Below, in pieces: positions 1-32,610 of a stretch of 32,610 nt of DNA. The DNA is from a virus, in IMG/VR virus record IMGVR_UViG_3300046777_001290, positions 1 to 32,610 of that record; one strand, given 5' to 3'. The notes beneath the pieces are model-generated. The model did not search any database, was not told where the DNA came from, and saw only the letters and a program-made list of their open reading frames with translations. Each line of letters opens with the position of its first letter. Within the stretch, counting starts at the first letter, position 1. Made by a program: the position numbers and the translations under genes.

Positions 1-12
1 TATAATAGCAGT

Positions 13-594
13 ATGGGAATAACAGATTTTTCACTAAGTATTTTAAATAAATATATTAGTGAACAAAAAACAGTATTAGAGTTAGGTTCTCAAAATCTTT
101 ATTCATGTGAGTATGAAGGTTATCCTTATGCTGATAATTATTATAATTCAAAAGGTTTAGAATATACCTGCATTGACTTAAATAAAGAAAATAATGCTTT
201 AGATTTAGACTTAGGCATTAAATTAAGTTTAGATAAATTTGATATAGTTACAGACTTTGGAACATCAGAACACGTTGGAACTAATGGAAAACATGATCCA
301 AAAGCATTTTACAATTGTTGGTTAAATAAACATAATGCTTGTAAATTAGGTGGATTAATAATAAGTGAAAATCCAAAAACAGGTAATTGGCCAGGACATG
401 GATTTAATTATGTTACTCAAAATTTCTATAGACAATTAGCAGAAGCTAATGGTTATGAGATATTAAATATAGGCGAACATCCTGCAATGAATAATACAGA
501 AAATGGATGGAACATTTATTGTGTAATACGCAAAACTAAAGAAAAATTTATGACTATAACTAACTTTAGAGCCTTAGAATTTTACTCATCATGA
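13..594 (+). CDS. SAM-dependent methyltransferase-like protein, possibly 5'-truncated
   Basis: The protein resembles class I SAM-dependent methyltransferases. A motif I-like strand VLELGSQ lies at residues 21-27, an acidic end of strand 2 (YTCIDLN) at 51-57, and FDIVTDFGTSEHV at about 76-88 where motif IV would be. The four codons upstream of the ATG (Tyr-Asn-Ser-Ser) are open to the edge of the window, so the true start may lie outside it. The stop overlaps the next start (ATGA). It heads a set with two glycosyltransferases, so a role in sugar or surface modification is a reasonable inference. Substrate unknown. Confidence 0.6.
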   Translation: MGITDFSLSILNKYISEQKTVLELGSQNLYSCEYEGYPYADNYYNSKGLEYTCIDLNKENNALDLDLGIKLSLDKFDIVTDFGTSEHVGTNGKHDPKAFYNCWLNKHNACKLGGLIISENPKTGNWPGHGFNYVTQNFYRQLAEANGYEILNIGEHPAMNNTENGWNIYCVIRKTKEKFMTITNFRALEFYSS

Positions 595-1172
595 TATTAT
601 CAATACTTATTCCTACTGTACCTCAACGCGCTAACTTATTTTTAGAGTTACATTCTGAAATAAATAAGCAATTAGACTTAGCTAATGCTTTTGGATTAGT
701 TGAGGTTATTTCAGACGATGCACCAAAAGGAACTAAAACGACAGGTCAAAAGAGAAATGATTTACTAAATGCTGCTCAAGGCGAATATGTTTGGTTTATT
801 GATGATGATGATATGATAATGCCAAACGCAATACAAAACGTATTGACAGCTTTAGAACAAAAACCTGATGCATTAGCTATAAATGGAATTATGACAACTA
901 ATGGTGCAGATAAAAAGGAATGGTACATCAGTAAAAACTTAGAATATACTGCTGACTGGTCAAAAGGTTATGAAATATATTTGAGACCTACAAATCACAT
1001 TACTCCGACTAAAAGAGACATTGCAAGGCTAATTAAATTTGAAGATAAAAGTAACTTTGAAGATTATGCTTATTGTATGGAACTCAAAAGATTAGGTTTA
1101 ATTAAAACAGAAGTAGAAATAAAAGAACCTGTTTACCATTATAGATATTCAACAGAAAACAAATTATATTAA
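591..1172 (+). CDS. Glycosyltransferase family 2-like protein
   Basis: This is a GT-A fold glycosyltransferase. It opens with the typical first strand MILSILIPTVPQR, has an acidic SDD at 41-43, and carries the DxD-type metal and nucleotide-sugar motif as WFIDDDD at 68-74. At 193 residues it is a short, catalytic-domain-only form. It overlaps the upstream gene by ATGA and the downstream gene by one base (TAATG), so the three genes are translationally coupled. It may glycosylate virion proteins, phage DNA or a host surface sugar; the sequence does not say which. The fold is clear, the acceptor is not. Confidence 0.8.
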   Translation: MILSILIPTVPQRANLFLELHSEINKQLDLANAFGLVEVISDDAPKGTKTTGQKRNDLLNAAQGEYVWFIDDDDMIMPNAIQNVLTALEQKPDALAINGIMTTNGADKKEWYISKNLEYTADWSKGYEIYLRPTNHITPTKRDIARLIKFEDKSNFEDYAYCMELKRLGLIKTEVEIKEPVYHYRYSTENKLY

Positions 1173-2383
1173 TGTTACTATCAATTTTAATTCCAACAAT
1201 AGAAGATCGTAAAGAAGATTTTGAAAAACTTTACAATAGGATAAAATCATTAATGTTTGAAGATGTTGAGATATTATTTGATAACTCACCTCGTTATGAT
1301 TTACCAAATGGAATTTCAGTTGGTGAAAAAAGACAAAGATTAATTGATAGAGCAAAAGGCAAATATTTAGTTTTTGTAGATGATGATGATAATATTGAAG
1401 ATAATTTTTTTAAATTAATTAAAAAGCATTTGAATGAAGATTATGATGTAATTACTTATAAAATAAATGCTTACATAGATGGTAAAAAGTATTTAATAGA
1501 TCAGTCAATTTATCATGAAAATGAACAATTAAAAGAGGGTATAACAAAAAGATACCCATCTACTCAAAGTATATTTAAAACAGAAATAGCAAAAAGACAA
1601 AAGTTTACAAATATAAATTGTGGTGAAGATTTTAAATGGACAATGAGTTTAGATTTAAAAAAAGAGAAAAAAATATACGCTGCATTACAAGTTTATAATT
1701 ATGATTCAAAAAAAACAGTTGCATCATCTTCATTCAAAAGAGCAATAGTAACTTTTAGCAATACTGAAAAATATAATGCTCAAGTTGAAATAATGAAAGA
1801 ATCAATAAAAAAATTTGCACTTGATATTGATTTTATTCATTATACAAGTTATGAAGAAATAGGATGTAAACCACATAATGAATATCCTTATGCATTTAAA
1901 CCTTATTCAATTCATAAAGCAAATCAACAAGGTTATAATCAAATACTTTGGCTAGATAGTCCAATACATTTAATTAAACCTATCGACAAAATTTGGCAAA
2001 AACTTAATGAAGATAAAATAATTTTATTTGATAACATTGGTTTTTCAATAGCTGATTATACTCATGATATTTGTTTAGCTCATTTTGGAATAAATAGAAC
2101 AGAAGCTAAAGAGCAGCCAATGGTAATGGCATGTGCAATGGCTTTTGATTTTAGAGACGATAGTATGAGAAATATATTTGATACATACTTAGGTTACGCT
2201 CACACAAATGCTTACCAAGGCGAATGGTCAAATCATAGACATGATCAATCAGTAATTAGTTGTATAGCTTATAAAAGAAATATAAAACTTTTACACCCAA
2301 ATTCAACTTTTATAGCTTATGACAATCATCCTGGTCATTTACCTCATGCAGATAGTGTGTGTTTAATATCTAAAAGTTTATGA
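1172..2383 (+). CDS. Two-domain glycosyltransferase (GT2-like N-terminus fused to a second GT-like domain)
   Basis: Residues 1 to about 180 are a second GT2-like domain, starting MLLSILIPTIEDR with VFVDDDDN at about 68-75, similar in plan to the preceding gene. From about residue 187 a different domain begins (KRAIVTFSNTEKYNAQ). It contains YNQILWLDSP at about 258-268, the pattern of a strand ending in the DxD-like motif of GT8 or stealth-type nucleotide-sugar transferases. The protein therefore seems to carry two transferase centres in one chain. The stop overlaps the next start. The N-terminal assignment is firm; the C-terminal one is by pattern only. Confidence 0.7.
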   Translation: MLLSILIPTIEDRKEDFEKLYNRIKSLMFEDVEILFDNSPRYDLPNGISVGEKRQRLIDRAKGKYLVFVDDDDNIEDNFFKLIKKHLNEDYDVITYKINAYIDGKKYLIDQSIYHENEQLKEGITKRYPSTQSIFKTEIAKRQKFTNINCGEDFKWTMSLDLKKEKKIYAALQVYNYDSKKTVASSSFKRAIVTFSNTEKYNAQVEIMKESIKKFALDIDFIHYTSYEEIGCKPHNEYPYAFKPYSIHKANQQGYNQILWLDSPIHLIKPIDKIWQKLNEDKIILFDNIGFSIADYTHDICLAHFGINRTEAKEQPMVMACAMAFDFRDDSMRNIFDTYLGYAHTNAYQGEWSNHRHDQSVISCIAYKRNIKLLHPNSTFIAYDNHPGHLPHADSVCLISKSL

Positions 2384-2601
2384 TACAACTACTTGCAACT
2401 ACATACATAATAGCAAAGTTCATCCCAAAACCTATTTGGTTACATCGTAAACCTTTTACGTGTCCGCTTTGCTTAACTTATTGGACTTTCTTAGTATATC
2501 AAATAATTAACTTTACTAACTATTTTGATTTATTGACTATTCCTTTTACCTTTGCATTAATAGCTTCACTCTTTGAACGAATTAACGATAGGTATTTATG
2601 A
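2380..2601 (+). CDS. Small membrane protein with CPLC motif (DUF1360-like)
   Basis: A 73-residue protein with two hydrophobic stretches (about residues 29-45 and 50-65) around a Cys-Pro-Leu-Cys-Leu-Thr-Tyr-Trp motif starting at residue 28. A CPxC...W motif next to membrane helices recalls the DUF1360 family of small phage and Bacillus sporulation proteins; that is pattern similarity only. It overlaps its neighbours on both sides by four bases, in the coupled run that begins with the methyltransferase. No function can be assigned. Confidence 0.5.
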   Translation: MIQLLATTYIIAKFIPKPIWLHRKPFTCPLCLTYWTFLVYQIINFTNYFDLLTIPFTFALIASLFERINDRYL

Positions 2602-2789
2602 ACGAAGAAATAAAGCAATCTTTGTTAAATTGGGAGTCAATGGGTAAAAACTATTCACCAACATTTAACTGGACTGAACTAAACGAAATAGCTATAAAAT
2701 TAGGAAATAAACCTTTTAACTTAGGATGCTCAGAATGTAGAAGACAATTACTTGAATTTTTACTAGCAACAATCAAAGATGCAAAATAA
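2598..2789 (+). CDS. Hypothetical small protein with CxxC
   Basis: A 63-residue protein of unknown function, predicted mainly helical, with one CSEC pair at residues 44-47 followed by basic residues (RRQ). It overlaps the upstream gene by ATGA and the next gene by eleven bases. A single CxxC could bind a metal only as an oligomer. The tight spacing on both sides supports it as a real gene. Confidence 0.5.
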   Translation: MNEEIKQSLLNWESMGKNYSPTFNWTELNEIAIKLGNKPFNLGCSECRRQLLEFLLATIKDAK

Positions 2790-2973
2790 TTTAGCAATAT
2801 GTGTTTGCATTAATGGTAATTCAACTATTAAAGAAACGCAAGAAATAAAAAAACAATTTCAAAAAATATATAATACTGAAAATGTAATTGTAATTAATTT
2901 TGGTTTTAATTCTTTAATAATTACTAATTTAATAAATAGTGAAACAACTGTAATTAATGGAATCAGTAAATAA
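2779..2973 (+). CDS. Hypothetical small protein
   Basis: A 64-residue protein with no recognised domain. A first strand (NLAICVCING), a charged amphipathic helix (about residues 18-31) and two more beta-like stretches rich in Val, Ile and Asn suggest a small alpha/beta fold. It overlaps the upstream gene by eleven bases and the DUF3310 gene by seventeen bases. Support comes only from its position in a closely packed run. Confidence 0.4.
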   Translation: MQNNLAICVCINGNSTIKETQEIKKQFQKIYNTENVIVINFGFNSLIITNLINSETTVINGISK

Positions 2974-3163
2974 TCCTGAACACTACGGAGGTAAAGAAAA
3001 CACCTACGAAGCTATAAAAGTAATTGAAGCATGGCAATTAAACTTTCATTTAGGAAATGTAGTTAAGTATATTAGCAGAGCAGGTAAGAAAGACAAAACT
3101 AAACTAAAAGAAGACCTCGAAAAAGCTAAATGGTATTTAGATAGATTTATTGGTACTTTATAA
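2957..3163 (+). CDS. DUF3310 phage protein
   Basis: A 68-residue protein matching the DUF3310 pattern: NPEHYGG near the N-terminus, E-A-I-x-V-I-E at about 21-27, then F-H-x-G-N-V-V-K-Y-I-S-R-A-G-x-K-D and a final L-x-x-D-L-x-K-A-x-W-Y-L-D-R. The family is widespread in phages, sometimes fused to nucleotide kinase-like proteins, and is thought to act in nucleotide metabolism; the exact activity is not established. Its last codons overlap a copy of the recurrent GGTACTTT motif that precedes the terminase genes. Confidence 0.85.
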   Translation: MESVNNPEHYGGKENTYEAIKVIEAWQLNFHLGNVVKYISRAGKKDKTKLKEDLEKAKWYLDRFIGTL

Positions 3164-3164
3164 G
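3151..3164 (+). promoter_or_regulatory. GGTACTTT motif, copy 1 (before small terminase)
   Basis: TGGTACTTTATAAG, 15 nt before the small terminase start, overlapping the stop of the DUF3310 gene. One of six similar copies that each precede a structural-region gene. Candidate late promoter or translation signal; function unproven. Confidence 0.4.
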
Positions 3165-3178
3165 TAAATATAAAGAAA

Positions 3179-3553
3179 ATGACAAATAATGACATATTAA
3201 AAAAGAAAATGATTGAAGCGTTGGAAAAGTCATTAAACATAGTTACCTCAGCTTGTAAAGAAGTTGGAATAAGTAGAGAAACACATTATCGCTGGTTAAA
3301 AGAGGATAAGCAATATAAACAAGCTGTAAAAGATATTGACAATGTAGCTTTGGACTTTGCTGAATCAGCTTTGCATCAACAAATAAAAAAAGGCAATCCA
3401 TTATCAACAATGTTCTATTTAAAATGTAAAGCAAAGAAACGAGGTTACATAGAGCAGCAGGATGTTAAGATAACTGGTAATATGAAATTTAAAGCAGACT
3501 TTGGCGAAAGCAATCCTATACAATCCGCATCAGAATCAGAGGAAAATTCATAA
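3179..3553 (+). CDS. terS: Terminase small subunit
   Basis: A 124-residue DNA-binding protein that would recognise the packaging start on the phage concatemer and present it to the large subunit. A helix-turn-helix is visible at about residues 20-45 (IVTSACKEVGISRETHYRWLKED). It is followed by a helical part and the segment KKGNPLSTMFYLKCKAKKRGYIEQ, which is typical of phage small terminases. The gene lies directly upstream of, and overlaps by 53 bases, the large terminase, the usual arrangement. Confidence 0.85.
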   Translation: MTNNDILKKKMIEALEKSLNIVTSACKEVGISRETHYRWLKEDKQYKQAVKDIDNVALDFAESALHQQIKKGNPLSTMFYLKCKAKKRGYIEQQDVKITGNMKFKADFGESNPIQSASESEENS

Positions 3554-4706
3554 TGCAATAAACAACGGAACTGAAAAATACTATGTTATTAATATAGGCA
3601 GGCAGTTCGGTAAAACTTTATTAGCATTGAATCAAATGTTATATTGGGCTTTAAATAATAAAGGCTCAAAAATAGCGTGGGTAAGTCCTGTTTACAAACA
3701 ATCTAAAAAAGTATTTGAAGAAACGTTTAAAGCATTTGCTAAAAGAATGGAAATATACCGAAAGGTTAACCAATCCGAGTTAATTATAGAATACATTACA
3801 GGCTCTACAATTCAATTCTTTAGTGCTGAGAGATACGATAACATTCGAGGTTTCACATTCGATTACCTTGTATGTGATGAGTTTGCCTTTATGGATGAAA
3901 AAGCATGGACTGAAGTATTAAGAGCAACTGTACTTGTAAAAGGTAAAAAGGTTCTTTTAATTTCAACTCCAAAAGGCAAAAACCATTTTTATAAAATGCA
4001 CCAATTGGATGGCATCAATGAGCAATACAAGTCATTTACCATGACTTCGTACGATAACCCAATGATTAACCCATCAGAAATAGATGATGCAAAGTTAACA
4101 CTACCTGAAATGATATTTAGGCAGGAATACTTAGCGGAGTTTATTGATGGTTCTGCAATGCTATTTAATAACCGACAATTAACAGATAACAAATCATACG
4201 GAAAAGCATTTGCAGGAATAGACTTAGGTAGAGCAGATGATTATTCGGTACTATCTATATTCAACGAGAAAGGCGAACAATTCTACATTGAACGTTGGAG
4301 GCATAGCGACTGGGCAACAATAGTAAAGAATATCGCAAACGGTTTGAGGACAAATAATGTCCAAACAGCATTAGTTGAAGTTAATTCAATAGGGGATGTG
4401 ATATTCGAAATGCTGCAAAAGGAATGTTCAAGTTATTGCACTATTGAACCATTTGTAACTACTAATCAAAGCAAAAAAGAAATAGTTGAAAGTTTAATAG
4501 TGGCAAATCAAAACAAAGAGGTAAAATTCTTAAATGTTGACTGGCTCGACAAAGAGTTAGAAATGTTTACTTACGACTACAATCCAAAAAGCAGAGTAAT
4601 TAAATACGGGGCTACAAGTGGTTTTCATGATGATGGTGTAATGGCTTCATGTTTAGGATTCCATTCTTACTCAAAATATAAAACAGGTAGATACACAATA
4701 ATATAA
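3501..4706 (+). CDS. terL: Terminase large subunit
   Basis: This is the ATPase and nuclease motor that cuts and packages phage DNA through the portal. The ATPase domain has Walker A GRQFGKT at residues 33-39, Walker B YLVCDE at 122-127 and coupling motif STPKG at 155-159. The RNase H-like nuclease domain shows acidic D241 (GIDLGRADDYS), E293 (VEVNSIGD) and D377/D378 (HDDGVMA). Its 401 residues are near the lower end for the family. The best start is a TTG at 3501, inside the small subunit gene; no in-frame ATG exists before residue 46, after Walker A. Confidence 0.95.
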   Translation: MAKAILYNPHQNQRKIHNAINNGTEKYYVINIGRQFGKTLLALNQMLYWALNNKGSKIAWVSPVYKQSKKVFEETFKAFAKRMEIYRKVNQSELIIEYITGSTIQFFSAERYDNIRGFTFDYLVCDEFAFMDEKAWTEVLRATVLVKGKKVLLISTPKGKNHFYKMHQLDGINEQYKSFTMTSYDNPMINPSEIDDAKLTLPEMIFRQEYLAEFIDGSAMLFNNRQLTDNKSYGKAFAGIDLGRADDYSVLSIFNEKGEQFYIERWRHSDWATIVKNIANGLRTNNVQTALVEVNSIGDVIFEMLQKECSSYCTIEPFVTTNQSKKEIVESLIVANQNKEVKFLNVDWLDKELEMFTYDYNPKSRVIKYGATSGFHDDGVMASCLGFHSYSKYKTGRYTII

Positions 4707-4710
4707 TTAA

Positions 4711-4726
4711 AAGGTACTTTTTAAAA
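4711..4726 (+). promoter_or_regulatory. GGTACTTT motif, copy 2 (before tail assembly chaperone)
   Basis: AAGGTACTTTTTAAAA ends at the first base of the start codon. If TACTTTTT were a -7 box (compare TAnnTTTG), the transcript would have almost no leader. Confidence 0.45.
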
Positions 4727-5340
4727 TGATGAAGATTGAATTACCAACAAGCTGGCACGATATCTCGATAGAGAAATTTCCTTTAATCTATGACATAGTT
4801 CGAGATAAAGAGATTGATCCTATTGATAGAGAAATACGAGTTATTTCAATTTTGGCTGACATTACAGTTGCAGAAGTTGAGAAAATTAGAATAGACCAAC
4901 TTAAAGAACTTATTAAGGCTGTAAACTTTATTTTTAAAATGGAGTTTCCTAAATCAGTTGAGATGTTTAAGCACAATGGTTTTAGATGGGTAGTAAATTA
5001 TGACATCACTAAATTAAGTGCAGGAGACTTTATAAGTTTAAGTAAATTAACAGAAAGCGAAGAAAGTATTATCGGCAACTTACCTCAACTTGTTGCAATG
5101 TTTGTTAAGCCTTATAAACTTAAATGGCTTAAATTAAAAGAAGTTGAAATGGACTATGTAGAAAAAGTCCAATACATTAAAAGCATGAATGTAGGTATAG
5201 TTTACCCTTTGTGTGTTTTTTTTTGCAAAGTTATAGAAGGTTTATATCCTCATATAGAGGATTATTTGGTAAAACAAATGAAAGAAGCGAGGATGACAAT
5301 GGAGAGCGAATTGAACGAACTGAAGAGCAAAAACATTTAG
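4726..5340 (+). CDS. Tail assembly chaperone, zero-frame product (gpG-like)
   Basis: A 204-residue, mainly helical protein beginning MKIELPTSWHDISIEKF, a style common in Bacteroidota phage tail chaperones. The identification rests on its place two genes before the tape measure block and on the overlapping -1 frame entered at a run of nine T (5216-5224). In lambda and many siphophages such genes make a short G and a long GT protein that bind the tape measure during tail assembly. Here the short form would have 40 residues after the slip point. Start codon ATG 4726 or the adjacent ATG 4729. Confidence 0.75.
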   Translation: MMKIELPTSWHDISIEKFPLIYDIVRDKEIDPIDREIRVISILADITVAEVEKIRIDQLKELIKAVNFIFKMEFPKSVEMFKHNGFRWVVNYDITKLSAGDFISLSKLTESEESIIGNLPQLVAMFVKPYKLKWLKLKEVEMDYVEKVQYIKSMNVGIVYPLCVFFCKVIEGLYPHIEDYLVKQMKEARMTMESELNELKSKNI

Positions 5341-5480
5341 ATTATTGGAGTTGGTATGTTACACTAGATAGCTTAAGCGGTAAAGATAGAAGTAAGTGGG
5401 ACTTTTATTTAAATATGAATGTAGTTGCTTTTTTAAATTATTTGAGTTACATAAAAGATAGGAATAAATGGCAAAAATAA
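4726..5480 (+). CDS. Tail assembly chaperone, -1 frameshift product (gpGT-like)
   Basis: Slipping back one base on T-TTT-TTT (5217-5223, zero-frame codons GTT TTT TTT) joins residues 1-166 to 85 residues read to the stop at 5480, giving about 251 residues. The added tail contains DYWSWYVTLDSLSGKDRSKWDF, an aromatic-rich helical segment like the T domains of other phage chaperones. The -1 frame has no good start of its own after the run, and the next gene (5468) overlaps its stop. The alternative is an independently started small protein. Confidence 0.7.
5217..5262 (+). promoter_or_regulatory. Programmed -1 frameshift site with downstream hairpin
   Basis: The slippery heptamer T-TTT-TTT is at 5217-5223 within nine consecutive T. 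A perfect 6-bp inverted repeat follows: ATCCTC at 5246-5251 and GAGGAT at 5257-5262, with a 5-nt loop. The hairpin lies about 22 nt after the slip site, further than the usual 5-9 nt, so its stimulatory role is uncertain. Confidence 0.65.
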
Positions 5481-5980
5481 ACCAACAGCAATTTAGTGAG
5501 TTAGATAATTTTTTAACTGATTTAGAAGATAAGCTAACAGGTGAACAGGATATTTATTCTCAAAAAGTAAACGATTTTTTAAAAAGAGTTAAAGATAATT
5601 TAGAGAAATACAAGTTTAATGCTTCTGAAAACTTATCACAATCATTAAGGGCATTACCAATAAAGCAAAAACAAAATGGAGTTACTGTAACAATTGAACT
5701 AGAAGATTACTGGGAAGACCTTGAAAAAGGAACACCTGCAAAAGGCTACTCAAAAGAAAACAGAAAAAAGTTGCAGCCTAAGATATTAGAATGGATAGGT
5801 AATAAACCTGAATTGCAAAGCATAGCAGGAGACAAGAAAGGACAAAGGTCTTTATCCTATGCAATAGCTACAAACATTCTTAAAAAAGGAACTATTAAAA
5901 GATTTGGATATAAAGGTAAACCATTCTTAACTCAAGAAATCCCACAATTAGAAAAAGACATAACACAAGAATTTGAATAA
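5468..5980 (+). CDS. HK97 gp10-like neck or tail-completion protein
   Basis: A 170-residue protein with a long charged N-terminal helix and then strands around VTVTIELEDYWEDLEKGTPAKGYS and RFGYKGKPFLTQEIPQLEKDI. The E-x-G-T-P and G-x-P-F-L elements with a final helix recall HK97 gp10-like virion proteins that sit at the head-tail junction. This is pattern and context, not a clear domain match. It starts inside the end of the chaperone -1 frame and its stop is directly before the next gene. Confidence 0.5.
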   Translation: MAKINQQQFSELDNFLTDLEDKLTGEQDIYSQKVNDFLKRVKDNLEKYKFNASENLSQSLRALPIKQKQNGVTVTIELEDYWEDLEKGTPAKGYSKENRKKLQPKILEWIGNKPELQSIAGDKKGQRSLSYAIATNILKKGTIKRFGYKGKPFLTQEIPQLEKDITQEFE

Positions 5981-7200
5981 TGGCACTAACAATATACAAT
6001 ACACCTAACAGCTACGCACCCGTTTATAATCAAATGATTTTTACTTTGAGTTCAACAAACATTGCTCAGTCTAATTTCAGATACATAGCAGATATTTATG
6101 TAAATGGTTCAAGTGATTACACTAGATTAGAAGTAGGGAGAAACCCAAGTAACAATTATGGAACATTTGATGTGGCAGGTATCATTCAAAACTTTTTAAC
6201 TAGAGACTTTGAAGATAACACAACTACATTTAAGCAATGCGGTAACTCGATAGCATATTATGAAGTAAAGTTTGGTGAGCAGTATGGTGCTAGTAGTGGA
6301 ATAACTAACTATCCTAACTTAACTACTTCTAGTGGTTATTGTTTTAACGGAGTGTTCAGTCCGTTGGACTTTTTAGATTTTGCAACAAACACTTATGTAC
6401 TTCAAAATAGTTCAAGTCAATTTCTAACTGATAGACCAACTTTTGAATCAAGAACAGGTGAGAAACTTATTTTAGGTTTTATGACTGATGCTGTAAACGA
6501 AGCCTATAATTTAGAAATCATAACTTACTATGATGAAGGCACGATATTTAATACAGTAAGAGTTCAAAATCCTTACACAGCTTTAAGCAATAGGCAAGAC
6601 CGTTCAATTAATGTAAGAGTAGATTATGACTGGTTAACTAGCTTAGTAAATGCTGATTTATCATTTGGCACTACCCCTATATTTGTTACTAATTGGGAAT
6701 ACTATGAAGTAAGAATAAAAAATAGTGCAGGAACGATAGTAAGTGAAACAATCCGCATTTATCCTGGCGAAGATATTTGCTCAAAGTACACACCTATCCG
6801 ATTTAAGTTTATGAATAACTATGGTAAGTACGATTATTACACTTTTACAGGTGCAATGACTAAGAACACCAATATAAAACGAAATACTTACAAAAGCAAT
6901 CCAAATCAATGGAGTGGCACTAATTACAGTTACTCAACAACAAGTAGAGGACTAAGCCAATACGAAACTGTATTAGACGATACGATTACAATCAATAGTG
7001 ATTGGATTACAGAAGCTGAAAGTATTTGGTTAGAACAATTAGTAACAAGTCCTGATGTTTATATTTATGATGGTAGCAACTTAGTATCAGTTAACATTAC
7101 AGATAGTGCTTACCAAACAAAATACGAAGCTAGTCAGCAGCTATTCAATTTAGTGGTTTCATTTACTTACTCACAAAACAGAAAAAGACAAAGAAGATGA
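5980..7200 (+). CDS. Phage tail protein, beta-rich (distal tail-like)
   Basis: A 406-residue beta-rich protein with many Tyr, Asn, Ser and Thr residues, short loops and no transmembrane segment. It has the composition of a structural tail protein. It begins ALTIYNTPNSYAPVYNQMIFTLSS and ends in a basic KRQRR tail. It sits between the neck-like gene and the 985-residue tail protein, with a four-base overlap to the latter, so the two are probably partners near the tail tip. No catalytic motif is visible. Function inferred from location and composition. Confidence 0.55.
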   Translation: MALTIYNTPNSYAPVYNQMIFTLSSTNIAQSNFRYIADIYVNGSSDYTRLEVGRNPSNNYGTFDVAGIIQNFLTRDFEDNTTTFKQCGNSIAYYEVKFGEQYGASSGITNYPNLTTSSGYCFNGVFSPLDFLDFATNTYVLQNSSSQFLTDRPTFESRTGEKLILGFMTDAVNEAYNLEIITYYDEGTIFNTVRVQNPYTALSNRQDRSINVRVDYDWLTSLVNADLSFGTTPIFVTNWEYYEVRIKNSAGTIVSETIRIYPGEDICSKYTPIRFKFMNNYGKYDYYTFTGAMTKNTNIKRNTYKSNPNQWSGTNYSYSTTSRGLSQYETVLDDTITINSDWITEAESIWLEQLVTSPDVYIYDGSNLVSVNITDSAYQTKYEASQQLFNLVVSFTYSQNRKRQRR

Positions 7201-10154
7201 TTTTAACTAAAATTTATATTAATAACGAGCAGATAGATTTAAAAGAAGATGTTTCGATACCTCTTAACTTTAACATTGCTGATATTAGAGAACCTGAAAA
7301 AAGAAGTACTACATGGAGCAAAACTGTTATACTACCAGGCTCTACTTTTAACAATGAATTGTTTTCGAATATATGGAATGTTAATGCAGTCATTAATAGT
7401 ACAGGCACTACTAACTTTACTCCGAATTTTAATCCGAATTTAAAAGCACAGGCAGAAATTACTTACAATGAGGCAATTCAGTTTAAAGGTATTTGTCAAC
7501 TATTAAATGTAAACGTAACTGATAAATACGAGATAGAGTATGAGGTGGCTTTTTTTGGCGAGTTACAGAATGTATATCAGTTTTTTAATAATAGTTACTT
7601 AAGAGACATTGATTTAAGTGAATACAATCATACTTACACATTAAATAATCAGTATTTAAGCTGGTATAGACCAATAGGTCAAGGCTATCTATACCCAATG
7701 ATAGATTACGGAAAGGGAATAAATAATCAGTTTAAAGTAAGTGATATTTACCCATCTGTTTATGCGAAAACAATTTTAGATAAAATGTTTAGCGAAGCTG
7801 GTTTTAGTTATCAATCAAATTTTTTAGATAGTGATTTGTTTAAAAGATTAATCATTCCTTATAACGGGCAAAGCCAATTAACACTATCGAATGATGCAAT
7901 AGAGAATAGAAGTTTTAGAGCAACTAAAAATACTTTACAAACTTTAGAATATGCTAGTACAGGAACTACTTTTTATTCAGATTTAGAATTTGGTGGTGCA
8001 AGTGCCGAAATTACTTATGAAGATGAAGTTACAGAACCTAATTTTGATCCTGGTAATGTTTTTACATTTAATACTTTGTTCAAAGCAAGTAGAAGTGGTA
8101 ATTATAGTTTCAAAACATTTTTAAAATGTTATGTTACTTATTACCCAATGAATCCTGCAACTTTTAATTTTTATAGTTATGATGCACCAAAAACAATAGC
8201 TAATTTAGAAATTAGAAGAATAAGAAGTTTTGCTAATGATATAATTATTGCAAATGTTCCTATTACAATAGTGCCATTTGGGAATAATGGAAATTCAAAT
8301 CAATTTAATTTGTTTTCTAAAACTACTGCAATAAATGATAACGATATTACATTTACAAATGAGGGTAGTTTAGAAACACAAGTTTATTTAAACGCTAATG
8401 ACATTGTTGAATGTGTTATACACACTTCTGATTCTGTTTATTTGTTAAACAGACCTGACCCAAGTGATCCGTTAAATAACATAGAAGTAGAAGGCGACTT
8501 AAACATATTATCTGATTCATATTTTACAGGAAAACTTTTAGATTCAACTATTCAAGAAGGTGATACAGTTATTTTAAGTGATGTACTGCCTGACAAAATA
8601 AAGCAAAGCGATTTTTTTAATTCAATAATTAAGATGTTTAATTTATTTATTGAAATAGATAAGTCAGATGCTAAAAAATTAATTATTGAACCTAGACCAT
8701 CTTTTTACACAAGTGGAGTTACAAATGACTGGTCACAAAAATTAGATTACTCAAAGGAAACAAAAATTATTCCAATGGGTGAGCTTAATAATAAAGTCTA
8801 CAAATATACATACAAAGAGGATAATGATTTCTTTAATAATAAGTATAAACAGCAGACAGGTGAAATATACGGGGAGCAAAAATATGAAGTATTTAATGAC
8901 TTTTTAAAAGGCGAAGTAAATAATGAATTAATTTTTAGTCCGACACCATTAGTAGATACTATTGGACATGATAGGATAATACCTAAAATTTATTCAGTAA
9001 ATACAAATGGGCAAATAGGTTATACAGCATCAAACATTAGAATATTATATTATGCAGGTGTTAAAACTACTAATTATCAATGGTCTCACATAGCAACAAG
9101 TGGAACTACTCAAAGAAGTATTTATGCTTATGCTGGACATTTAGATGATCCATTAAATCCAACTATTGATATTAATTATGGTATACCTAGACAAATTTTT
9201 TATACATTAAATAGATGGACTTCAAATAATTTATATAACACATATTGGAAAGATTACATTGAACAGATAGCAGACAAAGATAGTAAACTATTTACAGGAT
9301 ATTTTTTAATCAATGAATTTGACATTCAAGATTTAGATTTTAGAGATACTTTCTTTTTTGAGAATGAATATTGGAGACTAAATAAAATAATTGATTACGA
9401 CCGAGTAAATAACCAACCAACTAAATGTGAGTTTATTAAGTTAAAGACTTTGCCACCATTTGTAGCAGATGAAGGCTTTGATACCTTTGGAGGATTAGAA
9501 GATGGAAACATAAACGCTCCAACAGGAAAAATAATAAACAACTACAATAATAATAATGTAGCAGATGGTGCAATAGTAAGTGGATTTAATAATAATGTTC
9601 AAAGTGGTAATGGTGTTTTAGTAATAGGCAATGACATTATGATTTCACCTAATGCTAGGAATATAAATGTAACAGCTTCAAGTGGAATAAGTGTATTTGA
9701 TTCAAGTAATGTAAGTATAACAAGTTCAACAGGTGTAACTGTTTTTGATGGTGTTTCAAATGTAAGCGTAACAAATAGCTCAGGAATAACAGTAACAGAA
9801 TCAAACGTAACTTACAATAATGGAATTAAAACATTAAATAGTGTTAATTATAAAAAATATGTTGCTTTACTTAATCAAACAGGGACAAATGATCCAACTG
9901 CACACGTTTTAGAAAACACATTAAGCTCGGGAATAGTATGGACTAGAGATACAACAGGCGAATACTTGGGAACAGTAACAGGGGAATTTACCGAAAATAA
10001 AACAGTTGCTTTTTTAACTATCACAGATAATGGAGAGGCAATGGCAGGAAGAAAAAATTCAAACACAATAGCTGTATATACTTATAACTCAAGCGGAGCA
10101 GCAACAGATGGTAAATTGACAAATTCAAGTATAGAGATACGAGTTTATTCATAA
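7197..10154 (+). CDS. Large tail tip or receptor-binding protein with beta-solenoid C-terminus
   Basis: At 985 residues this is the largest protein in the window. The first ~780 residues are mixed beta structure and contain DIREPEKRSTTWSKTVILPGS near the start, a segment recurrent in Bacteroidota phage tail proteins. Residues ~780-880 hold short tandem Ser-Thr-Asn-Val repeats (ASSGISVFDSSNVSITSSTG and similar), as in trimeric beta-helix fibres. A compact 100-residue C-terminal domain follows. This points to a tail-tip protein that carries a receptor-binding end. The direct neighbours are the distal tail-like protein and the tape measure. Confidence 0.6.
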   Translation: MILTKIYINNEQIDLKEDVSIPLNFNIADIREPEKRSTTWSKTVILPGSTFNNELFSNIWNVNAVINSTGTTNFTPNFNPNLKAQAEITYNEAIQFKGICQLLNVNVTDKYEIEYEVAFFGELQNVYQFFNNSYLRDIDLSEYNHTYTLNNQYLSWYRPIGQGYLYPMIDYGKGINNQFKVSDIYPSVYAKTILDKMFSEAGFSYQSNFLDSDLFKRLIIPYNGQSQLTLSNDAIENRSFRATKNTLQTLEYASTGTTFYSDLEFGGASAEITYEDEVTEPNFDPGNVFTFNTLFKASRSGNYSFKTFLKCYVTYYPMNPATFNFYSYDAPKTIANLEIRRIRSFANDIIIANVPITIVPFGNNGNSNQFNLFSKTTAINDNDITFTNEGSLETQVYLNANDIVECVIHTSDSVYLLNRPDPSDPLNNIEVEGDLNILSDSYFTGKLLDSTIQEGDTVILSDVLPDKIKQSDFFNSIIKMFNLFIEIDKSDAKKLIIEPRPSFYTSGVTNDWSQKLDYSKETKIIPMGELNNKVYKYTYKEDNDFFNNKYKQQTGEIYGEQKYEVFNDFLKGEVNNELIFSPTPLVDTIGHDRIIPKIYSVNTNGQIGYTASNIRILYYAGVKTTNYQWSHIATSGTTQRSIYAYAGHLDDPLNPTIDINYGIPRQIFYTLNRWTSNNLYNTYWKDYIEQIADKDSKLFTGYFLINEFDIQDLDFRDTFFFENEYWRLNKIIDYDRVNNQPTKCEFIKLKTLPPFVADEGFDTFGGLEDGNINAPTGKIINNYNNNNVADGAIVSGFNNNVQSGNGVLVIGNDIMISPNARNINVTASSGISVFDSSNVSITSSTGVTVFDGVSNVSVTNSSGITVTESNVTYNNGIKTLNSVNYKKYVALLNQTGTNDPTAHVLENTLSSGIVWTRDTTGEYLGTVTGEFTENKTVAFLTITDNGEAMAGRKNSNTIAVYTYNSSGAATDGKLTNSSIEIRVYS

Positions 10155-10167
10155 TTGGTACTTAAAA
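10155..10167 (+). promoter_or_regulatory. GGTACTTT motif, copy 3 (before tape measure)
   Basis: TTGGTACTTAAAA, directly after the stop of the large tail gene and 4 nt before the tape measure start. It is a slightly shortened copy of the recurrent motif. Confidence 0.4.
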
Positions 10168-10171
10168 GATA

Positions 10172-11926
10172 ATGGCAAAGACTACAATTGAAATAGATGT
10201 AAACACAGGTGATGCTGCAAAATCACTAAGTGAATTAAAAGGTGAATTTAAAGATTTACAAAATACATTAGAAAATTTAACACCTGGTACAAAGGAATAT
10301 ATTGATACTTTAAAAAATTTAGGTTCTGTTAAAAATGACATTGAAGATGTAAAAAAAGAATTAAATGCTTTTGCAGATGGAACATCAAATTTGTCTGCAT
10401 TTTCTGGAGTTTTAAGCGGTGTCGTTTCAGGGTTTGAGGCGGCAAGTGGTGCAGCTGCATTATTTGGATTAAATAGTGGAGTTCTTGAAGAACAAATAAA
10501 AAATCTTCAAGCAGTAATGGCATTTAGTGAGGGTATTAAAGGTGTTTTAGAAACTGGAGAATCATTTAAAAAATTAGGTAATGCAATAAAGTCAAGTGCA
10601 GTAGGAGCAAAAGCCATGGCTGTTGCACAAAGGATATTAAATGCAGTAATGGCTGCAAATCCGATAGCATTAATTGTAGCGGGATTAACAGCATTAGTTG
10701 GTGTTATTGCATTAGTAGTAAATGCAATGGGTGATGAAGATGAAGCGCAAAAAGAGGTAATTAAAAATAGAGAAAAAGAGTTAGAGTTAATGCAAGATGC
10801 AAATAAGGCATTTGCAAAAGAAGCGGAATTTAGAAAAAATTTAGCAGCAGCACAAGGAAAGAGCGCACAAGAACAACTTGCATTAAATGAAGAGTTAAGC
10901 AAACAAAGAATAAAGCAAATTGATGCTGAAATTCAAACACAAAAAAAATTAATATTTGAAAGATTAGCAAGAGCAAGAAATGCAGATGAAGAAGAAAGAA
11001 ATGATTTATATAAAGCTAATGCAGATACTTTAAAGTTAATGAAAGACTTAGCTGATGAAAGGCTATCTATTCAAAGAAACTTACAAATTGAAAGCACTAA
11101 ATTAGAAACAGATACAAATAAAGCAGCAGCAGATAAGGCTAAGGAAAGAGCAGAAAATGCAAAAAAATTAGCTGAAGAAAATGCTAAATGGAGAATTGAA
11201 TTTGAAAAAGAAGTATTAAGGCGACAAGCCGAAATGAATAAAGAATTTGAAGATTCTCAAAAGAAAAAACAAGAAGAGCAAGATAAAATAGATGCTGATA
11301 GAATAGAAGCAGAAATACAAGCAGAACAAAAAAAATTAGATGCACAAAAAGCTGCAAGATTAAAAGCAGTTGAAGATTATAAAAAAGGCGAAGAAGAAAA
11401 AACAAAATTAGCTTTACAAGGATTACAAAGCGTTCAATCATTAGTAGATGCATTTGCAGGAAAAAGTGAAGCAAGTCAAAAGAAAGCATTTCAAATTAAA
11501 AAGGCTGCAAGTTTAGCACAAGCAACCATTGAAACATACCAAGCGGCACAATCAGCATTTGCAAGTCAAATGGCAATACCAACACCTGATGCGCCAATAA
11601 GAGCAAACATAGCAGCAGCCATAGCAATAGCAAGTGGATTAGCACGAGTAGCTGTAATTGCCAAAACTAAATTTGAAGGTGGAGGTGGTGGAGGAGCTAC
11701 AGGTGGAGGAGCAGGTAATTTAGGAACGTTCACACAAGGTGGCGGTGGTCAGCCCCCACAAGGATTAACAGCACAAAACACAGTAACTCAACTTAATCCT
11801 GATGGCACAGTAGCAGGACAAGGTCAAAGACAAGCAGCGCCAATGAAAGCGTATGTTGTTGAGAGTGAAAGTAGAGCAGTAACCGAAAGAGTAAACAAAT
11901 TAAGTAATAATTCAAAAATAGGATAA
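10172..11926 (+). CDS. Tail tape measure protein
   Basis: The tape measure sets tail length and forms part of the DNA ejection path. The 584-residue protein has an N-terminal charged helical part, a hydrophobic stretch at about 157-187 (ANPIALIVAGLTALVGVIAL), and a long Lys-Glu-Ala coiled coil to about residue 420. A second Ala-rich hydrophobic helix and a Gly-rich linker (about 505-530) follow. If the usual 1.5 angstrom per residue applies, the tail would be short to medium, about 85-90 nm. Its position after the chaperone block fits. It is short for a siphophage tape measure. Confidence 0.8.
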   Translation: MAKTTIEIDVNTGDAAKSLSELKGEFKDLQNTLENLTPGTKEYIDTLKNLGSVKNDIEDVKKELNAFADGTSNLSAFSGVLSGVVSGFEAASGAAALFGLNSGVLEEQIKNLQAVMAFSEGIKGVLETGESFKKLGNAIKSSAVGAKAMAVAQRILNAVMAANPIALIVAGLTALVGVIALVVNAMGDEDEAQKEVIKNREKELELMQDANKAFAKEAEFRKNLAAAQGKSAQEQLALNEELSKQRIKQIDAEIQTQKKLIFERLARARNADEEERNDLYKANADTLKLMKDLADERLSIQRNLQIESTKLETDTNKAAADKAKERAENAKKLAEENAKWRIEFEKEVLRRQAEMNKEFEDSQKKKQEEQDKIDADRIEAEIQAEQKKLDAQKAARLKAVEDYKKGEEEKTKLALQGLQSVQSLVDAFAGKSEASQKKAFQIKKAASLAQATIETYQAAQSAFASQMAIPTPDAPIRANIAAAIAIASGLARVAVIAKTKFEGGGGGGATGGGAGNLGTFTQGGGGQPPQGLTAQNTVTQLNPDGTVAGQGQRQAAPMKAYVVESESRAVTERVNKLSNNSKIG

Positions 11927-11927
11927 C

Positions 11928-12992
11928 ATGCAAAATTTACCAGTTTATAAATTAGTAATTGATGATAGTGATGAGCTTGGAGTTGAGTATATTGCTTTGG
12001 TGGATCAGCCTGCAATAGAAACTAATTGGCATGCTTTTAAAGAACATCAATTTGAAAGTTACACAGACTATCCAAAACAAGCAAGTGAGAATGCTAAAAT
12101 AGCTTTAAGATATGCAGAGGAAAACGGATGGGGTGATTGTGGAACTCCCGTAGGAAAAATTAGAGCAAATCAATTGGCAAATGGCGAAGCTATAAGCAGA
12201 GATACAATTGCACGAATGGCTGCATTTGAAAGGCACAGACAAAACTCACAAAAAGAGTTAGGCGATGGCTGTGGCAGGTTAATGTGGTTAGCATGGGGCG
12301 GTGATGCAGGTATTGAATGGGCGCAAAGAAAATTAGAACAGATTGATAGAGAAAAAATGGTTGTTAATCCAAGAGCAGGTGAAAGCAAAGATGAATTTGT
12401 TTCACGTTGCATTGCAGTTGAAATAAATGCAGGAAAAGAACAAGACCAGGCTGCTGCTATTTGTTATTCTAAATGGGATGAACAAAGCATGAAAGGACAA
12501 TTTAAATTCTTTGCAGATAAAGAAAGAAGACTAATTAGCGGCGCACTCATGATCTCCGATTTGCCCATCTATCGTATGGATGAGAGCGGAGAGTATTATG
12601 TAGTATTTGACAAAGAACAGATTGAAAAAATTGCACAGAGATTTTTTAAAAAAGGATTTACTCATAACGTAAACATGATGCATGATTCAGAAAGGCAAGT
12701 TGATGGTGTTTACATGGTTGAATCTTTTATTATTGACAAATCACGTGGCATCAAAACACCCGAAGGTTATCCTACTTTAACAGAGGGTTCATGGTTCGGA
12801 ACTTTTAAAGTAGACAATAACGAAGTTTGGAATGACTTTATAAGAACAGGAGTGTTTAAAGGTTTTAGTGTTGAGGGTGCTTTTGCTCACAGAAAGCTAA
12901 AAGATGCGCCTGTAAACGTTATTGAAAGTCTAGCCGATAGAATACACAACTTGAGAAAAAAAGTGGCAGAGATTGCAACTAAATCAAAATAA
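11928..12992 (+). CDS. XkdF-like prohead protease with internal Cys-rich insertions
   Basis: The start (YKLVIDDSDELGVEYIALVDQPAIE) and the last half (LPIYRMDESGEYYVVFDKEQIE ... GFTHNVNMMHDSE ... GFSVEGAF) match the XkdF family of putative head maturation proteases. Between them, at about residues 40-185, lie two insertions: a segment with NGWGDCGTPVGKIRANQLANGE and MLAWGG-type motifs, then VSRCIAVEINAGKEQDQAAAICYSKW. Similar insertions occur in head proteases of other phages. The gene starts two bases after the tape measure stop and precedes scaffold and capsid genes, as expected for a maturation protease. Confidence 0.75.
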   Translation: MQNLPVYKLVIDDSDELGVEYIALVDQPAIETNWHAFKEHQFESYTDYPKQASENAKIALRYAEENGWGDCGTPVGKIRANQLANGEAISRDTIARMAAFERHRQNSQKELGDGCGRLMWLAWGGDAGIEWAQRKLEQIDREKMVVNPRAGESKDEFVSRCIAVEINAGKEQDQAAAICYSKWDEQSMKGQFKFFADKERRLISGALMISDLPIYRMDESGEYYVVFDKEQIEKIAQRFFKKGFTHNVNMMHDSERQVDGVYMVESFIIDKSRGIKTPEGYPTLTEGSWFGTFKVDNNEVWNDFIRTGVFKGFSVEGAFAHRKLKDAPVNVIESLADRIHNLRKKVAEIATKSK

Positions 12993-13008
12993 TGTACTTT
13001 ATAAAAAA
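12993..13008 (+). promoter_or_regulatory. GGTACTTT motif, copy 4 (before scaffold)
   Basis: TGTACTTTATAAAAAA directly after the protease stop and 8 nt before the scaffold start. It is one base off the GGTAC form. Confidence 0.35.
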
Positions 13009-13016
13009 ACAAAGCA

Positions 13017-13619
13017 ATGGAAAATAAAAAACAAACGTTTAAAGAAGTTTTTTCAGATATGAAAGAATTGTTCAAAGATATTTTTCAAGACGAAGTAAAA
13101 GATTTGAAATTTGCTGACTACAAAGCAAAAGATGGTTCTATTGTTCGTACTGATACAGAAGAAATCGCAATCGGTTCTAAACTGCAAGTTATAACTCCTG
13201 ATGGTGTTATGGATTTGCCAGTTGAGGTAACTGAAATGGTTATTATGGTAAATGAAATGCCAATGAAAGTTTACGTTGAAAACGGAGTTGTAAAAGGTAT
13301 TGAACCTGAAGAAGTAATGGAAGAACCTGTTATGAAAGAAATGGCATCTGATAACAATGAACAATTTGAGGCTAAGTTTGCTGAATTAAACGAGCGTTTA
13401 TCAAAATTAGAATCTGCATTAGGTTTATCAAATCAAGCATTAGAAGCTGCAAACGCTTCAATCTTAGCACAAACAGATTTAAACAGAAAATTATTTTCAT
13501 TGATTGAAAAAGTTGCAGATGCTCCAAGTGTTGAGCCAAAGTCAACTTCAAAAGAAAACTTTAAAAAATCACAACCAACAAGTTTAGAAGAATTTAGAAA
13601 AAAAGTATATAACTATTAA
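13017..13619 (+). CDS. Capsid scaffold protein (probable)
   Basis: A 200-residue acidic protein between the protease and the major capsid protein, the usual place of the scaffold. It has a small beta part (residues ~35-95), an acidic linker (EEVMEEPVMKEM), a coiled coil at about 115-165 (FAELNERLSKLESALGLSNQALEAANASILAQ), and a basic C-terminal tail (SLEEFRKKVYNY). A basic tail after a coiled coil is a common way for scaffolds to bind the capsid protein. No sequence family is recognised; the role rests on architecture and position. Confidence 0.65.
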   Translation: MENKKQTFKEVFSDMKELFKDIFQDEVKDLKFADYKAKDGSIVRTDTEEIAIGSKLQVITPDGVMDLPVEVTEMVIMVNEMPMKVYVENGVVKGIEPEEVMEEPVMKEMASDNNEQFEAKFAELNERLSKLESALGLSNQALEAANASILAQTDLNRKLFSLIEKVADAPSVEPKSTSKENFKKSQPTSLEEFRKKVYNY

Positions 13620-13639
13620 CCAATAAAACAAAAAACAAA

Positions 13640-14608
13640 ATGGCATTTTCATTTGATTCAATGACTGCTTATGTTGAAGAAAACAGAGCAGACCTCATCT
13701 CCAAAGCAATTTTAGGAGGTGTAACCTTAGGTAAAGGTGTTGACATCCGTACAGGTATCAAGTCAACAGAAAAAATCCCTGTATTAGAAAGTACAGTACC
13801 ATTCCAAGCAGAAGCGTGTTCATTCACAACTTCGGGAACTACTACTTTTTCACAGGTATCAATCGCAACTGTAGGTATTAACTTTGCAGAACAATTCTGT
13901 TTAAAAGATTTAAATACTTATTACACACAGAAGTATTTACCAGCAGGAGCAAACAACGATTCATTATCTATTGCACAAAACATTATCGACAGAAAATTAG
14001 CACAAGTTGCTCGTAGCGTTGAACAAATGATTTGGCAAGGTTCTACAACTTACACTAATTCAACTGTGTTAAAACAAATGAATGGTTGGTTAAGAACAAT
14101 TGATGTAGCAGGAACTGCTGTAGCTGCAACTACTTCAACTTTAAATGCAACAAATGTATTAACTATATTTGATGATGTTTATGCTAAAGTACCTGCTGCT
14201 GCAATTGCAAATGAGCCTATCGTTGCTTTCTGTGGTTACGATACTTTCAGAATTTTAGCTGCTAAGATTACATCAACTTATGGTATCTATGGTTCTCAGT
14301 ACACTACTGATAAAGTATGGAACAATTGGGAATTAATGTATCCAGGCACTAACATGAAAGTTGTTGCAGTACCAGGTATGAATAATGATAATCCAGTTGA
14401 TACAGGTTCATTACCAACAGCAGCAAGAAACCGTATTATCGCAACTTATGCATCTAACTTAGTATTTGGTACTGACTTACAATCTGACTTAGATAATATC
14501 GAAGCATGGTATTCTAAAGATGATAGAGTTTGGAGATTATTTGGTGCTTTCAGAGCAGGTGTTGCTGTGAAATTCATCGATCATGTAGTTCAATACACTA
14601 ACGCTTAA
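13640..14608 (+). CDS. Major capsid protein (HK97-like fold)
   Basis: A 322-residue protein directly after the scaffold and followed by a strong terminator, as expected for the most expressed virion gene. The sequence resembles Bacteroidota phage capsid proteins. It has an N-terminal helical arm, a predicted spine helix around IIDRKLAQVARSVEQMIWQG (~residues 115-135), a mid region ALPxxI-like segment (ANEPIVAFCGYDTFRIL), and a C-terminal part ending with KDDRVWRLFGAFRAGVAVKFIDHVV. The lack of a long delta domain suggests that scaffold is supplied by the separate upstream gene. Confidence 0.85.
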   Translation: MAFSFDSMTAYVEENRADLISKAILGGVTLGKGVDIRTGIKSTEKIPVLESTVPFQAEACSFTTSGTTTFSQVSIATVGINFAEQFCLKDLNTYYTQKYLPAGANNDSLSIAQNIIDRKLAQVARSVEQMIWQGSTTYTNSTVLKQMNGWLRTIDVAGTAVAATTSTLNATNVLTIFDDVYAKVPAAAIANEPIVAFCGYDTFRILAAKITSTYGIYGSQYTTDKVWNNWELMYPGTNMKVVAVPGMNNDNPVDTGSLPTAARNRIIATYASNLVFGTDLQSDLDNIEAWYSKDDRVWRLFGAFRAGVAVKFIDHVVQYTNA

Positions 14609-14616
14609 TATTAACC

Positions 14617-14640
14617 AAGGGAGTATAAAAACTCCCTTTT
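14617..14640 (+). terminator. Rho-independent terminator after major capsid gene
   Basis: A perfect 8-bp stem, AAGGGAGT (14617-14624) with ACTCCCTT (14631-14638), has a 6-nt A-rich loop. Its 3' arm runs into four T (14637-14640). It lies 8 nt after the capsid stop. Confidence 0.75.
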
Positions 14641-14653
14641 AAAATTTTAAAAC

Positions 14654-15163
14654 ATGCCTTGTAATATTATTGAAGGATTAACACTAGACTGTCGCCAAGG
14701 TGCGGGCGGTGTAAAGAAAATATATCTTACAGAGTTTGCTAATGTTTCAACAATTACAGCTTCATCAGGTCAAGTTAGTGGAATCACAATGGTAGCAGGA
14801 AAAAAATTCTGGACTGTTGAGGTTGAGTTAGAAGATGCACAATTTGATGAAAATGCAACTGTATCAATTGAAAATGGTACAACTTTCTACGAACAAACAT
14901 TAGTTTTTTCAGTTTATAAAATGACTGCTAAAAATCGTAATATTGTTCGATTACTAACACAAAACAGATTGATGGTTATTGTTCAAGATGCAGATGATGT
15001 TTATCACTTAGCAGGTGAAACAAGAGCAATGCACTTAACAGCAGGAACTTCATCAACTGGCAAAGCAATGGGTGATAAAAATGGCTACTCAATTACTTTA
15101 ACAGGAAAAGAACCTTTACCTGCAAACAAAGTAAATTCAGGAGTTATTTCAGGCATTATATAA
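14654..15163 (+). CDS. Probable major tail tube protein
   Basis: A 169-residue beta-rich protein starting MPCNIIEGLTLDCRQGAGGVKKIYLTEF, a pattern common in proteins placed just after the capsid gene in Bacteroidota phages. The body has alternating strands and ends with an AMGDKNGYSITLTGKEPLPANKV hairpin like the C-termini of tail tube subunits. It has its own strong terminator and lies between two terminators, which fits a separately controlled, highly expressed virion gene. The tail tube role is inferred. Confidence 0.6.
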   Translation: MPCNIIEGLTLDCRQGAGGVKKIYLTEFANVSTITASSGQVSGITMVAGKKFWTVEVELEDAQFDENATVSIENGTTFYEQTLVFSVYKMTAKNRNIVRLLTQNRLMVIVQDADDVYHLAGETRAMHLTAGTSSTGKAMGDKNGYSITLTGKEPLPANKVNSGVISGII

Positions 15164-15190
15164 TTTTCCTGTTCGTTTGATTGATTCGAG

Positions 15191-15219
15191 AGGTTGCAGA
15201 AATGCAACCTTTTGTTTTT
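15191..15219 (+). terminator. Rho-independent terminator after tail tube gene
   Basis: A perfect 8-bp stem, AGGTTGCA (15191-15198) with TGCAACCT (15203-15210), has a GAAA tetraloop and is followed by TTTGTTTTT. It is the strongest plus-strand terminator in the window. Confidence 0.85.
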
Positions 15220-15220
15220 A

Positions 15221-15235
15221 TGGTACTTTTTAAAA
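15221..15235 (+). promoter_or_regulatory. GGTACTTT motif, copy 5 (after terminator)
   Basis: TGGTACTTTTTAAAA lies one base after the T-run of a strong terminator and one base before the ATG at 15237. Since transcription should end just upstream, a promoter function is especially plausible here. Confidence 0.5.
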
Positions 15236-15236
15236 T

Positions 15237-15635
15237 ATGCAAATAATAAATAAAGGGCAAAATAATTTTCTAGTATTTACATTAACAGAAAAAGTTACTT
15301 TAAATAATCCTTACTATTTATTTAGCTTTAAACATCAAGTGTTAATGAGTACAGTTAACTTCATTTCAAGTGATGTAAGTGGCTTTCCTTCTCGTTACAA
15401 TAAATTTTTAATAACTGAAACAACAGGAGTTACTAATTTAACAAGTGGAATTGTATCTTTGCCTGAAACAGGATTTTATGAATATGCTATTTACCAACAA
15501 ACAAGTTCAAGTAATTTAAACGTTGCAAATGCAGAAGGCTTACTTGAAATAGGAATGGTAAAAGTAGAAAGTACTATTCCTGTTGTTAATGCTTACGATA
15601 ATCAAAATAAAACGATTATAACTTATGGAGAATAA
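15237..15635 (+). CDS. Phage structural protein of unknown role
   Basis: A 132-residue beta-rich protein with strands around NNFLVFTLTEKVTLNNPYYLF and a closing segment GFYEYAIYQQTSSSNLNVANAEGLLEIGMVKV. Proteins with this YAIYQQ...GLLEIG pattern recur next to structural genes in Bacteroidota phages, usually annotated only as hypothetical or virion proteins. It overlaps the portal gene by eleven bases, suggesting coupling. It could be a connector or a small tail protein; no motif decides. Confidence 0.55.
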   Translation: MQIINKGQNNFLVFTLTEKVTLNNPYYLFSFKHQVLMSTVNFISSDVSGFPSRYNKFLITETTGVTNLTSGIVSLPETGFYEYAIYQQTSSSNLNVANAEGLLEIGMVKVESTIPVVNAYDNQNKTIITYGE

Positions 15636-17532
15636 TATATACGATGTAATTAATCTTAAGCTACAGGCACACAAAACACCTGTATTTAAAGAAGAAAAAT
15701 CAAAAGAATGGATAATTTATGGAGCAGATAAAGAAGGTGGTTACTATAATAACTATCCTGGTTACTTACTTTATTTGTTTAATCGTAGTTCTAAGCATAA
15801 TGCTTTTATCAATGGCAAGGTTCTTTATATTTGCGGTGCTGGTGTTGGTTTTGATAGTACTGATTTATCAATTGAAGACATAGCAATAGCAAACGACTTT
15901 CTAAATAAAGAGAATACAAACTTTGATACTTTAAAAGACATTGTAAAAAAATGTGTATTAGATAAAAAGTTATTCGGTGGTTATTACTTAGAAGTAATTT
16001 GGAATAAAGCAGGTAACAACTTTGAGTTATTACACTTTCCTTATAATAATTTACGTAAGGCAAAAGATGCGGATGGTTATTGGTATTCAAAAGACTGGAG
16101 TAAACAAAAGCAAAGTCCTGAAGAAACCGATTTAGAATACATCCCTTTATTTGATCCTGAAAAACCAACGGGCAGACAGATATTCGTATCAAAAGAATAC
16201 AGACCTGATTTAGATGCATATCCTTTGCCTGATTATGTGGCTTCGGCTGTTTATGCTGAAGTTGATGTTGAGCTTTCTAATTATCGTTTAAATGCTATTA
16301 AAAGTGCATTTAATGCAGGTACTATTCTTAACTTTAGTAATGGTAGACCAACCGAAGAAGAGAAAGAAGAAATAGAGGCGAGACTAAAAGAGAAGTTTAC
16401 AGGAACTGATAGAGCAAACAGCTTACTAATAACATTTAGTGGCAATAAAGATTCAGCTCCTACAATTGAACATTTAACACCACAAAATGTAGATGCACAA
16501 TTAACAGAATTAAACGACCAAGTTATACAAGAATTAATTATCGGACATCATATTCCTAACCCTATGCTAGTAGGTATTAAAACAGCAGGAGAGTTAGGAA
16601 CAAAAGACCAGATAAATGATAGTTATGAGTTGTATAAGAATACTTATATAATTCCTAATCAAAAAGAAATAGAGAAAGATTTTAACTACTTACTTAAATT
16701 AAAAGGATTTTCAAATCATATTTACTTAAAAGAGTTAGACCCAATTGAAGAGCAGTTACCTATTGAAGAAAAAATTAAGGTAATGACTAAAAATGAGGTA
16801 AGAGAAATGTATGGATTACCACCTTTAGAAGAAGAAGTTAAGCCGATTATTTCAAGTGCTATCCATAGATTTGAAGACCAAGTATGTGACCATTGTTTTG
16901 CATCAGAAAGCGAAATTGATGAAGTAATTGAAATCTTTAAAATGTTTGGCGATGATAGAGAAAATTATGAGGTTATAGAGCAAAAGTTTATGAACGAAGA
17001 AAATCGTTTTGATTTTGCAGTTGATGTAAGTCCGTTAAGTAAACAAATTAAAAGAGACATTGTGGGCTTATTAGATAAAGACCCATTAATGGATAATAAG
17101 ACAATTGCAGATACTTTAAGAATAAAAGAAGATAGAGTTGCAGACTTAATCAATGACATGGTTAAAGAAGAACTAATTAAGGTTAAAGAGACAAATGCAG
17201 GTGGTCAAAAAAAAGATATTAGAGTACCAACAACAGAAGCTGTCAGAACATCAAATAGATTAGGCACAGATACCGAAGATTATAAGATAATGTACACTTA
17301 CGAATGGAGAGCAGGAGTTAAGCCTGACAAAAGAAATTCAAGAGAGTTCTGTGTTAAGTTATTGGATGCAAATAAAATGTATTCGAGAGCGCAAATAGAA
17401 CAAATTAGTAAGATAGTTGGATATGATGTTTGGAATTATCGTGGTGGTTGGTGGACTAGAAAGGGCGGTCAAACAAGAACACCTTTTTGCAGACATATTT
17501 GGAGTGCTAACGTTGTAAAAATAAAAAAATAA
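15625..17532 (+). CDS. Portal protein with C-terminal winged-helix and MuF-like extension
   Basis: The portal is the dodecameric ring through which DNA enters the head. Residues 1 to ~405 look like a portal: AFINGKVLYICGAGVGF at the clip side, NAIKSAFNAGTILNFSNG, and the conserved helix GHHIPNPMLVGIKTAGELGTKDQINDSYELY. The following ~230 residues are extra. They contain a predicted winged helix (LMDNKTIADTLRIKEDRVADLINDMVKEELIKV, ~490-525) and, from ~573, REFCVKLLDANKMYSRAQIEQI...YRGGWWTRKGG...FCRHIW, a pattern seen in MuF-type head proteins. One base overlaps the next gene. Confidence 0.8.
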   Translation: MENNIYDVINLKLQAHKTPVFKEEKSKEWIIYGADKEGGYYNNYPGYLLYLFNRSSKHNAFINGKVLYICGAGVGFDSTDLSIEDIAIANDFLNKENTNFDTLKDIVKKCVLDKKLFGGYYLEVIWNKAGNNFELLHFPYNNLRKAKDADGYWYSKDWSKQKQSPEETDLEYIPLFDPEKPTGRQIFVSKEYRPDLDAYPLPDYVASAVYAEVDVELSNYRLNAIKSAFNAGTILNFSNGRPTEEEKEEIEARLKEKFTGTDRANSLLITFSGNKDSAPTIEHLTPQNVDAQLTELNDQVIQELIIGHHIPNPMLVGIKTAGELGTKDQINDSYELYKNTYIIPNQKEIEKDFNYLLKLKGFSNHIYLKELDPIEEQLPIEEKIKVMTKNEVREMYGLPPLEEEVKPIISSAIHRFEDQVCDHCFASESEIDEVIEIFKMFGDDRENYEVIEQKFMNEENRFDFAVDVSPLSKQIKRDIVGLLDKDPLMDNKTIADTLRIKEDRVADLINDMVKEELIKVKETNAGGQKKDIRVPTTEAVRTSNRLGTDTEDYKIMYTYEWRAGVKPDKRNSREFCVKLLDANKMYSRAQIEQISKIVGYDVWNYRGGWWTRKGGQTRTPFCRHIWSANVVKIKK

Positions 17533-18095
17533 TGGCAACAGTATTATTATTAACAGCAACATACATTAAGGACTACACATTTGTTGATCCTAATGTAGAT
17601 GAAAAATACTTAAGAATTTCTATTGAAGAAGCTCAAAAAATTCATATTAGAAATTATATAGGTTCTGGTTTATATGATGAAATTATAAGCCAAGTAAGTA
17701 CAAATACATTATCTGCTTTAAACACTACCTTATTAGATAATTATATTATTCCTGCTTTAAAGTGGTGGGTAATGGTTGAGGCTGCTCCCTTTTTAACTTA
17801 TAAGGTAACAAATAAGAACATTGTAAAAAAGAACAGCGACAATAGCACAGGCGTTGATTTTAACGAACTAAATTCTTTTATGAATTTAGTAACTGATAAA
17901 GCACAGTATCACACTAAAAGATTAATTGATTATTTATTTGAGTATTCAGACCAATACCCATTATATGATAATCCTGGTGATGGTTTTGATACTATTTATC
18001 CGCAAGGGTATTCTTATGAAGAAAGTATTTATTTAGGTCGTAATCGTTCAGTATTTAGCTATGAAGAAAAATTCGAAAAAAGAAAACGTTACTAA
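17532..18095 (+). CDS. Head-tail connector (DUF6712/gp6-like)
   Basis: A 187-residue, mainly helical protein starting MATVLLLTATYIKDYTFVDPNVDEKYLRISIEEAQKIHI and containing LLDNYIIPALKWWVMVEAAPFLTYKVTNK. This pattern fits Bacteroidota phage adaptor proteins of the DUF6712 or gp6-like type that bind under the portal. The overlap with the portal gene (TAATG) fits that role. Assignment from sequence pattern and context. Confidence 0.65.
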   Translation: MATVLLLTATYIKDYTFVDPNVDEKYLRISIEEAQKIHIRNYIGSGLYDEIISQVSTNTLSALNTTLLDNYIIPALKWWVMVEAAPFLTYKVTNKNIVKKNSDNSTGVDFNELNSFMNLVTDKAQYHTKRLIDYLFEYSDQYPLYDNPGDGFDTIYPQGYSYEESIYLGRNRSVFSYEEKFEKRKRY

Positions 18096-18186
18096 AAAGA
18101 GTGGTTATAAACTCTTTAATAAAATTGAAATACTTAAAAAATTTTTGAATGATAACGTTAAACCAAGTAATAAAAAATCTAAATAA
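18061..18186 (+). CDS. Possible 41-residue Lys-rich protein overlapping both neighbours
   Basis: A short frame starts MKKNSKKENVTKKSGYKLFN and ends in a Lys-rich SNKKSK tail. It has about fourteen lysines and an amphipathic helix (NKIEILKKFLNDN). It bridges the 53-nt gap between the connector and the next gene, overlapping each by 35-38 bases. It could be a small nucleic-acid-binding virion protein. The same bases also hold a hairpin (18096-18117), so coding may be accidental. Confidence 0.4.
   Translation: MKKNSKKENVTKKSGYKLFNKIEILKKFLNDNVKPSNKKSK
18096..18117 (+). terminator. Weak hairpin after connector gene
   Basis: AAAGAGT (18096-18102) pairs with ACTCTTT (18111-18117), loop 8 nt, directly after the connector stop. 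No T-run follows beyond the arm itself, so termination would be weak. Confidence 0.35.
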
Positions 18187-18751
18187 TATCGCTAACGCAC
18201 ATTATCAAATCAATTCTTTTGGGAATGGTAGTGTTATAGAGTTTGCGACTAGTGGAATAACTGAATACCCTGCAATGTGGGTAGATTATGAGCCACCTGT
18301 ATTGCAAGGTAATGCTTATGCTCATGTTTTGCGTATTTATGTAATGGATAGATTGATTAAAGGCAAACAAAACGAACTAGAGTTATTCAGCGACATTCAA
18401 CAAATATGTTTAGATATTATTGCACAACTTAACTCAACTATTTATGGTTGGAAATTAGTTAGTGATAATGTTACTTTAAATCCATTTAGTGAACCTAGAT
18501 TTGATGATGAAGATGCAGGTTATTACTTTGATGTAAATCTAAAAGTACCTTTCACTTACGATAGATGTCAAATACCATTTGATTCAACTATAACGAACGC
18601 AGGAACATCAAACCTAGTTACTATTGTAAATCAAAATGGAACGGTTATAACGACTTTAAAAGGCGGTGAAACATATACAGTAATACAAGTTAGTGCAATT
18701 GATGGTGGGGCTTCAAATACAACTTATACAAATTCGATAATACAAGCATGA
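18149..18751 (+). CDS. Putative tail terminator or tail completion protein
   Basis: A 200-residue alpha/beta protein: an N-terminal helix (MITLNQVIKNLNNIANAHYQINSFG), strands around YPAMWVDYEPPVLQGNAYAHVLRIYVMDRL, a helix (ELFSDIQQICLDIIAQLN), then YYFDVNLKVPFTYDRCQIPF. The strand-helix-strand plan and position after the connector recall tail terminator proteins. The last ~50 residues form a small added beta domain. The four-base overlap with the tail fibre gene shows coupling. Role inferred. Confidence 0.5.
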   Translation: MITLNQVIKNLNNIANAHYQINSFGNGSVIEFATSGITEYPAMWVDYEPPVLQGNAYAHVLRIYVMDRLIKGKQNELELFSDIQQICLDIIAQLNSTIYGWKLVSDNVTLNPFSEPRFDDEDAGYYFDVNLKVPFTYDRCQIPFDSTITNAGTSNLVTIVNQNGTVITTLKGGETYTVIQVSAIDGGASNTTYTNSIIQA

Positions 18752-19890
18752 GTACAATAACAGCACAGATACAACTTAGAAGAGATACTTCTGCAAATTG
18801 GACTTCAAACAATCCTATTTTATTAGATGGTGAAATGGCTTTGAGTACTGATGTACTTTATTCAGGTACAGATCAGCCTCGTTATAAGATAGGCAATGGA
18901 GTTGATACATGGTTAAATTTAGACTACGTGCCTGAAGGGGGAGCAGGTTATCCTGAAAATCTTTATTTAACTGTAGTAAATAAAACAGGCGATAATCTTT
19001 TAGCATCAGGTTACAAAGTATTAAAGGTTCAAACAGCACAAGGTCAAAGACTAGCAGTTGATTATGCATTAGCTGATAGTGATGCAAATAGTGCTGATAC
19101 TATTGGAGTTGTTTATGAAAATATAGATAATAATCAAAGCGGTAGAATAGTTGTAATTGGTGAATTAACTGGACTTAACACAACAGGTAGTTTGCAAGGA
19201 GAGACATGGGCAGATGGTGATTTATTATTCTTAAGTCCTTTTGTTGATGGTGGAATTACAAATGTAAGACCAACAGCACCAAATCATGGAGTAATAATTG
19301 GATATGTGGTTTATTCTCATGCTAACAATGGAAAAATTTATTGTAAGATAGATAACGGATATGAAATTGGAGAGCTTCATAATTGCTACTTACCAACTCC
19401 TTCAAACAATCAAGGTATATTTTGGAGTTCAGGAACTACGCGTTATGAGAATAAGTCATTAAGTGATTTAGAGACCTCTTTTGTGCAAAGCATTTTTCAT
19501 GCTTCTAATGTTAACCCTGCTGATGCTACTAATTATTATGTAGGTGTTGCAGATGCGCCTTCAACAACTTCAAAAGATGCTTCTATTATTATTCCTGTAA
19601 CTGGTAATATAAAATCAATAGGGATAAGTTCAGTTATATATACTACTTTAGGTACAGCAGAAAATTCAACTTTTTCAGTTCGAGTTTTAAGTGGTGGAAT
19701 TAATGGGACAGCAATAGAGACTTTATTAACCAATACTTATAAGTTAAATGCTACTTATAATTCAACTATTTTAACAGGCTTAAATATAAGTGTAAATGCT
19801 GGTGATGCTATTGAAATAAAATGGTTAACTCCAACATGGGTAACTAATCCAACAGGTGTAAGATTAAAATTTAATTTATTTATACGATGA
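18748..19890 (+). CDS. Tail fibre protein with Mtd-like N-terminal domain
   Basis: Residues ~5-65 (IQLRRDTSANWTSNNPILLDGEMALSTD...YKIGNGVDTWLNLDYV) match the N-terminal domain of the phage major tropism determinant and related fibres. That domain anchors a trimer to the tail. The middle (~75-210) is a beta domain (NKTGDNLLASGYKVLKV...GVVYENIDNNQSGRIVVIGEL), which resembles capsid-decoration-like modules. A C-terminal beta sandwich (~260-380) is probably the receptor-facing tip. It is followed within four bases by a small Tyr-rich gene. Confidence 0.7.
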   Translation: MSTITAQIQLRRDTSANWTSNNPILLDGEMALSTDVLYSGTDQPRYKIGNGVDTWLNLDYVPEGGAGYPENLYLTVVNKTGDNLLASGYKVLKVQTAQGQRLAVDYALADSDANSADTIGVVYENIDNNQSGRIVVIGELTGLNTTGSLQGETWADGDLLFLSPFVDGGITNVRPTAPNHGVIIGYVVYSHANNGKIYCKIDNGYEIGELHNCYLPTPSNNQGIFWSSGTTRYENKSLSDLETSFVQSIFHASNVNPADATNYYVGVADAPSTTSKDASIIIPVTGNIKSIGISSVIYTTLGTAENSTFSVRVLSGGINGTAIETLLTNTYKLNATYNSTILTGLNISVNAGDAIEIKWLTPTWVTNPTGVRLKFNLFIR

Positions 19891-20036
19891 ATTTATATTA
19901 TGAAATAAAGCAAGAAGGTGACAAGTATAATGTTTATTATTATGGTGGTGATTATGCTGGACTTAAGGAGTTTTATGCTTATAATCTAAGTGAGCCACAA
20001 ACATTAATTAGATACGGTTACAAAGAATTAAAATAA
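19887..20036 (+). CDS. Small Tyr-rich hypothetical protein
   Basis: A 49-residue protein (starts MNLYYEIKQEGDKYNVYYYG, ends GYKELK) overlapping the tail fibre stop by four bases (ATGA). Nine of its residues are tyrosine. It has two or three predicted beta strands and no Cys. The coupled start and the clean fit between two fibre genes support it as real. It could be a fibre chaperone or a minor virion protein. Function unknown. Confidence 0.6.
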   Translation: MNLYYEIKQEGDKYNVYYYGGDYAGLKEFYAYNLSEPQTLIRYGYKELK

Positions 20037-20050
20037 TGGTACTTTAAAAA
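20037..20050 (+). promoter_or_regulatory. GGTACTTT motif, copy 6 (before small fibre gene)
   Basis: TGGTACTTTAAAAA directly after a stop codon and 9 nt before the ATG at 20060. Confidence 0.4.
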
Positions 20051-20059
20051 ATAAACAAC

Positions 20060-20341
20060 ATGGCAAACGCATTAAGACTAACAGCTAACGGTGGCTGTGA
20101 ATATATTGATAACACAGTAGCGAGAACAGGTAAAAAATATTATTGCTTTATAGTACAAGCTGATACAGTAGTAGCAACTTTAACAGGTGGCTTTGCTACT
20201 GATACTACAACAAATTATTTAACATCAATTGGTTTAAGCGGTAAAACATTAAAACAAGGTGCAATTATTTATGCTCCTGGTGATGCTGTTTTTACTAATT
20301 TGACTTTAACTTCAGGTTCAATTATAGCTTATTCAGAATGA
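20060..20341 (+). CDS. Small beta-rich virion protein (fibre-associated)
   Basis: A 93-residue protein beginning MANALRLTANGGCEYIDNTVARTGKKYYCF and ending LTLTSGSIIAYSE. The strand pattern and the phrase FTNLTLTSGSIIAY are typical of small phage structural proteins that accompany fibres. It overlaps the next fibre gene by four bases. Probably a fibre base or attachment subunit; no enzymatic motif. Confidence 0.5.
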   Translation: MANALRLTANGGCEYIDNTVARTGKKYYCFIVQADTVVATLTGGFATDTTTNYLTSIGLSGKTLKQGAIIYAPGDAVFTNLTLTSGSIIAYSE

Positions 20342-21123
20342 GACTAAGTTTAGGAATAACACCTAAAAGCTATTTTAGTTTAGCTGCTGCAAATGATGCT
20401 GATGCGCAAGCTTTTATTGATGCAGCTGGAATAACAGATGCTACTCAAAAAAGTGCGGTTAATCAACTTGTTTTAGATTTAAAAAATGCTAACATTTGGA
20501 CTAAGATGAAAGCTATCTATCCAATTTTAGGAGGTTCTGCAAGTTCGCATAAGTTGAATTTAAAAGACTCAAGAGACTTAGATGCTGCATTTAGATTAAC
20601 ATTTACAACTGGCTGGACACATTCAAGTACAGGTATGACACCTACTAATGCTTATGCAAATACATTTATTGCTGGTAATACTTATTCAACAAATATTCAT
20701 TTATCTTTTTATTCAGGAACTCAAACTGTTGGAGGTTCTTTTGAAATGGGTTGTTCTGATGGGACAACAACAACTTTAAGTAATAGACCTGCTTTAAATT
20801 GTGGTTTAGGCGGATTAACAGTTGTTAATTATACAACAACAACGGATGCTAGAGGTTTTTGGATTGGTTCAAAAAGAACAAATACAGATAGAGAAGTATA
20901 TAGAAATGGGATAAGTGAAAATACAGTTACAACATCTATTACAAATGCTTTTCCTTCAATTAATATATGGATAGGAGGTGTTAATATTAATAATGCTTTA
21001 TCTTTTCCATCTTCTAAACAAGCAAGATTTGCATCAATAGGCGATGGCTTAACAGATACGGAAGCTGCTAATTTTTATACGGCTGTTCAAAATTACCAAA
21101 CAACTTTAAATAGGCAAGTATAA
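20338..21123 (+). CDS. Tail fibre or receptor-binding protein
   Basis: A 261-residue protein. An N-terminal helical part (~15-65, AFIDAAGITDATQKSAVNQLVLDLKNANIWTKMKAIYPI) is followed by GGSASSHKLNLKDSRDLDAAFRLTFTTGWTHSSTG and a long Gly-Ser-Thr-rich beta sandwich. The helical part plus KxIYPxxGGxxxxHKxNLxDxRDxDAAxR is a recurrent arrangement in Bacteroidota phage fibres. The C-terminus resembles concanavalin-like carbohydrate-binding folds, so binding of a host surface glycan is likely. The downstream gene overlaps by one base. Confidence 0.6.
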   Translation: MRLSLGITPKSYFSLAAANDADAQAFIDAAGITDATQKSAVNQLVLDLKNANIWTKMKAIYPILGGSASSHKLNLKDSRDLDAAFRLTFTTGWTHSSTGMTPTNAYANTFIAGNTYSTNIHLSFYSGTQTVGGSFEMGCSDGTTTTLSNRPALNCGLGGLTVVNYTTTTDARGFWIGSKRTNTDREVYRNGISENTVTTSITNAFPSINIWIGGVNINNALSFPSSKQARFASIGDGLTDTEAANFYTAVQNYQTTLNRQV

Positions 21124-21341
21124 TGGAAGGAAGAATAGTAACAAACCAACAAGCAAATGAACTACAAGGAGTTTTCATTGATGCTGATACTTTTTTTAAT
21201 TTTGTTCAGGATATTAACGGAGTTTACTTTTTATTTTTAAGTCAACAGGATGAAATTGATGTTGCTCAAACACAATACGCTTATTTATTAGATATTCCAT
21301 TAAGTCCATACACACCACCACCAACACCACCAATACCATGA
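21123..21341 (+). CDS. Hypothetical protein with proline-rich tail
   Basis: A 72-residue protein with a mixed N-terminal part (NQQANELQGVFIDADTFFNFVQDINGVYFLFLS) and a tail of SPYTPPPTPPIP. It overlaps the fibre gene before it (TAATG) and the membrane protein after it (ATGA). No domain is recognised. Position between fibre and lysis genes and the FIDADTFFNFVQDINGVYFLFL pattern suggest a small virion component. Confidence 0.5.
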   Translation: MEGRIVTNQQANELQGVFIDADTFFNFVQDINGVYFLFLSQQDEIDVAQTQYAYLLDIPLSPYTPPPTPPIP

Positions 21342-21541
21342 AAGAAACTTTAGAACTTATAAAGAAATATGGTGCAACTGCTGTTTTAGTATTATGGCTA
21401 TGGCACACACACAATAGAGTAGCTAATTTAGAAGAAAAACTTTTTAATTGTTTGGAACGTGATAGATACGAACAATTCTATACAAGACCAAACGAAGCTA
21501 TATTACCAAAAAAGATAGAAGATGAAACTAAAAGTAGTTAG
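21338..21541 (+). CDS. Small single-pass membrane protein (holin or spanin candidate)
   Basis: A 67-residue protein with one N-terminal hydrophobic segment (GATAVLVLWLWH, ~12-23) followed by a charged helical tail (HNRVANLEEKLFNCLERDRYEQF), a topology used by BhlA/UviB-type holins and small spanins. It sits just before the peptidoglycan enzyme candidate and overlaps it by 20 bases. A second holin-like gene lies at 22028, so this one may be an accessory lysis protein. Confidence 0.5.
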   Translation: MKETLELIKKYGATAVLVLWLWHTHNRVANLEEKLFNCLERDRYEQFYTRPNEAILPKKIEDETKSS

Positions 21542-21947
21542 AGAAATAAAAACAGAAATTAGTACAATTGGAAGACTTTTTGTTAATGATAAATTCTTTT
21601 GTTATACTTTAGAAGATAAGGATAGAGGATTAAAACAAACAGATACTTTACTTTATATTCAAGCTAAAAAGATTTTTGGAGTTACTGCAATCCCTTCGGG
21701 TAATTATGAGTTGATAGTTAACCTTAGTCCTAAGTTTAAAAGGATGTTACCGAGAATACTTAATATCAAGGGATTTGACGGCGTTTTACTGCATCGAGGG
21801 AACTCGGCTTCCGATTCGTTGGGCTGTATTTTAATCGGTTACAAAAAAGGGGAAAACTCAATCTTTGAAAGTACAAAGGCAGAAGCTGACTTAGTTGATA
21901 AACTAATGAAGCACAATGCAGAGATACACACTATTGAGATAGTATAA
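21522..21947 (+). CDS. DUF5675-like protein, candidate peptidoglycan L,D-transpeptidase-fold endolysin
   Basis: A 141-residue protein with the DUF5675 layout: YTLEDKDRG at 28-36, AIPSGNYEL near 57-64, then GVLLHRGN and SLGCILIG. His91 and Cys102 in H-x(n)-S-x-G-C resemble the catalytic His and Cys of YkuD-type L,D-transpeptidases. This suggests an enzyme acting on peptidoglycan peptide bridges. The start ATG 21522 lies inside the upstream membrane gene. It is the only lysin candidate in the window. Enzymatic activity for this family is inferred. Confidence 0.65.
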   Translation: MKLKVVREIKTEISTIGRLFVNDKFFCYTLEDKDRGLKQTDTLLYIQAKKIFGVTAIPSGNYELIVNLSPKFKRMLPRILNIKGFDGVLLHRGNSASDSLGCILIGYKKGENSIFESTKAEADLVDKLMKHNAEIHTIEIV

Positions 21948-21973
21948 AAAAAACCTGCTCATTTCTGAACAGG
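21946..21973 (-). terminator. Rho-independent terminator, minus strand
   Basis: Arms at 21954-21961 and 21966-21973 enclose a 4-nt loop. On the minus strand all eight pairs form (one is U-G) and the hairpin ends in eight U. On the plus strand the same position is a C-A mismatch and no T-run follows, so the orientation is minus. Confidence 0.7.
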
Positions 21974-22003
21974 CTTGTTGTAACTAATGAAAACACAAAG
22001 AAC
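21946..22003 (-). ncRNA. Candidate minus-strand small RNA
   Basis: Read on the minus strand, a TATATTTG box (22015 to 22008) is followed about 35 nt later by a hairpin, CCTGTTCA/TGAGCAGG with GAAA loop (21973 to 21954), and then eight T (21953 to 21946). This predicts a ~58-nt transcript with no reading frame, between the two lysis genes and against their direction. The start point is estimated. It could also be only a back-to-back terminator protecting the lysis operon. Confidence 0.45.
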
Positions 22004-22007
22004 TGCA

Positions 22008-22035
22008 CAAATATAATAAATTTTTTTATGCCAAA
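22008..22035 (-). promoter_or_regulatory. Bacteroidota-type promoter, minus strand (suboptimal spacing)
   Basis: TATATTTG reads from 22015 to 22008 on the minus strand, with TTTG at 22035 to 22032. The gap is 16 bp instead of the 19 bp found at the three plus-strand promoters here. Confidence 0.4.
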
Positions 22036-22504
22036 CTTTCTAAATAAAATATTTTCAGGTGGAGCTGGCCAAGTAGTTGAATCAGTGGCCAATGTTGTAG
22101 ATAAATTCGTTCAAACGAAAGAAGAGAAAGATGCTGCTAACTTAGAACTGCAAAAGGTTTTAAATAGCCATTTAGAAGTAATGGAACAAGAAGCTACTAA
22201 ACAGTTAGAAGTTTACCAAAAAGAAATGGATTCTGCAAGAAATAGAGAAATACAGATAGCAACAGCGGAGAAAGCTCCTTTATTAAATAAGATTGTAACT
22301 CCTATATTAGCGTTATCAGTTATTGCTTTAACCTTTGTTTTATTTTATATTTTAATGTTTAAGCCAGTAGGAGCTGAAAAAGATATTATCATTTATGTTT
22401 TAGGTGTTTTGAGTGCTGTTTGTACTCAAGTTGTGAGCTACTATTTCGGGAGTTCACAAGGTTCTGCCCAAAAACAAACACAAATTGACAAACTTATAAA
22501 GTAA
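22028..22504 (+). CDS. Holin-like membrane protein (3TM-type)
   Basis: A 158-residue protein with an N-terminal amphipathic part, a charged coiled helix (LNSHLEVMEQEATKQLEVYQKEMDSARNREIQIATAEKAP), two strong membrane segments (~88-111 and ~119-141) and a short basic tail after YYFGSSQGSAQKQ. The S-S-x-G-S ending after the last helix is characteristic of the 3TM phage holin family. Holins open the inner membrane at a set time for the lysin. It lies 80 bp after the DUF5675 gene, with the minus-strand RNA unit between. Confidence 0.75.
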   Translation: MPNFLNKIFSGGAGQVVESVANVVDKFVQTKEEKDAANLELQKVLNSHLEVMEQEATKQLEVYQKEMDSARNREIQIATAEKAPLLNKIVTPILALSVIALTFVLFYILMFKPVGAEKDIIIYVLGVLSAVCTQVVSYYFGSSQGSAQKQTQIDKLIK

Positions 22505-22565
22505 AATTTTACTATTGATTTTCAAGTAGTTAGCAATTATTATAAAAAATAGTTGCTTTTTTTTG

Positions 22566-22595
22566 TTGTTTGTATTTAAAAATGCTTTATATTTG
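22566..22595 (+). promoter_or_regulatory. Bacteroidota-type promoter for early region
   Basis: TTG (22566-22568), 19 bp, TATATTTG (22588-22595): an exact match to the Bacteroidota consensus (TTG near -33, TAnnTTTG near -7). The first gene downstream starts at 22619. Confidence 0.8.
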
Positions 22596-22618
22596 CTTTA
22601 TAATTAAAAACAAAGAAC

Positions 22619-22789
22619 ATGAAAAACGAAACAATTAACAAATTAAAATCAGCTTACGAAATCTGGAATAAAATGTCACCAATGGAAAGATACGAAAAAG
22701 TTATAAAATTTATACCTGCTGAAAAATTAAAAGGTGTTAGAGGTTTAAGACATTGTGCTAATTATATTTTAGATAATAATATAAATTAA
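22619..22789 (+). CDS. Small early hypothetical protein
   Basis: A 56-residue basic, helical protein (starts MKNETINKLKSAYEIWNKMS, contains RGLRHCANYILDNN). It is the first gene after a consensus promoter and has the A-rich leader AAAACAAAGAACATG, also found before two other early genes. No family is recognised. Small early proteins in this place often bind DNA or host proteins, but nothing here shows a target. Confidence 0.55.
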   Translation: MKNETINKLKSAYEIWNKMSPMERYEKVIKFIPAEKLKGVRGLRHCANYILDNNIN

Positions 22790-22801
22790 ATAAAAAAGGG
22801 G

Positions 22802-22820
22802 GTGCGCATCTTCAACGCAC
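22802..22820 (+). promoter_or_regulatory. Leader hairpin between two early genes
   Basis: GTGCG (22802-22806) and CGCAC (22816-22820) form a GC-rich 5-bp stem with a 9-nt loop in an otherwise AT-rich gap, 19 nt before the start at 22840. No T-run follows. It may stabilise or cap the downstream message. Confidence 0.35.
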
Positions 22821-22839
22821 AATTTAAAAATCAAAGAAC

Positions 22840-23085
22840 ATGAAAGTAACAATTGAACGCAAGGAAAAAGTTGAAGTAGAAGTAAACTTACCTTTATTTA
22901 CAAAAGACAAGTATTATTATTACATGATTGAAGAAAACAGAACTACAACTGTTTTGTATCACAAAGACGAGGTTTCAATTCAAATGGTTAGTTATACAAT
23001 GCAATTTCCATGTGCCTATGAGCAAATTGATCGTGAAGAATTTTTTAATGTATTAACACTTGCTAAAACTGAATTGCCATGTTAA
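22840..23085 (+). CDS. Hypothetical early protein
   Basis: An 81-residue protein with beta strands at the start (KVTIERKEKVEVEVNLPLFTKDKYYYYMI), then RTTTVLYHKDEVSIQMVSY and a helical end. The layout suggests a small beta-barrel-like fold, but no family is recognised. The leader AAAATCAAAGAACATG repeats that of the genes at 22619 and 26941. Its stop overlaps the next start by seven bases. Confidence 0.5.
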   Translation: MKVTIERKEKVEVEVNLPLFTKDKYYYYMIEENRTTTVLYHKDEVSIQMVSYTMQFPCAYEQIDREEFFNVLTLAKTELPC

Positions 23086-23351
23086 ATGATGAACTAAACT
23101 ACTGGGAAAGCTACATATACGATAAATTAGATGAGTATAATGCAGCTAATAATACTAAGGCTGATTTGGGCTTATGGTATTTGGAAATGTTTATTAATGA
23201 AGAGTACACCACATTCGCATTAAACTTCTTAAATGATAAATGTGATAGAGTAGGCAGCCACATAATAAAGCAAAGCATGAACCAGTACGAAATGGAGTTT
23301 ATTGAAAGCTTTGACAAAGAATTAAACAAATTATACAAAACAATTAATTAA
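23079..23351 (+). CDS. Hypothetical acidic helical protein
   Basis: A 90-residue acidic protein, mostly helical, rich in Glu, Asp, Tyr and Asn (LNYWESYIYDKLDEYNAANN...). No family is recognised. Its TAA stop lies inside the AAC outer box of the attC-like site that begins the first cassette unit, so this gene either belongs to a cassette itself or borders the insertion. A weak GTTAA match at 23081 to the expected cassette start is not enough to decide. Confidence 0.5.
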   Translation: MLNDELNYWESYIYDKLDEYNAANNTKADLGLWYLEMFINEEYTTFALNFLNDKCDRVGSHIIKQSMNQYEMEFIESFDKELNKLYKTIN

Positions 23352-23469
23352 CGTTGAGTATATGAGGCGTTGCCTTCACAAATGTTGATAAAATGAACAG
23401 AAATATAAATTTAGTATAGACTTAAAAAAAGACCACATAGGCAATGCCTTATATACATTGTTATGTGGC
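23350..23469 (+). repeat. attC-like palindromic site S0
   Basis: Outer box ..AAC (23350-23352), spacer GTTGA, arm GTATATGAGGCGTTGCCT (23358-23375); complementary arm AGGCAATGCCTTATATAC (23439-23456), spacer ATT, outer box GTTATGTGGC (23460-23469). The 18-bp arms differ at two positions, both G-T pairs on the plus strand. Unequal spacers between outer and inner boxes are typical of attC. Confidence 0.8.
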
Positions 23470-23479
23470 GTTAATTATT

Positions 23480-23683
23480 ATGAAAAATTTAGAAGAAGCA
23501 TTAGAAAATGCAAAAAACACAATGAGAAAAATGGATATTAATGAACTTAATAATGAGATTGTTAATATTGGATTGAAGTATGCTGATGGAACAGAGATAC
23601 AAAATTTAACTGTGAGCGAATTTGAAACACTATGTAATTTTATTACTGAAATATTAAAAAGACCTACTAAATATATTAGATAG
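23480..23683 (+). CDS. Cassette gene: hypothetical 67-residue protein
   Basis: A small helical protein (MKNLEEALENAKNTMRKMDI... NLTVSEFETLCNFITEILKRP) of unknown function. The ATG at 23480 is preferred; an in-frame ATG at 23444 would start inside the palindrome arm. The gene fills the space between the GTT box and the AAC box of one cassette, with 10-nt leader spacing from the box, as cassette genes usually do. It has no promoter of its own. Confidence 0.55.
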   Translation: MKNLEEALENAKNTMRKMDINELNNEIVNIGLKYADGTEIQNLTVSEFETLCNFITEILKRPTKYIR

Positions 23684-23690
23684 GTTTAAT

Positions 23691-23742
23691 GCCACATAAC
23701 TTACTTCTTTGCGCTACTTTATAGCGACTTATTTAAAATTAA
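23691..23742 (+). repeat. Terminal cassette site, copy A
   Basis: GCCACATAAC, then TTACTTCTTTGCG and a CGCTA/TAGCG hairpin, then ACTTATTTAAAA. From ATAAC (23696) on it nearly equals the end of the second array (32306-32348). Besides one C/T change, the only difference is that the hairpin (CGCTACTTTATAGCG) is present in the reverse-complement orientation. Confidence 0.75.
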
Positions 23743-23755
23743 ATTAAAAACAAAT

Positions 23756-23965
23756 ATGAAAATACCCAAACACATCAAAGAAACAATAGATAAGTACTAC
23801 TCATTCGGAGACCAAACTAAACTAAAAAGGTTTGCCGACAAAAAAGGAAAGAAATTTAGTTTAGTAACTATCCACAAGGCATTTAAGTCAGGCGAATGTA
23901 GTGATGACTTACTGGATTTAATCAACGAATTTTATAAACAAAAAACTGCAAAGTATGGAAACTAA
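23756..23965 (+). CDS. Small HTH-like protein
   Basis: A 69-residue basic protein. KRFADKKGKKFSLVTIHKAFKSGECSDDLLDLINEFYKQK fits a Cro/C1-like helix-turn-helix with the recognition helix around LVTIHKAFKSG (~37-47). It may be an early regulator of the recombination and replication genes or a small accessory DNA binder. It is the first phage gene after cassette unit 1 and overlaps the next frame by eleven bases. Confidence 0.55.
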   Translation: MKIPKHIKETIDKYYSFGDQTKLKRFADKKGKKFSLVTIHKAFKSGECSDDLLDLINEFYKQKTAKYGN

Positions 23966-24167
23966 AATGTACATGGAAAATCTCAGCAAAGTTGAAACTA
24001 ATATGTTAATGAGAATCAATCAAACAGAAAAAGAATTGATTGAAGTTTGTGAGAAATTAGCAGATGCAGAAGAAGATATAAATTTTGAACTAACTGAAAA
24101 ATTTTTATGGTTAAAAAAACAGTTAGAAACTTTAACGCATAATTATTTAAATTATAAATTGGTTTAA
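23955..24167 (+). CDS. Hypothetical coiled-coil protein
   Basis: A 70-residue protein that is almost entirely a heptad-like helix (NLSKVETNMLMRINQTEKELIEVCEKLADAEEDI). It starts inside the preceding HTH gene. A promoter follows directly after its stop, so it may close this short operon. An internal ATG at 23967 is an alternative start. No family is recognised. Confidence 0.5.
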   Translation: METKMYMENLSKVETNMLMRINQTEKELIEVCEKLADAEEDINFELTEKFLWLKKQLETLTHNYLNYKLV

Positions 24168-24188
24168 AATTAATTATTATTATATTTG
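24159..24188 (+). promoter_or_regulatory. Bacteroidota-type promoter before recombination genes
   Basis: TTG (24159-24161), 19 bp, TATATTTG (24181-24188), 17 bp before the start at 24205. It would drive the HTH, SSB-like, Erf, exonuclease and NinG genes. Its -33 box overlaps the end of the upstream coding region. Confidence 0.8.
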
Positions 24189-24204
24189 TAAAAACTTTAT
24201 AATT

Positions 24205-24450
24205 ATGAAAAAAACACAAAAACAAGCTGTACTGGATGCCTTACTAAGTGGCATTGCAGTAAATGGTTCAAATGCGTATGCCATTACAAAAAAAGAATGC
24301 AACCAGGGAACTCTTAACCTTCATAAACTAATAGCAATGATCCGTAAATTAGGATATACAGTTAACGAGCAATGGTTAAGAAATGAGAAAACAAAAAGCA
24401 ATTACAAAGAATTTACAATAACCAACAAAAAACAAAAACATGGAAACTAA
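24205..24450 (+). CDS. Winged-helix/HTH protein (HTH_55-like)
   Basis: An 81-residue basic protein starting KKTQKQAVLDALLSG and continuing SNAYAITKKECNQGTLNLHKLIAMIRKLGYTV. This is the pattern of small phage helix-turn-helix proteins in which the second helix carries GTLNLHKxIxxIRKxG. Its position as first gene after a consensus promoter suggests regulation of this operon, though many relatives have no proven role. It overlaps the SSB-like gene by eleven bases. Confidence 0.65.
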   Translation: MKKTQKQAVLDALLSGIAVNGSNAYAITKKECNQGTLNLHKLIAMIRKLGYTVNEQWLRNEKTKSNYKEFTITNKKQKHGN

Positions 24451-24730
24451 AACATTCGTAGGTAGTGCTAAGATAGTAACTACAAAATATGGAGAAGTTA
24501 CTAAAGTATCATTCTCGGAAAAAGATCTTGAAACTCTAAAATCTAATTTAATAAAAGGCTGGGTTAATTGTGTTATCAAAGAGAAAAGAAATAAAATAGA
24601 AGGTAAGGCAACTCATTATTTAGAAATAGATAATTGGAAACCAGAATTTAAAAAAGAGAATGAGACAAAGACTTATTCAAACGAAACAAAGTACACTCCT
24701 AAAATAGATGAAGACACATTGCCATTTTAA
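24440..24730 (+). CDS. Single-stranded-DNA-binding-like protein
   Basis: A 96-residue protein with a beta-rich core (FVGSAKIVTTKYGEVTKVSFSEKDLETL...WVNCVIKEKRNKIEGKATHYLEIDNWKP) and a linker ending in the acidic tip DEDTLPF (90-96). An acidic C-terminal tip ending in Pro-Phe is the hallmark by which SSB proteins bind partner enzymes. The gene sits directly before the Erf annealase and an exonuclease. The core is shorter than bacterial SSB, so it may be a phage-specific type. Confidence 0.65.
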   Translation: METKTFVGSAKIVTTKYGEVTKVSFSEKDLETLKSNLIKGWVNCVIKEKRNKIEGKATHYLEIDNWKPEFKKENETKTYSNETKYTPKIDEDTLPF

Positions 24731-24779
24731 TCTATTCACTACAAAAAAGTAAAAATAAAAAGAATTAAATCAATCTATT

Positions 24780-25379
24780 ATGAAAACAAACGAAACAAAA
24801 CAAGAAAAAGTATTAGTGAAAACATCACTTACACCAGTGGCATTATCAATCAATGAAAGATTAATTGCCATTCAAACAGAATTAAAAGTACCAAAAGGTA
24901 ATTATAATTCATTTGGCAAGTATAAGTATAGAAGTGCAGAAGATATTTTAGAATCTGTAAAACCGCTTTTAAATAAATACGAATTAGCCTTATTATTAAC
25001 CGATGAAGTAGTAATTTATGGAAATAAATTATTTATTAAATCAACCGCAAATATATCAACTAATTGCAATAGCATATCAGTAAATGGCTTTGCGGAAATG
25101 AGCGAACATAAAGGTATGAGTAGTGAACAATGCACTGGCACAGCTTCAAGTTACGCTCGTAAATATGCTTTAAATGGTTTATTCTTAATTGATGAAACAG
25201 AAAGTGATGCAGACCATGATAATAAAAAAGAAATACCTAAAAAACCTATTTTAAAAGCCGATACAGATAAGTTTGAAGAAGCGGTTAAGTATTTAACAAC
25301 TGGAGGTTCAATAGATGCTATAAAAGCAAAATATGATGTTAGTCAAGAAGTAGAAACTAAACTAATAAAATCTATTTAA
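24780..25379 (+). CDS. erf: Erf-family single-strand annealing recombinase
   Basis: Erf proteins form rings that anneal complementary single strands during phage recombination. The core is seen in LIAIQTELKVPKGNYNSFGKYKYRSAEDILESVKPLL (~28-64) and in the conserved end EMSEHKGMSSEQCTGTASSYARKYALNGLFLIDETESDAD (~110-150). The C-terminal ~50 residues form a separate charged helical tail. With the exonuclease that follows two bases later and the SSB-like protein before, it makes a complete annealing-type recombination module. Confidence 0.85.
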   Translation: MKTNETKQEKVLVKTSLTPVALSINERLIAIQTELKVPKGNYNSFGKYKYRSAEDILESVKPLLNKYELALLLTDEVVIYGNKLFIKSTANISTNCNSISVNGFAEMSEHKGMSSEQCTGTASSYARKYALNGLFLIDETESDADHDNKKEIPKKPILKADTDKFEEAVKYLTTGGSIDAIKAKYDVSQEVETKLIKSI

Positions 25380-25380
25380 T

Positions 25381-26118
25381 ATGATAAATACTGAATTAAG
25401 AATAGCAAAGTTTTCCGCTTCTAATATCTCCCGCTTATTAGCGGGGGGTAGTGGGAAAACCTCACAAAGTTATATTTTAGAGCTTGCATTACAAGCTATT
25501 GGAATAAAAGATGATATTGATACCTCAGCAACAAGGCATGGTTTAAATAACCAATTTAATGCTTATCAAAAAGTTGTTTTACCATTATACCCTGAAGCTA
25601 CATGGCTTGATGAATTTTTACCTATAAATGAATTTTGCGGAGCAAGTCCAGATGTATTAATAGGTTATTCGCCAATGGATATTAAATGTCCTTATAACGT
25701 TGATGCTTATATTGAACAAATAAATAGTGTTCCAACTAAATACTATCAACAAGTTCAAATGCAAATGTTAGCCTGTAAATCAGATACTGGTTATTTATGT
25801 TTTTATTTAACACGTCCTGAATTGTGGGGTGAAGAAGAATGGCAAGAATATCCTATTGAATTAGAAAAAAGATATAAGATATTTGAGTTAAAAACAGATG
25901 AAGAACTTCAAAATAATATACTTAAAAAAGTAGAAGAAAGCGAACCTAAAAAACAATGGATAGTTAATTTGCTTTTAAGTGCAAAAGAATTAAGTTTTGA
26001 AGAGTATTTTCATTTACAATGGAACGGAAATAAATTAAGAAACATTAAAGATTGCAGCAACATTTATAAGCTAACAGATATATTTAGAGTTGGAAACAAT
26101 TTTTATTATGAAGTATAA
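25381..26118 (+). CDS. YqaJ/lambda exonuclease-like recombination nuclease
   Basis: A 245-residue PD-(D/E)XK nuclease that would resect DNA ends to feed the Erf annealase. Catalytic residues are visible as D91 (GASPDVLIG) and D100-x-K102 (PMDIKCPYN). The family helix YYQQVQMQMLACKSDTGYLCFY at 121-142 supports the assignment. It lies one base after the Erf stop, the usual exonuclease-annealase pairing. The C-terminal ~70 residues are less conserved in pattern. Confidence 0.85.
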   Translation: MINTELRIAKFSASNISRLLAGGSGKTSQSYILELALQAIGIKDDIDTSATRHGLNNQFNAYQKVVLPLYPEATWLDEFLPINEFCGASPDVLIGYSPMDIKCPYNVDAYIEQINSVPTKYYQQVQMQMLACKSDTGYLCFYLTRPELWGEEEWQEYPIELEKRYKIFELKTDEELQNNILKKVEESEPKKQWIVNLLLSAKELSFEEYFHLQWNGNKLRNIKDCSNIYKLTDIFRVGNNFYYEV

Positions 26119-26139
26119 ATCATTTAATGGTAAAAAATC

Positions 26140-26424
26140 ATGAGAAATTATAAAGATGAACTTGAAATAATCGCAAACGATATATTAGAGCAAAATGCTT
26201 ATTCAAAAGAATCAATTAAGCCATGTTATAGCAATAGGGATTTTATGAATACAATAATAATTTTTCAAACTGCATTAATGGATAAAATGTATGACAATCA
26301 AGACTATGACAATATGATTTTTGAAGAGCGAGAAAAAATGGCGATTAAATGTGGTGAAGATTTAAGAAAATTAATTTTTACATATACTAATTTAGATACT
26401 CATAATGTTCAAGAGTTTTTATGA
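26140..26424 (+). CDS. Hypothetical helical protein
   Basis: A 94-residue acidic helical protein (DELEIIANDILEQNAYSKES...MNTIIIFQTALMDKMYDN...). No family is recognised. It lies 21 bp after the exonuclease and overlaps the NinG start by four bases, so it belongs to the recombination operon. Confidence 0.5.
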   Translation: MRNYKDELEIIANDILEQNAYSKESIKPCYSNRDFMNTIIIFQTALMDKMYDNQDYDNMIFEEREKMAIKCGEDLRKLIFTYTNLDTHNVQEFL

Positions 26425-26963
26425 AAAAAATTAAAGATAAAAAATGCAAGGAGTGTGGAGCAATCTACACTCCATTTAATAGCCTTCAACAAGTTTGCAG
26501 TCCTAAATGCCATTCTATATTTACTGAAAAAAAAGAATGGAAGAAAAAGAAAGCTGAAATGATAAAAAATTTAAGGACAAGAACAGAATGGCTAAAAATT
26601 TTGCAAACTACCTTTAATTCATTTATTAGATTAAGAGACAAAAACAAAGGCTGTATTAGTTGTGGAAAACCATTAAAAGAAGGCAAAACGGATGCTGGCC
26701 ATCTGTGGCCAACTAAATACTCAAACATTCGTTTTAACGAGTTTAATGTTAATGGCCAATGTTCAAGGCCATGTAATAAAGATAAGTCAGGAGACATTAA
26801 TAATTACAGAATTAACTTTGTTAAAAGATACAGCGAAGAAAAACTAAAAGAACTGGATGAAATTGCTCATATTGAAAAAAAGTACACGATTGAAGAAATA
26901 CAGGAACTAATTAAAATTTACAAATTAAAAATCAAAGAACATGGAAAAAGTACTAACAATTGA
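26421..26963 (+). CDS. ninG: NinG/Rap-like recombination nuclease
   Basis: NinG (Rap in lambda) is a structure-specific nuclease that resolves branched recombination intermediates. An N-terminal zinc ribbon has cysteines 9, 12, 26 and 30. A second Cys pair (GCISCGKPL) is followed by DAGHLWP and FNEFNVNGQCSRPCNKDKSGD, the HNH-like core of NinG. A helical C-terminus follows. Length (180) fits the family. It is coupled to the preceding gene by ATGA and overlaps the following one, which has the repeated leader AAAATCAAAGAACATG inside the ninG coding end. Confidence 0.85.
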   Translation: MKKIKDKKCKECGAIYTPFNSLQQVCSPKCHSIFTEKKEWKKKKAEMIKNLRTRTEWLKILQTTFNSFIRLRDKNKGCISCGKPLKEGKTDAGHLWPTKYSNIRFNEFNVNGQCSRPCNKDKSGDINNYRINFVKRYSEEKLKELDEIAHIEKKYTIEEIQELIKIYKLKIKEHGKSTNN

Positions 26964-27225
26964 AGAAGCCAAAATTGAGTTTGAATCTCACATGCTAATA
27001 GCATTATTTAAAGCAGCAGTAGAACAATCAACTTTACTAACTGGAAAGTATAAACAGAAGATGAAACATGACTTTAACAGGTGGCAAAAAATAGGCTTTA
27101 TGTTTATTGAAGAATTGGAAAAAAAGAACATGATACATGATGAATATATGAATAAGCTATCTGATATTTATCACAATGTTAATTCAGGAATGCGTGAAGA
27201 ATTTTATAAAGGTTTGGAAAGTTAA
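26941..27225 (+). CDS. Hypothetical helical protein
   Basis: A 94-residue charged helical protein (EEAKIEFESHMLIALFKAAVEQSTLLTGKYKQKMKHDFNRWQKIGFMFIEELEKKN) of unknown function, starting inside the end of ninG. The -33 box of the next promoter lies within its last codons. The leader matches those at 22619 and 22840. Confidence 0.5.
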   Translation: MEKVLTIEEAKIEFESHMLIALFKAAVEQSTLLTGKYKQKMKHDFNRWQKIGFMFIEELEKKNMIHDEYMNKLSDIYHNVNSGMREEFYKGLES

Positions 27226-27243
27226 ATAATTTTAGTATATTTG
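27214..27243 (+). promoter_or_regulatory. Bacteroidota-type promoter before structured RNA and replication genes
   Basis: TTG (27214-27216, part of TTTG), 19 bp, TATATTTG (27236-27243). The transcript should begin around 27248-27250, directly at the start of a structured leader. Confidence 0.8.
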
Positions 27244-27247
27244 CACA

Positions 27248-27331
27248 TGATGAGTAACGGCATCAGTAATAATAATATTTTAATCCCATTGGTGAGTAGA
27301 GACCGTTACCTCGAAAGCCGATGGGTTTTTT
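27248..27331 (+). ncRNA. Structured leader or small RNA with kissing-loop/pseudoknot and terminator
   Basis: The ~84-nt RNA between promoter and T-run has no reading frame. TGATG (27248-27252) pairs with CATCA (27261-27265). Its loop holds GTAACGG (27254-27260), complementary to CCGTTAC (27303-27309). That second segment lies in the loop of the terminator hairpin CCCATTGG (27285-27292)/CCGATGGG (27318-27325), followed by six T. The two hairpins can thus kiss, or the long GTAACGG/CCGTTAC stem can form instead. It is either an attenuator for the replication genes or a separate small RNA. Confidence 0.6.
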
Positions 27332-27336
27332 ATTTT
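27285..27336 (+). terminator. Terminator at the end of the structured RNA
   Basis: CCCATTGG (27285-27292) pairs with CCGATGGG (27318-27325) through one G-T pair, followed by TTTTTTATTTT. The loop is long (25 nt) and contains the CCGTTAC segment that can pair upstream. The replication gene starts 12 nt after the six-T run. Confidence 0.7.
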
Positions 27337-27342
27337 ATATAA

Positions 27343-28044
27343 ATGGCAAAAAATTTTCCATATTTTAAATTTACTGCAACTGAATGGCTAACTGGGGATA
27401 TAGTTTATGAATCTTTAGAACTTCAAGGATTATTTATTAATGTATGTGCTTTATATTGGCAAAGAGATGGTAAATTAACAATTGAAGATTTAATTAGAAG
27501 ATATAAAAATGAATCATTAATAAAGGAGTTAATTGATAGATATATTTGGAATATGCAAGGAAATATATTAATTAAATTTTTAGATGAACAATTAATTGAA
27601 GCTAATCACATATCAAAAGTTAATTCAGAGAATGGCAAAAAAGGTGCGGAAGCTAAACGAAATAAAGCGAACGCTAAGCGACCGCTTAACGATAGTAAAG
27701 CGATTTTAAGCAAAGAAGAAAAAGAAGAAGAAATAAATAAGAATAAGAATAAGAATAAAATAAAAGAATTTGTTTTTCTTTCTGAATCTGAACTTAATAA
27801 ATTAAATGAAGAGTTTGCAAATCATGAAGTAGAATGGATGCTAAATAAGTTAAATGACTATAAAGCAAGTACAGGAAAGAAATACAAGTCAGATTATGCA
27901 GCTATAAATATGTGGGTTAAATATGCATTTAAAAAAGCAAAGGTTGATTTTATAAAAGACAATAACACAAGCGAAGTAAGAATAGCAACAGCAATGAAAG
28001 CAATTGAGAATATAAACTGGGATGATTATACTAAACAAAGATGA
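27343..28044 (+). CDS. Phage replication initiation-like protein (Lin1244/DUF-type N-terminus)
   Basis: A 233-residue protein. The N-terminus (FPYFKFTATEWLTGDIVYESLELQGLFINVCALYWQRDGKLTIEDLIRRY, ~5-54) is the winged-helix type found in phage replication initiators of the Lin1244/Lin1753 group. A Lys-Glu linker at ~112-140 follows, then a DnaD-like helical end (YKSDYAAINMWVKYAFKKAK). It is followed with a four-base overlap by a second replication-associated gene. It lies directly downstream of the terminator-bearing RNA, so expression probably depends on read-through. Confidence 0.7.
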   Translation: MAKNFPYFKFTATEWLTGDIVYESLELQGLFINVCALYWQRDGKLTIEDLIRRYKNESLIKELIDRYIWNMQGNILIKFLDEQLIEANHISKVNSENGKKGAEAKRNKANAKRPLNDSKAILSKEEKEEEINKNKNKNKIKEFVFLSESELNKLNEEFANHEVEWMLNKLNDYKASTGKKYKSDYAAINMWVKYAFKKAKVDFIKDNNTSEVRIATAMKAIENINWDDYTKQR

Positions 28045-28889
28045 ACCAACTAAATATTATTAATGGATTTTCAGCTTTAGAAGTTGAAGCCATGAAAAAA
28101 GTAAGTGAACATTTAAAACCTTATGTTCAGGCAAAGAATGAAAAAAAAATAATTCATTCTGACAAACAAGAAGCATTAACTAAAATTTATGCAATAGTTG
28201 TAAAAACAATTGAATTAAGTGGTGAAAATAAAAAGTATAATTTAGATAACCAACAAACTAAAAATGTAGCTGGGTTTATTTACGACTTAGTTATTGAGCA
28301 ATATAAAGCTGCAACATTATCTGAATTAGATTTATCCTTTACAAAAGGTTTAATTGGCGATTACGGAGACTTCGTTGGATTTGGTGTAATAACATTTACT
28401 AAATGGCTAAAAGGTTATTATAGCTCACCTAAACGTGAACAGGCAATGAAGGAGTGGTTTAAATACCAAATACCGACAACTGAAAAACCAATGACTAAAT
28501 TTTTTGAGCAAAATTTGCAGATAGCTAATTACTTTTTTTCAATATGCGAAGAAAAAAACTCGGAACGATTTGATACAATAATTAACCATGAAGACAATGT
28601 GATGCATCTTCCTTCTATTTACGAATTTCTATACGCTAATTATCAAATATCATTTTCACCTGAAAGCAAAGAACTAATCACAAAGAAAGCAAAGATTAAA
28701 TACAATAATTATATTAACAAAGGTGGTTTAAAAAAAGCTGATCCAAAAGGCTACGAACAATTAATTAATTCTGTTAAGTTTGGAGAAAATAGAACATTTG
28801 ACTATTACATTAAAACACAGGCTTTAATCTTCTTAACTTTAAAACTAAAGCAACAAGGTAAAACATTTGATAATTTAAAAAGAATATGA
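28041..28889 (+). CDS. Unknown protein, probably replication-associated
   Basis: A 282-residue helical protein with a conserved-looking centre, YDLVIEQYKAATLSELDLSFTKGLIGDYGDFVGFGVITFTKWLKGYYSSPKREQAMKEW. It is translationally coupled (ATGA) to the replication initiator-like gene. That pairing suggests a helicase loader or primosome partner, but no Walker motif is present, so an ATPase-type loader is excluded. Its stop is two bases before the first GTT box of the second cassette array, so it marks the left edge of the insertion. Confidence 0.55.
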   Translation: MNQLNIINGFSALEVEAMKKVSEHLKPYVQAKNEKKIIHSDKQEALTKIYAIVVKTIELSGENKKYNLDNQQTKNVAGFIYDLVIEQYKAATLSELDLSFTKGLIGDYGDFVGFGVITFTKWLKGYYSSPKREQAMKEWFKYQIPTTEKPMTKFFEQNLQIANYFFSICEEKNSERFDTIINHEDNVMHLPSIYEFLYANYQISFSPESKELITKKAKIKYNNYINKGGLKKADPKGYEQLINSVKFGENRTFDYYIKTQALIFLTLKLKQQGKTFDNLKRI

Positions 28890-28897
28890 TGTTATGA

Positions 28898-29030
28898 ATA
28901 TAACGTTTTGCAGCCTTATTTAGTGCGGGCTTAATAGCACTAACTTAATTTAAAAAAACAAATGTTATGGATAACGAAAAACTGTCAAACGAAGCCGAGA
29001 ACCCCGCATTGAATAAGGGTGCTGTTAGCC
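28898..29030 (+). repeat. attC-like site S1
   Basis: Outer box ATATAAC (28898-28904), spacer, 23-nt arm (28910-28932); complementary arm (29000-29022) with four differences, T spacer, outer box GTTAGCC (29024-29030). The start codon of a gene (28967) lies in the centre. GTTAT..ATAAC pairs also occur at 28891-28904 and 28964-28975. Confidence 0.65.
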
Positions 29031-29188
29031 GTTCGTTGCTTTCAGATGTTAATTATTGGAAGCAAAGATGCCTATTAGCTGAACAATGCTTAGAAGAAAG
29101 CCCATGTGACCCTGACATAACAGCCGACCAAATAAAGGCTTGGAATGCTTACCACAAGTTCATTAGTTGGGCAGGCAATGACCGCTAA
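28967..29188 (+). CDS. Cassette gene read through an attC arm: hypothetical protein
   Basis: A 73-residue protein. Residues ~10-25 (AENPALNKGAVSRSLL) are encoded by the right arm and GTT box of site S1. The rest (VNYWKQRCLLAEQCLEESPCDPDITADQIKAWNAYHKFI) lies in the cassette and looks like a small helical domain of the type common in Bacteroidota phages. Its last codons AAT GAC CGC TAA are part of the next outer box, so start and stop both lie in recombination sites. Function unknown. Confidence 0.55.
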   Translation: MDNEKLSNEAENPALNKGAVSRSLLSDVNYWKQRCLLAEQCLEESPCDPDITADQIKAWNAYHKFISWAGNDR

Positions 29189-29380
29189 CGGTATGGCGGT
29201 TGGAGAAGTGCGTAATTATTAACGATAAATTAAAAATGGAACACGAAAAATTAATTGAAAAAGCAAAAGAAATGCTTGGTAAAGCTGATAATGGCTCAAA
29301 TGATTGCAAGCAATACAATAATGGCTTTATTGATGGTTTAATGTACAATATTAAAGCATTGCGCCAACCGCCTGTTAGCG
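29183..29380 (+). repeat. attC-like site S2
   Basis: Outer box CGCTAAC (29183-29189), spacer GGTAT, arm GGCGGTTGG (29195-29203); exact complementary arm CCAACCGCC (29364-29372), spacer T, outer box GTTAGCG (29374-29380). The 160-nt centre contains the first part of the gene at 29236. Confidence 0.75.
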
Positions 29381-29478
29381 GTTCGTTGCACAAGGAGTGT
29401 GTATATTATAATTTATCAGACCAAGCTGCTTGCCCAAACACAAATGTATGTCAAAATTGTAAAATCAATGACCGCTAA
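29236..29478 (+). CDS. Cassette gene read through an attC arm: Cys-rich-tailed protein
   Basis: The ATG at 29236 (leader TTAAAAATG) lies in the centre of site S2; an upstream in-frame TTG at 29200 would fall in the left arm and is not preferred. The 80-residue product has a helical N-terminus (EHEKLIEKAKEMLGKADNGSNDCKQYNNGFIDGLMYNIKAL) and an arm-encoded link RQPPVSGSL. The Cys-rich tail ECVYYNLSDQAACPNTNVCQNC has four cysteines that could bind zinc. The frame closes in the next outer box. The two halves may have been joined by recombination. Confidence 0.5.
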   Translation: MEHEKLIEKAKEMLGKADNGSNDCKQYNNGFIDGLMYNIKALRQPPVSGSLHKECVYYNLSDQAACPNTNVCQNCKINDR

Positions 29479-29560
29479 CGGTTTGCATATAAGCGAAGGC
29501 ACAAATAGCGATGGCATTGTGCGTTGGAATTTTGGCTTTTGCTTATGTGCTGTTATGCGA
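29473..29560 (+). repeat. attC-like site S3
   Basis: Outer box CGCTAAC (29473-29479), spacer GGTTT, arm GCATATAAGCGAAGGC (29485-29500); complementary arm GCTTTTGCTTATGTGC (29535-29550), spacer T, outer box GTTATGCGA (29552-29560). All three arm differences are G-T pairs on the plus strand. At about 88 nt and without any gene inside, it is the most attC-like site in the window. Confidence 0.85.
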
Positions 29561-29589
29561 GGTGCTTTTAACAAATTAAAATTAGAATT

Positions 29590-30465
29590 ATGAAGAAAAA
29601 TTTATTAGTATCATTTTCGGGAGGCGAAACATCGGGCTTTATGGCTCAATGGATTAAAAAACATTTAGAGGATAACTATGATAGAGTAGTTTATGTATTT
29701 GCCAATACAGGACTTGAAAATGAGCAGACTTTAGAATTTGTAGAACAATGCGATAACTATTGGAAACTAAATGTGCAATGGGTTGAAGCATCTGTAAATT
29801 TTGGCGAAAGAAAAGGAACTGGCTATTGGCTTACTGATTTTGATAATGCAAAAAGAAAAGGAGAGCCATTTGAGGCTATAATACAAAAGTATGGAATACC
29901 TAACCAAGCGTTCCCACATTGCACAAGAGAATTAAAACAAGCACCAATTAAAGCATTTGCAAAAGATTGGTTTGATGGCGAAAAATACGATACTGCAATA
30001 GGTATTAGAATTGATGAAGCAGATAGAATGAACGCAAAGGCAAAAGAAATGCGTTTTATTTATCCATTGATTAAACAAGATATGATACCTGCAACAAAGC
30101 CAATGATTAACTTCTTTTGGAAGCAAATGCACTTTAGATTGGATTTGAAAGGTTATCAATGGAATTGCATTACTTGTTGGAAAAAGGCAGATAAAAAGCT
30201 ATTTCAGATATACAAAGAAAATCCGAAAGCATTTGACTTTATGGATAGAATGGAACGCAAATATGCAAGAATAGGCAATGAGTTTATCAAAGATTTAACT
30301 GCAAAGGATAGAGTATTTTTTAGAGGAAACAGAAGTGCAACCGATATAATCTGCCAAGCAGAAAATTGGAAAGGAATTATTAAAAATGATGCAGATGAAT
30401 ACTCATATCAAATTGACTTACTCGGTGGGGATAGCTGTGAGGTCTTTTCGGAGTGCAGTTCGTAG
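29590..30465 (+). CDS. Cassette gene: phage PAPS reductase-like PP-loop protein
   Basis: A 291-residue member of the phosphoadenosine phosphosulfate reductase superfamily. It has PP-loop SFSGGETSG at 8-16, HCTRELK at 110-116, GIRIDEADR at 138-146 and a C-I-T-C pair at 193-196 that could hold an iron-sulfur cluster. Such proteins activate substrates with ATP and transfer or reduce sulfur. Phage versions have been linked to sulfur metabolism and, by similarity to DndC, to DNA sulfur modification. It is the first gene of the largest cassette, and its stop is 6 bp before the AAC box. Confidence 0.8.
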   Translation: MKKNLLVSFSGGETSGFMAQWIKKHLEDNYDRVVYVFANTGLENEQTLEFVEQCDNYWKLNVQWVEASVNFGERKGTGYWLTDFDNAKRKGEPFEAIIQKYGIPNQAFPHCTRELKQAPIKAFAKDWFDGEKYDTAIGIRIDEADRMNAKAKEMRFIYPLIKQDMIPATKPMINFFWKQMHFRLDLKGYQWNCITCWKKADKKLFQIYKENPKAFDFMDRMERKYARIGNEFIKDLTAKDRVFFRGNRSATDIICQAENWKGIIKNDADEYSYQIDLLGGDSCEVFSECSS

Positions 30466-30471
30466 CATTTC

Positions 30472-31059
30472 GCATAACGGTATTCGGCTAAACGCAGTAT
30501 TTAAAAACTTTTGCGAGGGATTTTAAACTTAATAACTAAAAATAGATAAAATGAAAAACGACAAACACAAACTATTAGCAACTGCCAAAGAATTGAGAGG
30601 AACGCTAAAAACAATTGAAAATTTACTTGAAGGGTATTCAGGTATTGAAGGCAACGAAAACTATATAAAATATTGCCTTCAAAAAGCAAAACAAGCCAAT
30701 GAGGATGATGCTACATTGAAACAACTTTATGATGATACTTACAATGTAGATATGGCAAAACGAAAAGCTATAAATGTTGCACCACTATACAAAATTGTAG
30801 AGAAGCATTTTAAGTTATTGGACGATATGGACACAGCAGGGGATATGTTTAAACCAAAGTGGTGCAAAATTACATCGGCAGTTGAGCAAATGCACAGATT
30901 AAGATGGCTTGTTGCTTATGTTGAAGGTGATAACAAAAATGAAGAAGGATTGATGGAAGTAAATGGAAATTGTTTTAAGAAAGAAGAACGAACTGTTTTG
31001 AACTTTTAACTGTGCGGTTGGAAAGTTTTTAAATATTGTCGTTTTAGCCGTTGTTATGC
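30472..31059 (+). repeat. attC-like site S4 with a gene in its centre
   Basis: Outer box GCATAAC (30472-30478), spacer GGTATT, arm CGGCTAAACG (30485-30494); complementary arm CGTTTTAGCCG (31040-31050), spacer TT, outer box GTTATGC (31053-31059). The arms are about 545 nt apart and enclose the whole gene 30551-31009, far more than known attC centres. Confidence 0.6.
30551..31009 (+). CDS. Gene inside attC-like site S4: hypothetical protein
   Basis: A 152-residue helical, charged protein (KHKLLATAKELRGTLKTIENLLEGYSG... PLYKIVEKHFKLLDDMDTAGDMFKPKWCKITSAVEQMHRLRWLVAYVEG). No family is recognised. It has a normal A-rich leader (TAAAAATAGATAAAATG) 57 bp after the left arm and ends 30 bp before the right arm. 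By the cassette rule it travels together with the PAPS reductase-like gene as a two-gene cassette, one gene before and one within the recombination site. Confidence 0.55.
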   Translation: MKNDKHKLLATAKELRGTLKTIENLLEGYSGIEGNENYIKYCLQKAKQANEDDATLKQLYDDTYNVDMAKRKAINVAPLYKIVEKHFKLLDDMDTAGDMFKPKWCKITSAVEQMHRLRWLVAYVEGDNKNEEGLMEVNGNCFKKEERTVLNF

Positions 31060-31122
31060 GAAGGTGTGGTAACTCAAAACTTCAAATTATAGACAAACTT
31101 TCCTGCCACACTTTTGCATAAC
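31053..31122 (+). mobile_element. Gene-less cassette
   Basis: GTTATGCGAAGGTGTGG (31053-31069) and CCACACTTTTGCATAAC (31106-31122) are inverted copies over 17 nt with two differences, both G-T pairs on the plus strand. Only 36 bp without a reading frame separate them. By the boundary rule this is one complete cassette whose only other content is site S5. Confidence 0.6.
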
Positions 31123-31214
31123 GTATCGGGGCTTTGCGTAGTAGCCCTTAGTTGGAACTTAAAATTAACCACGACACTTGATAGGGCTATTACGCAAAAC
31201 CCTTGTTATGTGCC
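31116..31214 (+). repeat. attC-like site S5
   Basis: Outer box GCATAAC (31116-31122), spacer GTATC, 21-nt arm (31128-31148) beginning GGGGCTTTGCG; complementary arm (31183-31203), spacer T, outer box GTTATGTGCC (31205-31214). The arms differ at three of 21 positions, two of them G-T pairs. Total length is about 99 nt. Confidence 0.85.
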
Positions 31215-31229
31215 GTTTTTATTCAGATT

Positions 31230-31436
31230 ATGACAGCAAAAGAAAAACAGGAACAATTCCTTAAAGAACTTAATGAGTTGTTGAGAAAACACAACGCAGA
31301 ACTATGTATTGAAGATTTTGGTCACGACTATTCACAAGATTGGAAAATTGTTGTTGATTTTCAATTTGACGAATCTTTAGAAGATACTGGAATTGTTCCG
31401 CAATTAAAAATTGGTAGCTTTTTGGATGGTCGCTAA
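31230..31436 (+). CDS. Cassette gene: hypothetical 68-residue protein
   Basis: A small acidic protein: a helix (KEKQEQFLKELNELLRKHNAELCIED) and then strands (WKIVVDFQFDES, VPQLKIGSFLDGR). A frame-extending TTG at 31203 lies in the recombination site, so ATG 31230 is chosen, 15 nt after the GTT box. The stop is 3 bp before the next AAC box. Start box GTTATGTGCC and end box GGCACATAAC are exact complements. The helix-plus-beta pattern is frequent in unknown phage proteins; function unknown. Confidence 0.6.
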   Translation: MTAKEKQEQFLKELNELLRKHNAELCIEDFGHDYSQDWKIVVDFQFDESLEDTGIVPQLKIGSFLDGR

Positions 31437-31439
31437 AAT

Positions 31440-31575
31440 GGCACATAACGTTGAAGCATTGGCGAAGGCAGGGAATAGTGGCACTTCTGTTCAATTACTT
31501 ACCAATGCTCAATAGGATTACAAATGTTCAAAATTAGTACGTCAGCCCTGCTTTTGCCAATGCAATGTTAGTGGC
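31440..31575 (+). repeat. attC-like site S6
   Basis: Outer box GGCACATAAC (31440-31449), spacer GTTGAA, arm GCATTGGCGAAGGCAGGG (31456-31473); complementary arm CCCTGCTTTTGCCAATGC (31546-31563), spacer AAT, outer box GTTAGTGGC (31567-31575). The 18-bp arms differ at two positions, both G-T pairs on the plus strand. Confidence 0.85.
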
Positions 31576-31631
31576 TGCCGTTTTCGATACAGTCTTTGGT
31601 CGGACTTTAATTAAAAACCAATTTTAATAAA

Positions 31632-31994
31632 ATGGAAGCAGTAAGTTTCAACCCCGATTACTTGGCTAAAATTGCCAAAGTATGCCATCAAGCAAACAAA
31701 GCGTTTTGCGAAGCTAATGACGACAATTCTCAAAAGGATTGGAACGAAGCAGAAGAATGGCAAAGAGAAAGTGCTATCAAAGGTGTAGCGTTTCGTATTA
31801 ACAACCCTGATGCTGGACACGATGCACAACACAATTCTTGGATGCAAGAAAAAGTTGATGCAGGTTGGGTATTTGGGGATGTAAAAGATGCAGAAGCAAA
31901 AACACACCCTTGTATTGTTCCTTTTGAAAAATTACCAAAGTTCCAACAGCAAAAAGACGCTTTGTTTTGTTCAGTTGTTGATAGCTTGAAGTAA
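31632..31994 (+). CDS. Cassette gene: RyR-domain protein
   Basis: A 120-residue protein whose body (~38-118) matches the bacterial and phage RyR domain: W-x-x-x-x-x-x-Q-R-E-S-A-I-K-G-V then NPDAGHDAQHNSWMQEKVDAGW, FGDVKDAEAKTHPCIVPFEKLP and QQKDALFCSVV. RyR repeats of ryanodine receptors belong to this family; prokaryotic members are often found in phages and near conflict systems and may bind nucleotide-like ligands. It is the only gene of its cassette. It starts 56 bp after the GTT box, with 46 bp between its stop and the next AAC box. Confidence 0.8.
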   Translation: MEAVSFNPDYLAKIAKVCHQANKAFCEANDDNSQKDWNEAEEWQRESAIKGVAFRINNPDAGHDAQHNSWMQEKVDAGWVFGDVKDAEAKTHPCIVPFEKLPKFQQQKDALFCSVVDSLK

Positions 31995-32040
31995 AATTAT
32001 TGGTGTCGTAGGTCGGCTCGTTTTGGGTCGTCCTACGGTT

Positions 32041-32209
32041 GCCACTAACGTTTTGCGGCTTTGCGAAGTTCAATTAAAAACTAATAATTATGAATGAAAA
32101 ATTAATAAGCGAATACGCTTACAGAGTTAGAAAAAGCAATGATTTAATGGAAGTAAAATCTTTATTGAAGCAGTTTGGTGAAGAATTTTGCAAAGCCGCT
32201 GTTATAAGC
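32041..32209 (+). repeat. attC-like site S7
   Basis: Outer box GCCACTAAC (32041-32049), spacer GTTTT, arm GCGGCTTTGCGAAGTTC (32055-32071); complementary arm GAATTTTGCAAAGCCGC (32183-32199), spacer T, outer box GTTATAAGC (32201-32209). Arms differ at two of 17 positions, both G-T pairs. The next gene starts in the centre and runs through the right arm. Confidence 0.85.
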
Positions 32210-32296
32210 AGTTGCGATTGCAAAGATAATGAATGTTGTTACTATTGCGAATTTGAAAAAACGGGTACAAGAAACCTTACAATGCCGTCAGATTAG
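32090..32296 (+). CDS. Cassette gene read through an attC arm: Cys-rich protein
   Basis: A 68-residue protein starting inside site S7 (ATAATTATG). A helical part (NEKLISEYAYRVRKSNDLMEVKSLLKQFG) is followed by EEFCKAAVIS, encoded by the right arm and GTT box. The tail SCDCKDNECCYYCEFEK is Cys-rich and could be a small zinc knuckle. It ends 5 bp before the AAC box of the terminal site. As at 29236, a helical start in the site centre is joined to a Cys-rich end in the cassette. Function unknown. Confidence 0.55.
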   Translation: MNEKLISEYAYRVRKSNDLMEVKSLLKQFGEEFCKAAVISSCDCKDNECCYYCEFEKTGTRNLTMPSD

Positions 32297-32301
32297 CAAT
32301 T

Positions 32302-32348
32302 GCTTATAACTTATTTCTTTGCGCTATAAAGTAGCGACTTATTTAAAA
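32302..32348 (+). repeat. Terminal cassette site, copy B
   Basis: GCTTATAAC, then TTATTTCTTTGCG and the hairpin CGCTATAAAGTAGCG, then ACTTATTTAAAA. Apart from its outer box and one C/T change it equals the end of cassette unit 1 (23696-23738), with the hairpin in inverse orientation. Confidence 0.75.
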
Positions 32349-32366
32349 AACTAAAAACAAATAAAC

Positions 32367-32516
32367 ATGAAAACAAACAATCAAACAAATCTATCACTAA
32401 TTTCAAAGACTGAATGGTGGTTAAAAAAATTAGATGTAAACTCAATCCGTGGAACATTCGATTGGAATCAGTATCAAAAATATTTAAAAGCTTTACAGAA
32501 TAATGAAAAAAAGTGA
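32367..32516 (+). CDS. Small hypothetical phage protein after the cassette array
   Basis: A 49-residue protein (starts MKTNNQTNLSLISKTEWWLK, then KLDVNSIRGTFDWNQYQKYL). It has a normal leader (AAAAACAAATAAACATG) like the one after the terminal site at 23756. It is helical with three Trp, and no family is recognised. It marks the return to phage sequence to the right of the array. Confidence 0.45.
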   Translation: MKTNNQTNLSLISKTEWWLKKLDVNSIRGTFDWNQYQKYLKALQNNEKK

Positions 32517-32558
32517 TGTTACTTTTATTTTATTTGTAATCTTCTAAATTATATTTTT

Positions 32559-32610
32559 ATGGATTTTTTATTATTTATTTGTCTTATTTTAGTTGGTCCA
32601 TGTTTAGGAA
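32559..32610 (+). CDS. Start of a possible membrane protein (cut by window end)
   Basis: The frame beginning at ATG 32559 (MDFLLFICLILVGPCLG) is open to the window edge. It reads as a hydrophobic N-terminal membrane or signal segment. Only 17 codons are visible, so this is tentative. Confidence 0.3.
   Translation, partial: MDFLLFICLILVGPCLG

What the first reader, a model, noticed from the sequence alone, without database searches (positions are those of the whole stretch)
28891..32348. Integron-type gene cassette array inside a phage genome
Seven long imperfect palindromes (S1 to S7) with attC architecture separate short genes that all point the same way: outer AAC box, 4-6 nt spacer, 9-23 nt arm, variable centre, complementary arm, 1-3 nt spacer, outer GTT box. 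Sequences differ from site to site while the layout is kept, as in integron cassettes and unlike insertion sequences or simple repeats. A cassette cluster without an integrase (CALIN-like) within a phage early region, with PAPS reductase-like and RyR-domain cargo, would be a route for phages to gain genes from a cassette pool. Layout is seen; the recombination mechanism is inferred.
Basis: partly seen in the sequence, partly recalled or inferred. Interest (0 to 1): 0.95.

Follow-up and report, generated by a model that had tools for sequence, protein, structure and literature searches.

The report
Swappable gene cassettes in Bacteroidota phages
This virus of Bacteroidota bacteria carries a row of interchangeable genes, each packaged with its own DNA hairpin, and closely related viruses have gained or lost exactly one such package at a fixed site, so the viruses seem to use an integron-like gene-swapping system although they carry no enzyme for it.

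Summary
Seven hairpin sites (28902-32203) plus one at 23350-23462 are real: seven scored 31 or more in the array region, against 0.017 per shuffle. R boxes flanking the same gene are complementary (best of 40,320 pairings); boxes at the same site are not. That is the signature of circular cassettes.

Relatives show the array is live. One phage has an empty site, and others gained exactly one cassette beside a conserved attI-like flank. Cultured virulent Flavobacterium phages (mumin6-1 vs mumin6-3) differ by one exact 506-bp cassette. Muminvirus-group phages hold 8-13 sites each, largely DNA-methyltransferase genes, apparently not recognised before.

Breakpoints fall at the left AAC box (G^TT on the minus strand), so each unit is hairpin plus DOWNSTREAM gene. 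The coding strand folds better at 50 of 53 unique sites. Site polarity is therefore opposite to canonical integrons, and genes point towards the acceptor site.

No tyrosine recombinase passed its cut-off in the window or about 40 related records, so the enzyme must act in trans and is unidentified. Phage CALINs are known (Qi 2023). New here: inverted polarity, observed gain and loss, an attI-like acceptor with an empty state, and spread in virulent Bacteroidota phages.

The parts
28861..28903 (+). constant left flank of site 1, ending ..GTTATGAATATAA|C
   Evidence: identical up to the AAC in L005, L018, L019, L066 and the empty L068, followed by different DNA
28904..29188 (+). cassette 1: hairpin S1 (28904-29024) plus ORF 28967-29188 (73 aa, starts in the loop, stop codon TAA in the R'' box)
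29189..29478 (+). cassette 2: hairpin S2 (29189-29374) plus ORF ending 29478 (ATG 29236 in the loop)
29479..30477 (+). cassette 3: hairpin S3 (29479-29552) plus PAPS-reductase-like gene 29590-30465
   Evidence: PF01507 E 3e-5, phrog_424 6e-47; same unit in other phages with matches w29476-30478 (L041), w29474-30481 (L040) and start w29476 (L050)
30478..31121 (+). cassette 4: hairpin S4 with gene 30551-31009 (152 aa) wholly inside a 574-nt loop; R' at 31053, own R'' ends 31122
31122..31448 (+). cassette 5: hairpin S5 (31122-31205) plus ORF about 31230-31436 (68 aa)
31449..32048 (+). cassette 6: hairpin S6 (31449-31567) plus RyR-domain gene 31632-31994
   Evidence: PF02026 E 6.8e-11
32049..32309 (+). 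cassette 7: hairpin S7 (32049-32201) plus ORF 32090-32296 (68 aa, starts in the loop)
32310..32352 (-). attI-like acceptor of site 1 (+ strand C|TTATTTCTTTGCGCTATAAAGTAGCGACTTATTTAAAA); crossover AA^C on +, G^TT on -
   Evidence: conserved in 21 viral stretches with different neighbouring cassettes; empty in L068
23352..23699 (+). single cassette at site 2: hairpin SA (23352-23460) plus ORF (79 aa frame 23444-23683; ATG at 23480 likely)
   Evidence: R'/R'' of the cassette complementary, score 34 against 9 within the site; w23345-23746 absent in L001, L011, L013, L014
23700..23744 (-). attI-like acceptor of site 2 (C|TTACTTCTTTGCGCTACTTTATAGCGACTTATTTAAAA)
   Evidence: same pattern as site 1 with its 15-nt palindrome core inverted

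Best explanation
The region is an array of integron-type gene cassettes without an integrase, attached to an attI-like acceptor in the phage. Each unit is C-spacer-L''-loop-L'-spacer-R'-gene-R''AA on the + strand. In the excised circle its ends join and complete an attC-like hairpin from the cassette's own R boxes. A site-specific recombinase supplied in trans, most likely a host or mobile-element integron integrase, folds the + strand of the hairpin, cuts at AA^C and inserts the circle at the acceptor 5'-G^TT (minus strand), or exchanges units site to site. Because the folding strand is also the coding strand, polarity is opposite to canonical integrons: genes point towards the acceptor and should be transcribed from phage promoters upstream rather than from a Pc promoter. 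Shown: anatomy, pairing signature, strand bias, exact single-unit gains and losses, empty site, absence of a detectable recombinase. Inferred: circular intermediate, enzyme identity, acceptor function, expression.
For: Anatomy and chance controls. Same-cassette R'/R'' complementarity: best of 40,320 here; in cultured Flavobacterium phages mean 30.9 own against 14.4 within site, own higher in 32 of 34. + strand more stable at 19 of 19 unique sites, with 35 G.T against 4 A.C pairs, and at 31 of 34 in Flavobacterium phages; published bottom strands average about 2.4 kcal/mol more stable (PMC5371416). Empty site L068 against filled L005, L018, L019, window. One-cassette gains at the acceptor: L070 = L020 + 143 bp, L019 = L067 + 291 bp, L020 = L064 + 456 bp. 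mumin6-1 = mumin6-3 + 506 bp, otherwise 99.9-100% identical. PAPS cassette in different contexts with hairpin-plus-gene boundaries. Five of six virulent-phage attC sites tested recombined with IntI1, including one from a Bacteroidota phage, P12002L (PMC9892861); P12002L has sites of this layout.
Against: No integrase was found in any of these phages, and the host side could not be searched: genome-contig scans gave nothing. Complete integrons are very rare in Bacteroidota (PMC9024848). The typical extrahelical bulge of attC was clear in few sites (L018); many sites have a 1x1 mismatch near the spacer or none. The attI-like flank is not conserved between the window's phage group and the Flavobacterium group. 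S4 has a 574-nt loop, far above known attC sizes. Canonical attC covariance models were not available to score the sites.
Confidence: 0.8

Rival explanations
1. The hairpins are recombined by a different, still unnamed Bacteroidota recombinase (another tyrosine recombinase or an ssDNA-processing enzyme) that has converged on attC-like hairpins; the elements work like integron cassettes but are not integron relatives.
For: No IntI in any array-bearing phage; integrons are very rare in Bacteroidota; none of the 80 best IntI loci in viral contigs is AT-rich or carries an array of this kind; reversed polarity and atypical extrahelical bases.
Against: AAC/GTT boxes, crossover at G^TT, folded-strand bias and cassette-specific R-box pairing all match integron attC; a Bacteroidota-phage site was recombined by IntI1 in published work.
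Confidence: 0.15
2. Units are exchanged by ordinary phage recombination (Erf-like annealing protein, exonuclease, NinG) at short conserved boundary sequences; the palindromes are terminators or translation control hairpins.
For: The phage encodes Erf-like, exonuclease and NinG proteins; homologous exchange between phages certainly also shuffles blocks; the 7-nt TAACGTT overlap is shared at the mumin breakpoints.
Against: Shared boundary sequence is only about 3-7 nt; insertions into an empty or filled acceptor repeatedly hit the same nucleotide; boundary homology does not predict R'/R'' complementarity by cassette or a single folding polarity.
Confidence: 0.04
3. Canonical integron cassettes as the first reader drew them: crossover at the right-hand GTT, gene followed by its attC.
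Against: Every observed gain or loss brings hairpin plus downstream gene. In S1, S2, S4, S7 and 12 of 34 Flavobacterium-phage sites the gene starts inside the hairpin upstream, so canonical units would cut the gene in two.
Confidence: 0.01

Closest known systems
CALINs in bacteriophages (Qi et al. 2023, PMC9892861), including Polaribacter phage P12002L
   Same: attC-like sites between short genes and methyltransferase genes in virulent phages without an integrase; P12002L has sites of the layout seen here; an IntI1 recombination assay showed that phage attC sites can be used
   Different: That work reports no gain or loss between near-identical phages and no acceptor site for the virulent-phage CALINs, noted only 'divergent directions' in P12002L, and does not name Flavobacterium phages in the main text
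Canonical integrons (class 1, Vibrio, Shewanella phage M16-3)
   Same: AAC/GTT boxes, G^TT exchange, hairpin on one favoured strand, unidirectional array beside an acceptor, some gene-less cassettes
   Different: No integrase; hairpin 5' of the gene so genes point to the acceptor; in M16-3 genes point away from attI and the non-coding strand folds better at the three best sites found
Variable methyltransferase region of Baltic Flavobacterium phages (Nilsson et al. 2020, PMC7077304)
   Same: The same phages and genes; the authors tied a missing methyltransferase to 3-4 log lower plating on LMO6
   Different: Cassette, palindrome and integrase are not mentioned in the text; the genes were treated as ordinary variable genes

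Membership tests
Integron gene cassette array / CALIN | imperfect palindromes with outer AAC and GTT boxes between single genes | tested here: met
Integron gene cassette array / CALIN | unit bounded by own complementary R boxes (circular cassette) | tested here: met
Integron gene cassette array / CALIN | exchange exactly at G^TT | tested here: met
   on the minus strand (AA^C on +):
Integron gene cassette array / CALIN | folding bias towards one strand | tested here: met
Integron gene cassette array / CALIN | attC downstream of its gene (canonical orientation) | tested here: not met
   hairpin precedes its gene. Orientation is the usual rule rather than part of the CALIN definition; filed as a variant for this reason
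Integron gene cassette array / CALIN | extrahelical bases in the folded strand | tested here: inconclusive
   clear single bulge in L018; many sites show a mismatch or none
Integron gene cassette array / CALIN | at least two attC sites in line with no integrase nearby (CALIN) | tested here: met
Integron gene cassette array / CALIN | match to curated attC covariance models (IntegronFinder, HattCI) | not testable with these tools
   models not available; Rfam found nothing in the window
Integron gene cassette array / CALIN | recombination by an integron integrase | not testable with these tools
   published for other phage sites only
Complete integron | intI gene | tested here: not met
   positive control M16-3 found at 6.5e-120
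Complete integron | attI acceptor where cassettes enter | tested here: inconclusive
   constant flank with empty and filled states, but function unproven and sequence differs between phage groups

The most novel reading that the evidence does not exclude
Virulent Bacteroidota phages keep a dedicated, integrase-free acceptor site and draw on a shared pool of inverted-polarity cassettes through a recombinase supplied in trans. The exchange is frequent enough to separate near-identical isolates and supplies, among other things, the methyltransferases that decide plating on restricting hosts. The enzyme may be a Bacteroidota recombinase not yet recognised as an integron integrase.
Probability: 0.35. 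Interest if true: 0.88.

Novelty: new variant of a known kind. Interest (0 to 1): 0.76.

Why it matters
It would show a site-specific, reusable route by which virulent phages gain and drop single genes, with cultured phage-host pairs (Flavobacterium LMO6/LMO9) in which the exchange and its effect on plating can be tested directly. It also extends integron-type recombination to Bacteroidota phages, a group where integrons are thought very rare, and raises the question of which enzyme does the work. The inverted polarity and divergent sites may explain why such arrays escape current integron search tools.

Tried and rejected
No DNA match of the array to plasmids and only gene-level matches plus one hairpin match to cultured phages. 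The genome contigs pattern scan and the PAPS search found nothing, and the genome search does not draw relatives for a virus record, so hosts could not be reached. An integron-integrase profile search of viral contigs gave 320 relatives; the best 80 have 44-71% GC and no comparable arrays. A simple scan for GTT..AAC 12-mers alone was not selective. Site 2 looked like a clean empty site in L001, but the missing piece there (w23345-23746) includes the acceptor flank, so it was not used as proof of cassette insertion. Canonical polarity was tested against breakpoints and rejected. Insertion sequences and simple repeats were rejected because sites share little sequence and units carry no transposase.

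Full report
WHAT IS THERE. The window is a whole IMG/VR record of 32,610 bp classed as linear. It has terminase, portal, Erf-like annealing protein, exonuclease and NinG genes. The array region holds 7 sites with score 31 or more, against a mean of 0.017 in 60 dinucleotide shuffles. The inner arms pair within a site. The outer boxes do not: the box after a site (R') pairs with the box before the next site (R''), that is, around the same gene. The sum over the seven cassettes is the best of all 40,320 possible assignments, while within-site pairing is unremarkable. This is what a cassette that was once a circle must look like: its two ends together make one complete site.

RELATIVES. NinG relatives in viral contigs show a hotspot. 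The left flank is constant up to ..GAATATAAC (w28904) and the right flank from TTA(C/T)TTCTTTGCGCTA (w32311), with 143 to 3406 bp of unrelated content between. A pattern scan for the right flank found 21 stretches, most with a neighbour of their own. L068 is empty..GTTATGAATATAAC|TTACATCTTTGCGC. L018 has one gene-less 143-bp unit there. The same 143-bp unit sits at the second acceptor in L070, inserted between a cassette and the acceptor that adjoin each other in L020. L019 equals L067 plus a 291-bp unit, and L020 equals L064 plus a 456-bp unit, again at the acceptor. The PAPS-reductase-like cassette occurs in other contigs with boundaries w29474-29476 and w30478-30481.

CULTURED PHAGES. A hairpin of this array matched Flavobacterium phage tooticki6-1. 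Muminvirus and related virulent phages of Flavobacterium sp. LMO6/LMO9 have 8-13 sites each between early genes, many with DNA methyltransferases. All the phages examined share the right flank TAAC|TACAATATTACATG.., which is 358-359 bp and 100% identical in the closest set, but the last cassette before it often differs. mumin6-1 and mumin6-3 are 99.9-100% identical over the compared stretch and differ by one unit: 499 bp between common ends plus a 7-bp overlap (TAACGTT), i.e. 506 bp. These are isolates, so metagenome assembly error is excluded as a general explanation. Of 34 unique sites, own-cassette pairing exceeds within-site pairing in 32 (mean 30.9 against 14.4).

POLARITY. Every gain or loss consists of hairpin plus downstream gene, with a breakpoint at the AAC box; on the minus strand the empty site reads G^TT. 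In S1, S2, S4 and S7, and in 12 of 34 Flavobacterium-phage sites, the gene starts within its own hairpin loop, so the hairpin must travel with it. The coding strand folds more stably at 8 of 8 sites in the window, at 19 of 19 unique sites in the window's phage group (35 G.T wobbles against 4 A.C mismatches) and at 31 of 34 in Flavobacterium phages; the 19 include most of the window's 8. In published integrons the non-coding 'bottom' strand recombines about 1000 times better and is on average about 2.4 kcal/mol more stable in mobile integrons (PMC5371416). In the canonical integron of Shewanella phage M16-3 the same scan shows the non-coding strand favoured at its three best sites. The polarity here is therefore reversed relative to the genes.

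ENZYME. No integron integrase or other tyrosine recombinase passed its cut-off in the window, in 32 related viral records (two of them about 33-35 kb from the window's own phage group), or in 10 complete cultured phages; the control phage is found at E 6.5e-120. One sub-threshold hit (14 bits, 5.9e-4) was seen in a record brought in by the RyR protein (G031). The enzyme must act in trans or be of another kind. The literature says complete integrons are very rare in Bacteroidota (PMC9024848). Host genomes could not be searched here. An integron-integrase scan of viral contigs returned 320 relatives, of which the best 80 are not AT-rich and lack such arrays.

FUNCTION. The cargo here includes a PAPS-reductase-like protein and a RyR-domain protein. 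In the Flavobacterium phages, Nilsson et al. (PMC7077304) report that isolates plating 3-4 orders of magnitude worse on LMO6 lack a specific methyltransferase that the others carry. That such genes sit in cassettes is shown here for several methyltransferases. That the very gene responsible is a cassette is likely but was not checked, because their Table S13 was not available.

NOVELTY. Integrase-free attC clusters in phages, including a Bacteroidota phage, and their use by IntI1 are published (PMC9892861). New here, as far as the searches show: reversed polarity, single-unit gain and loss between near-identical phages, a conserved acceptor with an empty state, and the presence of large arrays in cultured virulent Flavobacterium phages. 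Whether the supplementary tables of PMC9892861 list these phages could not be checked. The acceptor sequence differs between the two phage groups, so 'attI-like' describes behaviour, not homology.

Noticed in passing
window 27247-27330 (+): Conserved non-coding element between genes: hairpin GATG..CATC and hairpin CCCATTGG..CCGATGGG followed by T6, with loop 1 (GTAACGG) complementary to CCGTTAC inside hairpin 2. In L003, L004 and L005 both sides change together (3 of 7 kissing pairs doubly changed, 132/132 cells paired, slid controls 24-44%). No Rfam match at E<=1. Candidate unnamed structured RNA.
   Followed up: partly
L018 13149-13291, L005 about 7600-7650, L039 about 4190: The 11-mer TCGTTTTAATG recurs in short hairpins or hairpin tips of otherwise unrelated cassettes.
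   Followed up: no
L002 4707-5348, L007 6856-7510: At the same hotspot some relatives carry a gene that looks like a DNA methylase with no hairpins, so the spot also accepts genes by another route.
   Followed up: no
window 32316-32340 and 23705-23730: The 15-nt palindrome core of the acceptor (CGCTATAAAGTAGCG) is inverted between the two acceptor sites of the same phage.
   Followed up: no
window 30478-31121: Cassette 4 has its whole gene inside a 574-nt hairpin loop, with R' and R'' only about 70 nt apart.
   Followed up: no
L076 (P12002L) record 31100-32921: Sites of the same layout surround methyltransferase gp38 and small genes, with the coding strand favoured; the published attC1/attC2 could not be mapped to them.
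   Followed up: partly
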